DNA of 64,000 nt from Prorocentrum cordatum (Eukaryota; Sar; Dinophyceae; Prorocentrales; Prorocentraceae): contig CAUYUJ010017627.1 in NCBI GenBank assembly GCA_963575745.1, forward strand, positions 300,497-364,496. Direction: 5' to 3'. The notes under the pieces were generated by a model that was given only the letters and a program-made list of their open reading frames with translations, ran no database searches and had not been told where the DNA came from. Shown piece after piece: positions 1 to 64,000 of the stretch (its first letter is position 1; each line of letters opens with the position of its first letter). The position numbers were made by a program, and so were the translations under genes.

Positions 1-447
1 GGGAAATTGGAACTTCGTCCCTGAGACATTCGATTCCTGCGATTTTGCCCGGCTCGTCGTAGGGGCCTCGGCGTCCGCTGATGGCCGCGCCCATTTCCCG
101 AGCTCGGGGGGGCCTGGTAGGTTTGATTAGTTCGCGGTCTCGATGTTTTTGAGCTTGCGTTTGAAATATGTCGACGTCGTGGGGGGCACGTCCTTCGCCC
201 ACCCATCGACCAGTAGCGATGCGCTTCCACGCGTCGCTTGGCGATCTCAGGGCTCTCGCCTTCCGTCGCCCCCCCGACCTCCCCGCCCCCCCATCCGATG
301 GGCCCCCAGCCTCAGGCGGGGACCAGGGGAAGGGCCCTTGCCCTTGCCCAAGCGGCCTATGGAGCTGCGCAGAGCGGAGAAGATGATCGCGCCCGACGCG
401 TGCTCGCGCCAGGTTATTAGGAGTGGGCCAATTCTGCTGAGCGTGAT
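1..447. other. No supported gene
   Basis: GC-rich sequence with several short overlapping open frames on both strands, none with a recognisable motif. It may be the decayed 5' part (endonuclease region) of the LINE that follows, but I see no residues that prove this. Confidence 0.4.
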
Positions 448-3400
448 TTGTCCTCTTTCTTGGGGGCGCCGATTCCGCGTGGGATGCGCGGCAGAAGGCC
501 CCAGATGCATTGGAAATCCATTCTGAAACAGGTGGTCGAGCTGAGGGCCCCAACGTCAGGCCCGCTCTTTGGCTCTCGAGCCAGTTGCGAGCTTCGGGGT
601 GTTACGTATCTTTCGGAGCAAGGGCTTCTGGATGGAGGCCGTCTTGTTCTGGCGGCGCAGGCGCAGCCTCTTGTCTCTGTTCAGCTTGCTGCAGGCTCTG
701 ACTGGTCTTTGTTTTTGGTTTTTTGCGGCTGCGGCGGGCTTGGCGCGCCGGGCCCTCAGTTCTGCGCTGGATGCCGAGCGGGCCGCCGATCTGGACCGTC
801 TCGTCCAGGATGTCGCGTCAGCTTGCGCGCCTGCTAAGGCCCCCGCCGCTGCCGCGTCGAGGTCCGCGGCGAGAGCGGGCGCGCACTGGGCTTAGCAAGG
901 GGGGCAAGCATGCGCAGCGAGCCATCCGAGGCCCCGAACCCTGGGCGCCCTCCGCCACTCTCTCCTGCTGGGGCCATTGTGCGTGGCCCCTCCAGACTCC
1001 TCGAAGCCGAGGGGGGCGAGTTCTCGGCGATTTGGAAACGGAGGGATGGCCGAAGGGTTTGCTCCACCATCCCCCCCCCCCCCCCCTTCTCGAGCCTCGT
1101 GTCCTGCGAGAAGTTTCTAGGATGTGCCGCGCCAGCAGTGCGGCTAGCCTGGGCGGCTTTCATGGTCGACATTTGTGTCTTCTGCCTGATGAAGCTCTGA
1201 GGGCCATGGCCCTCTGGTTCGCTGTCGTGGAGGGCGCGGGTGCCCTCCCGCTCCAGCCCTCTTGGGTTCCGATGGCTCTCGTAGGGAAGCCCGCGGGGGG
1301 GGGGTCGCCCGTTTGGAATTTCCCCGGTCGGGCTTCGCGTTCGGGGTCGGCGCTGCCGTGCTGGAGTTCTACGCTGGGAGCTCCAAAATGCCAGGCCCCG
1401 CTGGGCTGCGGGGGGCCACCGAGGGGCTGGGGATGTCGCGCGGAGGCAAGCGCTTCGAGCTGAATCGGGCAATCGAAGGGAAGACGTCAGCAGTGCCTCG
1501 ATTTTCTGCGATCTAAGGAAGTACGGTGAGCACATTAGCACGTGTGGAACAAGTGCCAGCAGCATGGCTTCCCTCTGTGCCTGGCGCGTTTGGCAATCAT
1601 CGGCTACTCGGTTGCCGGATGCCTGACACTGGGGGCATCGTGGAAGGTCCCCACTTCGTTTCCAATCGCATTGTCGCGGGTTGTTCTCTCGCGACCAGCC
1701 CGCCAGGGCGTTCGCCATGGATGGTTCCGACCCCATGCCTACTTCTTTTAGGTGTGATTTCGACGTCTACATAGACGACCGCAGCCTCAGTTGCACGGGG
1801 CGGCCCAAGTGGTTGCTGAAGCCTCGATCTCAGGGGCTCAGGCTCTGGAGAATGCTGCGCAATGTTCCCAGCTGCCAGCTTGCCATGGACAAGATAGGCA
1901 TGGTCTCCATTTCGAAGGTGGTGGCTGACCACTTGGTCACGGAGCAGGGGCGCTTAGTGGGCGATCGAGCATGCGCTCGAGTCACTAACGGAGGCGTGGA
2001 CTTCACTGCTGGGCGCTCCCATTCAGCCCCAGGAGTCAAGCGACCGGCATTGCTCGAGCAATGGGCGGCGGCGGTCTGCAGGAAACCGAAGCGCCTGAAC
2101 AAGCTCAGCGGCGACATAGGGCGGCGAGCGTTCAAAGTTTTTGCTGCGGGGCCCTTGGCTGGGGCCGTCTACTGCACCGATGTTTTAGTTTTTTTTCCGG
2201 ACCGTGGGCTTCTGGGCCTTCGAAGGATGGCCATGCCTTCGATCAAGCATCGGGCCCAAGGGTGCGCGCGTTCGCGTTTGTGTCTCCTGGAAGCAGGCCC
2301 CCCTTGGAGGGCCAGTTGCGCCCTTTTCTTCCGACGGGCTAAGGGGATTTGGCGCCTTTCCGTTATCTTCCTGGGCGGGCTGAAATGCGTGAGGGGGTCC
2401 GCGTTTTCACTCGGATGGCCATTCCTGGTCCAAGGTTTCTGAACATGCTTCGGCGTTCAAAATGTCCCTGTACAGACTGGGCTGGAGCATGCCCAACTTC
2501 TGTGCTAGCTCGAATGATTTCGGGCGCGAGATTCCCCTCGCTCTTTCTGTCCCGAAGCTGTTCGAACACCGCTGCGAGGATTTTTTTTTGGGGGGGGGAG
2601 GGGGGGCTTGGGCGATATTCGGGGGGCTATTGCAAGGTGTACAAAAGGCTCTGCTGGGGCGTTCAGGAGAAGCTCCTGGCCTCGAAGAGCATCTGGGGAT
2701 AAGAGAAGGGGATGGTCCGCGCGCTGGCCACGAACGCCTGCTGTACAGCGGGCGACGCAGTTGACCTCGGCAACCCCCGTTTTTGTTTGTGCGGTTTGCG
2801 CGGCGTGGCCAAGGATCGCCTGTTCCATAGACTGCGCGAGTGCCCGCGTGCCCAGGGCGAGCGAGCCGAGATTCTTCCTGATTGGGTGCGGCGCGCGCGA
2901 AGGAGACTGGTCTGACCCCGAACGTCGGGCCTTCTTTGCTTTTGGGGCGTTCGAGCATCCAGGGGGCTACGCGCCGCCTCCACTCACGGTCGGGGAAGTG
3001 ATGATTTTCCTGGAATTTCGAAAGCCTGCCTGATCCAGCTGACCCCCCCCCCCTCGCACTGCACCTCCAGGAATTACGTTTTGGGGGCACCTGTTCATGA
3101 GCGGCTCGTGCTCGAGGCGCACCTTTCGAGAGCTGTCTAGGGCTGGGCGGGCCGTGGCCGTGGTTTCCCCCGAGGGCGACCGCCTCGGGGCCCTCAAAGG
3201 ACCTCTGCGGCCCCCCCCTGGCCTGAGCCGCCCGAGTTCGGGGCGTTCGCCTGGACTGGGGCCTGCGCTGAAGGGCCCTCGCACTGTTACTCAGACTGTG
3301 CTAATGTGGTGCTGCTTCAGAACTAGTGCTCTGCGGAGGCCCTAGGCCCGAGGCGACAATGTGCGGGCCTGGCGCTACGGGCTCGGAATTTGTTTGGTAA

Positions 3401-4030
3401 GCATTGCGGGATGTTTAACAAGGTTGCGGCGCACAAAGATGTCGATGATGAAGAAGTGAACACGGAGGAGAGTGTCCTTCGGAGAGGTAATTTCTGCGCC
3501 GGCATCGCAGCAAAAGGAGGCTGTGAACCTCCACCCATCGTTGGGCCCTTCCCAACAGAAGCATTTGAAGCGCACCTTGTAGATATACCCCGTTATGTCC
3601 CGCTTGCGAAAGCTCAGCTGTTGCCACTTTGGCCGACGGTTGAGTTTCGAGGGCTGGTCAGAGCGAGGTCCGCCTCTTCCAGCTCGTGACGTGATTTTTG
3701 TTGCGCACGAGTGAGAGCGTATGGGGTCCGTCTGGGGGTGCGGCGTGTGCCTGAAGGGCTCCAGGAACTCGTCCCCGCCGTCTGGGACCGAATGGTTGGG
3801 CCGGTGCAAGGCTGGGCCATCGTGTGCTGGCGTTTCCGTGTTCTGACAACTCTCACATGTTCTTTCGCATGTCCTGCAAGCTTTACAATTCAGGTGGACA
3901 GGTGATTGGCCTACGCCGTAAATGCGGCCCTCCAACGGAGATTTGCGTGAAGAGCATGCGTAGTTTGTGCCGGGGCCGACATCCTGATAAGAAGGGTGTC
4001 GTAGTTGATGAGTTCGTCCCTTTGCTGTGA
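448..4030 (+). pseudogene. Decayed non-LTR retrotransposon (RT, finger, RNase H)
   Basis: Relics of one forward-strand retroelement protein lie in changing frames. Near 569-895 there is a helical linker rich in Ala, Arg and Asp. The RT palm survives as FDVYIDDRSL at about 1758-1787, followed by NGGVDFTAGRS and a post-RT stretch (LYRLGWSMPNF near 2470) usual for dinoflagellate LINEs. A C-x2-C-x9-H type segment (FCLCGLRGVAKDRLFHRLREC, about 2785-2845) follows. From about 3100 to 3660 an RNase H-like domain can be read in pieces (RELSRAGRAVAVVSPEG, then VAAHKDVDDEE and LRRGNFCAGIAAK). The tail at 3858-4010 ends CRGRHPDKKG. Many frameshifts and stops show it is inactive. Assignment to a LINE is from motif order; the clade is inferred. 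Confidence 0.75.
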
Positions 4031-4111
4031 TAGTTCCGTTCGAGCCACCCGTGTCCCAAAATCGAGTATTGCTGTGGCTGGGTGGTTACGATGAATTATT
4101 TACTGTTGCTG

Positions 4112-4300
4112 TTTGAGGAGGAGGAGGAAGAAGAGGAGGAAACAGGAGCAGGAGTCAGAGCAGGAGGAGGAGGAGGAGGAGAAGCAGCAGCAGGAGCAGG
4201 AGGAGGAGGAGGAGGAGGAGGAGCAGGAGGAGGAGGAGGAGGAGGAGGAGAAGCAGCAGCAGGAGCAGGAGGAGGAGGAGGAGGAGGAGGAGGAGGGGGC
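4112..4300 (+). repeat. GGA/GCA polypurine tract
   Basis: About 190 bp of GAG, GGA and GCA triplets. The long Glu, Gly or Ser frames across it are artefacts of the repeat. It lies about 80 bp past the end of the decayed LINE. Confidence 0.9.
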
Positions 4301-5812
4301 GGCCGCCGACCGCAGGCCGCCCGACGACGAGGCCCGGGCCGAGGGCGACAACCGGCGCAGGGCGCTCGACGAGGCGGCAGTGGTACTGCCCTGCTCCGTC
4401 TGCCGCTTGCCTGTGTGGGTGGGCGCGGGCGGCTCCCCTGCCAGTTCGGCTTCTGGGGAATCATAGATTTCTGGGTTTTCCAACAGTTTCACGGGTGAGG
4501 GCGGATGGTTTCAGGTGAAGGGCAAATGAGTTTTGGGGCCTTCGCCTTTGCGCCTCACACGTTCGTCTTAAATGAGCAGTTGCAAGAACAACTGCGCGGA
4601 CATTTACTCAGAGTGTCATTGAGCAATTGCGCGGACAGTTACATTGATGGAAAACTGCTACTTTTCAAAAGGAGGTTGCCTTCCAGGAGGCTCTCGCCGG
4701 AGATGTCCTCTGATAGTATGTAATCACTTCGTTCACTCGGCCGGCCCATTTCGCATCACTGTTTGTTGGTGTCGCTGCAAGATGGTTCAAGAGAGCTGCA
4801 GCACAGCTTCGAGACGAGACCAGAGAGTTTAACAGGGTTGCGGAAGTTCTGCAGGATTGTCCCAGCAGGACAATTTCACACCCACTTGGGGGTGTCTTGG
4901 GCTGTCTTGGGGCGATCTTGGTGCCCTCGGTCGGCAGGCCGAAAAGGCGGTACCGCCAAAATCGTCGGACAACCCTCGCCACATCAATGTTTTTAGCTCC
5001 AGGGCGTCTCGACATTCTTTTGGAAGCCTCCTGGGCCGTATTGGGCAACTTGGGCCATCGTGAGGGGTTCCTGGGGACCTGCTGGCGGCCGTGGGGGCGA
5101 ACCTTCGGGGAAGGCTCGATTTGTGGGGTCGAGTTCCCCCTCCTGAGGCGCTCGCGGGAGCTTCGGGAACCCTCAACAACCGCCGGCAGGGGCCGTGCAC
5201 ATGAGGCCACCCCGGGAGTGCCTCGGGATTTGCACGGCGCTGGTGGCTTCGGCGTTTCGAAGAGAAGGTATCTACATGTGTACGCCACGCTGGTCCTGGG
5301 CAGGCTGTGCTGCCCGGCGGAAGGGGACGAGGAGGGGAAAAGCAGGCAGACGACGACGAACGCTCAGGCGGGAGGCCAGGGCCGGCCGGGCGGGCGGGCA
5401 GGAAAAAGAGGGGCCAGGCGGGGACAGCAGGCAGGGAACAGGAGGAAAAACAAGGGAGGGAAGCAACGAACAGAAAGGGCGGGAGGAGGAGGAACAGAAG
5501 GAGGGGAGGGGGGGCAGCAACCGCAAGCAGACAGGTCGGGCCAGGGGCCGGGAGAGAAAAACCACCCGCGACGACGCTACTGACCCCACGGCGGCGACTT
5601 GGGCGGGGTGGCCGACCGAGTCCAGCACGCTGCGGCTTGGTGGGGATATGCCTTCTGCGGGATCCATCCACCGCCCCGCCGAGGAAAGGCCGGACGGCGC
5701 GCGTGAGGGGTCGCCGGCGCGACGCTGGCGAAAGGGCGCGGGGGGCGCCCGTGCTGCCCAGCAAGGGCGGGGGGTGAACGGGGGGCGTAAGCAGCGCCGG
5801 GGGCACCTCATC
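4301..5812. other. GC-rich stretch without a supported gene
   Basis: Open frames here overlap each other on both strands and are dominated by Arg, Pro, Gly and Ala. At 4925-5020 there is a short module (cggcaggccgaaaaggc, then aaaatcgtcgga and acatcaatg) that resembles sequence at 6165-6270, 35228-35300 and 58000-58075. Nothing else is recognisable. Confidence 0.5.
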
Positions 5813-6085
5813 TCACACGGTATCCGCCGTGGAGGCAGCCGCGGCCGCGGCCAGGCGGGCCGTTGCCACTCCCGCCCCTCCAGACTGACTCTGGAGGCGC
5901 CGCAACACCGCCCGCGCGCTTTTCCTGAGCAGGGAGACGGAAAGTCGCCGGTCGTGCTGGTCCGCAACCAGCGCGGCGTTTTCCCCTGTGGCGTCAGCCA
6001 CCCGCTTGGCCAGGGCCCCGAAGGCTTCGCGCGCTTCGCAGCCCCACCCGCCGCCGCGGGCTTCCACCACCATGGGCCGTTTCAC
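5813..6085 (-). pseudogene. C-terminal scrap of an R2-like non-LTR element
   Basis: The reverse-strand frame reads PMVVEARGGGWG, then EAREAFGALAKRVADA, then RLSVSLLRKSARAVLRRLQ. The same order of motifs is found in the C-terminus of the element at 31.1-32.4 kb (PMVMEAHGGGWG, DARRAFAAPAKRAADA, RLSISLHRENVRAILQRLQ), so the two are homologous. Only about 85 residues remain, with no RT nearby, so this is a fragment. Confidence 0.75.
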
Positions 6086-6374
6086 GGTTATTTTGGGCTG
6101 TCGAGGGCTCGTCTTGGGGGTCTCTACGGCTGCCTTGATGAGATTTTGGTGGTTTGTTGGGCCGTCCAGGCGGTCAGCAACCCGAAAAGGCAGTGCCGTT
6201 AAAGTTATGCGAGACCCTAGCTACATCGATGATCTGAGTGTTTCCCAGGCGTCTCATAGTTTGTTTTGCAAACCTTGGCATCCGATGTCCTGTTTTAGGG
6301 TGGTTCGGGTGGTTTGGGGACATTGCCAGAAGCAAATATGAACAACAAAACACGGATTCCCAAACATCGCCCGG

Positions 6375-6402
6375 AAAAAAAAAAAAAAAAAAAAAAAAAA
6401 AA
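6375..6402 (+). repeat. A28 homopolymer
   Basis: A run of 28 A's. It could be a retroposition tail of a forward-strand insert ending just upstream, but no source transcript is recognisable. It sits between two copies of a dispersed module and a purine-pyrimidine alternating block. Confidence 0.85.
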
Positions 6403-6516
6403 CGCCTCAAAACACGAAGTCGCAATTATGTGTCTTTTGGGGCCCCTTCCGGGGGTGGCCCCAGGGGTCGCCAGGGCTATCACTGATATGTGTCCGACCA
6501 TTTCTTCTTGATCTAA

Positions 6517-6815
6517 ATGCGCGTGCACGTGTGTGGCATGTGCCCGGCATGTGACTGGCACGTGCAGGCTTTCTGGTTTTTCATGTCCTATTGCGCATGC
6601 GTGCCCAGGGATGTGCCGGGTCATGTGCGCTGTGTTTGGTTCATCATTTGTCTGCGCGTGCCCGCGCATGCCCGAGCGTGTGTGCAGAAAGGTGCGTTGC
6701 AGATTTGCCAGCGGCACGTGCGCGCACATGCATGTGCAATCCTCTTGCGGATGGCCGCGCGGGCCCACGCATGCACCCATATTTGTTGCCGACGCATGTG
6801 CCCGCGCATGCCCTG
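6517..6815. repeat. Alternating purine-pyrimidine block (CATGTG/GCATGC rich)
   Basis: About 300 bp dense in gcatgc, cacgtg, catgtg and cgcgcatg words, separated by short unrelated pieces. The words are mostly strictly alternating purine and pyrimidine and many are palindromic. No fixed period is visible. Cys/His/Met-rich frames crossing it are by-products. Confidence 0.7.
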
Positions 6816-7264
6816 TCGTCGTCCAGAGGCCGCGAAGAGTTTGTTGGCGTGCCCTGTTGAGATTTCTTTTCCGCGAACTTGCTCGGCTCGGATGGAGGAT
6901 TTGGGGGTGATGGGGGGGAATAGAACCTGACCGTGGGGGAAGGAAGTAGAGGGATGGGGGAAGACCTGGAACAAGACCGGGAGGAGCAGGCGTTCGCAAC
7001 TCGCATGTCGGACGGCATGCTGGCGAAGAGCATCCAGGGAACGGGAGAGGAGAATGATATCGAAGAAAATGAGGCCTGGCTTGCGCGGGACATTTTCAGA
7101 ACGCAAGGTTCCGATGTGTTTTGCTTAAGAGCGATGTGCCCCCCATTCGCGGGACATCCCTACAAGTGCGGGTTCAACGATGCGATTTTCGAAGTGTTCC
7201 CGCCCGTTTTGCGTGGGGTATTCTCTAAAGGGGTTCCGTCGCTGTCCGACCTTGCTTAGAGAGG
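6816..7264. other. No supported gene
   Basis: A 108-codon forward frame at 6933-7259 opens with an acidic, Glu-rich stretch and has no motif I know. Codon use does not differ clearly from the flanks. I make no gene call. Confidence 0.3.
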
Positions 7265-7515
7265 TGCAGCGCCCGCCCAGCTAGATACGCTAATCGTACA
7301 AGTAGTTGTCCGTTTAGCGCAGCTCCGCTCCGCCCAGCTAGCTGCGCCAATCGAATTGTGTGTGGTCCGCCTTGCGCGGCGTAGCCCCCGCCCAGATTGC
7401 TGCGCAAACCGGTCCAGTGCAGTTCGTTTAACGCAGTTTGGCCCCGCCCAGCTAGTTACCAATTCGGGCCGTTTGTGGTCTTCTTGGTGCGGCACAGCCC
7501 TCGCCCGATCGGCGC
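7265..7515. repeat. 57-bp minisatellite, about 4.5 copies
   Basis: The word ccgcccag(c/a)t(a/t)g recurs near 7273, 7330, 7388 and 7444, with a decayed fifth start near 7500. Each copy also carries a tgcgc(c/a)aa box and a gtttagcgcag box. Spacing is 56-58 bp. Confidence 0.75.
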
Positions 7516-8817
7516 CTACAAAAACAGAAACGAGAGAAAGAGAGGGAGAAATGAGACGGAGAGGGCGTGTGTCTGTGATGTGGGGCGCTGAAGTGCAGAG
7601 GAGCGGGAACAGCAGCGGAAGATAACACTAAACGGGATCTCGGGGAGCGAGCCTAGCTAATGTGAGTGTGGGGGGGTCGTCGGCAAGAAATTACTTCGGT
7701 CGTTAAAAGAGCTAGTCGGGACAAGCTGAAGCCAGCGTGCGGGCAGAAACAAATCGATCGAATCGCAACAAGCACTTATTTAGAATTCAGTTGCGTTTTC
7801 CTCGACACCCTACCGTGTAGGCCTCGAGGGGAATGGCCCCTCCAGTGTTCTGTCTCGTCCGTGCTCGTCCCTCGAACCTAAACGGCCCTCTCCCTCTGCT
7901 TTCCACCCCCAGGAAGGGAAGAGCGAAGGGGAGGGAACGGATGGAAGAGCGGGAGAGGCAGGGGAGGGAAGGCGGATGGGGGGTCGGGAGAGAGGAGGGG
8001 GAAGGTGTAGTGATGCTGAGAGGGGAGTGCGGGGGAGGGGTCTTCCCTGCTCTCCTCCCTTTTTCCCCGTGCCCGTCCTCCAAGTGGCCGGGTCCTGGAA
8101 GAGTCATGTTTGCTCTCGCTGCCGAGTGGCCTCTCCATGCGGATGGCGGAAAAGGAGGAAGCAGGGTGGTTGGAGAAGGGAGCGGGGGGGATCTTCCTTC
8201 ATCCGACACCCCATCCATTCTTCTTCATTCCTCCTCCGTCCTCTCTCCTCCCTCTCCTTCCTCATCTCCTTTCCCCTCCCCGTCGACTCCGTTTGGGCGG
8301 GGTGTACGAGCCGTCGGAAATCGTCGAACAGGAATCCACGCTCCCGAGACAGGGACAGCCAAGCCTTGGTGCCCGCAGGGTGACGAGCGCAGAGTGCTCT
8401 TCCGAGCCGCTGACGGGCGTTCATGGGTCATCGACACTGAAGCGCACGACGGCAACGAGGAGATGGCATTGCTCACGGCGTCAGACGGGGGGTAGAGGGA
8501 GGGAAGGAACCTGGGGCGGAGAGGGGGGATGCGGGGCTATGTTTTCTTGATAACAGCATGGTGTTCCAACAAGTGTTATCTGACTCATTATTCACATCCA
8601 CATGTTTCTGTACCTCGTATCCATCGGCCTGCGGCAATGCCCGCAACCGTGCATGCGCAACTGCGCAGCAGGACTCAGACTGAGTGTAGGGTCAGCGTAA
8701 CTCCGACGCATGGTCTGAACTGTGTTTCTTTGTGAACTGGACCTCGTCTTCGTCCGTGAGGTAGGGGGGGCGAATTCACACCTCGCTGCAAATCAGCGAG
8801 TGGACGGAGGCGGGTCG
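7516..8817. other. No supported gene
   Basis: Purine-rich then pyrimidine-rich sequence with many short overlapping frames (for example 7833-8495 forward, 7787-8218 reverse) that are Ser/Pro or Gly/Arg biased and lack motifs. I see no RNA gene. Confidence 0.4.
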
Positions 8818-9835
8818 TTATCTCGTCCTCATCTTCGTCCGCGTGGTAGGAAGGAGGGCCAAGCAAGGCAAGGCCTGTAAGGCTCGGTCGAATCGTATCG
8901 GTCCGCAAGCGGACGTGGGCAGAGAATTATCAAATCGTGTGGGCAAACTAGCATTCAGAGTTGACCTCAGAAGTCTTGCGCGTAACCCTCGGCCTGCGCA
9001 CGCCATTTCCTCGGGTCCCGAGCAGCGACTTACATGGCTCACCAAATTTTGCAAGCGAGTACCTTTTAAGTGTTTTTCCCAGCGACATGCTGGACGACCT
9101 CGTCCACGGCCTGCCTCGGGATAGGCGGCGGGCGGGTTACAACTTGATACTCGGTACGCCAAGCTGTTGGGTTTCTGTCCGAGCTGGCCGGCGAAACTGC
9201 ACTGCAGGTGGGCCAACTGCTCCCGCCAACTCTGAACCGGGTAAGATGACAGCTCTGTCGACCTGGTCGCTAATTTGACTGTCGTCAAGCCGCACCCAGC
9301 CCTCAATCAAGCGCAGCATGCGTTGTTGCAGAACGTCCAGCTGCTCCTTCTGGCGCGTCGTCAGGGCAAGCGTTGGCAGACTGGAGGGCACCGTAGGCGT
9401 TGTGACTGAATCGAAGAGCTTGAGGCGGCGACGGATGGAAATCTGCCTGTCGCTAAGAATTCTCCGCCGCTCACGGGACTTGCTCCAAGCGGCCTGGAAC
9501 CGGTGCGACAACTCAACGTCAGCGCGTTGACGCAAGGACCCTGGCACGTTCCTTCCCAAATATAGATGAGTATCGCTGCTTTGAGAGTGCGAGCTCAAGG
9601 CCAGCGCTGAACTGCATGGGGTTGATGCCGAAGCTCCGCGAGCCTTGCACGCGCCCCGTCTGATGATTGTACAACATCGCCAGTAGAGCTATGCACGATT
9701 GGCCCACACCTGGCACCCGCAAGGCCTCGAAGTGAGCAGGATATTCCATTATGTCGAAGGTTTTCTTCAGATCAAGGCTTGCAACCCAAAACGGGATAAC
9801 TATTGGAAAGGCCAGACGGCCGGTGCCGCCGACCC
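8818..9835 (-). pseudogene. C-terminal half of a split LINE reverse transcriptase
   Basis: Reading right to left, the RT resumes at WVASLDLKKTFDIMEYP (about 9788-9738), the strand carrying the first catalytic Asp, then LLAMLYNHQTGRVQGS. The YADD-box segment is deleted: the text jumps from FSAGLELAL to a later part, THLYLGRNVPGS, RRRLKLFDSVTTPTVP and QKEQLDVLQQRMLRLIEGWVR (9598-9270). A tail with RGRGRPACRWEKHL (about 9127-9080) follows in another frame. This layout matches dinoflagellate LINE RT and post-RT regions. The missing N-terminal half is very likely the reverse-strand fragment at 23.1-24.0 kb. Confidence 0.85.
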
Positions 9836-9854
9836 TGATCGAAGTGGCTCGGAT

Positions 9855-10190
9855 GGGGGAGGAGGAGGAGGACGAAGAGGAGGAGGAGGGGGACGAGGAG
9901 GAGGAGAGGAGAGAAAGGAGGAGGAGCAGCAGGAGGAGGAGGAGGAGGAGCAGCAGGAGGAAGAGGAGGAGGAGGAGGAGGCGGAGGAGGTGGAGGAGGA
10001 TGAGGAGAAGGAGGAGGAGGATGAGCAGGAAGGAGAGGAGAAGGACGGAAGAGGTGAAGGAATAACAGGAGGATTTGGAGGTGAAGGAGGAATAGGAGGA
10101 GGAGGAAGAGAAGGAGGAGGAGGAGGAGGAGGACCAAGGTGAAGAGAAAGGAGGAGGAGGAGGTGGAGGAGGTGACAAGGAGCAAGATTA
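9855..10190 (+). repeat. GGA polypurine tract
   Basis: About 330 bp of gga/gag triplets with few interruptions, at the inner edge of the 13.3-kb insert that splits the LINE. Glu/Gly/Arg and Ser/Pro frames over it are artefacts. Confidence 0.95.
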
Positions 10191-10198
10191 GGAGAAGA

Positions 10199-10225
10199 GG
10201 ATGATGATGATGATGATGATGATGC

Positions 10226-10305
<80 letters not shown>

Positions 10306-10318
10306 TTGATGCGGCTGC
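10199..10318 (+). repeat. (GAT)n microsatellite
   Basis: About 40 near-perfect GAT/ATG triplets, directly after the GGA tract. A second GGA stretch follows from about 10358 to 10445. Confidence 0.97.
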
Positions 10319-10357
10319 TGCTGCTGACTGTGATAATGATGATGACGATGATGATCA

Positions 10358-10445
10358 GGAGGAAGAGAAGGAGGAGGGGGAGGAGGAGCAGGAGGAGGAG
10401 GAGGAAGAGGAGGAGGAAGAGGAGGAGGAAAAGGGGGATGAGGAT
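10358..10445 (+). repeat. Second GGA tract
   Basis: Purine triplets continuing the low-complexity block between the split LINE and the left LTR-like repeat. Confidence 0.9.
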
Positions 10446-10526
10446 GAGGACGAAAACCTCCTCGCGACGCCTTCTGGGCTTTCTCGAAAGCTGCCAGGGG
10501 AGTCGGATCTGGGGGGGGGGGGCAGG

Positions 10527-10857
10527 TGTTGAAAGAACGCGTTATCCTGTCAGCCCCGAAGCCCCGCTCTCCCATGATGCCTCTCACCGTTCACATTCCC
10601 CCCTCTCGTTTCATGAGATTCGTGTTGGACTGATGTGTATATTTAACTGTGCTATCTGTTTGCTATTTTTAATTCCTCGTCTCGTTATCATCGCTCGCTT
10701 GCCGCACGCGTTGGTTCGAGTCGACGTGGGAGATTATGGCTTCTGGCGCGGGAGCCCAGGAAAGAATGGTGCTGCATTCCTAGGGCTGACGCCCTCGCCG
10801 CCATAACCCGCTGCGGAGCCAGGGGGGGAGCGGTGCTCTCCCCCCCTCGGCTCCGCA
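10527..10857 (+). repeat. Left LTR-like direct repeat
   Basis: The sequence starting TGTTGAAAGA and ending CCGCA matches 22471-22791 over nearly its whole length, roughly four-fifths identical by eye. Similarity begins abruptly at TG in both copies and both end in CA. A 10-bp perfect inverted repeat (10811-10820 with 10849-10858) closes the copy. It stands about 3.5 kb before gag. I interpret it as a 5' LTR. The alternative is an abundant dispersed repeat that happens to flank the copia genes on both sides. Confidence 0.6.
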
Positions 10858-10858
10858 G

Positions 10859-10870
10859 TGGTAGCGGAGC
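10859..10870 (+). other. Candidate primer-binding site
   Basis: One base after the terminal CA of the left repeat the sequence reads TGGTAGCGGAGC. It starts with the TGG complementary to a tRNA 3' CCA and matches 10 of 12 bases of the initiator-methionine-type site TGGTATCAGAGC used by many copia elements. The match overlaps the end of a GC-rich hairpin, which weakens it. Confidence 0.45.
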
Positions 10871-11222
10871 ACGCTGGAGCGCGCGTTGGCCGCTGGGCAT
10901 TCACGGCAGAGATCTACACGAGTAAGGTTGTTGTGGGCGACTGGTTCTACGAGCAGGACGAGTACTACGAAAAACTGGGATGGAGCGCAGCAACCCTTCG
11001 TCTCTCGGGCAGCGCAAACTGGCTAACCGCATGCCGATGATAATAAAGGGACCCCCCCCCCTTCAGTGTTTAGAGTTGATTATCGTCGCCCTATACAAAA
11101 TTCAAATTGGGCGGCGAGCGCTGAGGCCGAACTTCATTATCACCTCGAAACGCTATGTTGAGATAGCAACATCAAACGATGTTGATATAGCAACATCAAG
11201 CGAAGCGATCACACTTTTTCAG
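10871..11222. other. Start of the element leader, no gene
   Basis: A 60-codon frame at 10861-11040 has no known motif. At 11064-11075 a GTTGATTATC box appears that recurs at 11600, 13524 and 13763. At 11150-11205 a short duplication (ttga(g/t)atagcaacatcaa) precedes the 32-bp array. Confidence 0.4.
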
Positions 11223-11495
11223 GATGTGTCAAGCGAAACCAATAATTTTGGGAGGCAGACTCAAACGAAACGAGCAATGTTTCAATGATGTCTCAAGCGA
11301 AACCAGCAATTCTGTGAGGATGTCTCAAGCGATTCGAGAAGCTTGTCGAGGATGTCTCAAGCGAAACAAGCATAAACTCGAGGATGTCTCAAGCGAAACA
11401 AGCCTATATTGAACGATGTCTCAAGCGAAACGATACGTTTCTGAAGGATGTCTCAAGCGAAAACAGCAATTCTGTGAGGATGTGTCAATAGTTTT
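11223..11495 (+). repeat. 32-bp phased array, 9 units
   Basis: The box GATGTCTCAAGCGAAAC starts at 11223, 11255, 11287, 11319, 11351, 11383, 11415, 11447 and 11479, exactly every 32 bp without one indel. The 17-bp box is well conserved while the following 15 bp vary (AT-rich, often nagcaat), although two of them, at 11304 and 11464, are the same. A second array of the same unit lies at 13803-14190. Confidence 0.9.
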
Positions 11496-11594
11496 CTTCT
11501 TCTCTTCTTCTTCTCTTCGTATTATTACTCTACTTTCCTCTTCTTATTTTATATGTCTATCTGTCCTCACGCTCGCCTGAACTTTTTTTTACCC
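11496..11594 (+). repeat. Partial leader module (TC-rich plus gcctgaacttt)
   Basis: TC-rich sequence followed by cacgctcgcctgaactttt. The same ending closes the complete modules at 11821 and 13748, so this is the 3' part of a repeated module. Confidence 0.65.
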
Positions 11595-11821
11595 CTGGGG
11601 TTGATTATCCATGGAAAATGAAGCACATGAGCTACCCTACACGAGCACTTAAAACAACAATTTTCATAAAACGCTTGTAAATTAAAATTTGTAGATTTGG
11701 AACTTTGGATTTTTCCTTTCTTCGTCCTCTTTTTATTCTCCTCTTCTTCTTCTTTCTTATTACTATTATGCTGTATGCTTCTTCTTTTATATTTCTCTCT
11801 GTCCCCACGCTCGCCTGAACT
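11595..11821 (+). repeat. Leader module copy 1
   Basis: Begins ctggggttgattatcc, continues with gagctaccc(t)acacgagcac and ttttcataaaacgcttgta, then about 100 bp of TC-rich DNA, and ends cgctcgcctgaactttt. A second copy with the same order of parts is at 13520-13748. The two copies bracket the satellite composite. Confidence 0.75.
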
Positions 11822-11940
11822 TTTTCCCAATCATCCTGTGGTGTTGGGTCATCGTTTTGAAGAGACAGCGCCCCGCGTCCCACCTCCTCTCCTCCTCCTC
11901 CTCTCCTCCTCCCTCTCCTCCTCCTCCTCCTCTCTCTCCA

Positions 11941-13099
11941 CACCCCTCACACGTTTCGTGGCCCCATAGGGAGCTCCACCGAAGGCCCCATGGCTGCCGT
12001 CCGCATGCGTCCCGCACACCCATTTCGGCACACCCCTCACACGTTCCGTGGCCCCATAGGGAGCTCCACCGAAGGCCCCAGCGCTGCCGTCCGCATGCGT
12101 CCCGCACACCCATTTCGGCACACCCTTCACACGTTTCGTGGCCCCATAGGGAGCTCCACCGAAGGCCCCATGGCTGCCGTCCGCATGCGTCCCGCACACC
12201 CATTTCGGCACACCCCTCACACGTTTCGTGGCCCCACAGGGAGCTCCACCGAAGGCCCCATGGCTGCCGTCCGCATGCGTCCCGCACACCCATTTCGGCA
12301 CACCCCTCACACGTTTCGTGGCCCCACAGGGAGCTCCACCGAAGGCCCCAGTGCTGCCGTCCGCATGCGTCCCGCACACCCATTTCGGCACACCCCTCAC
12401 ACGTTTCGTGGCCCCATAGGGAGCTCCACCGAAGGCCCCAGTGCTGCCGTCCGCATGCGTCCCGCACACCCATTTCGGCACACCCCTCACACGTTTCGTG
12501 GCCCCATAGGGAGCTCCACCGAAGGCCCCATGGCTGCCGTCCGCATGCGTCCCGCACACCCATTTCGGCACACCCCTCACACGTTTCGTGGCCCCACAGG
12601 GAGCTCCACCGAAGGCCCCAGTGCTGCCGTCCGCATGCGTCCCGCACACCCATTTCGGCACACCCCTCACACGTTTCGTGGCCCCATAGGGAGCTCCACC
12701 GAAGGCCCCAGTGCTGCCGTCCGCATGCGTCCCGCACACCCATTTCGGCACACCCCTCACACGTTTCGTGGCCCCATAGGGAGCTCCACCGAAGGCCCCA
12801 TGGCTGCCGTCCGCATGCGTCCCGCACACCCATTTCGGCACACCCCTCACACGTTTCGTGGCCCCATAGGGAGCTCCACCGAAGGCCCCATGCTGCCGTC
12901 CGCATGCGTCCCGCACACCCATTTCGGCACACCCCTCACACGTTTCGTGGCCCCACAGGGAGCTCCACCGAAGGCCCCAGTGCTGCCGTCCGCATGCGTC
13001 CCGCACACCCATTTCGGCACACCCCTCACACGTTTCGTGGCCCCACAGGGAGCTCCACCGAAGGCCCCAGTGCTGCCGTCCGCATGCGTCCCGCACACC
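11941..13099 (+). repeat. 90-bp satellite array, 13 copies
   Basis: The word gagctccacc recurs at 11971, 12061, 12151 and so on to 12871, exactly every 90 bp, then at 12960 (one base lost) and 13050. Each copy reads through cacgtttcgtggcccca, gaaggcccca, gctgccgtccgcatgcg and cacccatttcggcaca. Differences between copies are few. Because 90 is a multiple of three and the unit has no stop, long frames of about 380-475 codons open on both strands. I do not call them genes. Confidence 0.95.
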
Positions 13100-13397
13100 A
13101 GGTGTGTGGCGTGCCGACATGGGCGTCGCGGCGCGCGGGCGCTGCCGTCGGGGTTCCCAGGGAAGCCCCCTGCAGAGGCGACGCTCAGAGTCACGAGTAC
13201 CGAGAGTCACGCAGACCCAAACTGTTCACAGTCGTATACATACATTTACACTGGGCGTATCCATGCACGCATTCATGCGAATAGAATCAATCGCGCGCAG
13301 ATTCATTCATAATCAGACTCGCTCGCGATCCGATTCGCACGCGCTCAAGCTTTCATATTCGGACCTATCGTCTTCGTTCGTGTTGTGTACACTGCCA

Positions 13398-13455
13398 CGC
13401 ATTTCGGCACACCCCTCATACGGCTCGTGGCCCCATAGGGAGCGCCACCGGAGAA
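13398..13455 (+). repeat. Stray diverged 90-bp satellite piece
   Basis: A single piece reading catttcggcacacccctcat, then cgtggccccataggga and gcgccacc. It is separated from the array by about 300 bp of unrelated sequence (13100-13397), in which I see no gene. Confidence 0.8.
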
Positions 13456-13519
13456 GATATTCACAATTGCGGTACTCTCAACTGCATATGATTGGGTCCT
13501 TCGCCAGGCTAATTTATCT

Positions 13520-13748
13520 CTGGGGTTGATTATCCATGGAAATTGAGGCACATGAGCTACCCTGCACGAGCACTTACAAAAAAAAACAATTTTCATAACG
13601 CGCTTGTACATAAAATCTAATAGATGTGAAACTCGAGATGTTTTCATCTTTTCCTCCTTCTCCTCCTCATATTATTTCTGTTTTATTCTTTATTCTTTTT
13701 TTTATTTTTTATATATAGCTTCCTCAATTCCTCCGCCCGCCTGAACTT
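13520..13748 (+). repeat. Leader module copy 2
   Basis: Same order as 11595-11821: ctggggttgattatccatgg, gcacatgagctaccctgcac, ttttcataacgcgcttgta, a TC/T-rich stretch, then cgcccgcctgaacttta. A shortened third head (gttgattatctaggga, 13763) and gatgagctattcc lead directly into the second 32-bp array. Confidence 0.75.
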
Positions 13749-13802
13749 TATTATCGCCGCCGTTGATTATCTAGGGACGCCGAGGCGGATGAGCTATTCC
13801 GA

Positions 13803-14190
13803 GGATGTCTCAAGCGAAGCAAGCATATACTCGAGAATGTTCGAAGCTAGTTCGAGGATGTCTCAAGCGAAATAAACAATAGTTTGACGGTGTCTCAAGC
13901 GAAATAAGCAATAGTTTCAAGATGTATCAAGCGAAATACGCAATAGTTTCAGGATGTGTCAGGCGAGATCCGCAATACTTTGAGCACGTTACAAGCGAAA
14001 ACCACAAGTATTTCGAGGATGTTTCAAGCGAAATAAGCAATCGTTTGACTATGTCTCAAGCGAAATAAACAATAGTTTGCGGATGTCTCAAGCGAAACAA
14101 GGGATTTGTCGAGGATGTCTCCAGCGAGATCAGCCACTGTTGAGGATATTTCTATGACAACTAAACGCCAAGGATGTCTCAAAACGTGCT
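13803..14190 (+). repeat. 32-bp phased array, second block, about 12 units
   Basis: Boxes related to GATGTCTCAAGCGAAA start at 13803, 13835, 13857, 13889, 13921, 13953, 13985, 14018, 14050, 14082 and 14114, then decay. Spacing is 32 bp apart from one 10-bp deletion and one extra base. Inter-box sequence is more uniform than in the first block (taagcaatagttt). Confidence 0.88.
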
Positions 14191-14378
14191 CGGCTTGGTC
14201 TCCTCTTGATCATCTCTTACTTCGAGATTATGCTGAGGTCTGCTGGGCTACTTTTATTATCTCTCCCTGAACCCCGAACTTTATTATCCCCTAGTGTTTA
14301 TTCTCACGGGCATGAGGTTATGGGAAGTGGGATCCTGAGCCCAGGCGCGCTGCCGCCGCGATCATCAGGGTCGCGAGA
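14191..14378. other. Leader immediately before gag
   Basis: Contains ccgaactttattatcccc (near 14272), a last echo of the module end cctgaactttattatc. No promoter or splice signal can be defined by eye. Confidence 0.4.
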
Positions 14379-15275
14379 GTGGACAAGGAAATCGACCATT
14401 TATACGACGGGGCCGCTGACGGCGAGATTCCAACGTGGGACGGTTCGGCGACTCGTTGGAGGCGGTGCAAGAGGGATGTTGCGCTGTGGATGGAAGGCAT
14501 CAGCTTGAATGTGGTGAGCTGGAGTTGGGCCGCTCGCGTGGTCAGGTTCTTGACCGGGCCCGCGAAGACGTTCGGCGAGTCCATCCCGATGGAGGAGCTG
14601 CGACCCAAGCGGTGGCGGTGGATCGTCGACCAGGAAGCCTTCGAGGACGAAGATGAGCGAGGCCACTGGGAGGAAGCAGATTTGATGGCGGGTACCAAGT
14701 TGATGGAGGTGCTCGCGACCATGGGTGTGGACGAACCGACGCGCAGTGGTCAGGTGATGACGTATTTCTACAAGCAGCTGCACAGGAGGGCCGGTGAGGA
14801 TCTGAACTCGTGGATGATCATGTTCGGCGAGGCCCGGAGCCAAGTGGATGATGAAGAGGTCGCGTTGCCGCCGAGGACGGCTTGCTGGTGGCTCATCGAG
14901 ACGACCGGGCTGAATGACGCGCAGAAGAGCATGCTGATGACTTCCGCCGGCGGAAGCATGGAGTTGCGGGAGGTGGTGCCGGCTATGATCAGGGCGTTCC
15001 CCAACCTGCACATGTTGGAGAGGAGATCGTCAGGATTTGATCGAGGACGTTTCATTCGAAGCGCAGGCGCGGCGCTGCTCAAGAAGAAGATCGTTCGGAA
15101 GAGCAGAGAGGCGAACATCACTGAGGATCTGGGCGGTCTGAGTCAGCTGGATGAAGGTGAGCTCGAGGCGCTCTCGGCGGTGGTCGACACCTACGACGGC
15201 GACGACGAGACCGAGGTCGGCGACGAGGTGCTGACGATGGAGCAGACCTTGGACATCGAAGGTGCGGTGCGCTGA
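14379..15275 (+). CDS. Copia-type Gag (capsid-like region)
   Basis: A 298-residue frame beginning near IPTWDGSATRWRRCKRDV, the tryptophan-rich start of many Gag proteins of dinoflagellate and other Ty1/copia-order elements. It is helical and acidic at the end (TYDGDDETEVGDEV). The first codon of the open frame is GTG and the true start is not determined. The zinc-knuckle and protease region follows in another frame, so a frameshift, natural or mutational, is needed. Its role would be to form the particle that packages element RNA. Confidence 0.75.
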   Translation: MDKEIDHLYDGAADGEIPTWDGSATRWRRCKRDVALWMEGISLNVVSWSWAARVVRFLTGPAKTFGESIPMEELRPKRWRWIVDQEAFEDEDERGHWEEADLMAGTKLMEVLATMGVDEPTRSGQVMTYFYKQLHRRAGEDLNSWMIMFGEARSQVDDEEVALPPRTACWWLIETTGLNDAQKSMLMTSAGGSMELREVVPAMIRAFPNLHMLERRSSGFDRGRFIRSAGAALLKKKIVRKSREANITEDLGGLSQLDEGELEALSAVVDTYDGDDETEVGDEVLTMEQTLDIEGAVR

Positions 15276-15289
15276 CCGCAGAGCTCGAG

Positions 15290-15778
15290 GCGCTCTCGAC
15301 GGTACTACAGGAGGCGGAGAACGACCCGGAACTGACGCAGGAGCTCGAGAACCTAGAGAGCGGCGTCGAGGCGCTGATGGAGGGGCTCATCACTGTCAGG
15401 GAGAGCAAGAAACGGGCGAAGGAGCTTCGAAAGGACAGGAAGTTCGGCAAAGGAGGCCCCAAAGGTGGAAGCTCGAGCAGCGGCGAGCGCTTCACGGGCA
15501 AAGGCGGCACCGACAAGAAGGACACGGAGTGCCACGCGTGCGGCGAGAAGGGCGCTCGGGCCGGCGACGCTTGCTGTTCCAAGCTGAAGGGGTGGGAGCT
15601 CGAGCAGGCCGAGAAGAGGCTACATAATAGGGCCAAACCGAAGGACGCTCTGGTGGTTGACTTGCTTGGCGGTCTGGAGACAGCGCCGAAGTTCAAGGTG
15701 GGCGCCTTCGAGGTGCTGGCGGTGGAGGCCGCGACCGAGGAATCTCCCTCGCGAATCGGGGTCTCCGATCCGCTTTAG
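15290..15778 (+). pseudogene. Gag C-terminus with altered zinc knuckle
   Basis: A Lys/Gly-rich stretch (KKRAKELRKDRKFGKGG) precedes CHACGEKGARAGDAC near 15530-15575. This aligns with a retroviral C-x2-C-x4-H-x4/5-C knuckle, but the His position is Ala. The frame ends at TAG 15776-15778 and continues in the same frame into the protease, so the stop looks secondary. Confidence 0.65.
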
Positions 15779-16567
15779 GAGGTTCTCCTGTCGTCAGCGT
15801 CGATCGGTGGTCCAGGAAATGATGGCACTCTGGATTCAGCCTGCAACAGCTCGGCGCCGGGCGAGGTCTATGCGAAGCGCATCGAGGACCGCTGTTAGGA
15901 GCTCGGGGTCGCCGAGAACATCCAGAAGGAGCCGCACATCGCGGTTTTCAGGTTCGGGAGTGGCGAGATGCAGGTCCCCCGGGAGAAGTGGACGGCGCCC
16001 GCGTCGGTGTTCGGCGTCGACGCGTGCTTCGCCGTCTTTGTGATCGCGGGCTCGGTGCTGCAGCTGCTGATCGGCAAGGGCGCGCTGAGGGCCATGGGGG
16101 CCGACATCGACTTCGAGGGGGACTCGTTCGCGTCCAAGGAGTCGGGGTTCAAGCCGATGAAGCTCAACGAGACGGACGGTGGCCATTACCCTATGCCGGT
16201 CTTTCTTCCAGAAGGTTGGCAGCCGCCCGCGCCGGCGAAGGACTCGGTTGGCGAGGCGTTATTCAGGGCGCGGTCAAAGGTCAAGGATGTGCTGATGACG
16301 CTGAAGTCAGAGGCGGTTGCGCGAGAGGCTGACCGAGCTGCGCGCCTCGATCGACAGGTTGTCAAAGCGGGCGCGGCCTGGGTTCCCGAGGGCGACGATG
16401 ACTGGGACATGCCGACTGGCGAGGTGGACGTCTCCGGCCTGGAGATGTGGGAGCGCCAGGGCGACGACGCGAAGGCGTTCATGGCTTCGAAGGCTGGAGG
16501 TCCAAGCTGGCGTCAGGTCCGAGCTCGGGGGGCGTTCTGCGCGGACACAGGCGACGTCATTGGGTGA
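15779..16567 (+). pseudogene. Copia-type aspartic protease region
   Basis: The active-site triad reads LDSACN, with DSA at 15833-15841, then FRFGSGEMQVP, and the second half LLIGKGALRAMGADIDFEGD (about 16058-16120), which is the flap-to-end signature of retroelement proteases. In the same frame a TAG lies at 15896-15898 and a TGA at 16565-16567. Catalytic residues are retained, but the stops separate them from Gag. Confidence 0.75.
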
Positions 16568-17690
16568 CTGCACTGGGCGCAGGGGCTACGCGGCGAGGAC
16601 TTGTTCGAGCGGATCGACCCGCCAAAGAACATCGTGACGAGGCTCTATTGGGAGTCCGAGGAGGAGCGCCCGCGGCCGCCGAGCGCTTCGGACGACCGCC
16701 CCCTACTTCGAGATCGCGAACAGCTACTTCGTGTACCGCGAGAAGTTCTGGAGGGCATGGCCGAGGTCCTGGAGGCCACGAGGGCGAGGCGCTCGGCGAC
16801 GGAGACCTGGGTGGGCGGGCTGATGGAGGCAGGAAGCCGACAGAGGAGGCGAACCGTTCAAGAAGAACGCGAAGCACTAGTCAGTGTCGGAGTCGACCCA
16901 GGACCACCAGCATCGGGAGCTTCGAGCAGCGCAGCACCGGGGTTTCCCATATCGTCGATAGCAGCGGTAGGAGCTTCGAAGAGGTGCATGCGGGTGCTCC
17001 CTGGACTAGGAGTTCGCAACAAGGGGGAGCAGCTGGTGGACTACATCAGGGATCACAACATCCCGACGGACGGCAACCCCGAGATGATGACCATGCCAGC
17101 GCTGAAGAACGCCGCCTACGCCTATGACGAGGCCCTGTTCGAACGTGGTGCTCTGGTTGGACCTGGACGTGCCGTCGGACCTGGTGGAGCTGGACCGCGA
17201 CCGCCACCTTTCGACCCTCGGGCTCGACTGGCGGCGCGAGGGCCATCGGCGCTGTCGAGGTGGCAACTCGGCACGGCAATCGTGGGCATGGCGATGCCGA
17301 TGAGGATCCAGAAGGAAGTGAATTTCGTTTCGGAGATGGGCCTTGCGCCGCATATCAACAGCGTGAAGAAGGGCACCGGGGCGCTGGTAAGGGATCAGTC
17401 GGAGTCGTTGAAGCGCGACTTCGACATCATGAAGGTGAAACCCGAGAAGTATTTGGAGGAGTTCGGCACGAAGTTCGGATCTTGGGAGTCGGAGTGCGAG
17501 GTCGCAGTCAGCGAGGCCGACAAGGTGAACCCGTGGGCCCTGGGGATCTTCACAGCGAAGGAGGCGATCAGACAGGAGGCGGCAGAGCAGGGCTTGACCA
17601 CTATGCGGAGCATCTCTTTGGAGTTTGGCGATGATTGGAGGGGCTCCAAGAGGCGAAAAGGAGGTGCTGAAGGAGTTGGAGGTTAAGCAA
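16568..17690 (+). pseudogene. Polyprotein spacer between protease and pre-integrase
   Basis: The protease frame continues (GLRGEDLFERIDPP, VTRLYWESEEERP). At 16713-16770 the plausible text YFEIANSYFVYREKFWRAW is in another frame, so an indel lies near 16700. Later segments (LVDYIRDHNIPTDGNPEM, NFVSEMGLAPHINS, KPEKYLEEFGTKFGSW) look coding. I recognise no enzyme domain. By position it belongs to the polyprotein of the copia element. Confidence 0.55.
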
Positions 17691-18285
17691 CCGAAGCTCG
17701 TGATGATGGCGTCTCCGAGCAGCCCGTGGAGCAATCTAACTTTCTTCCAGAACGCAATGCAAGGCTCGAGAGCGCCAATTTCACGATCGTTCGTTTTGGC
17801 GGTTTGTTCGTGATGTGGCTCGTCTTGTGGACACATACGGTGGTGCTTGGATGATTTTGAATCCCCGAGGTTCCACAGGTTGGAGCGAACCTGAGCTTCG
17901 AGAACTATGTCGCAGAGGACATGTTGGTCATGTGGATCAGTGCATGTATGGTCTTACGCCAGCTGTCGGCATGCCGCATCGGAAGCCGGCGAAGTTCGTG
18001 GCGTCGTATGCTGCGTTGTTGGTGGTGGATTTGGAGACGAAGTGCGACGGTGGTCGCGTACATGGCCTGGCGATGGGAGGTCCGAAGGTCACGAAATGGA
18101 CGGGGCAGTGCCCCGAGGAACTGGCTAGAAGCATCATGAAGGGCGCGAGGATGCTACGCGATTCAAAGGAGGTGCTCAACGCGGAGGAGGAGCCCGAGTA
18201 CTTGTCGGACGTGGACCACGAGGAGCTGGACGATCGCGGGTTCGTGGATTTCCCAGCGACGGAGGAGACAGTCCCAAGCCGGTGA
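17625..18285 (+). pseudogene. Pre-integrase domain of the copia element
   Basis: Two frames give LVMMASPSSPWSNLTFFQNA, then GGAWMILNPRGSTGWSEPE and HVDQCMYGLTPAV, then HRKPAKFVASYAALL and CDGGRVHGLAMGG. The order P-x-S-P-W ... NP-x-G-S-x-W ... DQC-x-YGL ... KP ... C-x4-H recurs in dinoflagellate retroelements just before integrase, and a relative is on the reverse strand at 32616-33080. Its biochemical role is unknown to me. One frameshift lies near 17813. Confidence 0.65.
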
Positions 18286-19365
18286 AGGTTTCAAAGGAGG
18301 TGCAGAATGCTGTTTTACGAGTTCACAAGAACCTTCGACGTCCATCACGGGATCAACTGGTGCGAGCTTTTCGAGCTTGTGGAGCTAGTGATGAGGCCAT
18401 CGCGGCGGCGAACCAGCTGAAATGTCGAATTTGTCACAAGATGAATTGGCCTGTTGTTGGTCATGCTCGATTTCCAGCACGGCGGAAGAAGGTTCGCGAG
18501 CTTGGCGATCAGATTGCGATCGACATCGTCACAGATCACACCTACCGAGGCCGGGCTCAGGAGATGCTCAACATTGTGGACATCAAGGCAGGTTTCCAGG
18601 TCGCGTGCCCCATTGAGAGCAAGCGCCCGGGGATCGTGGCGCGGGCGCTGGAGTTAGCGTGGTTCAGTTGGGCTGGAGTTCTTAAGTCTTTGGTGGCGGA
18701 CAGCGGGGGCGAGAACTACAAGGTGGTGGCCCGATTTCTTGAAGAATGTGTTGCTCACGTTTGGTTTGCTGCTGCGGAGGCGCCGTGGAAGAATGGGATG
18801 TGCGAGCGAGCCGGAGGTGAATCGTGGATTCTGGAAGGCGAGCACGACCGAGGCGGAGATCCAGACGGACTTGGAGATCTCAGCGGCGCCGGCGATGATA
18901 TTTTGGGCGAAGAACCAGCGGATCAATGAGGCGGGCTACTCCCCGGCACAGCTAGTCCTCGGGCGATCTCAGGACCTGCCATGGGGGCTGCTCAGTGAGC
19001 GGGGGCGATATCAACTGGCGGATCGCGATTCAGTGGAAAACGATTTTTACATGACGAAAAGGTTGCAGGTCCACAGCGCGGCCAAGGCGGCGCTGGAGAA
19101 GTTGGACGCCAGCAAGCGACTGCGACGAGCTCTCGCTGCTCAAAGCCGTCAGATGCCCCCGGGCACGAACGCGAAGCTAGGTGACGCGGTTTACTTCTAT
19201 CGGGAAGGCAAGCGAAAGAACCGACGTCGTCGAGGACCTGCGTTTCTTCAAGGCTCGGCATGGGCCAGCAGCGGTCATTGGAGTCGAGCTGGCCGCCATC
19301 TACGCGTCGTACGAGGCCCTCTCAACGAAGCGCGATCCGACCGCCGTGAGGCGAGCGTCGCCTGA
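18286..19365 (+). pseudogene. Copia-type integrase
   Basis: An N-terminal zinc-binding relic (VHKNLRRPSRDQLVRAF, then C-R-I-C) is followed by the catalytic core: IAIDIV holds the first Asp, LVADSGGENYK the second, and WKNGMCER the Glu, 35 positions after the second Asp. After this Glu, near 18815, the frame shifts by one base and continues as INEAGYSPAQLVLGRSQDLP and a C-terminal LGDAVYFYREGKRKNRRRRG. The D,D-35-E triad is intact, but the frameshift breaks the protein. Confidence 0.85.
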
Positions 19366-20388
19366 CGAGGCTGCGGGGGTCAGCGCAAGAGAGCAACTCA
19401 ACATCATGGAGCAGACGCTGATGCGCATGAAGAAGGAGGAGCCGCCGGACATGGAGGACGCAACTCAAGCTTTGGAGGGCGACGAGACACGTGAAGGAGG
19501 TGAACCAGCTGAAGGAGACGTAGAAGCAGCTCCACGGGGATCAGAAGAAGTGGGCTTGGATGTCCCTGAGACCGAGGAGGCTAACAACGATGGAGGTGTA
19601 CTACAATTACCGCGGCCCGGAGAAGTTTCGGCGGCGGGCATGACCGCCGCGCTGGAAGGTACTGGAGGACGAGACGACCCGGCGCCTTGTTCAATTTTCT
19701 CGGGGCTGAGCGGGACACCTCAGAGTGGCGGGGCGGATTTCCTCGAGGAAATGGCGGACAGGCTGAAAGGTCAAGGAGGAGATCCGGGTCGATCGAACTT
19801 GATGCGAGTAGCGAAGACCATACAGAAGGGGACGACGAAACTACGAGATCAACCTGGTCCAGTGCCTCAGTTGATTCCCGACGGCCAGTTCGGCCCCTAC
19901 GGGGGCCTTGCGCCCGGCGCACCGCCCCTTCGTGAAGTTCAAAAAGAGTTGGATGACCAGGAGAAGGATATGCAGGGAGTAAAGCGAGATGCAGAAGAAG
20001 CTAAGCTTCCAGAGGCCCCATCTCGTGGAGGACGCGTGGTACCACCTGGACCTCATTATCTTGATGAAGCGTTGTGGGTTCAGAATGTGACGCGGAGAGC
20101 GTCGGACTGGCTGAACAAGGCGCCAGATGTCGACAGGCGGCGCTTCCTGGACCGCGTGGAGACGCTGGAGAGGACCGACTCGAAGCTAGAGGCGATGCTC
20201 GTGCAGGGGCAGGCGCAGAAGGAGAAGGTCTGGGCCGGATGGGCCCGCCGACCCAGGTCAACTATGAGGAGGCGGCCGCATCGCAGTGGACGAGGCAAAT
20301 CGACACTGAGTCTGTGGAGGTGCTCTCGGCGAAGGAGTCGGCCGAGCTGGAGGAGTCACTGCGGCGAACTGGCAAGGGCGACTAAAGC
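19366..20388 (+). CDS. Integrase-to-RT linker of the copia element
   Basis: An open frame that begins near 19181 overlaps the integrase C-terminus and continues to 20392. It is acidic and Pro/Gly-rich with no enzyme motif, which is typical for the spacer between integrase and RT. The stretch ALWVQNVTRRASDWLNKAP precedes the RT, which begins in another frame. Confidence 0.6.
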
Positions 20389-22072
20389 ATGAGTACGCGC
20401 TGGGTGTTGACGTGCAAGAACGACCCGCTAAGGACCGAGGCGAACAACTTGCCGCTGAAGGCGAACGCCAGGTTGGTGGTCAACAGCGGGGGCCCTGCTA
20501 GGTCGGGCGACGAGGCTAATGTTTGCGTGGACGCTCCGTGTGCTACGACGCAGCCGGAGATGATCTTGACGCAGGTGGCGATTTTTTCGTCCTGAGTGGA
20601 AGTTCGATTCCAAACATGTCAGTGGAGCTTTCTTGCAAGGTGAAGTTGACGAACGCGGACTAGTTATTCGCGCCCCGAATCATGGACCTGCTCTTGCTGA
20701 TTTTCCACGAGGCCGTTTGGCTCGAGTTCGTAAGGGTGTCTTTGGGTTACCCACCGCTCCGAGGCTATGGTGCTTGAAGGTTATCTCAGCTGCTCGTAAG
20801 CGTGGACTCGAGGCCCCACGTTCAGATCCTGCTTTCTTTGTATTACACGACCCGAAGGCGAAACATCGAGGAGCTGATAGTCTCTTGGGAGGTGTTTGTA
20901 TTCACGTGGACGATTTCCTCTGGACTGGCAACGGGAAAATGTCGAAGGTGATGGACGCATTGGGCAAGGAGTTCGGCTTCGGGAGTGAGGAGTATGATGA
21001 TATCGTGTTCTGCGGCCCGAGGCTTCGTCGGCAACCCGGAGGAGCGATCCTCATCGATATGATGGAGTATGCTGCAGGTCTGGAGCTAGCGACGGTGCCG
21101 AGGAGCAGACGGAACGAAGCGCACGTGCCGATGAACGGGACGGAATGGAAGCAGTACCAGCAGGTGGCATGGGATATCAATTGGCTGGTGACCAAGCTGA
21201 GGGTCGACTCCTCGTACGACCTGGCGATCCTGCAGCGTGAGAATGGCCGCAAGAAGGGACCTCGAGTCGCTGCGCCCATCAAGGCGAATCAGGTGATGAG
21301 GGAGCTCAAGAGGGGCGCGACGTTCCAGCTGGTGATGCGACTGATAGATCTCAAGCGCTTCGGCTTGGTGGTCATTTCGGGCAGCTCACTGGGCGACGTG
21401 ATGGAGGGCGGCACAGCGCTGCAGGCGGACCCAGCCACGGAGAAGATAGGCACGCAGGGCGGCTATTGGATCCCGTTCGCAGATCGAGAGCTCGTGGGCG
21501 GAGGCGTTGGCCGGTCGTCGTTGCTGGAGGGCAAGAGCCACAAGCTGAAGAGAGCAGCCAGGAGTTCGTACGCGGCGGAGGTGATTGCAGTTGGCGACGC
21601 AGTTGACGTGGCGCAGGGCCTCAGAGACCAGATCGCGGAGATGCTTTATGGGCCAACGCCCAGAGGCGCTTGTATGACGTTGTCAGGCTGGCAGGTGCCG
21701 ATGACGGTGGTGACGGACTCCAAGGATGGCCATGGCAGACTCAACTCGGACGCTGGAGTCGGCAGCTCGGCTCAGAAGTCGGTGAACCTGGAGTTGGCGA
21801 GCATCGGGGAGATCCTGGACAGGCCGCTGACGATGGTGCGATGGACGGACGGCAGCAATATGCTGAGTGACGTCTGGATGAAGGACATGCCGGCCGACCA
21901 CCTGAGGGAGGCGTTTCAACGTGGAACGTGGAGTATCGAGTCCAGGGAGGAGATGGCGAAGGCATCTCGGCGCGTGGCTCGAGAACGACGGCAACAGAAG
22001 ATGAACGAGCTGTCGCAGAACGGCAAGTTCGTGACTGGAGGTGCTGCGATGGAGAAGAGACTTTGTGATTGA
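20389..22072 (+). pseudogene. Copia-type reverse transcriptase and RNase H
   Basis: RT starts RWVLTCKNDP and LPLKANARLVV in one frame (stop at 20593-20595), then moves by one frame to HVSGAFLQGEVDERGLVIRAP. The usual first catalytic Asp of the DVxxAFLxG box is His here. Downstream are RKGVFGLPTAPRLWC and the second box IHVDDFLWTG (Asp pair at 20909-20914). The RNase H part shows ARSSYAAEVIAVGDAVD and VVTDSKDGHGRL. Reading stops at 22072. This order after integrase defines Ty1/copia. It lacks a first catalytic Asp and is frameshifted, so it is very unlikely to be active. Confidence 0.88.
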
Positions 22073-22470
22073 AGACAGGCTGCGTGCTCGAGCCTCTGTC
22101 TGCATCCTCCCTCCTCTCTCTCTCTGTCTCGGCGCCAGGATGTTTTGTCGCCGTCAGGGCGGCCGGTCCAGGTCGGTGCTCGCTGTGCCGCAACCCTCCG
22201 GTTTCAGTCGATTTGCCGACTCTGTCTCTCGCTCTCTCTCTCTCTCTCTTTCCCCCTCTGGTTCTATTGCGTGACGCCGTTTGTAGGCCCGTGATGTGCT
22301 GCTGTTTTTGATTCGAGTCAGTGTTATCGGTGCGGGTTTGTATTTGATGAACGGGTTGAGCTGTGTGCGCATTTTCTCGCGAGTCGTTCCCGCCGACTGC
22401 ATTATGGGAACTGTTTTGCCTGGAGAGAAACCCAGGGGCAGGGCTCGGTTCTGCAGAGATTTAGGACCAC
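22073..22470. other. 3' untranslated part before the right LTR-like repeat
   Basis: Contains a TC microsatellite (22218-22252) and a weak purine-rich stretch ggagagaaacccaggggcaggg (22422-22443), which might be a decayed polypurine tract but is not directly against the repeat. No gene. Confidence 0.4.
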
Positions 22471-22791
22471 TGTTGAAAGACCACGTTATCCTAAGCCCCG
22501 CTCTCATGATGCCTCATCCCTCTTATATCCCCCCTTCTTTCGTTTCATGAGATTCGTGTTGGACTGATGTTTGTATTTACTCGTGCTATCAGCTTGCTAG
22601 TTTGTATCGCTCGTCTCGTTGCCATCGCTCGCTTGCCGCGTGCTTTGGTTCGAGTCGATTTGAGAGATTGTGGCTTCTGGCGCCGGAGCCCAGGAAAGAA
22701 GGTGCTGCGTCCCTGGGGCTGACGCCCTCGCCGACTCGCCGCCATATCCCGCGGCGGGGCCAGGGGGGGGGCGGTGCTCTCTCTCCCTGCA
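22471..22791 (+). repeat. Right LTR-like direct repeat
   Basis: Begins TGTTGAAAGA, ends CTGCA, and aligns with 10527-10857. Shared landmarks include tttcatgagattcgtgttgg, ttggttcgagtcga and gctgacgccctcgccg. The next bases, ccagg (22792-22796), differ by one base from gcagg before the left repeat (10522-10526), which fits a 5-bp target duplication. Confidence 0.6.
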
Positions 22792-22827
22792 CCAGGCCCC
22801 TCCCGGGACCCCCCTGGGACCCCCCCG

Positions 22828-22871
22828 GAAGACTGCCGGGGGAAGCGGGTCTGGGGGGGGGGGGGGGGGCA
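22828..22871 (+). repeat. Flank motif shared with the left side
   Basis: gaagactgccgggggaagcg plus gtct and a G run ending in ca. The left outside flank at 10486-10524 reads gaaagctgccaggggagtcg plus gatct and a G run ending in ca, so the two outer flanks are related over about 29 bp plus the G run. Confidence 0.7.
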
Positions 22872-23129
22872 TGTCCCCCCCCGGGGCCCTCTCGGGCCCG
22901 CCCCCCCCCCCCCCCGCGCCGGGGAAGGGAAAAAGAGAAAAGGGCTTCCCTTCGAAGCATTGACGACGTCCGATCAATTGCTTGGCACGGCGTGCGCAAG
23001 GAAGAGGACTCTGCTGACGGAGAGCGGGAGAAAGGCGAGTGGAAGCTGGATGCGGCTAGAGAAGTCGAGCAGGACAGAAAGCACGACGCGAACGGAGACG
23101 CCCCTCGCACACGCCGACAGGGTCGACGG

Positions 23130-23960
23130 ATTCCACTCCATGGTTTTGCCGCGCACAGTCTCCAGCACGGCTAGAGCGTCGTTGATAGAGTGTTGTTTAT
23201 GAAAGCTTACTTGGTCTGGCGGCTGCTTTGCGTCAAGATGCCCTTTGAGTTTTCCGCTTGCCATTGTTTAGAATATCTTGCACGTTGCCCGCCGGATGGC
23301 GATGGGTCGCCAGTTGCCAGTTGTGCCCCTGCCCTTTTGTTCGAAAGCATCACAAACATCGTTGCGTGCCAGCTCCGATCGACGGCGCCCGTCCGCAGCA
23401 TGTTGTTGAACATTCAGCACAAGTCTCGATGCTGCGTCGGATGCGCACTTGAACCTTATGACCACTAAGCCGCACTCGCCCTGGCACTTCCGGCAGCACA
23501 TCTTACGCAGAGCGTTTTTCAGCTCTTCCATGCGGAATTCTTGGAAGTCTTCGAGCCCCCGTTGCTAGCATCGCTGCAGATACTCGGTCATCGAGTTGAC
23601 GCTTGCGTCGTGCACCCAATCAGAAGCAAGCGCATCAGCAAGAACATCTGCAAATGGTTGCGGCGAGGCGTCCGCCGATGAGACCTGTCGCTTGTGGCGC
23701 GAGGGAAGGAACCGCAATCGGTCTAAGTGATCAAGGTTTTCGAACTCTGGGAGAATCTCTTCAGCCCTGTCGTATCTGCACCGCCGGATCTCTTTGCACG
23801 CTTGCTTTCGGATATGCTTGGATAGCTCCTTGAGGACCTGTGCGTCTGAACACGCAAGTCATTGTGCGTGCGAGGACTGGAACTCAGCAACGATCCAAAA
23901 CTTGTCGCTCCTTGCTCTTTTGGGGCCGCTGCCACAGTTGTTGGCGCCTTCTCGAACGAC
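23130..23960 (-). pseudogene. N-terminal half of the split LINE reverse transcriptase
   Basis: Right to left: a basic linker KELSKHIRKQACKEIRRCR, DRAEEILPEFENLDHLDRL (about 23855-23745), then RT boxes MEELKNALRKMCCRKCQGE, GNWRPIAIRRATCKIF and LDAKQPPDQVSFHKQHSI with GKTMEWN ending at about 23130. The next expected RT segment, (L/F)W-x-ASLDLKKAFD, is absent here and is where the fragment at 8.8-9.8 kb begins. Several stops are present. Confidence 0.82.
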
Positions 23961-25790
23961 GTGTTCCACACCACAGAGAGTATGTGGATACGATTCCTGA
24001 ACCGCATGATCCAATATTGAATGGCATGCGCCCCAGACCCTCAGGATGTCCAGCATTCCAGGATTTTCGGGAATGCATCCCGCGCGATCCGATCGAGATA
24101 TTCTCGAAGGACCCTGGAAACTGACATGGGCGGCTCGCCTAGGCCGCTGAGTTGGGCCTGACCAAGGAAGCCGCATGTGCCACAATACCATATTATTGAC
24201 AGCGCGTTTCGCGTGCGATCCGTTCGCCGGAAACAATGGCATTGTTGACGTTTCGCGCGTCCCCACCAAGGGTGCAGGTCCAATTCGCCCCGGTGCTCCA
24301 TCTGGGTCTCGCGCGCGTGCAGTTTGCAGCCCCAGCAGCTTGTAGCCCCCGCCCCTGGTGCCCCAGCTCAGCCTCAGCCAGCTGCCCACCCGGCGGTAGG
24401 TTCTGATCGCGCGCTCGGGTTCGCGCCTTTTGCTAGCTTGTCGCTGTATAATTTGGCTCGCGCGTAGCCCGCCCGACCTTCGGGCGCCGCCTGCGCTTCC
24501 GCTTGCGGCCGCGACCAAAAATGTGCACCCGCCATGCGGCGCAGCCGCCGTGCTCTGCATCGGCGCGGCTCGGGCTCTCCCATCTGGGCGGCCGCCGTCG
24601 CTCGTTCGCTGCCCCTGTCCCCCGCGCTCATCTCCTTTGCCCGGCGTTGCGACCGTTAGTCGCTGTCGCGCACGCGCCCCCTCATTCAGCAGCGCCCCCC
24701 CCTTGCGGCCGCCCTGGCTTCGCGCCCCATACCGCCCCGCGAGAGCTCAGTTGGGTGCGCTGGCGCCCCCTTGGCCCCCCAGGCTTGGGTCGCTTGCGAC
24801 TTTGCGCCCCGCGGCGCCGGGTCGCCCCCCCTGCGCCCGCCCCCGGCGCTGCAGCGGGGCCCCTCATCCCCCTCCGTCGCCCCCCGCCACGAGACCGCCG
24901 AGCCGCCTGGGGCGCGTATGCTGACGCTGCGCGCGCGGCTTCCGCCTGCCGCGCCGCGCGGTGGCACAGCCGTCGCGTTTGCCGCTGCTGCTGCTGCCGG
25001 CGCCGCCGCCGCTGCCGCCGCCGGCCCCCTTCGGGCGACGGCGGCGGCAGGCGTCGCCGCGGCTGGCGCGCGGCGGCGCCGCCCTAGCGTGCGAGGCCGC
25101 AAGAAAGCCCCGTCGGCCCGTCGCGCTCGGGCCAGCGCCCCCCCCCCCCCCTTGGAGAGTATCCATTCGGCAAGATCCTTCGCTTCCTGCCGCCAGGTCC
25201 CGCCTCTCGCGGTCTGACCTGGCCTGCGTCGGCCCATCGCTCGCATTCCCCCGCCGCCCCAGCCCTGCGCGTGAGGTCGCCGGGGGGACCTCCCCGACCC
25301 TGGACGCAGGTCTGCGGGCCTTTCCATCGTCGCGGCTACCGTGGCCGCGCCAGAGGCCTGCTTGCTGGCCCTGCCTTTTGCGCGGATTCCCCGGGGCTCC
25401 TGGGCCCGCGGCTCGCCTTGAGCTGCTGCGTCATTTTTCCGCCCGGGGCTGACGGGCACCCGGTCCATCCCCTCGGTGCGACTCCGGGGCCTGCCCCTGC
25501 CCCCCGGCGTCGGCTCCTCGCCGACTCTTCGGTGGAGTTTGGCTTCCCCACGCCGACTTTTCCAACCGTCTGGTGACTTGCGATCCGGGTTTTCCGTCGA
25601 GCGCCTGCGCGTCCCGCTCCTCCTCTTCTGGGCCATTTGTTTTTTCATTGCCTCGAGGTGCTGCGCGACGCCCAGGTGTGCGTCCCGTTGCTGGCGCTCT
25701 TCTGAGCGGCAGTGAGGTTCGCCCGCTGCTCCTCTCTTCCGCCGTCTGTCTCTTTTCGTTTGGCCCTTCTCCTTCTGCGCGCTAAATTAG
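23961..25790. other. GC-rich region without a supported gene
   Basis: Long overlapping Ala/Arg/Pro frames, including 24686-25648 on the reverse strand, follow from base composition. At 24193-24250 lies cgcgtgcgatccgttcgcc plus a ttgttgacgtttcg box, repeated at 26868-26923. I see no conserved motif elsewhere. Confidence 0.4.
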
Positions 25791-26029
25791 GCCGTTGCAT
25801 CGACGTTTCGTTCAGACGGCGCCCGGCGTCTTCCGGTGCGCTGGCGATCAAAAAAATACACCCGCCAGCCAATCCAGAAACGCTGCCCAGGGGAGTTGAG
25901 GTAATCAGGGATGGGGGCGAGGAGGACGAAAGCGGAGGTGGAGGAGGATTGCAAGGACGAGGCAAATGCAGGATGGCAAGGGACAGAGCGGGCAAGGATG
26001 AGATAAGGAGGAGGGTGTTGCGCCATTTT

Positions 26030-26740
26030 GGAGGCTGTCTTGGAGAGCCGGAGTCCTTCTTGGAGATATGGTTTTTTGGGGGGGGCTTTTGGTGTCCTTT
26101 TTGGGCTCATTTGGGGCATTGTGGGGCCTTCGTGGAACTTTTTGAGGGGTCCCGGAGCCCTCTTGGGGCTCTTTGTGGCGTGTCTTTGGGCGTTCTTGAG
26201 GCCCTCTTGGGGCCCTCTTCGAGCTCTCTTGGGGCCCTGTTGGGGACTTATTGGGAGCCCTGGAGGACCTCGTGGGGCTGTCGTGGAGGGTATCGGTGAA
26301 GAGAAGGGAGTGCTAGCGGTTAGCCCCTCCTTCCGAGCTATTGTAATAGCATTTTGGGACGCTCTTGGGGCGCTCTTGGGCGGACTTGGGGTCGTTTGGG
26401 GGATTTTGGGCCCTTCTTGGGGCCCTGTTGGGGCATCTTCGGGCCACGTTGACGCTTCAAAAATTTATCGGGAGCGAGAGGGCGAAAAGGCAAACATCAT
26501 TGAAATGCCCTTGGTTGTTGAAGGATTTTGGCTTTTCGGGCAGGTCTTGAAGGGTATCCATGAGCACATGGATCCGTTTTGCTGCCTTTTTGGGGCCTCT
26601 TGGAGGCATGTTGTTAGTTATCTTGAGCCATGCTTGGCTATCTTGAACGATCTTGGAGGCCATCTTGGGCTCTCTGAGGTCCTCTTGGAGCCATATCAGG
26701 CTATTGTGGACGCCCTGACCGATCGCGACCCCCCCGTCCA
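26030..26740 (+). repeat. Degenerate 'cttggggcc' 12-bp tract, forward
   Basis: A run of variants of ctcttggggccc in which ttgggg/ttggag words fall about every 12 bp, giving Leu/Gly/Trp/Ser-repeating frames (LLG, SWGPL). A non-repetitive piece is embedded at 26300-26350 and 26455-26530. The same tract type occurs reversed at 27080-27640. Confidence 0.75.
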
Positions 26741-27079
26741 GGTCCAGGGGAGGGGGTTCAGGGGAGGGGTAGGCCCCTCACCGGAGGGGAAGAAGGGGTT
26801 GTCGAAGAGGATAGAAAGACATCGTTGGACCACTAGTCGCCCAGAGGGTTGGTGGGATTATGTTTGGAATCGCGCTTTGCGTGCGATCCGTTCGCCTGAA
26901 GCAATTAATTGTTTGACGTTTCGTTTAGCCGTTCGCCGGCAGGCGGGATGGGGATTGGCATCCGCGCCCTAGATATCTTGGTCTTGGTGTCTTCCCAAGA
27001 GGCTTCTTAGATGCTTCCAGCTATCCCAAGACGGCTCAAGATGGTTTCCAACACGATTCACGAGGAATTAAGATACTTC

Positions 27080-27640
27080 CAACGCCGCCGAAGAGCGTGC
27101 CCCATACGGTTTCAAGACGACTCCCATGATGCCCAACGATGCCCCACGAGGACACTCGGGAGGGCGTGATGAGGCACAGCACCTTGAGGTTAATCTGGCT
27201 TGTGAAGGTTTTGTGGGTCCTCGTTTTTCCGGGCAGCGAGCGATCCAAGATTGCTCTGACGGCGTTCGAGTTCGCACCAAGTCGGCCCAAGAGGCCCCCA
27301 GCAGGGCTTCAAGATTGCCGACGAGCCCCACACCTCCCGCCCTCCAATCCTTCCACGACTGCCCCTGAGGCCCCTAAGGGATCCCCAAGACTGCCGAGAG
27401 GGTCCCAAAGTTGCTCCAGAGGGTACCAAGATTGCCCAAGCTGGCCCCAACACGGCCCAAGAAGGTCATAATATGCCCCCAGGAGAGCCCCACGAGGGCC
27501 ACAGGAAGCCCCAGAAAAGTCAGAATATTGCCAAGGCCCAGCAAGACGGCCCAGAAGGACCCCAGGACGGCCCACAAGAGGACCCGAGCATCGCACAAAC
27601 GAGCGCCCGACGTACCCCCTCGAAGGCCAGAGATGCCAAG
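27080..27640 (-). repeat. Degenerate 'cttggggcc' tract, reverse
   Basis: The same word family in the opposite orientation (ccccaagac, ggcccaagagg). The inter-tract piece at 26750-27050 holds the second copy of the 52-bp dispersed repeat and no gene. Confidence 0.72.
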
Positions 27641-27719
27641 CTCGTTTTTTCTTGAGGCCTCCATGAGGCTTGCAAGCAGCCTACGAAGCCCACATCGTCT
27701 AACACGCCCCGGCGAAAGC

Positions 27720-28135
27720 TGAGGACAAAGAAGAAGAGGAGGAGGAGGAGGAGGAGGGGGGGAGCGAGGAGGAGGAGCGAGGATGAGCGAGCAGATGGAG
27801 AGGAGTGTGAGGAGGAGGACCAGTATAAACATAAACCCAAGACGCATTAACGGTATTTCAATACACACTCTTTCCAAGGTCTTCTTCATAGGGCCCTAGA
27901 CATACTCATATCTACTAATCTACTGAGGGAAGTACTCCTTTGGACAACAGCCAGTTGGAAATGCTTAACTGCACCAGAACCGTATTCCTGAAACTTCAAC
28001 GCCGCGAATCACTTTTCCTGTTGCGTCTTGACAATCCTGAATCGCGCCATCATCTTAAGATTTCAACACCGCGAATCAACGCAAGTGTTGCTCCTTGACA
28101 GTCCGACATCGCGCCACAAGTCCATTCCTGGAACT
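27720..28135. other. Short GGA tract then unremarkable DNA
   Basis: Purine triplets at about 27728-27815, then AT-balanced sequence. At 27990-28030 and 28055-28100 two related pieces share aacgccgcgaatca(c/a) and a nearby ccttgaca/cttgacaatcc box, a weak duplication of about 65 bp. No gene. Confidence 0.4.
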
Positions 28136-28169
28136 TTACCCCTGAGATTCATGTAAACTCCTTGAACGA

Positions 28170-28425
28170 AAGCGCGGCGCTGAGGAGAGAGGGAGCCACG
28201 TTTTGAAAATGAGCCGCCCTCCATCCATGAACCGTTGCACATGTTTTGAAACGAATGTGAGAGTCGCGAAGGCGACAGGCACATTTTTAAGACGACCTGC
28301 CCTCCATCTGTGAAACCTTTCGCAAATACTTAAGAGGAGTGTGCGCGGCGCGAAGGCGAGCGCCACAGTTTGAAAACGACCTGCGCTCCATCCGTGACAA
28401 TTCTGCAAACTTTCAGCTTCAGGAT
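28170..28425 (-). repeat. 87-bp minisatellite, 3 copies
   Basis: Boxes cctgc(c/g)ctccatccgtga and gcgcgaaggcgag recur about every 87 bp. On the reverse strand all three copies stay open in one frame with 29-residue echoes (FAPRTLL, FATLTFV, LSSAPRF). Copies differ by about a quarter. Confidence 0.7.
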
Positions 28426-28589
28426 TAGACAGTGTGAGGCTCTCTCAGACGAAACGCCCGGCCCGCCATTTCGACCGATTTGGGTAGAGGAGCAGAAAGG
28501 AGCGAGAAGCGAGGATAATGATGAGGAGGAGGAACGCGTAGCGAGAACGGGAGCGCGGAGCGAGAGGGATAATGATAGCAAGGAGAAGG

Positions 28590-29095
28590 GGAAGTATCGA
28601 GGAGGAGGAGGAGGAGGAGGAGGAGGAGGAGCGACGAACAGCGAGAAGGAGGAGGAGGAGGTCCAGGAGGAGGAGGAGGAGGAGGGAGGAGGAGGAGGAG
28701 GAGGAGGAGGAGAGGAGGAGGAGCGAGCGAGGAACGACGGGAAGGAGCGAGGAACAGCGAGGAGGAGTGAGGAGGCGAAGCGAGGGACGAGGAGGGAGGA
28801 GGAGGAGGAGGGAGGAGGAGGAGGAGGAGAGGAGGAAGAGGAGGACAAGGCGAAGGAGGATGAGTTAGGAGGAGGAGGAGGAGGAGGAGGAGGAGGAGGA
28901 GGAGGAGGAGGAGGAGCGAGGAGGAGGAGGAGGAAGAGGATGAGGGGGAAGAGGAGAAGGAGAAGGAGAAGGAGCGAGGAGCGAGGAGCGAGGAGGAGGC
29001 GGAGGAGTAGCGAGGAACCAGGAGCATCGAGGAGCGAGGAGGCAGAGGAGGAGGAGGAGGAGGAGGAGGAGGAGGAGGAGGAGAAGGAGCCCCAA
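28590..29095 (+). repeat. 500-bp GGA polypurine tract
   Basis: The longest purine tract in the window, gga/gag triplets with brief breaks. Overlapping Glu or Ser/Pro frames are artefacts. Confidence 0.97.
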
Positions 29096-29223
29096 AACGG
29101 CCCAACAGAGCACGGAGCGGCTCCCGAAAACGCCCCAAGATGTCCCTGAGAGAGCCTTGACGAGACAGCCCAAGAGGGCCCAAATATGGCCTCCAAGAGG
29201 GTCCAAGGCTGTCAAACATTTCT

Positions 29224-29700
29224 TCAACACATTTCTGGATGCGCGATGATAGCTTCCTCATCCTCCTCGACCCCTTCTGCCTCCCTGAACGCCTGCATGA
29301 AATCTAGTACCGCGTGGAACGCGCACTTAGAGTTCACCCAGTCGACTGTGGCGATCCCTTGTAGCGTCGCGTCCCCCGTCACCCAGATCACCCGGCACTG
29401 CTCACATGGGAGGGCCAGCCTCTCGTTGATCGAGAGTGCGCCCGACGTCGCGCCGAGGAAGCGCGACTTCCAGTTCGAGCGGTCCGCCGCCAGGACGCGA
29501 GCAACCTCGGTGGCTTGCCAGAAGTCCGACCACACCAGGGCTCCCTGGGCGCCAGCGTATCGAGGCCCAGCAAGCCTGCGGGGACGGCCCTTCATCAGGG
29601 CGTCCGTGGCTCCAACCAGGCACCGCATGGCCCGCATGACCAGGCGCCAGTACTGCTGGCTCCCCCAGTAGACCTCCAGGAAGTTCCAAGGGATGTTCTG
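29224..29700 (-). pseudogene. Retroelement-like protein fragment, clade unknown
   Basis: One reverse-strand frame reads QQNIPWNFLEVYWGSQQYWR, then ALVWSDFWQATEVARVL, FLGATSGALSINERLALP and VIWVTGDATLQGIATVDW. It is rich in Trp and has natural codon variety, unlike the low-complexity frames around it. The TGDAT...GIATVDW piece looks like the first strands of an RNase H-like fold, so this may be the RNase H end of another retroelement. A stop lies just upstream (about 29706). Confidence 0.45.
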
Positions 29701-29869
29701 CTGGCCTTAATCCAGGGCCGGGTCCGCCAGGAGGTAAGCCACCTTCGATCTTCGGCTCGGGCATCTCAATCGCCCCCTCCTCGGTCCGACACAGGAGGCC
29801 CCAGCATACCTTCGCAGTCTCCCAGCCGGCCGTCGTGGACCAGATGGGCCGCAAACACCCCCGCAACCA

Positions 29870-31135
29870 GTGGACCTGGCTGGCCTGCCTGCTGTCCACG
29901 CAGCCGCCGCAGCCCAGGTCGACGTCTCTGTCGTCCAAAAGGAAGTGCGGGCCTTCCCCAAGGGCTCGGCCGCCGGCCCCACTGGCCTGCGCCCGCAACA
30001 CCTGCAGGACGCCCTGGCGACGGCAGCCCACAGGGACGAGGTCGTCGAGCAGCTCGCTGGTCTCGTCAACGTGCTCGCGCGCGGCCAGTCTCCGGCGGCG
30101 GTCGCGGCTTACTTTGCTGGCGCCTCGCTGGTGGCTCTCCCGAAGAACGACGGCGGCCTCCGCCCGGTGGCCGTCGGCGAGACACTTCGCCGCCTGGTGG
30201 GCAAGTGCCTCTGCAAGGAGGTCGCCGAGGCTGCCCGCGACCGCCTGGCGCCCCTGCAGGTAGGCGTGGCCGTCCCGGGAGACGCCGAGGCGGCGATCCA
30301 CGTGGCCAGGCAGTGGTTCACGCGCAACCTGGGCGACAGGGACAACGTTTTTGTGAAGTTGGATCTCTCGAGCGCTTTCAACACCCTGGACCGGAGGGCC
30401 GTCCTCAGGGCAGTGCACGAGGATTTTCCCGCGCTGGCACCTTGGGCGGACTGGTGCTACGGCAGCCCCTCGCTACTCTTCCTCGGCAAGCAGACGCTGC
30501 GCTCCGAGTGCGGCGTCCAGCAGGGCGACCCGCTTGGCCCGCTGCTCTTCTCCCTGGCAGTCCAACGCTGCGCGGAGACGGCGAGCCGCAGCCTCAGGAA
30601 GCTTGCCCAGGACGCTGGCCTGGACCTTGTCTTTTTTTACCTGGACGACGGCTGCGTGGCGGGTGACAGACAGGCCGTGGCGCGCTTCCTGCACCTCGTC
30701 GTGGCCGGGCTCGCAGCAGTCGGCCTCGACCTCAGCACGGGGATGGGCGAGCGCGAGGTGGTCCCTGCAGCGGGGGCGGACAGCAACGCGTCCGCGGCGG
30801 ATTTCCCACCAGGCTCCCGACTGCGCTCCGACGGCTGCTTTGAGCTCTTCGGCGCGCCCGTCGGGAGCGACGCTTTCAACCTCCAGCACACGCAGAAACG
30901 AGTGAAGAAGGCAGCGGAGCTCCTGGGCGCACTGGCCGGCTTGGAGGACGCGCAGGTCGCCCTTCACTTTCTCCGGCAGTGTGCCTCCTACTGCAAGGTC
31001 GGCTACTCGGCGCGCGTGGTGCCGCTCTCCGCCCACACCGAGGCCCTCCTGGAGATGGGCGCTGCAGTGCGCCCCTGCCTGGAACAGCTGGCCGGCGCTT
31101 CCCTCGCCGACGACTCTTGGCCCAAGCGCAGTTGA
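29870..31135 (+). CDS. R2-like non-LTR reverse transcriptase, intact core
   Basis: RT boxes in order: VRAFPKGSAAGPTGLRPQHL, SLVALPKNDGGLRPVAVGE, VFVKLDLSSAFNTLDRR (first catalytic Asp), SECGVQQGDPLGPLLFS, and FFYLDDGCVAGD (catalytic pair). The thumb follows. The open frame ends at TGA in ...SWPKRS. A one-base shift at about 31115-31125 would continue as AQAQLKLNKGGLGLRSA, the normal next segment, so the RT is complete but the downstream domains are out of frame. RT would copy element RNA at a nicked target. The N-terminal domain upstream is missing or unrecognised. Confidence 0.88.
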   Translation: MDLAGLPAVHAAAAAQVDVSVVQKEVRAFPKGSAAGPTGLRPQHLQDALATAAHRDEVVEQLAGLVNVLARGQSPAAVAAYFAGASLVALPKNDGGLRPVAVGETLRRLVGKCLCKEVAEAARDRLAPLQVGVAVPGDAEAAIHVARQWFTRNLGDRDNVFVKLDLSSAFNTLDRRAVLRAVHEDFPALAPWADWCYGSPSLLFLGKQTLRSECGVQQGDPLGPLLFSLAVQRCAETASRSLRKLAQDAGLDLVFFYLDDGCVAGDRQAVARFLHLVVAGLAAVGLDLSTGMGEREVVPAAGADSNASAADFPPGSRLRSDGCFELFGAPVGSDAFNLQHTQKRVKKAAELLGALAGLEDAQVALHFLRQCASYCKVGYSARVVPLSAHTEALLEMGAAVRPCLEQLAGASLADDSWPKRS

Positions 31136-32405
31136 AACTGAACAAGGGCGGCTTGGGGCTGCGCTCCGCTGAGAAGCACTCGCCGGCGGCCTACCTGTCC
31201 TCGCGCGCCAACAGCAGCGAGTTCTGCCGGTCCATGTACGCGGGCTACACAGACGACGACGCGGGCGACGCCGGGGCCTTGACGGCTGCGCCCCAGACCC
31301 ACAACGCATGCGTGGCGGGTGCAAGCGGGGCCGCGCGCTTCGACTGCGAGACGCACTCCGACCAGAAGACTCTCTCGGACCAGGTCGACGACTCCGCGCG
31401 CGCCGCCCTCTGGGGCCGCTCCTCGGCCGCGACGCGCGCCCGCCTCGCCCTGGTGGCCGCGCCCGGCGCCAGCGCGCACCAGCAGGCGCCCCCCAGAGAG
31501 GCGCTGGGCACAGCGGTCCCGCACAGCCTGATGCAGATCGGGATCGAGCGACGGCTCCGGGCCCAGCTGATGGACGAGGAAGCATTCTGCCCAGCGTGCG
31601 GGGGAGTCATGGACGCGCACTGCGACCACGCCTTGACGCGCGCCTGCCAGGGCGACCGCGCGCGCCGCCACAACGAGCTGCGGAAAGGCACCTTCTTCGC
31701 CGCCCAGGCCGCCGGCTTCTCGGGGGCGAGTTGGAGCGGCCCGGACTGCTGCCGCCGCGGGCCACGGGCGAGGGGCCGAACGCCGAGGAGCCCGACGGCG
31801 ACGGACTAGACAACGACGGCCGCCGGCCAGCGGATGTCTATGTCCCCAAATGGCGCGGCGGGCTCTCGGCGGCCTTGGACTTCGCGGTGACGTCCGGCCT
31901 GCGCGGGAACCTCATCGCGCACTCCGCCGCCGACCCGGCCGCCGCCCTCGACGGGCACGAGGAGTGCAAGCGGCAGCGCCAGGGCGCGGCGCAGGCTTGC
32001 CGCGACGCGGACCTCGCCCTCACCCCAATGGTGATGGAGGCGCACGGCGGGGGCTGGGGCGGCGATGCTCGACGCGCCTTCGCCGCGCCGGCTAAGCGCG
32101 CGGCCGACGCGCACGGCGAGGAGGCCGCCAGCGCGGCGGACGGGATGGCCCAGCGACTCTCCATCTCCCTGCACAGGGAGAACGTGCGGGCCATTCTGCA
32201 GCGCCTGCAGCGCCCGCGGCCCGGGGCGACCCCGGCCCGCCTGGCGGCGGAGGCGGCGGCGGCGGCGGCGGCGGCGGCCGTCGCGCGAGGCGCAAGGGCA
32301 GGCGGCGGGCGCCGAAGGCGACGAGGCGAGGGAGGGCGACCAGGGCGAGGAGGAGGGGGGAAACGGGGGGAGGAGCAGCAGGAGAACAACGACGACGCCA
32401 TGCTG
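31121..32405 (+). pseudogene. R2-like C-terminus: zinc finger and restriction-like endonuclease
   Basis: After LNKGGLGLRSAEKHSPAAYL comes a C-x2-C-x6-H-x2-H finger, CPACGGVMDAHCDHALT, then GDRARRHNELR. Following another frameshift near 31720 the text is RRPADVYVPKWRGG and ALDFAVTSG. P-x-D ... LDF matches the PD-(D/E)xK style of R2/CRE-type endonucleases. The end reads LTPMVMEAHGGGWG and RLSISLHRENVRAILQRLQ. Endonuclease assignment is an inference from motif position. Confidence 0.72.
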
Positions 32406-32454
32406 AGGCAGCAGAGAGGCGCTGAGGAAGCCCCGCAGAGGGCGGCGACCAGGG

Positions 32455-32515
32455 GGAGGAGGAGGAGGAAGAGGAGGAGGAGGAGGAGGAGAAGGGGGAG
32501 GAGGAGGAGGAGGAG
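32455..32515 (+). repeat. GGA tract running into the gap
   Basis: Purine triplets that stop only because the unsequenced stretch begins; the true length is unknown. Confidence 0.9.
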
Positions 32516-32615
32516 NNNNNNNNNNNNNNNNNNNNNNNNNNNNNNNNNNNNNNNNNNNNNNNNNNNNNNNNNNNNNNNNNNNNNNNNNNNNNNNNNNNNN
32601 NNNNNNNNNNNNNNN
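32516..32615. other. 100-N assembly gap
   Basis: Exactly 100 N's, the usual placeholder for a gap of unknown size, at the end of a GGA tract. Order and distance across it are uncertain. Confidence 0.99.
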
Positions 32616-33080
32616 GACCATGTCGTGCACGTGGTCCGCGCTGCAGCGCGGGTTCAGCGCCGCAACGACGTCCTCAGACGTCGAAGCGACGCGCGCCGGC
32701 TTAAGGTGCAGGCCGCTTGCAGCGCTGCGTAGGTTGAGGTCGCACTGGTCCAACCTCGCCTGCCTCCAGGTGGGCTTCTTCAGCACTGCCTCGAGTTTCC
32801 GCCAGGCCGCCGAGAACCACGCGTTCTTGGCTGAGCAGCGTGCTGCGCAGCGCGCTCGGTCATTATCTTCTTGGCGAGCGCCAGAAAGATCGCACCCTCC
32901 CGCTTCACCCTCGACAGGTCGATTCCTCGAGACTCGTTGAACGCCACGAGGGCGCAGAAGGCCGTGCATGGCCAGCTGAGCCAGGTCTCGTGCGGGTCGT
33001 AGAGGCCCACGAGCGCCAGCAGCAGCCGCCGGTCCCTACGTCGGGAGAGGGGCCCCCTTGACCGGGGGTCGGCTGACCGG
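32616..33080 (-). pseudogene. Pre-integrase domain fragment of another retroelement
   Basis: Right to left: GLYDPHETWLSWPCTAFCAL, NESRGIDLSRVKREG, FLALAKKIM, then after a frameshift KNAWFSAAWRKLEAVL, ARLDQCDLNL, HLKPARVAST and NPRCSADHVHDMV running into the gap. The order PC-x-AF ... DQC ... KP ... RC-x4-H is the same as the copia pre-integrase domain at 17.6-18.3 kb. Confidence 0.65.
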
Positions 33081-34869
33081 GGGCTGAGGCCTTGTATTTT
33101 GCTGCTGTTTCGGGCGCGCAAGCCCTGACGCCAAAGGGCCCTGTCATGCGCCCTGCCCAGATGCTCAACGTGATTTCCACACCGTACCCAATATCCCACA
33201 GGGGGCGGCTCGTGGCCGGACGAACACACGCGTGCAAGAAACAAAGACTGCAATGCAGAAAAAAACAAATTGCATTGCAGATTTTCAGATGTCCCGCAAA
33301 AGTGCTGCAGAACAAAAAAACCTGTAGTGCACAAGAAATCCTGCAATGCAGAGCCATCTGCATCGGAAAGGTCCTGCGGCGGCCATCTGCATCGGAAAGG
33401 TCCTGCGGCGGCAGCGCGGCTTGCCTGGCCCTGGCATGGCTCGCTGCACGCGGCTTGTGAGAAACTCGCTTGCTTCGTAACGCAACCGAAAAACCTGCCG
33501 TGGCAGGCCGGCTCCGTTCCAGAGGCCTTATTGAAGGGCATAAGAAGAAAGTTCCCCCCGCGTCTGCCAGCCGCGCGGCGCGGTCTCATCTCTCGGGTTG
33601 CGACTGTCAAGCTGACCCACTTAGGGCCGACCACGAGCGGACGACACCACCTTCATCGGCTGTTCCGAGAGGGGCTAAGGGCCATAGGGGGGTCCTCGGG
33701 GCGTCAGACAGGGTGGAGAGGTTCTCGCTCCGCCCCCTCCACCAGCATACCGCTTTCCTGGGGTCCCGGCTGCTCCGAGTTGGGCAACGGCCGCGGGAGG
33801 GCCTCGGTGCCTAGGACAAGATGAATATGTTCCCGCTGCGTTCCCTCGCACCCGCCCAAGTCCCGAAGCGCTTTGGGCAATCGCTGGATTTAACCCCAGG
33901 ATCGGAGACAGGGGAGGAGGCTCGTCAGGATCAGGATCACGGTCAGGGGATCAGGGTTCTTTTCCAGGTCAGGTGATGCTCCAGGACAAAGGATCAGGAG
34001 GAGGGCCATGGGCGGCGGGGTCAGAGGCTGCCGCTGTTGTAATTGCTCATGCTGCTGCTCGTCCACTTCTGCCCTCTCCTGCGATGCCTTTCCTTATGCT
34101 TCTCTTTTTCCCCTGATCCCCCTCCTCCTCTCCCCTCCCCCTCTCCTGCCTGCTTCCTCTTCCTCCACTCCTCCTTCTCCTCCGCTCCTCCATTTCTTCC
34201 GTGCTCCACCTCCATTCCCCATCCTCTCCCTCCGATTCCCCCCGCCCTGCCCCCTCCCACGCCTTCCGAGGACGCGCTCGTGGTGGCCCGGGCGTGGACA
34301 GGCTCGGCAGACCCGACCGGGATCGGCCGCTCCTGGGGGCCCGTGCCCCTCTGCATCCACGCCGCCGGCGTCAACTGCGGGAGCGCGTGCCTCGAGTGCG
34401 CGGGCGCGCAGGAGCAGGGCCCCTCCATGGCCAACTGCTGCTGAGCTTGATGGCCGCCCGCCGCTGGCAGAGCTGTCCGCCAGCGGTGAAAAACATGACA
34501 CTTGCTGGCGTTCCCTGGATGCAGGCAGCGGCGAAGCGTTCTGGCCTGCCTAGTAGGCCCACGAGGGAATATCCGTAAGGGCTTCGGCCCCTGCTGCCGG
34601 CCCCCTCTGTATCAGAATTGGATGTCTCAGAGTCCTGCCTTGGCGCATCTGGGAACATCACGCGGGGGCGGATAGGAATCATCAGCGCATATTGAGACGA
34701 TGGTATTATCGAAGACGCCTACGGCGAATCTCCGCCGCCCCTTGCCTTCTAGAATCGCCCATGTGGCGGAGCGTTGTGGCAAGAGCTTTGCCAAGCTATC
34801 GGACAATGTGTTCCCATTACCGTTGTGGAACCCCTTCGGGGAACATTTGGGGGAGGGTGGCGGGGAAGA
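33081..34869. other. No supported gene; short tandem duplication
   Basis: At 33354-33411 a 29-bp unit (ccatctgcatcggaaaggtc plus ctgcggcgg) is present twice in tandem. Around 33240-33345 tgcaatgcaga is repeated in both orientations. Open frames at 34008-34553 and 34021-34434 are compositional. No RNA gene seen. Confidence 0.45.
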
Positions 34870-34930
34870 TCAAGAGGAGGGATGAGGAGGTGGAGGAGGA
34901 GGAGGAGAAGAAGGAGGAGGAGGAGGAGGG
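34870..34930 (+). repeat. GGA tract
   Basis: Short purine tract directly before a degenerate cttggggcc tract. Confidence 0.9.
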
Positions 34931-34934
34931 TCTC

Positions 34935-35620
34935 TATGGCTTCTCGGGGGCGTTCGGGGCTTCTCGGGGGCCTCTTTGGCCGTCTTGGTGGGCTCCTGGC
35001 CCGTCTGACGCCGTCGGAAGCCGTCTTGGGGGCCTCTCTGGGCCGACTTGGGGCTCTCTTGGGGTGCTCCAGGGACGTCTTGGAGGCCATCTTGGGCGTC
35101 GTGGGGCCCTCTTGGCTTCCGTTTGGGCCCTCTTGGGGCCGTTTTGAGTGCCCCTTGGGCTGTCTGGGGCCATCTTTGAGGCATGTTGGGCGATCGTGGG
35201 ACGATCTTTGGGGGCTCTTGGGCCGTCGCGTGCGGTCGGAAGCCGAAGAGAAGCACATGCCAAAATCACTCCTAAGGCAATCATTGATTTTGGCATCTTC
35301 TGGCCGTCCTGGAGGTCCTCTTGGAGGCCTCTTGGGTCGCCTTCGGCCATCTTAGAGCCATCTTCGGCCGTCTTGGTGGGGCTCCTGGCCCGTCTGACGC
35401 CGTCGGAAGCTGTCTCGGGGGCCTCTCTGGGCCGACTTGGGGCTCTGTTGGGGTGCTCCAGGGACGTCTTGGACGCTTCCTGGGGCGTCTGAAAGGCCTC
35501 TTGGACCGTGTTTGGGCACCCTTGGGGCCGTCTTGGGGGCCTCTTGGGGAGGCCTGAGGCCATCTTGGAGGTCTCTTAAGCGCGCTGAGGGCGATGATGG
35601 GGGCGTCTTAGGCCGTCTTG
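34935..35620 (+). repeat. Degenerate 'cttggggcc' tract with internal 390-bp duplication
   Basis: The same tract type as at 26.0 kb. About 105 bp around gcccgtctgacgccgtcgga at 34985-35090 recurs nearly unchanged at 35371-35476. Between the copies, 35228-35300 holds the dispersed module gaagccgaagagaag / aaaatcac / attgattttggcatc. Confidence 0.75.
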
Positions 35621-35737
35621 AGCCGTCGGAAGGTTGAAAACAACTTAGCCTGGCGAAGGACCCAACCATATGCAGCTGCGAGTACCGCACGGATATGAGA
35701 CGAAGGAGGGGGCACGCAAACTAGGCCCCTCTTCTCA

Positions 35738-37095
35738 TAGGCACCGCGCCACTGGGGCCTTCGGTGGAGCTCCCTATTGGGCCACGAAACGTGTGAAGGG
35801 TGTGCCGAAATGGGTGGTGGGGAAGCATGCGGACCCTGCCACTGGGGCCTTCGGTGGAGCTCCCTATGGGGCCACGAAACGTGTGAGGGGTGTGCCGAAA
35901 TGGGTGGTGGGGAGGCATGCGAACGCAGCCACTGGGGCCTTCGGTGGAGCTCCCTATGGGGCCACGAAACGTGTGAGGGGTGTGCCGAAATGGGTGGTGG
36001 GGAGCCACTGGGGCCTTCGGTGGAGCTCCCTATGGGGCCACGAAACGTGTGAGGGGTGTGCCGAAATGGGTGGTGGGGAGCCACTGGGGCCTTCGGTGGA
36101 GCTCCCTATGGGGCCACGAAACGTGTGAGGGGTGGGCCGAAATGGGCGAGGGGCGGCATGCCAACTCTGCCACTGGGGCCTTCGGTGGAGCTCATTATGG
36201 GGCCACGAAGCGTGTCAAGGGTGTGTCGACATGGGTGGCGCGGACGCATGCGAACCCTGCCACTGGGGCCGTCGGTGGAACTCCCAATGGGGCCACGAAA
36301 CGTGTGAAGGGTGTGCAAAAGTGGGTGGGGGCGGCATGCGAACCCTGCCACGGGGGCCTTCGGTAGAGCACCCTATGGGGCCACGAAATGCGCGAGGGGT
36401 GTGCCAAAGTGGGGTGGGGGGCGGCATGCGAACCCTGCCACTGGGGCCGTCGGTGGAGCTCCCTATGGGGCCACGAAACGTGTGAGGGGTGTGCCAAAGT
36501 GAGATGGGGGCGGCATACGAACCCTGCCACTGGGGCCTTCGGTGGAGCTCCCTATGAGGCCACGAAACGTGTGAGGGGTGTGCCAAAGTGGGGCGGGGGC
36601 GGCATGCGAACCCTGCCACTGGGGCCTTCGGTGGAGCTACCTATGGGGCCACGAAACGAGTGAGGGGTGTGCCAAAGTGAGGTGGGGGCGGCATGCGAAC
36701 CCTGCCACTGGGGCCTTCGGTGGAGCTACCTATGGGGCCACGAAACGTGTGAGGGGTGTGCCAAAGTGGGATGGGGGCGGCATGCGAACCCTGCCACTGG
36801 GGCCTTCGGTGGAGCTACCTATGGGGCCACGAAACGTGTGAGGGGTGTGCCAAAGTGAGGTGGGGGCGGCATGCGAACCCTGCCACTGGGGCCTTCGGTG
36901 GAGCTACCTATGGGGCCACGAAACGTGTGAGGGGTGTGCCAAAGTGGGGTGGGGGCGGCATGCGAACCCTGCCGCTGGCCACGAAACGTGTGAGGGGTGT
37001 GCCAAAGTGGGGTGGGGGCGGCATGCGAACCCTGTCACTGGGGCCTTCGGTGGAGCTCCCTATGGGGCCACGAAACGTGTGAGGGGTGTGCGGAA
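35738..37095 (-). repeat. 90-bp satellite array, copy 2
   Basis: ggccttcggtggagctccc followed by ggggccacgaaacgtgtgag and gtgtgcc(g/a)aa recurs about 15 times with spacings of 76-90 bp. It is the reverse complement of the array at 11941-13099 but more varied: the variable link is shortened in units near 36005 and 36081, and one unit near 36980 lacks its middle. Confidence 0.95.
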
Positions 37096-37109
37096 ATGGG
37101 AACTAATGG

Positions 37110-37116
37110 CGATGGC

Positions 37117-37169
<53 letters not shown>

Positions 37170-37289
37170 CGATGATGATGCTGGTGGTGATGACGATGAT
37201 GATGCTGGTGGTGATGATGACAGGATGGTTGGGAACTAATGGCGATGGCGATGATGATGACGATGTTGATGCTGGTGGTGATGATGACG

Positions 37290-37356
<67 letters not shown>

Positions 37357-37375
37357 CGATGACGATGAGTATGAT
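37110..37375 (+). repeat. (GAT)n microsatellite block
   Basis: Two GAT arrays separated by gctggtggtgatgatgac and a duplicated ggaactaatggcgatggcga segment (37093 and 37231), followed by GGA triplets to about 37440. Confidence 0.95.
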
Positions 37376-37499
37376 GACGGCGATGGGAGGAGGGAGGAGG
37401 GGGGAGAGGAGAAGGAGGAGAGGAGAGGAGAGGAGAGGAGACGCGGGGCGCTGTCTCTTCAAAACGAGGACCCAACACCACAGGATGGTTGGGAACAAA

Positions 37500-39700
37500 T
37501 ACTGCAATTCTTCAAAAACCTACGGGCAATCGTTAGCCTCGTCGGGCCTTCCTGGAGGATTTCTTGGAGGATTTCTTGGAGGCTTTTTGGGTGGACTCGG
37601 AAGTATATTGCATCCTCTTGGGCCGTCATGGAGGCATCTCGAAGGCCAGCTTGGGCCATCTTGGAACTGTCTGGAGCAGGACAACTTTAAACGGGGTTTA
37701 AGGTGGGCCGCTGTCTTCGCCCAAGATTGCGCAGTCCGTTATGCCAGTTGCACGACTGTCTGCGATCCCATCTGGATCATTGCATCAGACAGTGGCCACG
37801 TCTATCGATGATCCGCTTCCCCATCTCATGGCTTATCTCTTATCTCTCGTCTTGCTTGCAATCAAGGGATGAGTTGTGGGATACCTCCATACGTCGCCGA
37901 CGTTATCCTAAGAGTAGGATTCGCAGCTTATTTCCTCATGGTCAAGCCGTCAACCCTGACTTTGCACTTGGTAGCGGAGCTGGCTACATCGTCATGTGGT
38001 TGGTTGTTACACCCGGTGTTATGTACATACCACTTTACCACGGCACAGTGGAGTACCCGACTGCGCGGGCTCTCAGCCAATATGCTCCCGATACTCTGGG
38101 ACTACCTGTTATCCTACAGTCCTACACCTCTATCTCCCCACCGCGTAGCCACACGCCTCGCACAGTTCAAATACCGATACCCGTGTGCAAATAGACGGCC
38201 GCGTCAGACCAGACCCACCCGCAACCCTATCGACGCGACAATATCCAACGATACGAAGCATGACATCATCAGCTAGGCTATGTCATAACCATGCACCATG
38301 ACAAGGTCGTTATTTTTGGAACCGTCCGGGCGTGCCAAGGTCTCGCCGTGGCACACGTGCGAGGAGGAGGGCTGGATGAAACGCGCACTCGGGGTTCCTT
38401 CTGGGGTCCCGCAGGCAATGTATCCCTCCGCGGCTTTGTTCGCGAAGTATACGCATGGCTTAACGTCGAGAGCGGAAGCGGCGGCCATGCAGCGCGGTCT
38501 TGGCGGCTTGGCTAGGACACTAGCCAAGAAGGCGCCGTCCACCATCATCAACGATGGCGCCACATTGCAGGGGAGACGCACCGATGGAGTCACGTACATC
38601 ATGTACCCACTAGGCATCAAGTTTGAACTTTGAGGACGAGCGACCGCTCACTTCGGGGACAGCCCTCATCGACTTCAGGGTCGAGAGGTGCGAACGCATC
38701 GATTCAGTGCTGGCCCGATTCGAGATGGCCAGGCTGGAAGCAAACGAAACGGGTATTTACATGTTTGGGCCCAGGCGCTTGATTTGATCGGGACATGACC
38801 CGATGACGACCCCCCGGGGTCCCTGGCTGCTTCTCGACCTTCCACGTAGTCTTGGATGTAAGTGGATGGTCGGACGTTTGATATCCAACAGTGGCGGCAT
38901 TGTTTCATCAGGTTCTCCGTCGGCTTCTTGTATCACGCCGCAGACACTTGCCACTGCCTGAATTCCAGTCAGATTGGAAACGTTCATCGGCGAGTGGTGC
39001 TCAAGAATAATGTCGTTTTGCATGTTGGGTCGCTTTGGCGTTGGTGTATCGCCTTTACATGTTGTTCTTGTGCCACCAGTTCATGCGCTCTTTTTTTTGA
39101 TCGGCGAGAAGTCGGAACTGATATCGTCCTCGTTTATCATAGATGAGAGTTCTCCGTTCCATGTCATATCGAACCATTGGTTGACCCAGTGCCGAGACAT
39201 GCTTTCGCTCTCGTGTGATAGGCTCATCAACGAGTGATATAACAGGGACGTCTGGGGGGAATCGGCTTACCATTCCTGATACGACATTACTTGTGAAATC
39301 CTCGGCTATTGCAGATTCTACAACCGTTCCAGGGTGTTCACTCATATCAGTTCTTTCGTTGGATGCAACCATTGCGCCTTCGGCGGGCAGCCAATCATGC
39401 TCCAGAGGAACAGGATCACTGGCAATTTTGGGGGTGTGAAAATGATGCGATGTTGGTCACATTGCTGTTCTGGTCGGGTCGTATCGACATAGCTGTAAAG
39501 TCCGGTAAGGTCTTTGTATAGGATGCGTGAGCGCGGGCGGAGCGACGACGACGCAACGACGACGCAAGGCACCCCGTTTCCGCTGTCACCGAGTCGGCCC
39601 GCGGTACCGACCAAATATCCCGTATCCAACACAGCTGCGGCACAATGTCGTGCGACTACGAAGTGCGGCGGCGGCGCCACAGTGACGGCAGGGGGGAGAT
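37500..39700. other. No firm gene; possible coding scraps
   Basis: Frames at 37703-38276 and 38298-38633 (forward) and 39055-39372 (reverse; AIAEDFTSNVVSGMVSRFP, YDMERRTLIYDKRGRYQFR) have more even codon composition than the neighbouring repeats, but I recognise no family. The reverse-strand one could be a retroelement Gag or protease scrap; this is a guess. Confidence 0.25.
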
Positions 39701-41137
39701 GCTAAACAATTGTGAAGACAGGTGTGCTGCTGCGTGAAAAACCAAAGAGGGGAACTGCTTGTTCACATCCAAATGGAGGGTCATGGAGTGGAGGGGAGGA
39801 AGGCAGTAGATTGGAGGTTGGTGGACAGCGGACAGGTGGTGGTCACCCACTCGTTTTCTCGTTTTTCTCTTGTCTCTTGTTTCCAATTGTCGTCATTTAT
39901 CATCCTTGTCCTCCTCCTTTGTCCTCGTCCTACCTCTTCTCCTCCCCCTCCTCCTCGCCTTCCTTCCTTGCCCCCCTGCGTCCTCCTACCCCGCGGTCCC
40001 TTCCCGCAGGCGCAGGGTCTGGCGGCGCAGCCAGTGATTGGCCCGACGTTGATCTCGAATGCGGTGCGCACCCCTTCCAGCCCCGGTGTGACCCTAAGGG
40101 GATGCGGGAAGGAAGAGCTTGCCTGTGAAAGTGTTTTGCGCAAGGTTTGAGCAGAAACATTCTTCTCGAAGCCTTCTGCTCGCTGCCCCCGGGAGAGAGG
40201 GAGAAATGACGGGGCTGGGCAAGGACTTTTAGATTTCTGCGCACGCATCCTGAAAGTGCGCGAGGTCCACTCATACAGGAAGAAGTTGCCACCGACGCGA
40301 CGACGAGCGACGACTACGAGGACGAGGACGACAGACGAGCGAGCGCAGCGACGCGAATGACGGGGGCGGCGGCTGATGCCACTCGTGCGACAGGCGGCTT
40401 GCGCCTTGGGCGCGCCTCTCCCGCCCCGGCGCGGACCTGCTACAGCAGGGTCTGACACTCCTGCCGCTGCAGGCCCAGCGCGGTTCACGGTCCGTCGATT
40501 CGGCTGTGCCGAATTCGGTTGCGTTCTGTCGGTTCGGTTCGGTTGGTTGTGGCATTTTTGTTGCGTCGTTGCGTCTTGCTCAGCTGCTTTCGGCAACTGC
40601 GGTCGGTTTTCGGTTTCGGTTTCGGTTGCGTTGAAGGTGCGGTCGGTTTTCGTGCGTGCTGTCGCTGTGGACGGCTCTGTGGCCCCGTAGACGGCACTGT
40701 GGCCCTGGTGGACCATTCCACAAAACCATGCTGGCAAGGGGCGAAGTGGGGAAGGGTAGGGATGGGATGCGGAGTGCATGGAAGGGGAGGGGAAGCGGAG
40801 GGGGAGAGGGAAGGGGGCCGCAGCAAGCACGGGGGATAACGAATCGGGACGGGACTGACATAGATATAAAAGCTCGCCGCCGCGGGACCCCAAACAATAC
40901 AAAAGGGACCCCAGTATGCAGCTCCCCCCCTTTTGAAGCCAGGCCCCCTTTGCCACGTGGGTGTGTCTTCCGTCGTCTCCCTTCTCACCCCCCCTTGGAG
41001 TTCCCTATTGGGTGGTCGGAAGCTAAATTTGAATTCGCGAAGGCATTCTCCAAAACATTGAACTCACCAAGGTGAGTCAAACTTAAACTCCCCGCTTCTC
41101 GTCCTCGCGTTTCTGCCGCGCGCGCCGCCTGCCTGCT
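39701..41137. other. No supported gene
   Basis: Pyrimidine-rich (39840-39980), then a stretch of cggtttcggtt and ggttcggttcggtt words (40490-40640). Long frames on both strands are compositional. Similar cggtcggtt words occur at 63300-63430. Confidence 0.4.
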
Positions 41138-41154
41138 GCCATGTTTGGCTCAAG
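41138..41154 (+). other. Relict dinoflagellate spliced-leader 3' end
   Basis: GCCATGTTTGGCTCAAG equals the last 16 bases of the dinoflagellate spliced leader (GCCATTTTGGCTCAAG) with one inserted G. Trans-spliced leaders reach the genome when processed mRNA is copied back into DNA. Downstream I see no recognisable host gene. Confidence 0.5.
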
Positions 41155-41212
41155 GGTGGGACCGCTTGTGCCAAGCTAGCTTTTTCACGATCCCCCTTCG
41201 GAAGGTTTTTGC

Positions 41213-41605
41213 CTAACAGCGAAGACTGATAGGTTTCCAGTAGGGTCAAAAGAGAGCATCATGACTCCCCAGGGGGGTCTGGGCAGATGCCGGACGGGTG
41301 CCGCGGGAATCCGGGGACTTCTTTTTTAGCCAACAGTAACGCTTTCCGTGGCCTTCGAGTTCCCAGAACTCCATTCCTGGGCATGATTATGAATGCCTGG
41401 AGCCAACTGTAGGCCACTTCGTGTTCTTTGAATTCCCAGAACTCCATTCCTGGGCATGATTTTGAATTCCCGGAGCCAACTCTAACTTCGTGGTCTTCGA
41501 GTTCCCAGAACTCCCTGGGCATGATTTTGAATGCCCGGAGCCAACTGTAGGCCACTTCGTGTTCTTCGAGTTCCCAGAACTCCATTCCCGGGCCACATTT
41601 TAAAT
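41213..41605 (+). repeat. Leader of hexamer array, copy 1, with ~76-bp tandem repeat
   Basis: Starts cctaacagcgaagactgata, includes gactccccaggggggtctgg, then about 3.5 copies of a ~76-bp unit with gagttcccagaactccattc, ctgggcatgatttt and ggagccaactgtaggccact. The same leader recurs at 43032-43455. Confidence 0.9.
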
Positions 41606-42885
41606 GCTGAGGCAGGCTGATGCTGAGGCTGAGGCAGGCTGAGGCTGAGGCTGATGCAGGCTGAGGCTGAGGCAGGCTGAGGCTGAGGCCGAGGCTGAAG
41701 GCAGACTGAGCTGAGGCTGAAGCAGGCTGAGGCTGAGGCTGAGGCAGGCTGAGGCTGAGGCAGGCTGAGGCTGAGGCTGAGGCAGGCTGAGGCTGAGGCT
41801 GAGGCTGCAGGCTGAGGCTGCGGAGGCAGAGGCTGAGGCTGAGGCAGGCTGAGGCAGGCTGAGGCTGAGGCCGAGGCTGAAGGCAGACTGAGGCTGAGGC
41901 TGAAGCAGACTGAGGCTGAGGCTGAGGCAGGCTGAGGCTGAGGCTGAGGCAGGCTGATGCTGAGGCAGGCTGAGGCTGAGGCTGAGGCTGAGGCAGGCTG
42001 AGGCTGAGGCAGGCTGAGGCTGAGGCCGAGGCTGAAGGCAGACTGAGGCTGAGGCTGAAGCAGGCTGAGGCTGAGGCTGAGGCAGGCTGAGGCTGAGGCT
42101 GATGCAGGCTGATGCTGAGGCAGGCTGAGGCTGAGGCTGAGGCTGATGCAGGCTGAGGCTGAGGCAGGCTGAGGCTGAGGCCGAGGCTGAAGGCAGACTG
42201 AGGCTGAGGCTGAAGCAGGCTGAGGCTGAGGCTGAGGCTGAGGCTGAGGCTGAGGCAGGCTGATGCTGAGGCAGGCTGAGGCTGAGGCTGAGGCAGGCTG
42301 AGGCTGAGGCCGAGGCTGAAGGCAGACTGAGGCTGAGGCTGAAGCAGGCTGAGGCTGAGGCTGAGGCAGGCTGAGGCTGAGGCAGGCTGAGGCTGAGGCA
42401 GGCTGAGGCTGAGGCTGAGGCTGATGCAGGCTGAGGCTGAGGCAGGCTGAGGCTGAAGCCAAGGCTGAAGGCAGACTGAGGCTGAGGCTGAAGCAGGCTG
42501 AGGCTGAGGCTGATTCATGCAGAGGCTGAGGCTGAGGCTGAGGCAGGCTGATGCTGAGGCAGGCTGAGGCTGAGGCTGAGGCTGATGCAGGCTGAGGCTG
42601 AGGCAGGCTGAGGCTGAGGCTGAGGCCGACGGCAGACTGAGGCTGAGGCAGCAGGCTGAGGCTGAGGCTGAGGCTGAGGCTGAGGCTGAGGCAGGCTGAT
42701 GCTGAGGCTGAGGCTGAGGCTGAGGCTGATGCAGGGTCAGGCTGAGGCAGGCAGGCTGAGGCCGAGGCTGAAGGCAGACTGATGCTGAGGCTGATGCAGG
42801 CTGAGGCTGAGGCCGAGGCTGAGGCAGGCTGAGGCTGAGGCTGAGGCTGGCAGGCAGCTGAGGCTGAGGCTGTGACTGCGACTGC
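41606..42885 (-). repeat. GAGGCT hexamer array, copy 1
   Basis: About 1.28 kb of gaggct and gaggca hexamers. A marker variant ccgaggctgaaggcagactg appears about every 125-180 bp (near 41692, 41870, 42028, 42180, 42308, 42763), showing a higher-order unit. Reverse-strand frames read Ser-Ala and Leu-Pro-Gln repeats and forward ones Ala-Glu; I do not call these proteins. Confidence 0.95.
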
Positions 42886-43031
42886 CGTTGCCACTGCCAA
42901 TGTCATCGCGAATGCGATTACGACTGCGAGAACAGCAGAATTCTACAATTGGATTATCATATGAATCTTAAGGGGAATGCTTCCAGATATGCTCCTACAC
43001 ATCGCTGTTAGGTTGCTTTGCCGGGATAATT

Positions 43032-43455
43032 ACCTAACAGCGAAGACTGATAGGTTTCTAGTGGTCTCAAAAGAGAGCATCATGACTCCCCAGGGGGGTC
43101 TGGGCAGATGCCGGACGGGTGCCGCGGGAATCCGGGGAGTGCCGCGGGAATCCGGGGACTTCTTTTTTAGCAAACAGTAGCGCACTTCGTGGTCTTCGAG
43201 TTCCCAGAACTCCATTCCTGGGCATGATTATGAATGCCTGGAGCCAACTGTAGGCCACTTCGTTTTCTTCGAATTCCCAGAACTCCATTCCTGGTCATGA
43301 TTTTGAATTCCCGGAGCCAACTCTAGGCCACTTCGTGGTCTTCGAGTTCCCATAACTCCATTATTGGGCATGATTTTGAATGCCCGGAGCCAACTGTAGG
43401 CCACTTCGTGTTCTTCGAATTCCCAGAACTCAATTCCCGGGCCACATTTTGAATG
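43032..43455 (+). repeat. Leader of hexamer array, copy 2
   Basis: Near-identical to 41213-41605, with an extra 22-bp duplication (gtgccgcgggaatccgggga, 43109-43158). The interval 42886-43031 between the units is unique and holds no gene. Confidence 0.9.
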
Positions 43456-44380
43456 CTGAGGCAGGCCGATGCTGAGTCTGAGGCAGGCCGAGGCTGAGGC
43501 AGGCTGAGGCCGAGGCTGAATGCAGACTGAGGCTGAGGCTGAAGCAGGCTGAGGCTGAGGCTGAGGCAGGCTGAGGCTGAGACTGAGGCAGGCTGAGGCT
43601 GAGGCAGGCTGAGGCTGAGGCTGATGCAGGCTGAGGCTGAGGCAGGCTGAGGCCGAGGCTGAAGGCAGATTGATGCTGAGGCCGAAGCAGGCTGAGGCTG
43701 AGGCTGAGGCTGAGGCAGGCTGAGGCTGAGGCTGAGGCAGGCTGATGTTGAGGCAGGCTGAGGCTGAGGCAGGCTGAGGCTGAGGCTGAGGCTGAGGCTG
43801 ATGCAGGCTGAGGCTGAGGCAGGCTGAGGCCGAGGCCGAAGGCAGATTGAGGCGGAGGCTGAGGCAGGCTGAGGCTGAGGCTGAGGCTGAGGCAGGCTGA
43901 TGCTGAGGCAGGCTGAGGCTGAGCTTGAGGCTGATGCGGGCTGAGGCTAAGGCAGCCTGAGGCTGAGGCCGAGGCTGAAGGCAGGCTGATGCTGAGGCTG
44001 AAGCAGGCGGAGGCTGAGGCTGAGGCAGGCTGAGGCTGAGGCCGAGGCTGAGGCCGAGGCTGAAGGCAGGCTGAGGCTGAGGCTGAGGCTGAGGCAGGCT
44101 GAGGCTGAGGCAGGCTGAGGCTGAGGCCGAGGCTGAAGGCAGACTGATGCTGAGGCTGAAACAGGCTGAGGCTGAGGCTGAGGCAGGCTGAGGCTGAGGC
44201 TGAGGCAGGCTGATGTTGAGGCAGGCTGAGGCTGAGGCTAAGGCTGATGCAAGCTGAGGCTGAGGCAGGCTGATGCTCAGGCCGAGGCTGAAGGCAGACT
44301 GAGGCTGATGCTGAAGCAGGCTGAGGCTGAGGCTGAGGCTGATGCAGGCTGAGGCTGAGGCTGAGGCCGGCTGATGTGGC
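43456..44380 (-). repeat. GAGGCT hexamer array, copy 2
   Basis: About 0.92 kb, same hexamers and the same marker word, more diverged than copy 1 (gatgttgagg, ggcggaggct variants). Ends at ccggctgatgtggccg. Confidence 0.95.
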
Positions 44381-44399
44381 CGTTCCCCCTATAGTATGC

Positions 44400-45616
44400 C
44401 TCGCAGGGGCGTCACTCTCTTGCTATGGCGCCACCATAAGATGAAAATCAAGGCCAGCGTACTGGCAGGACGTCGAATCCGAGCCCCAGGGGCGGTGAGG
44501 AGGAGGAGGCGGAGGAGGAGGAGGAGGACTGAAAGGATTCTGGACCCCCCCTGTTGACTGCAGAAATTCCCTCAGGAGGAGGAGGAGGAGGAGAGGGAGG
44601 AGGTGAGGAGGATGACATGGCGGAGGGGGGTAGCAACAGATGCGACGAGGAGAACGGGTGACGTGGATGAGCAGGACGGGTTGGCGGAGAGCGAGTAGGT
44701 TCGAGTAAGAGTCGTTGTAAGCGCAGAGGGAATAAGAGGATGACGAATCAGAAAACGGCGAAGAGGACTAGGAGGAGCGGAAAAAGGTCGGGAAATGAGA
44801 CAGGATGAGGGGAGGGATATGACATGTGTTGCGAGCGTACCGCTTGACTTACTTGTTGCCTTCGGGCATTAGGCGCAGATCCACACCGCTCAGCCCCAGC
44901 AGTAGCAACGTTGAAACTAGTCTCATCTTCTGACTGCGCCAGCCATCGAGCCTAGCAGACCCCGAGCACTGCCGCGCTCTGCCAGTCGCTGCACACTCAG
45001 ACGTCACTTATGTTCTTGCATTTTCCACTGCCCGTCTCGTCACCAACCCTCCCCGATAGACGTCTAGGTGCTCATCTCGCCAACCACCCTGACACGCGAC
45101 ATGATTTTCTTGGCGACCTGGCCATCATCAAACTCGGGGGCACACGCAAACCGCTCAAACACACCAACCAGAAACATCGTCACGATCATCAACAAATCAT
45201 CAAACAATCATCAACCTGAAAATAAGAACCGTCCGATCTTAAATGATATGATGATCCGTGCTGTTTCTAACGAATGTATCGCACAATACGTGATGATGCT
45301 AAATAAGATCGTGCGAATCGAGTGGGCCTTAAACTAAGACCCCATCATCACGATCATCAAAATATCACCAAAACATCATCAAGCTACGATCCCGCATCAT
45401 CACACATCATCGTCGTCATGGCGGCTTCCAAGGCAACCTGCGTGCTTGATCCCCACCCTCCGCAATCCTCAACCTCACTACCCGTCTCCGAACACTTACT
45501 CCGTACGTCCCAGGTGCAGGCAAACTCTAGCGATGCTTCCAGTGCAGGTGGCACTGGTCATGCAATAGCGATCACCCCAGCGTCGCTAAGGAAAGGTAGG
45601 CACTTGCAGCGAACCC
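44400..45616. other. No supported gene; short GGA and ATC-rich parts
   Basis: GGA triplets at about 44495-44605. Around 45175-45215 and 45340-45415 atcatcaa words recur. Short frames have no motif. Confidence 0.4.
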
Positions 45617-46810
45617 TCACTTCTTGAGAGCCGTATCGCGCACAAGCCTCATCGAGATGATCGCAGCCTTCTCACGAGAGGTCTTCTTGATCTCATCGTC
45701 CAAGGTGGTCACCATGTGGCTGCACAGCGCAGGCAACTCCTGCTCTGGGTACATCTTCTGAATGTCCGTGTACGCGAAGGTCATTAAGTCGTCGATGAAT
45801 TGCGTGCTCGTAGCCTTCTGCTGCAGGCTCTTGAGTGCGTCAATCATCGGCTTCATGTGGTCATCTGTGTTGAACGGCTGTCACTGCTTCTGCGTCTGGA
45901 TCGCGTTGCAAAGAGACTGCACGCCAGACAAGACATCCTTGAACTGCTTCTTCAACCTCTGCGCGCGTGCCTCAGGCGTCTCGATCTTGAGCTTCTTGCC
46001 GCCAGGGACAAGATCTTGCCCTGCATGCCCGTCACCCTCAGATGCGTCGGCGGTGCGGGACGGGCGGGGCTTCTTGCCAGGCGCGTGCTCTTTCTCAGCG
46101 GAAGCGGGCTGATGGAGAGCTGGGGAAGCTGGCACCCCGCCCGTAGGACGGACCTGAGGCGTGCTTGGCGGTGGTGCCGCTATACTGGTTGCTGGCGCGC
46201 TGGCCTCCGTAGGCGCTGGACGGGTGGCCACGGGCACGCCGCCGTGGTTCTGCAAGTGAGTCGACCAGGCACGCATGCACGTCTGCTTGTGCACCACCTC
46301 CACCTCGAAATACTCCACCTCGAAATACTCGTAGTGCTCCCACATGTCGCAGTAACGAATCCAGCCATTGCCCATGGCCATGCACTTCTTCGCGTACATC
46401 AAAGGTTTCTGCAGGCCCTCCTTCGCGGTGAGCGTTGCCAAGCTCTTGTTTTTCCCCTTCGAGATGTCCATTACCTCGTGGCTCTCGGTCTTCGATTTGC
46501 TGATATTGTACTCCTTGAGCTTGAGCGCCAACCATTTCTGCTGAAACTCCTTCTTGTCAGTGGTGCGGACGAGCTTCTTGTACGCATCGGTTTGGCCTCC
46601 ATGTTCTTCTGTACTGCGACCAAACGTCTTGCCCAAGGCTGAGCGGAGGTTGAGACCGACCTCGATCGCTGTCTCGAGCGTTTTTTGTTGCTCGTCGATC
46701 GTCCCGCTACTCTTACTGGCGTGGGCGGCATTGTCCTTGAAAGTCGATGTCAAAGCCATCGTTGCATCCTGGACGGCCTTGAGCTGCTGCGCACTCAGGG
46801 TGTCAGCCAT
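45617..46810 (-). pseudogene. Protein P1: unknown, possible retroelement ORF1/Gag-like
   Basis: From ATG at 46810 the reverse strand reads MADTLSAQQLKAVQDATMAL, a helical N-terminus, then KEFQQKWLALKLKEYNISKS, a Trp/Tyr/Cys-bearing middle (GNGWIRYCDMWEHYEYFEVE), a Pro/Ala-rich linker, a basic KKLKIETPEARAQRLKKQF coiled segment, and a C-terminal part from 45856 (IDDLMTFAYTDIQKMYPEQE). One in-frame TGA at 45881-45883 interrupts about 397 codons; TGG would restore reading. A spliced-leader-like relic lies 48 bp upstream. I do not recognise the family. The order helix, linker, basic coil resembles non-LTR ORF1 or Gag proteins, but a host retrogene is equally possible. Confidence 0.6.
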
Positions 46811-46857
46811 ATGGCTTAGTTCGGAAATCAAGAACTGCTTGCGTCACGAAGCCCTGT

Positions 46858-46880
46858 CTTGAGCCACAATGTCTTACAGT
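46858..46880 (-). other. Spliced-leader-like relic upstream of P1
   Basis: On the coding strand of P1 the text is CTGTA, then CATTGTGGCTCAAG. The dinoflagellate leader ends CATTTTGGCTCAAG, so 13 of 14 bases agree, and a GTA lies at nearly the right distance. The position, 48 bp before the ATG, is where a trans-spliced leader would sit in a retroposed mRNA. Confidence 0.5.
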
Positions 46881-46994
46881 GCCCACGATTGCAATGGCAA
46901 GTGCTGCATGTTTCAGGAGGGGCTGGTGATTGGGAGGCCGTACTAAACCAGACGTTGATGACCCCTGTCGCCATGAAGCCACAGGCTGTGACTT

Positions 46995-47190
46995 CAGACA
47001 GGAGGGGGAGGGAGAGGGGGACGAGGAGGAGGAGGAGGAGGAGGATGAGGAGGAGGAGGGGGAGGAGGAGGAGGAGGAGGAGGGGGAGGAGAAGGAGGCG
47101 GAGGAGGAGTGCTTGTTTCAAACGAGTTTGAACACGCAACCAGGCAAACGTGGTGGAGGAGGAGGAGGAGGAGGAGGAGGAGGAGGACTC
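46995..47190 (+). repeat. GGA tracts between divergent genes
   Basis: Two purine tracts (46997-47110 and 47152-47188) between P1 and the forward RT gene. The stretch 47200-47600 has a CTC-rich part (47340-47390) and no gene. Confidence 0.9.
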
Positions 47191-47600
47191 TGAGAGCATC
47201 AATTTCCGTGCGCAGCCAGCCCCGTCAGGCGGTGCACTCAGGAGACGTGGTATCACGTCTCTCCCGTCAGAATGTTGCTCTAAGTGCTACCCTTCTTTGA
47301 CAGGGTTCCTCCACGTTTTCCAGATTCCCCTCGTGTTCCTCCCACTCCTCACCCTCCTCCTCCTCCTCACCCTCCTCCTCCTCCTCCTGCCTATGTTGAT
47401 GCTGACCTTCTCCATCTAGTACAGAAAGACCGACGTTCGATGCTCAGATATTGCCGCAGGGCGGCAAAAAGACGTGCTTATCCCAGCTGGGGCCTCCCCA
47501 CAGAAGCAGTGTGGTTACTATTGCAGCCGAATGTCAACATGGAGTCTCCTAATAAGTTGAGCGAGTTGAATGAACAAAGGCAGATTAGACAGGCTGAAAA

Positions 47601-50600
47601 ATGGAGGAGGAGGAGGAGATGGAGAGATTCACTGCGGAGTTTAAGTATCGAGTGGGCAGGAGGCTACTGGAGAAGATGGGGTGGACCAGGGGAGAGGGGC
47701 TCGGGGCGCCTGGACCTGACGGCGCCGCTCGACCGCCAGAGGAGCCGCCGGTGGGCGACTTGTGGCAGTTTCGTCGGGAGGAAAGGGCAGGCTTGGGGAG
47801 TACGGAGTTGTGCGCCGAAACGTACGAGTTTGAGAAGGTGCTGCAGGATTATCTAGTACACATCCGTCGGTGTCAAGCCATGCCCCTCTGCAGTTACCGG
47901 TCCCTGAGCTTCTCGAGTGACAAGGCAAATGGCAAAAACAACATAAGTGGCAAGCGCATCATGCACTGCTATGATGCATTCTCCATGGCCTGGCACTCGG
48001 GGATACCCTACCGAGCACAGAAAGTATGGACGCCTACATGGGCACAGGGGGGGATAGCACACAGAAGCAGAGAGAGCATCATCACCATCATCATGTGTAA
48101 CAAGTGGAGGGCGGAGTGCAATAAGAAGAGTCTCGTCGTGAGCAACTACGATTGTACCAATGCTTTCGCAGCGACTGAAAGAGAACGTCTTGAGATCCAA
48201 GCAGAGGAACATGCATGCCCCGAGGACGTACCATTTGCTATTGCGACGGTGAGGCAACAGACGATGACCATGGAGACGTCAGACGGTACATTAGATATCA
48301 GGTCCACCACAGGTACTCAGATGGGATTTACTACAGCTCCCAGAGATTTTATCAATACATACAACAAGGAGGTGGAGGAGTGGAGGATGGGAGAGAGAGA
48401 GAGCACGGAGAGCACAGATGGTTCTTTACCACAGATCCTCGTCACCCTGACCTACCCCCTATTGATACCCAATTGAGTGTGTTCATGGACGACATTACGA
48501 AGAGCACTGTCATTGAGGAGGGGGCATCGGCGGCTAAGGTCACCGAGATACTGAACGGAAGCACATCTAGGTTGGAAAGTTGCTTGGCCAAAGGGCAGTG
48601 GACGCTCAACCCCAGCAAAACGAACCATCTACTCGATCTACGGGGGGCTCGACACTACCAGACTACACGCCGCTTGAGACGTAGTAAAGAGCTGAAGGGC
48701 CAAGCCCTTCGAGAGGTGCGTGTGTTAGGTCCGCATTTACCGAGCGAGCAGGGCATGTTGAGCGAGGTACTCAGGAGAAGTCAAGCTGCCAGACAGGCTT
48801 GGCGACAATGCGGGTGCTTTTGGACGTCCTCCACAGCTAAATGTATACGACGGGCGATGTTTCAGGCCTTCGTAGTGGAAGCCGCTCTTAGTGGATTATC
48901 TGCCTTCGTCATCCCTGATAAGTTTGTCAGCATCCTAGACCAGACCCTGGGGAAGTTTTTGAGGGTGCTATCTAAAGGAGAGATGAGCTGGGTGACGGAG
49001 GAGGGGGAGAGGAGGTGCAGGTCCACGAAGTTTGTTTTCAGAGCATGGCAGATACCTAGATGTGCTACACAGTTGAGAGTACGAAGGATTCGCAATTACC
49101 TCCGCTGGGCGAAGTATCCAGATGATCATCAGGCGGTGGTAGCAGCGGTGTTTGGCACAGCTTGGATGGACCAGGCTCCCAGATTATCCGAAGACTTCAG
49201 AGTGCACAGCGAGTCGACCCCCTGGGCTAAACAATTCGTGTCCGACCTCGATCATTTGGCTTCCGTCGACCCCGAGTTCGCTGATTGGTACCATGCGAGA
49301 AGCGACGATATCAGCATATTGAAACGAGGGAGCCCAGAGAACGACAGGTTTCTGCAAACGGACCCGTCGTACTTGAATGCAGTCGAGAAGTACGGGGAGG
49401 TGTCACCTGATATAGAGGAGAAATCGGGGTTAAAACTGAGGACGGAAATTCGGGCAGTTATTCTTGAGGAGGAGGAGCAGGCGATGGAGGAGTACTACAG
49501 ACCCTATTGGTGTGATCACACGAAGGAGGAGGAGGGAGGAGAAAAAACGACCTGTGGCAAAAGGTTTTTGAGTGCAACAGGCCTTATCGCCCATCGTCGT
49601 GAGGCACACGGTGTGACACCTCTATTGAGCAAGATTAGCATCACAAACCAGTGCCCCTGGTGCAGGAGCTGTTTCGTGAATAGAGCAGGTGCCTTGGACC
49701 ATGGTCGCAGGGCAGCATTGAGGTTTGGAAAGTGCTTCGTAGATCACTCGAAGTGGAGCCACGATGTGAAGGTCCCCGATGACTTGAGTTGCCGCGTATG
49801 TGCTTTCTCGGCTCAAAATTTCGAGAGCTTTCAGGAGCACGTCCGACAGCACCTGCCTGGACCACATTCGGTGGTGGAGGCTGCCGATCGAGACTGCGCG
49901 GGCGAGGATGGCGTGGAGAGTGAAGAGAGCACCACCAGGAGGAGAGCCTGGCCTAGAACGGGACAAGAAGGAGGCACGACAAGAGGGTGGAGCTCGAGGA
50001 AAGGGCGGCAAGTCGAAGGACGGCGAGAGCACGGACATCAGGGAGGCCCTCGTCACCGTGCAGAAGCTCGTGCTGCGCAACAGCCAGGAGAACCGCGACA
50101 TGATGAACGGCGTATTCGACTTCTGGCTGGTCCCAGGATCGTCGGCAATGGTCACGGCAGGGGCCGACACAGGCCTCGACTACAACAACACGGTGAAGAG
50201 GTTGGGGAAGGGCCATGGGCAGGGGCCGCCGCATGTGCACATCGCGATGGCGGTGGTCGAGAAGGCGGTGGAGGTGCTCGACGAGCAAGACAAGTGGCAG
50301 GCGGAGAGCAAGCTCTTGCTCAAGGAGTGGGTCGGGGCGGCCAGCGGCGAGCACGGACAGAGGCTCGTGGACGCGACCTTCAGCATGTTCAGGATCAAGA
50401 AGGCCTACCAGCGCGAGTCGGACCTGGAGGAGATGTACAAGGTCATGTTCGGCATCAGGCCGCTGGTCGACTTCAAGACGGCGCTGCGCTTGGCGGAGGC
50501 GTCCTCGGAGGTCATCGCACAGGTGCGCCAATTTCAGCCAGCGCTGCTTCGAGAGGCGCTGAATCACGCGTGGTTCCTGCAGAAAGGTGTGATGCCAATG

Positions 50601-50929
50601 GGAGCGGGGCCGAAGACAGAGTTGGAGAGGGTAGTAGAGGCTCAGCTGAAGCAGCTGATCAAACAGGGAACGCTGAAGAGGAGCTGAGAAGTAGGTACGG
50701 TCAAGTGATTGTAGATATTGCACACGACCCGAGGCGGCAGCAGACGCTTCGCAGCATGGTAGCAGGTGGCAGTGAGCATGCGAGCAGACTCTTGCAGCAG
50801 GTGAAAGAGTATCGCAGCTCACTGCAGAACACGCTTCAATTTGACAATATTAGAAGAGATGCCGCCCCTGGCGGCAACGGCGCGCCTCCCAGAGAGGCAG
50901 CAGGCGCCGCTCCCGATATCGCACTATAG
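47601..50929 (+). pseudogene. G-patch / reverse transcriptase / zinc-finger protein
   Basis: ATG at 47601, acidic start, then a G-patch: VGRRLLEKMGWTRGEGLG and ERAGLG (residues about 17-65). RT follows: SFSSDKANGKNNISGKRIM, VVSNYDCTNAFAATERE (Asp at 48150-48152), GTQMGFTTAPRDFIN. The frame then shifts, probably at the (GA)n run 48388-48402, and continues as QLSVFMDDITKSTV (Asp pair 48488-48493), TLNPSKTNHLLDL, a thumb, and C2H2/C2HC-like fingers: CGKRFLSATGLIAHRREAHG, CPWCRSCFVNRAGALDH, CRVCAFSAQNFESFQEHVRQ (to 49855). Near 49900 it shifts back, giving a helical 250-residue part (REALVTVQKLVLRNSQENRD, FFQ-free, ending TLKRS 50687), and again near 50690 (RYGQVIVDIAHDPRRQQTLR). With about three shifts over 1.1 kilocodons it is decayed but young-looking. 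A non-LTR RT is the best reading. Confidence 0.8.
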
Positions 50930-50931
50930 GG

Positions 50932-50999
50932 GGGAGGAGGCTCAGCCCCAAGGCATCCCCTAGCCAGCTAGGGATAGCCTAGAGGCTTTGCCTCCTCCC
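50932..50999 (+). other. Strong hairpin directly after the RT gene
   Basis: Two nested stems start three bases after the TAG stop (50927-50929). Outer: gggaggaggc (50932-50941) with gcctcctccc (50990-50999). Inner: 50951-50964 with 50967-50980, ccctagc-ca-gctaggg extended by at and aggc/gcct across two one-base bulges. It could be the 3' RNA structure that an RT recognises; this role is inferred. Confidence 0.65.
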
Positions 51000-51181
51000 T
51001 CCACTTCTTCATATCCCCCGCGGGATCTTCCTCGCCGACGGGGCATCGCGCGCAGTCTTTGCACCGCCGCGTCGCCCCATGCCGTGGCGGCCTGCTGCTT
51101 TTGCAGGCGGCCCAGCCTCCATATTCAACGGAGGGGCCTCGCTCAGCTGCAGGATGACAGACTGATGGCCCCCAACTGAGC

Positions 51182-51270
51182 ACCACCACCACCACCTCCT
51201 CCTCCTCCTCCTCCTCCCCCTCCTCCTCCTCCTCCTCCTCCTCCTCCTCCTCCTCCTCCTCCTCCTCCCT
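51182..51270 (-). repeat. CTC pyrimidine tract
   Basis: About 90 bp of cct/ctc triplets. The sequence 51000-51180 between hairpin and tract has no gene. Confidence 0.95.
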
Positions 51271-51407
51271 CTTCGCAGGCGGCAGGCTTACGTACCTAGA
51301 AACCAGCATGCATCATCGCCTCCAGGTCGCCCTGGGAGAAGCTGCACTCGAAGTCGTCCGTCGTTGAGGGCTCCTCGGGGCGGAGCGGGGTCGCTCTGAG
51401 CTTCTCC

Positions 51408-51545
51408 TCCACCTCCTCCTCCTCCTCCGTTGCCTCGTTTTTCACCAAACTCACTTGAACAAACAAAAGCATCCCCCTCGTCCTCCTCCTCCTCCTCCTC
51501 CTCCTCCTCCTCCTCCTCCTCCCTCTTCTCCTCCGCCTCCTCCTT
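51408..51545 (-). repeat. CTC pyrimidine tracts
   Basis: Two blocks (51408-51430 and 51480-51545) separated by unique DNA. Confidence 0.92.
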
Positions 51546-51579
51546 TCTCCTCATCCTGCTCCGCATCTTCCTCCTCCTC

Positions 51580-51629
51580 ATCATCATTATCCTCATCATC
51601 ATCATCATCATCATCATCATCACCACCAC

Positions 51630-51661
<32 letters not shown>

Positions 51662-51701
51662 GCAGCATCGTCATCGTCATCAGCAGCATCATCATCCTCA
51701 G

Positions 51702-51742
<41 letters not shown>

Positions 51743-51800
51743 CCATCGGCATCGGCATCACCATCACCATCAGCATCCTCATCATCATCATCACCATCCC
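51580..51800 (-). repeat. (ATC)n microsatellite
   Basis: About 220 bp of atc/cat triplets with cagcatc and caccacc variants; reverse complement of the GAT arrays elsewhere. From 51840 to 52230 follow cgacgacga and gatgatgatg words with no gene. Confidence 0.95.
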
Positions 51801-52239
51801 TCCCCTCGGGGAGGACGACATGATTTCACAGCAAGCGAATCCTGGCCCGTGGCCGTCTCGCCCTCGCCCTCGTCCTTGGTCGTCTCGCCCTCGGGAGCGT
51901 CATCGGGCTCAGAGGCGGGGGGGGCGAGGGCGAGGAGTAGCGAGCTAATGAGGGGGGCGACGGCGACGACGACGACGACGATGGCGACGACGGCGACGGC
52001 GAGGCGATCGATGCGATCGCCGTCGCAGCCAATGAATTGACAGAGCGGCGTCGGAGGGCGAAACAGACACCCTCGAGGAGGATAAGGAGTAGGATCAGTC
52101 GGAAGAGGACGCCGATGCGGCTGAGGATGAAGATGCTGCTGATCATGATGATGGTTACGGTGATGATGGTTACGAGTATCACCAGTTGTATGATGTTGAT
52201 GATGATCATGATGATGTTGATGATGATGGTGGCGACGGG

Positions 52240-52466
52240 CATGATTAAGAGGAGGAGAAGGAGGAGGGGACGGCGGAGGACGAGGAAGAGGAGGCTGAGG
52301 AGGAGGTGGAGGAAGAGGTGGAGGAGAATTCGGATGGGGGCGGGATGGTAATCAAGAGGAGGAGGAGGATGGTGAGGATGATGAGGAGGAGGGGGAGGAG
52401 GAGGAGGAGAAGGAGGAGGAGGAGGGGAAGGAGGATGAGGAGGAGAAGGAGGAGGAGGAGGATGGA
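52240..52466 (+). repeat. GGA tract abutting P2
   Basis: Purine triplets. On the reverse strand their tcc triplets extend the P2 reading frame as a serine run before a TGA at 52467-52469. Confidence 0.92.
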
Positions 52467-54138
52467 TCAGGAGGAGGAGGACGAAGACGAGGAGGAGGAT
52501 GAGGATAAGGAATCGATGCGGTTGTCGATGACGATGGTCTTGTCCTCGGCGTGCTCGTCCAGGGCGCTAGTTTTGGTCCTCTTCAGGGTGGCCTTCTCCA
52601 CGGAGGCGCTCGTCGCTTTGTCGGTGGAGCTCTTGGCAGCCTTCTTCTTGGAGCTGGCCTTCGCCTTGGTGCCCGCACGCTGGTAGCCAGCTTTCTCGGC
52701 CTCGTCGCTCTCGGCGGCCTTCTCCTTGCAGTCGTCGATCTTGGATCCCTTCGGGGAGCTCTTGTCGCCCTTGACCTAGGCCTTCTTCTTAGCGGCGGCT
52801 TGCTTGGTGGTGGCTTTGATCTTAGCGGCAAGCATCTCGTCCTTGTGCTGCCTGAGGGCGGCCGTCTCGACCTTGCCGTCGACGTAGTCCTTGGCCGCTT
52901 GGATCATGACCTCCACCGCGTCGCTCTCCCCGAGGACCTCGGTCAACCTTGCCTGGGCGAGCTGGCAGTTACCAATGATGGCGATGCTCTCTTTGCCGCC
53001 ACGTGCCTCGGACTCCTTCCTCTTGACCACGTTGATCTTGACAGAGTCCTTCTCGCCTGTCCAGTACGGCGTGTACTTGGTCTTCTTGCTCTTCGCCATC
53101 TCCTGCTTCACCTTCAGCGCCTCCGTGTGGTCACGGAGGGTGTACTCCACCAACTCGGACTCGCTGCCGTCGGCCCAAACTGCCCTCATAGCGTCGTCCA
53201 ACGAACCACTCACTGGCGGCCTCAGGAACTCTGCGAACTGGGTTTCGCCATCCCCCGTCATCTTGCTCCTGCACGCCTTCTCTTCCTCCACAAGCCAACA
53301 AGCGACCCACTCGTCGGGGCACTCCTTGTGCTGCTCATCGGGCGGTTTCGTCGTGATTTTATTGCGCTTGGGAGGCGGCGGGGTCAGATCCTCATCTGCG
53401 ATGCTGTCTGGCTTCACGTCCCCGTCCTCGACGAACATGATCGATGGCGACGACTGCTCGTGCTGCTCGTCCGCAGGCGACTGCGCCACTGCCTGAGTGT
53501 CCTGGGGGTCCACGGGCTGAGTGTCCTGGAGGTCCTCGGGCTGGTCCTCGTAGGTCTCCTCTGGCCCCTCCTCCTCGCTCTCTTCACCTTCGAACTCCTG
53601 GTCGCTGGACTCGCGCGCGGGCGGGCTCTGAGGCTGCGCGGCCTCAGGGGGTGCTGCGAGCGACTTACACGCAGGCACTCCGTCCTCGGTCGGACCCTCT
53701 TCTTCCTCCTCCTCCTCCTCCTCCTCCTCGTCCTCGGCGTGGAGGTCGTCAGAGTCAGAGCCCACGATCTTCTCCGCCCACTTCGTCTGCTTGGTCAAGG
53801 CCCCGCTGAGCTGGCGCTGCAGTGCGCGGAAACGCATGGTCATCGTATCAGCCCACTTGTGCAGCTTATCGTCTCCGATTTTGAGCGACCTCTCCTTTTT
53901 CAGCCCTCATCTTGAGCAAGGCCTTCTTCGTGGTCCTCTTGGTGAACGTGAGCTTGCCTGCCTTCTTGTACAACTCCTGCCACAGCTCCTTCTGCTTCGA
54001 GAGTTGCTTCTTGTCGATCCCCTTGGTACCCTTCTCGGATTTGGGCTCCTTGAAAAAGTCAGCCCGCTCGCAGTGCTTCCCGAAGATGCTGGCCAACTCA
54101 TCTGCAGTCGTTGCAGGGCGAGGCCGGGTGGACGCCAT
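52467..54138 (-). pseudogene. Protein P2: unknown, basic-tailed, possible retroelement ORF1
   Basis: From ATG at 54138: MASTRPRPATTADELASIFG, then CERADFFKEPKSEKG, GIDKKQLSKQKELWQELYKK and TKRTTKKALLKMRAEKG. One indel in the run caaaat (about 53893) shifts reading to IGDDKLHKWADTMTMRFRAL and LSGALTKQTKWAEKIV. An acidic Glu run and Pro/Gln-rich linker follow, then CPDEWVACWLVEEEKACRS, GSLDDAMRAVWADGSESELV and IIGNCQLAQARLTEVLGES. The C-terminus is Lys/Ala-rich like linker-histone tails (TTKQAAAKKKA). A TAG at 52776-52778 interrupts it, but the frame stays open (KASSKKKAAKSSTDKATSAS) into a serine run. Family not recognised. Confidence 0.6.
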
Positions 54139-54411
54139 CTTCCTTGCAGGTGATCGTGGGCCAGCAATCTCTTGCCACGAAACGGCCCTGGAGCCTTCAA
54201 TGGCTTCGGACGGCAGCGGCAGCAGCAGGTGCAGCAGCAGGATGATGATGAGGAGGGGAGGGGAAGGAGCAAGTGCCCCAATCGATGGACAGCCCCCTGA
54301 TGAACGAAACAGTACCCACTCTCGTGAGTCGGCGGTGGCATCGAGGTATGTTGTTCCGTGTCTCACTGATTAATGCGACGTGCTCACGTTCGGAAGTCAA
54401 GGACCTAGGAG
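54139..54411. other. 5' flank of P2, no gene
   Basis: No spliced-leader relic was found here, unlike P1. Gca/gcagcag triplets occur near 54215-54240. Confidence 0.4.
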
Positions 54412-54610
54412 GATGAGGAGGAGGAGGAGGAGGAGGAGGAGGAGGGGGAGGAGGAGGACTGCGACGACGACGACGACGAGGAGACGGGGCCATATAATAT
54501 TAGGAAAGAGGACGAGGAGAAGGAGAGTAGGAGGAGGAGGAGGGAGGAGGGAGGAGGGAGGAGGAGGAGAAGGAGAAGGACGAGGAGAAGGAGGAGAAGG
54601 ATAAGAAGGA
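54412..54610 (+). repeat. GGA tract
   Basis: Purine triplets with a cgacgacgacgac interruption; ends about 140 bp before the truncated non-LTR element. Confidence 0.93.
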
Positions 54611-54749
54611 TAACGAGGAGAAAGGGAGTGGTGATAACATTTTTTGTGTGTTGCGAACGAACATGAGGCGCAAGTACTGAAGTCGAACTTAATTCTAGAT
54701 CCAATCCAACGAATAAGATCAGGCCTTATTTTTAAGCTCGGAAGGACCA

Positions 54750-56640
54750 CTGGGACGGCGTGGACCAGGGGGACCCGCTCTCGCCGCTGCTTTTTGCGTG
54801 CGGGATCCGGCCGCGCCTGCGCGCCCTGGAGGACAGGCTGCGCGCCGCTGCGGTGACTCAGGGGCTGCCCCCGGAGGACATCCGAGTCCTGGCGTACTTG
54901 GACGACGTCGTGGTGCTGGCGCCACCGGAGCTCGCTGGGGAGGCGTTGCCCGCCGCGCAAGACGTCTTTTCCGCCCTTTGGCCTCCGCTTGCAGCCGCAC
55001 AAGACCCAGGCTTGGTCCCCAGGCTCGCCGCGCCCGCCAGGCCTGGAGGAGCAGTGGCGCACGGACGGGCGGACGCTCGTGGGAGTGCCTTTGGGCGCGG
55101 CTCGGCCCGAGAACGGCCTGCCAGACGAGGGAGACGGACGCCGGGTCGACCTTGGATCCACTGGCTTTGCTGCCGCGCGCTGCGCGGAGACGGCAGAGCG
55201 GGCCGCGGCGCTCTTGAACAGGCTGGCAGAGCTGCCCGCCCACGCATCGCCGCACTTGCCGGCAGTGCACACCGCCGCTTGCTCCTCCGCTACTGCAGCA
55301 TTGGGAAGCTCACGCACTGCCTGCGGACCAACCCGCCCGCCGCGACGGCGGCCGCGGCCGCCGCCTACGACGCCGCCACCCTGACGACCTACACGGAGCT
55401 CTGCGCGCTGGACCCCCTCACGCCCGAGGCGCAAGCGCAGTGCCGCCTCCCGCTCAGACTTGGCGGCCGCGGCTTCCGCAGCCTGGGCGGGCTCCTGGGC
55501 GCAGAGCCTCGCGGAGCTCCGCGCTCGGACTGGGTTGGACTGCTTGCAGAACTTGGAGACCTGCGACCTGCCGCTGGCCGCGGCCTGCCGCCGCGCCCTC
55601 TCTAGCTTCGCCTCGCAGGCGCCGCCCCCCGCCCGAGCAGGGCGAAACCCCGGACGAACTGCCCTCTTGGCAGAGCCGCCCCCCGGAAGAAACTCCAGAA
55701 AGCGCTCACAGCTAGGATCGACAAGAAAAACTACGACTCCTTGCAGCCCGCACGCCTCCGGGCGGCAGAGCGCCTCGCCCGGGCAGGCCAGGGAGCGGCT
55801 CGACGACGCCGACTGCCGGGACACCGCCCGCGCGCTGCTGGGCCAGGACGCGGCGCCGCCGGGCGCCACCTGCTGCAACTGCGCCCTGACGGGCGACCGC
55901 GCTGGCCAGCGCTGCGGCGAGGCCCTCAGCGACAAGGCCCGGCGCGCTTGGCGCTGCGCGCGCGGGGGCGGCCTCAAGGCGCGCAGCGGGGACTTGGAAC
56001 ATACCTGGCACCGCATCCACGTGGAGTGCGGCTACCACGCTGCGCCAAGTCCACGTCCCGGCCTGGGACCGCTGGACCTGGCGGTGCGCCCGCTGCGACG
56101 CGCGCGGAACCGCCGCGCGGCCCCCCGCGGCCTGCGCCGCCTGCGGCCACCACCTAGCCGCCGAGCGCGAAGAGGCCATCCTGGATTTCGAGACGCAGCG
56201 GGCCCGGCAGCCCCGATTATTCTTCGACGTCACCGTCCGGTGCAGCGTACCCGGTGACGTTGACGGCCTGGCCGCCGCCGCAAGCCGCGACGGCGCGGCG
56301 AAGCGCCGGCGCTACCCCGCGGGGCAAGCGCCGTGGCGCACGGTGCCCCTGGCGCTAGAGACCGCCTGACGCCACGGCAAAGCGGCCCTGCAGCACCTGC
56401 GGGCCCGGGGCCCTGGCCCGCGAACAGGCGGCTCTCCTGGAAGAGGAGGAAGGGGGTCGGCGCCGCGGAGGTGGTCGCTGGGCAGCTTGTCGCCCGCTGG
56501 GGCCGCGAGCTCAGCGTCGCGCTACAGCGGGCGACCGCGCGGCAGCTGCGGACGGCACTCGGGGTCGACCGCGCGGCGGGCGCGGCTGGCCTGCGCGCTG
56601 CGCTGGCCGGCTAGGCCGGCGCTGCGGCACTGGCGGAGGC
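54750..56640 (+). pseudogene. 5'-truncated non-LTR element, second endonuclease clade
   Basis: Begins inside RT at GVDQGDPLSPLLFACG, then VLAYLDDVVVLAPPELAG (catalytic pair near 54900-54906). In changing frames follow EEQWRTDGRTLVGVPLG, FAAARCAETAERAAALLNRL, YCSIGKLTHCLRTNPPAATA, LCALDPLTPEAQAQCRLPLR, AELRARTGLDCLQNLETC, a C-x2-C ... C zinc-rich part (TCCNCALTGDRAGQRC), and RQPRLFFDVTVRCSVPGD, which looks like the catalytic strand of a restriction-like endonuclease, then APWRTVPLALET and RWGRELSVALQRATARQLRT. At least five shifts or stops. The upstream RT and N-terminus are absent, as expected for incomplete target-primed copying. Confidence 0.8.
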
Positions 56641-56744
56641 GGCGGCGCTGGGCTGCTCCGGGGACGCGGTGGAGGTCGCCCACCGGTTCGTCGTGGCGCA
56701 CGACTTGAACAGCGGGGGGCGAAGCGCGAGCCCTCTCGGTGCCC

Positions 56745-57060
56745 AGGAGGAGGAGGAGGAGGAAGAGGAGGAGGAAGAGGCGGAGGGGGGGGGAGCAGGA
56801 GGGGGAGGAGCAGGAAAAAACACGAGGACGATGAGGGGGGGAGGGGGAGGGAGGACGAGGAGGAGGAGGAGGAGCAGGTGAGGGAGGAGGAGGAGGAGGA
56901 GGAGGAGGAGGAGGAGGAGGAGGAGGACGACGACGACGACGACGACGACGAGGACGACGAGGACGACGAGGACGAGGAGGAGGAGGAACACAGAAAGAGA
57001 AGGAGGAACACACAGAGAAGGAGAGAGAAGAAGAGGGGGAGAGGCATAGGCGAAGGGCGA
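56745..57060 (+). repeat. GGA tract with GAC block
   Basis: Purine triplets interrupted by a cgacgacgac block (56927-56975), directly after the end of the truncated element. Long Ser/Glu frames are artefacts. Confidence 0.95.
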
Positions 57061-57353
57061 AACGAAGGAGGGGGGACGAGGACATAAAGATGAAGGAGGT
57101 GGGACAGATGCCAGCGAAATGACTCAGCGATAGCAGTACCAGCAGCTTTCGAAATGCCCCAGCGTCGGCACCTGAAGACACATGCAAAACGAATGCAGAC
57201 CGTCGTCGGTGGTCGTTGTCACCGTTGTCGCAGCCGTCCTCTGCGTCGTCGTCGTTGTCGGGGGCGCGTTCCTGTTGACACAGCTCGCAATCGCGAGCGT
57301 CTCCGCTAGAACCCATGCGCGCGCGAAGCGCGCGCGGTTTTATGCCATTCATG

Positions 57354-57425
57354 TGTTATATATATATATGTATATATATATGTGTATATATATATGTATA
57401 TATACGCATAGATAGATAGATACAA
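57354..57425. repeat. TATATG/TA microsatellite
   Basis: tatatatatatgtatatata, tgtgtatatata and gatagatagata. The interval 57061-57353 shows no gene. Confidence 0.9.
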
Positions 57426-57639
57426 GACTGCAGTGGCGCGTCGCGCCATGCACCTTGGTCCTTGAAGTTTGGAATGCAGGCGGAATGGCAGGAAGGCCAA
57501 GCCGACAATTTAGCGATAACTCCTGGTTTCCTTTTCCGCCATCGCCGCTATAATGATGTTATTCGTTATCCTTTCTCCATGCTTATTGTTTTTTAGTTTC
57601 GCCATACCCTGCGCATTTTCCCAATCCTCCTCAGCTTTT

Positions 57640-58180
57640 TTTTTGCGGAGGTTCCTCCTTGGAGAGCCTCTGCGGGCTTCACAAAAGTTGTTTCGGGTTT
57701 TCTTAAGGCCTTCTGGAGGCCTCCTGGGCGTATTCTGGGGGCCTCCGGGGGCTTCCTCGGGCCACCCTGCCTCCAACCGCCGTCTCCCTGAACGACCGAA
57801 TCACGATTTGGAATTCTTCGGAGGGTGTTGCTTTGGGCCATCTTGGGCTGCCATGGGGCTTTCTGAGGGCCATATTGGACCCCTGTTGTGCCGTTTTGGG
57901 GTTCTCTTGAATTGCCTGGAAGCCCTTTCGGATGGTTGTGGGGCGATTTGGGAGCCTCCCAGGCGGCTTCGGACGCCCGGAAGACAGCCATCTTGGAGCG
58001 TCGGGAAGCCGAAAAGAGGAGAACCCCAACATTCACCCAAAACCAACCGAAAATCCATGATTTGGGCCTCGGGGGACCTTCTTGGGAGTGCTCTTGGAGG
58101 CCTCTTTGGGGCCGTCCTGGAGGTCTCTTGGGTCATCATGAGGTCACGTCGGTGACTCTTGGAACGCTCTTGTGCTTTCT
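57640..58180 (+). repeat. Degenerate 'cttggggcc' tract, forward arm
   Basis: Words ttgggg, ttggag and gggggcctcc about every 12 bp, with the dispersed module gtcgggaagccgaaaag, aacattcacccaaaa and atgatttggg at 58000-58075 inside. Confidence 0.7.
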
Positions 58181-58383
58181 TGGGGGTCTCTGGGACGTCT
58201 CCGATGACCCCCTGATCGCCGTAAGTGTGCTGGGAAGGCTTGGCAAAACGCTTTGCGAGGCCCAGTGGCCGCTTCGAGGCCCGTCCGGAGGGCCCCAAAG
58301 CCCCAGGTCCCGGGAGTCCGGTTTTTTTGGGGGGGTGATGGGTTTTCTCCCCGCCCAGGCTTATAAAACTATAGGAAGAGGAA

Positions 58384-58386
<3 letters not shown>

Positions 58387-58426
<40 letters not shown>
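58387..58426. repeat. (AT)n microsatellite
   Basis: About 20 uninterrupted AT repeats lying between oppositely oriented degenerate tracts. Confidence 0.97.
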
Positions 58427-58427
<1 letters not shown>

Positions 58428-58439
58428 CGTGCACGAGGC

Positions 58440-59460
58440 CGGGGCGCCCGGGGCGGCGACCTCGACGGCGCATTGGGGGACTAGGGCCTCTGGGGCCCCC
58501 CCCGACACAGCTCCAGACAGCCCCGAAACGCTACCCGACGGTCCAAGGAGGTCTCCACTCGTCCGTTGGCCCAGAATCCCCGAATTGTCGCTCCAAGACG
58601 CCGAACGTGGCTCCAAGAGGGCCTCCGGGAACCCCACGACGGCCCAAGAGTGCCCCAAGAGGACTGTCAAGAGCGCCTCCAGAAGCCAAACTGGCCCCAT
58701 TCCCTCCGGAATCAGTATTTTTTACATTATTCACATCTTCGGCGTCGACCGCGTCGAAAACGGCCCCAGGAGCCCACAACATCGCCCCAAGACGGCCAAA
58801 GAGAGTTCCAAGAGGCCTCCAAGACTGCTCCAGAGGAGCCCTCGACTATCCAGGAGGCTCCCAAAACGGTCCCAGAGGGCCCCGGGGGGCCTCTGGGGTC
58901 CCCCGAGACAGCCCCAGACAGCCCCGAAACGCCACCCGAGAGTCCCAGGAGGACTCCAAAAGTCCAAGAGGGCCCAGAGTCCCCGAATTGTCGCTCCAGG
59001 ACGCCGAAGATTGCTCCAAGAGGGCCTCCGGGAACCACCCACGACGGCCCAAGAGTGCCCCAGGAGGACTCCCAAGAGCGCCTCCAGAAGCAAAACTGGC
59101 CCCATTACCTCCGGAAACGGTATTTCTTACGAGATTCACCGCTGCGGCGTCGACCGCGTCGAAGACGGCCCCAGGATCCGACAAGATCGCCCCAAGATGG
59201 CCAAGGAGAGTTCCAAGAGGCTTAAGACGGTTCAAGATGGGCCCTCGACTGTCCAGGGGGCCCCCAAGACGGGCCCTGAGGGCCCTGGGACAGCCTCCCC
59301 ACACAGCCCCGAGGGGTACCCCTCCCGACATTTCGAGCAAAGCGCCCCGGAGACCCCAAGAAACCTCCAAGAGCCCCCGAAAGAAAAACCTAAGCGGGCC
59401 CCAAAGGGCCGCCAGGAAGCCCCAAGAGGTTCCCAAGAGCCCTTCTCCCCAGACGCCCTG
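58440..59460 (-). repeat. Degenerate 'cttggggcc' tract, reverse arm, with ~400-bp duplication
   Basis: Words gccccaag, ccaagagg and gtcgctccaa. The block 58585-58835 (gggcctccgggaacc, actggccccattcc, gcgtcgaccgcgtcgaa, agttccaagaggc) recurs at 58990-59225, offset about 402 bp and roughly nine-tenths identical. Confidence 0.78.
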
Positions 59461-59619
59461 AGGTACTCTGGCCGATCCCGAAGCTTCCGGACAGCCCTCG
59501 GCATCCTGACGCACCCGACGGGCCCCGGGACCGTCAAACATTTAGGACGAATCTCCAGGCCTATGGAAGTTGTCCGCATCTCGGGGCCACCAGGGACCCC
59601 GCATTGAAAAAAATACGAT

Positions 59620-60030
59620 GCCGGAAGTGTTGGTCAGGATGACAAGCCAGTCCCGTGGAAGGGGCCAGATTTCCAGGAGCCGACGTATAGCGAAACAATC
59701 ACGGCGCCAGAAGACCAGGCACCTCCCTCTTGTCACCCTTCCCCTGCGACCCCCTCGCGTCATCAAAGGATCACGACGGGAGGTTTGCGGCCGTTTGCGG
59801 CCACTGGTGGCCGTCGGCCGGCCCCGGGATCATCAAACAAAAATGGATGCAAAACCGGTCCCGGGGAAGGCGTCCCGACTTGCGGGAGCCGTTGTAGCAA
59901 ACATTTCTCTTTTTAAACAAAAAACTACGTCGGGTGATCGGGCATCCCACCCTCCTGTTTCCCTCCCTCCCCCCAGACCTTTCCCGTCGTGAGAAAATCA
60001 CGACGAGAGGTTCTCGGCCGTTTTCGGCTT
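59620..60030 (+). repeat. Weak two-copy tandem repeat of about 215 bp
   Basis: Each copy runs from a cggtcccg(t/g)ggaagg box through gcgggagccg(a/t)(c/t)gt, a caccctcc/cacccttcc box, and ends atcacgacg(g/a)gagg(t) and cggccgttt. Copies are diverged. Confidence 0.5.
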
Positions 60031-60125
60031 CCGTTTTCGTCGTCGTCGTCGTGGTCGACGTCGTGGTCGTCGTCGTCGCCGTCGTCGCCGTCGCAGCCGT
60101 TGTCGCCGTCGCCGTCGCGGACCAA
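60031..60125. repeat. CGT/GTC triplet tract
   Basis: gtcgtcgtcgtggtcgacgt and related words; similar tracts at 60282-60318 and 60550-60672. Val/Ser/Arg/Asp frames across them are artefacts. Confidence 0.9.
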
Positions 60126-60389
60126 TCCGTCGAGGACCGGGGTTCAAAGAAGTTTTTGATTGCTTTCAGCCTCCCGTCCCTGGGCCCCAGATCCGCGGAG
60201 GCTCCAGGACAACAAAAACTGCACAACAGACCCCCGAAGGGGTCCACAGACGCATCTGGAGCAGATGTTTATGTGTGACCGCCGAGGTCGTCGTCGGCGT
60301 CGGCGTCGTCGGCGCCGGTGCGTCGGAATTCTGGGCGGTGACCGCGGCCACATGCTGCCCTGACTCGGCCCACGCGTTGGCGGGAACAA

Positions 60390-60530
60390 AACAAGGACAA
60401 AGAGGAGGAGCATGGAGAGGCGAAGGTGGAGGAGGTGGAGGCGCAGAGGAGGGGCAGAGGAGGGAAGAAGAGGAGGACGAGGAGGAAGGGGAGGAGGAGG
60501 AGGAGGAGGAGGAGGAGGAGGAGGAGGACA
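60390..60530 (+). repeat. GGA tract
   Basis: Purine triplets between two CGT tracts. Confidence 0.93.
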
Positions 60531-60672
60531 GCTCCAGACCGAATCACTGTGTGGACGACGTCGTCGTCGTCGTGGTGGCGGTCGTCGTCGTTGTGATCGT
60601 CGTCGTCGTCATCGTTGTCGTCGCATTCGCCGTCATTCGTCGCCGCCCCCATCGTCGTCGTCGTCGTCGATG

Positions 60673-61494
60673 ATCACACGAGCGAAAAACGAGAGCAGCA
60701 AAACGTGGCGCAGCCGAAAGAATATGCACTGGCGCACAATCACCACCAGGTGAAACATTGTGATTTTGGAGGGGCACCACAGCCCAAGGCGCTCCCAAAC
60801 ATTCTCACGACAACCCCGACATACCCCGTGCAGCACGTGCAGCGCAGTGGGCGGCGGACCGTCTCCCCATCATCCCACCATCGTAAGGGGGATGCGAAGT
60901 CCCTGGCTTTTGGACGGAGTGGCCACTGGTTGGCACCGTAGGCTGGCCCACTACCAAAAAAAAACATCATAGCCTTCTACGCCAGTACACAAGCGTGATT
61001 CACTGACGGATCCAATGCATCTTCCATTCGCTGACATCAGACGCATGCGAAGCAGCATGCTCCCCCCGCCGACGGCCAGGAGAGCGCCAGGACAGCCCCC
61101 CAGGCATTCCCCAGACGGACAATAGAGTCGCACATTTCGAGCCGTTCCCCCGGCGTTGGCCCCAGAGACAGCCAGCAAGCGCGCAAGGGGCATTCGAGAT
61201 CCCCGAGGCTGCGAAGACGCTCCGAAGAAACAACACCGACGTTTCCGCCAGAACCCGTCGAGAGACCCCCTCCTTTTTCGCACCCTCCCGCCTCTTGCGT
61301 TCTCGCTGATCTCTCTTCAGGGTCGGCGGAACCGGCCGTAAGGCCGTCGTGATATTTACTTATTGATAATATGGATTGTTGATGTGTGGGGGCTGTTTTG
61401 GACGCTCTAGCCTCGATGTTGGGTGCGTTCCCCATGAAACGGCGTTTCCGCTCGAGCGCAGGCTTGCTTCCCAATCCCAGTTGTTTAATCCCCA
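60673..61494. other. No supported gene
   Basis: Mixed-composition sequence with short frames on both strands, none with a motif. Confidence 0.4.
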
Positions 61495-62200
61495 GATACG
61501 ACGACAACAAATACCGCTCCACACTTCCTCACCATTTATTTTTGGTAAACTAAGGGTTCAGGAATGGCGGCGCTCTCGATCGACATTTCTTCGCAATTCA
61601 AATCGACGACTACGGCTCCCGTTCGATAAGTCCTCGCGGTGTATTCCGAGGCGCCGTGATCAGAACACGCCGCCGCTCGCAGGAATGGCGCTTTCGCATG
61701 AGACTTCCTCGCAATCCACTTGGGTTGGTGAGGGTCCGGCTACGACGACAAGCGCTGCCGCTGACGACGACGACAAGCGCGCCCTGGTCAGATGCGCCCG
61801 CTGCGCTAAGTTCTCCCATGTTACTCAGGTTGGTAATGACTCGACCCAACTACGCCGACAACGGTTCCCGTTCGATATTTCTTCGCCGTTTATTCCGAGG
61901 CACCTTGGGCAGAGGCCTTTGCTGTCAGGTGTGGCGCCCTCGCCCGATGCTTCCTCGCAGTTTAGTTGAATTGGAAGGCCCAACTTCGACGACAGCGGTT
62001 CCGTTCGATCCTTGTTTGCATGGTACTCTGAGGCGCCTTGGCCAACGTGGCCCCCCAACTTCTGAACAGCACTCTCGCCCCAGCTAAGACAACAAAGGCC
62101 CCCTTTCGATACTTGCCCACACTTTACTCTGAGGTCCTGGAGGCCCCAGAACTCAGGAACGACGTTCCCTCCCGAGACTTCACCGCAGTTCGTTCAAATT
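61495..62200 (+). repeat. Degenerate ~105-135-bp tandem repeat, about 6 copies
   Basis: Boxes (c)tacgac(g)acaacggt(t)cccgttcgata, tcttcgc(g/c)gtttattccgaggc(g)cc and gacttcctcgcagttca recur starting near 61497, 61606, 61740, 61850, 61982 and 62085. Copies are strongly diverged. Confidence 0.6.
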
Positions 62201-64000
62201 AGCACGTTGGTCGCAATCACGAGAGCTCACATGACGGTGGCCATGGTGGCGCGTTGCGCACACGGAGTGTTTTGCTGAATGTTTCTTCCATGAGTTAGTA
62301 TGACAAGACGCCCCGCGAGGACGGGATCGGTTCATAAACTCAGCGGGCGGATACAAGAGGAGGGAGAGATATCCGAATTCCCATCAGCTTGTTCGGTCAC
62401 ATGGTTGTGCGATACTGGTCGTTGCTGTCGTCGACATCGTCATAGCAGGCATCAACGCCTTCGTCGTCGCAGGTCTAAACGTTATGTATGTGTTTTGCCT
62501 CCTGGACTGCCATATGAGGAGTCGGTGTGAATTTTAAGTTGTTTTCCGCCCCTTTGGTTGCCTTGCCGTAGATAGGACTGATATTGTTCTTCAGGAGTTG
62601 CATATGATTCCCCAGGAGGCCGAAACCAAGGGGATCTGAACGGGATTACGTAGCGACGTGATATCGATTTTATGTGGCACAGTTATGACCCCATGCCTTC
62701 ATGTTCACCTTCTCGCATTTGCACGGAACGCGTACAGGTACCGACGATACCTGGCGTCGATCATTTCGACCCCGTCATGGTGCGCAACCTCATGAGAGAA
62801 AGGAGCCAGGGGAGTGCATTGGCAAGGGTGCTTTCTTGGCGTACATAACACGCACTGACCGTTGGCCAGCCCGCAGTCATATCCATGGTGCAACACTGGG
62901 CCGGCTTCGCAGAGGACCATGCGCCTCCGCCCTCCCCCTCGCGCCAGTGCGCTAATGATTACCCCACACGCCCTGCCTGCATACCGTGCTGGTTTCTCTT
63001 CCGACTTCAACTCCTTGTCTCCCCTCCCGGCCCTTCACATCAGGAAAATGCAACACGTCCGTCCTCCCGTATTTGGGACTTTGCTTCCAGACTCCCGTGC
63101 GTTCGGCGCTGATAGCAGGAGGAGATAGGGAGGAGTTGGCAGACGGGAGCAGGGGAGGGAGAGGGGGGAGGTAGGGGGGCGAAGGCAGGGGGAGGGAGAC
63201 AGAAGCCCCTCCGGGGCTCCACCCATTCCCTTTTGGCCCGCTGGATTCCCTGGATCGTCATGGTGGCTGGAGGACTTGGAGGAAGGTTAGCACGGGCGTC
63301 CGCGGTGTGGTCGGTCCGGCTGCTTCGCAGTCGGCTGTATTCGGTCGGGTTAGTTCGGTCGGTTGTTTCGCCGTTGCGTCTTTGCAGACCGCTCTCGACG
63401 CATCGGTTTTGGTCGGTTTCGGATTTTCCGGCATCGGGGACAGGGAAGGAGCGAGGGAGTAAGGAGTGCGCGCTTGTCGAAAGAAGCCCATGCCTTGCAG
63501 AACGGCTCGGCTTGCAGACCTGGCCCGGTTCTACGCTTTGGCTTGCGTGAGCCGATAGCACATCGATTTCGAGGGGGCCGTCAGTCGTACAGCGATGCTT
63601 TTACTTGGCCCTGCCCGTCGCTTGGCCCATCGCAGCAGTGACGTGCGACATGTCAACCACCTGGCGGGGAGCCACGCTCACAACTAGCACGAAAAGAGGA
63701 ACATGCCACTGCGCCCCATAATTATATATGTGCAATCAAATTGCCGGTCTATGGCTAGTCGGATTGGGCCATGCATGCTTGGGGCGGGGGTCTTGGACGT
63801 TCTATGTTTTTGTTTCGCCTCCTTTCAGCAAGCAGCGGGCGATCGCCGTCATCTTGCCAACTGCCGATAGGAGTCAGATATGCTCCGAAGGATAATATGT
63901 GCATTGCTTGAGTTGCAGATCTACGAACTTTCTAGAGAGGGAGTGTAGTTCCCAGTTTGGGGGTGACGTGTTTCTTCCAGGGGAGCCTGGCTCTCTCAGC
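62201..64000. other. No supported gene
   Basis: Short frames without motifs. Cggtcggtt words at 63300-63430 echo those at 40490-40640. Nothing recognisable as an RNA gene. Confidence 0.4.

Follow-up and report, generated by a model that had tools for sequence, protein, structure and literature searches.

The window, by which we mean the whole 64,000-nucleotide stretch of Prorocentrum cordatum DNA that was analyzed, contains one copy of a retrotransposon, whose features are listed in Table 1. Frame 0 is open at 47601–48476 and encodes a 291-aa ORF, in which a G-patch is followed by the initial part of a reverse transcriptase (RT). The same frame encodes NYDCTNAFA and GTQMGFTTAPRDF, which we take to be RT motifs A and B, respectively. 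The FMDD motif and the zinc fingers are encoded in frame 2, with ORF2 following as an ORF of its own in frame 0. As such, the region 47601–50929 does not encode a single protein, contrary to what a sequence-only reading of this DNA had assumed. That reading had also placed the G-patch at the start of the RT protein. In an intact copy (L009), however, the frame continues upstream, so that the ATG at 47601 is an internal methionine and the G-patch has the endonuclease before it and the RT after it. The domains themselves had been named correctly.

Table 1. Features of the retrotransposon copy in the window
Feature	Positions	Strand	Basis
Retrotransposon copy, 5'-truncated, (CCT)n at both ends	47388..51274	+	blastn homology to L009 (first and last positions)
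End of endonuclease-RT linker (YVDADLL..YPSWGLP..RQAE), frame 1	47388..47598	+	Peptide shared with L009 and others, there in frame with the G-patch
G-patch, residues 18-67 of the ORF at 47601	47652..47801	+	PF01585 31.1 bits, cut-off 22; family conservation
RT first part, frame 0, motifs A and B	47880..48392	+	Reading frame, alignment, structure matches of family protein
RT second part with thumb region (frame 2) and FMDD (48482-48493)	48393..49450	+	Reading frame, alignment
Zinc-finger region, frame 2	49503..49860	+	Near-invariant Cys and His positions in alignment A1; Pfam C2H2 weak
ORF2, 259 aa, GPPHVH protein, own ATG, +1 frame relative to fingers	49908..50687	+	
Frame-2 segment after ORF2 (RYGQVIVDIAHD..)	50663..50929	+	tblastn matches in the finger frame for close copies; weak for L018-L021
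3' untranslated end, leading to (TCC)n tract	50930..51274	+	

The window copy differs from L009 by 30 mismatches over 3,888 alignment columns and by frame breaks near 47596 and 48392, which fall at two short repeats and may be assembly errors. As regards long terminal repeats, a repeat search of 44300–52000, where the copy is 5'-truncated, returned simple-repeat families only. Upstream of the element, 42000–44370 is occupied by a long AGGCTG array with longer periods of 16 and 22 nt. The locus is best explained as a recently inserted, 5'-truncated, frame-broken copy belonging to a large non-LTR (LINE-like) family.

Domain order and relatives

When the 4.13-Gb P. cordatum assembly was searched with the window ORF, 135 rows of matches at no fewer than 133 loci were obtained (134 of 5,676 candidates scored). 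Most of these rows (126 of 135) started at query residue 19 or earlier and thus included the G-patch, a count that is biased because the query itself held this domain. A query restricted to the RT of L027, aimed at relatives that lack a G-patch, yielded at least 106 rows (106 of 9,095 candidates scored), many of them absent from the first list; every match listed shared 56% identity or more with this query.

In the intact copy L009, which shares 99.4% identity with L010 over 5,622 nt, the frame of the G-patch extends upstream for about 570 codons, through the linker and the endonuclease. Taken alone, the window copy, with frame breaks on both sides of the G-patch, could suggest that a chimeric frame or an assembly artefact had produced the fusion. 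The intact copies, in which endonuclease, G-patch, and RT are encoded in one frame, refute this explanation, and we give it practically no weight. The sequence-only reading had also considered that other copies might start downstream of the G-patch; the intact ones begin upstream of it, and 5' truncation was found in the window copy and in L049. A single protein of intact members thus comprises endonuclease, G-patch, RT, and zinc fingers, and an overlapping ORF2 lies 3' of its reading frame.

When the protein of an intact relative was modelled, its fold matched LINE-1 ORF2p and R2 best, and by this structural similarity the RT is predicted to have a non-LTR fold; motifs A, B, and C are present in it. 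The RVT_1 profile matched 7 of 16 members at E-values up to 0.5 (best 6.9e-7), with L009 below the cut-off. An APE-type endonuclease forms the N-terminal part of the same protein; among 5 proteins searched with its profile, PF03372, 1 scored above cut-off, 3 scored below, and 1 (L024) had no match. In L009 (6241–7050) and its homologs (alignment A3), the endonuclease retains GDxNSD, DH, and RDH, and has LxGT at the position where APE-type enzymes usually carry their catalytic Glu. As for the C-terminal zinc fingers, Cys/His finger motifs do follow the RT, and many of these residues are nearly invariant across the family (alignment A1). In the window copy they lie in a different frame from the G-patch, however, and single Pfam zinc-finger scores remain below cut-off. 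Together, the genome copies, the alignment, and the LINE-1 and R2 structure matches bear out the description of a dinoflagellate element with a G-patch in a non-LTR RT: both the large LINE family and the conserved domain are real.

Among the best-scored candidates in protein databases, three relatives were found. P0001, labelled Pyramimonas in EukProt, was rejected as evidence from a second species: it is 100% identical over 199 aa to L016 (4972–5568) from the genome of the window, and was therefore considered contamination. It does hint that the L016 copy is transcribed. P0002 (C15164, L012) and P0003 are NCBI gene models of P. cordatum, in which pieces of the element are joined to exostosin-like or guanylate-cyclase-like proteins, reflecting either mis-annotation or exon capture. 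Two scans of viral contigs gave 28 and 32 pattern matches, with no relatives among them.

ORF2 and the element ends

ORF2 encodes a 3' protein with a GPPHVH-like motif (alignment A2). In all 20 copies in which both ORF2 and the fingers were matched, including the window, the first part of ORF2 is shifted to the +1 frame with respect to the fingers; L015, L018, and L028 change frame later within ORF2, and L016 gave no matches. An in-frame ATG precedes it at a similar place in 17 of 18 copies (all but L012), and from this ATG the frame runs for 256–297 aa in 13 of 18, being shorter in L018, L019, L020, and L028. The overlap with the end of the ORF1 frame keeps its fixed +1 relation across subfamilies that share just 31–36% identity in ORF2.

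Between L009 and L013, pS is 0.151 and pN 0.017 in the ORF2 frame, and selection, to judge from these sequences, acts in this frame. In 17 of 18 copies, all except L010, the ORF1 frame also stays open across ORF2, and it had no stops in 9 of 9 copies chosen for their long frames, compared with means of 1.9 to 4.9 upon synonymous shuffling. Here, pS is 0.015 and pN 0.060 for the same pair, and the amino acids are not conserved. For these two reasons, the unconserved amino acids and the choice of copies with long frames, we rejected a dual-coding overlap and claim ORF2 alone as coding in this region. Translation of ORF2 by a +1 ribosomal frameshift is possible. Its fold was predicted with a pTM of 0.69; the model had no match in the PDB at E ≤ 0.001, nor did the sequence at E ≤ 1, and Pfam gave no match for the first member and at most single weak ones for others.

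The ends of the element could be placed by homology in 13 copies, drawn from 20 loci and the window. A (TCC)n tract of at least 4 units within 60 nt of the end was present at all 13 5' ends and at 11 of 13 3' ends (L012 and L020 being the exceptions), while the opposite-strand repeat was found at none of the 13. Such tracts occurred in 63 of 695 flanking windows of the same size (9%) and in 0.4% of the rest of the window. The 5'-truncated window copy has (CCT)n at its start as well, so the tract cannot simply be the 5' end of the element itself. L049, likewise 5'-truncated, begins at (TAC)n, which argues against strict targeting of (TCC)n. LINEs with microsatellite targets are known, as described in the available text of PMC4640811, and the endonuclease described here may similarly target such repeats.

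Match and conservation of the G-patch

The sequence-only reading had described the G-patch as a textbook example, and had named a score below threshold as evidence against it. Residues 17–37 of the window ORF match PF01585, with 26.7 bits for the 291-aa ORF and 31.1 for residues 1–76, both above the Pfam cut-off of 22. The domain satisfies the consensus Gx2hhx3Gax2GxGlG ... GhG, as given in the available text of PMC11459146, and the AGLG of ERAGLG, which had been assigned to the later part of the domain, fits the end of the motif. Other copies varied in their scores, with 28.7 bits for L024, 12.6 for L019, and no match for L025. A family profile found SUGP1 (E 0.017), GPATCH1 (E 0.092), and NKRF (E 0.24) in the PDB at ranks one, two, and four, all of them weak matches. 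In the fold model, the G-patch was poorly modelled (pLDDT under 50).

To assess conservation, 34 copies were aligned (20 and 14 from two locus sets), which fall into 11 clusters when the RT identity is set at 70% and whose lowest pairwise identity is 31%. The core pattern was present in 27 of 34 (missing from L016, L025, L035, L036, L043, L045, and L046), the canonical GxGlG in 9, and an AGLG-like tail in 33 (missing from L042); several subfamilies have GETVG or a similar sequence in place of GxGLG. Among 12 chosen representatives, G19, R20, G27, G35, G64, and G66 were invariant, and L23, W28, and G31 were each present in 11. Over 18 chosen pairs, mean pN/pS was 0.34 for the G-patch core and 0.35 for the RT, versus 0.47 for upstream sequence, 0.48 for the inner spacer, and 0.52 for downstream sequence, ratios that are rough because pS is close to saturation.

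Across the genome, PF01585 gave at least 47 matches (150 of 304 candidates scored), of which 20 lay in or adjoined loci of the family; a further one, L049, is an element copy on reading. L047 (15–857, C14213) and similar 311-aa places represent a repeated gene outside the retrotransposon, with a C-terminal G-patch and, by reading, ankyrin-like stretches. The presence of such repeated G-patch genes would fit a captured piece of the host that is carried along as a useless passenger. We consider this very improbable, as the domain is kept across the 11 clusters under the same constraint as the RT.

The G-patch could also bind RNA or DNA directly, or serve as a structural part of the linker between endonuclease and RT, without a helicase partner. 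LINE proteins bind their own RNA, the domain adjoins the RT amid basic residues, and some subfamilies deviate from the canonical G-patch. However, the residues that are kept (G19, R20, L23, G27, W28, G31, G35, and AGLG) are those of the G-patch consensus. In addition, W28, G31, and G35 are spaced as are Y880, G883, and G887 of Mason-Pfizer monkey virus (M-PMV), whose change lowers the amount of DHX15 in virions according to the available text of PMC11459146. We therefore regard such a role without a helicase partner as unlikely.

A candidate helicase partner and known systems

The genome encodes candidate partners: PF07717, a C-terminal domain of DEAH/RHA helicases, had 10 matches, all above cut-off, and for one of them, in an open frame of 698 aa, the nearest proteins are DHX15 (E 5.7e-232) and Prp43 (E 6.6e-222). 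The presence of this protein makes plausible a link to helicases, which the sequence-only reading had proposed along with a tether to spliceosomal RNA; the latter part found no support. In M-PMV, the G-patch is located after the protease and before the RT and recruits DHX15 to particles; changes in it or knock-down of DHX15 result in fewer reverse transcription products and less RT activity, with an effect on genome packaging added in the abstract (available text of PMC11459146). On the basis of these data, the shared spacing of key residues, and the DHX15-like gene, we somewhat favor a role for the element's G-patch in the copying cycle through a host helicase of the DHX15/Prp43 type. The element protein would bind its own mRNA, and its endonuclease would open microsatellite DNA, often (TCC)n, while the RT would use target-primed reverse transcription to copy the RNA. 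Located in a flexible stretch right before the RT, the G-patch would bind and activate the helicase, so that RNA or RNP would be opened or cleared by the helicase ahead of packaging and copying.

Alternatively, a DEAH helicase could be recruited for another step, such as nuclear retention, RNP export, spliceosome disassembly on element RNA, or evasion of silencing, given that DHX15/Prp43 is reported to work in splicing and ribosome assembly. None of these steps is indicated here, and the place beside the RT favors copying or packaging, so that we consider such a role distinctly improbable.

If helicase recruitment in the copying cycle is correct, target-primed reverse transcription assisted by a helicase would be more widespread as a strategy among retroelements. 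RTs with a G-patch would then represent a branch of LINEs that has been overlooked, with an accessory ORF after the RT, and would have converged with betaretroviruses, down to the position within the protein. A LINE protein with a helicase-recruiting domain would make the help of host RNA helicases in this process directly testable, and the family is large, with near-identical copies in a 4-Gb dinoflagellate genome.

The matches covered in open-licence PMC literature, a part of the total and thus no proof of absence, reported G-patches in retroviruses and plant Ty3/Gypsy elements (available text of PMC9289625 and PMC6058741) and none in a non-LTR RT. Similarly, this literature held nothing on a G-patch with a dinoflagellate retrotransposon, or on LINE-1 ORF2p in connection with DHX15 and a G-patch.

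Unlike LINE-1 ORF2p and APE-type LINEs, the family has its G-patch between endonuclease and RT, several fingers, and an accessory ORF after the RT ORF, where LINEs usually have it before. R2-type elements combine a C-terminal restriction-like endonuclease with N-terminal fingers, whereas the endonuclease here is N-terminal and APE-type. HERO and Togen, microsatellite-specific non-LTR elements, insert at simple repeats, as this family may do, but use a restriction-like endonuclease, and no G-patch is mentioned in the available text (PMC4640811). Plant Ty3/Gypsy retroelements share PF01585, but these are LTR elements from seven dicot species without the endonuclease-RT order (available text of PMC9289625). 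M-PMV and other betaretroviruses likewise have a G-patch directly before the RT, with the same spacing of W/Y, G, and G, although they are LTR retroviruses with a protease before the G-patch. Because these element types are unrelated, the likeness points to convergence, and we tentatively suggest that a built-in recruiter of DHX15/Prp43 directly before the RT may have been reached independently by betaretroviruses and by this family.
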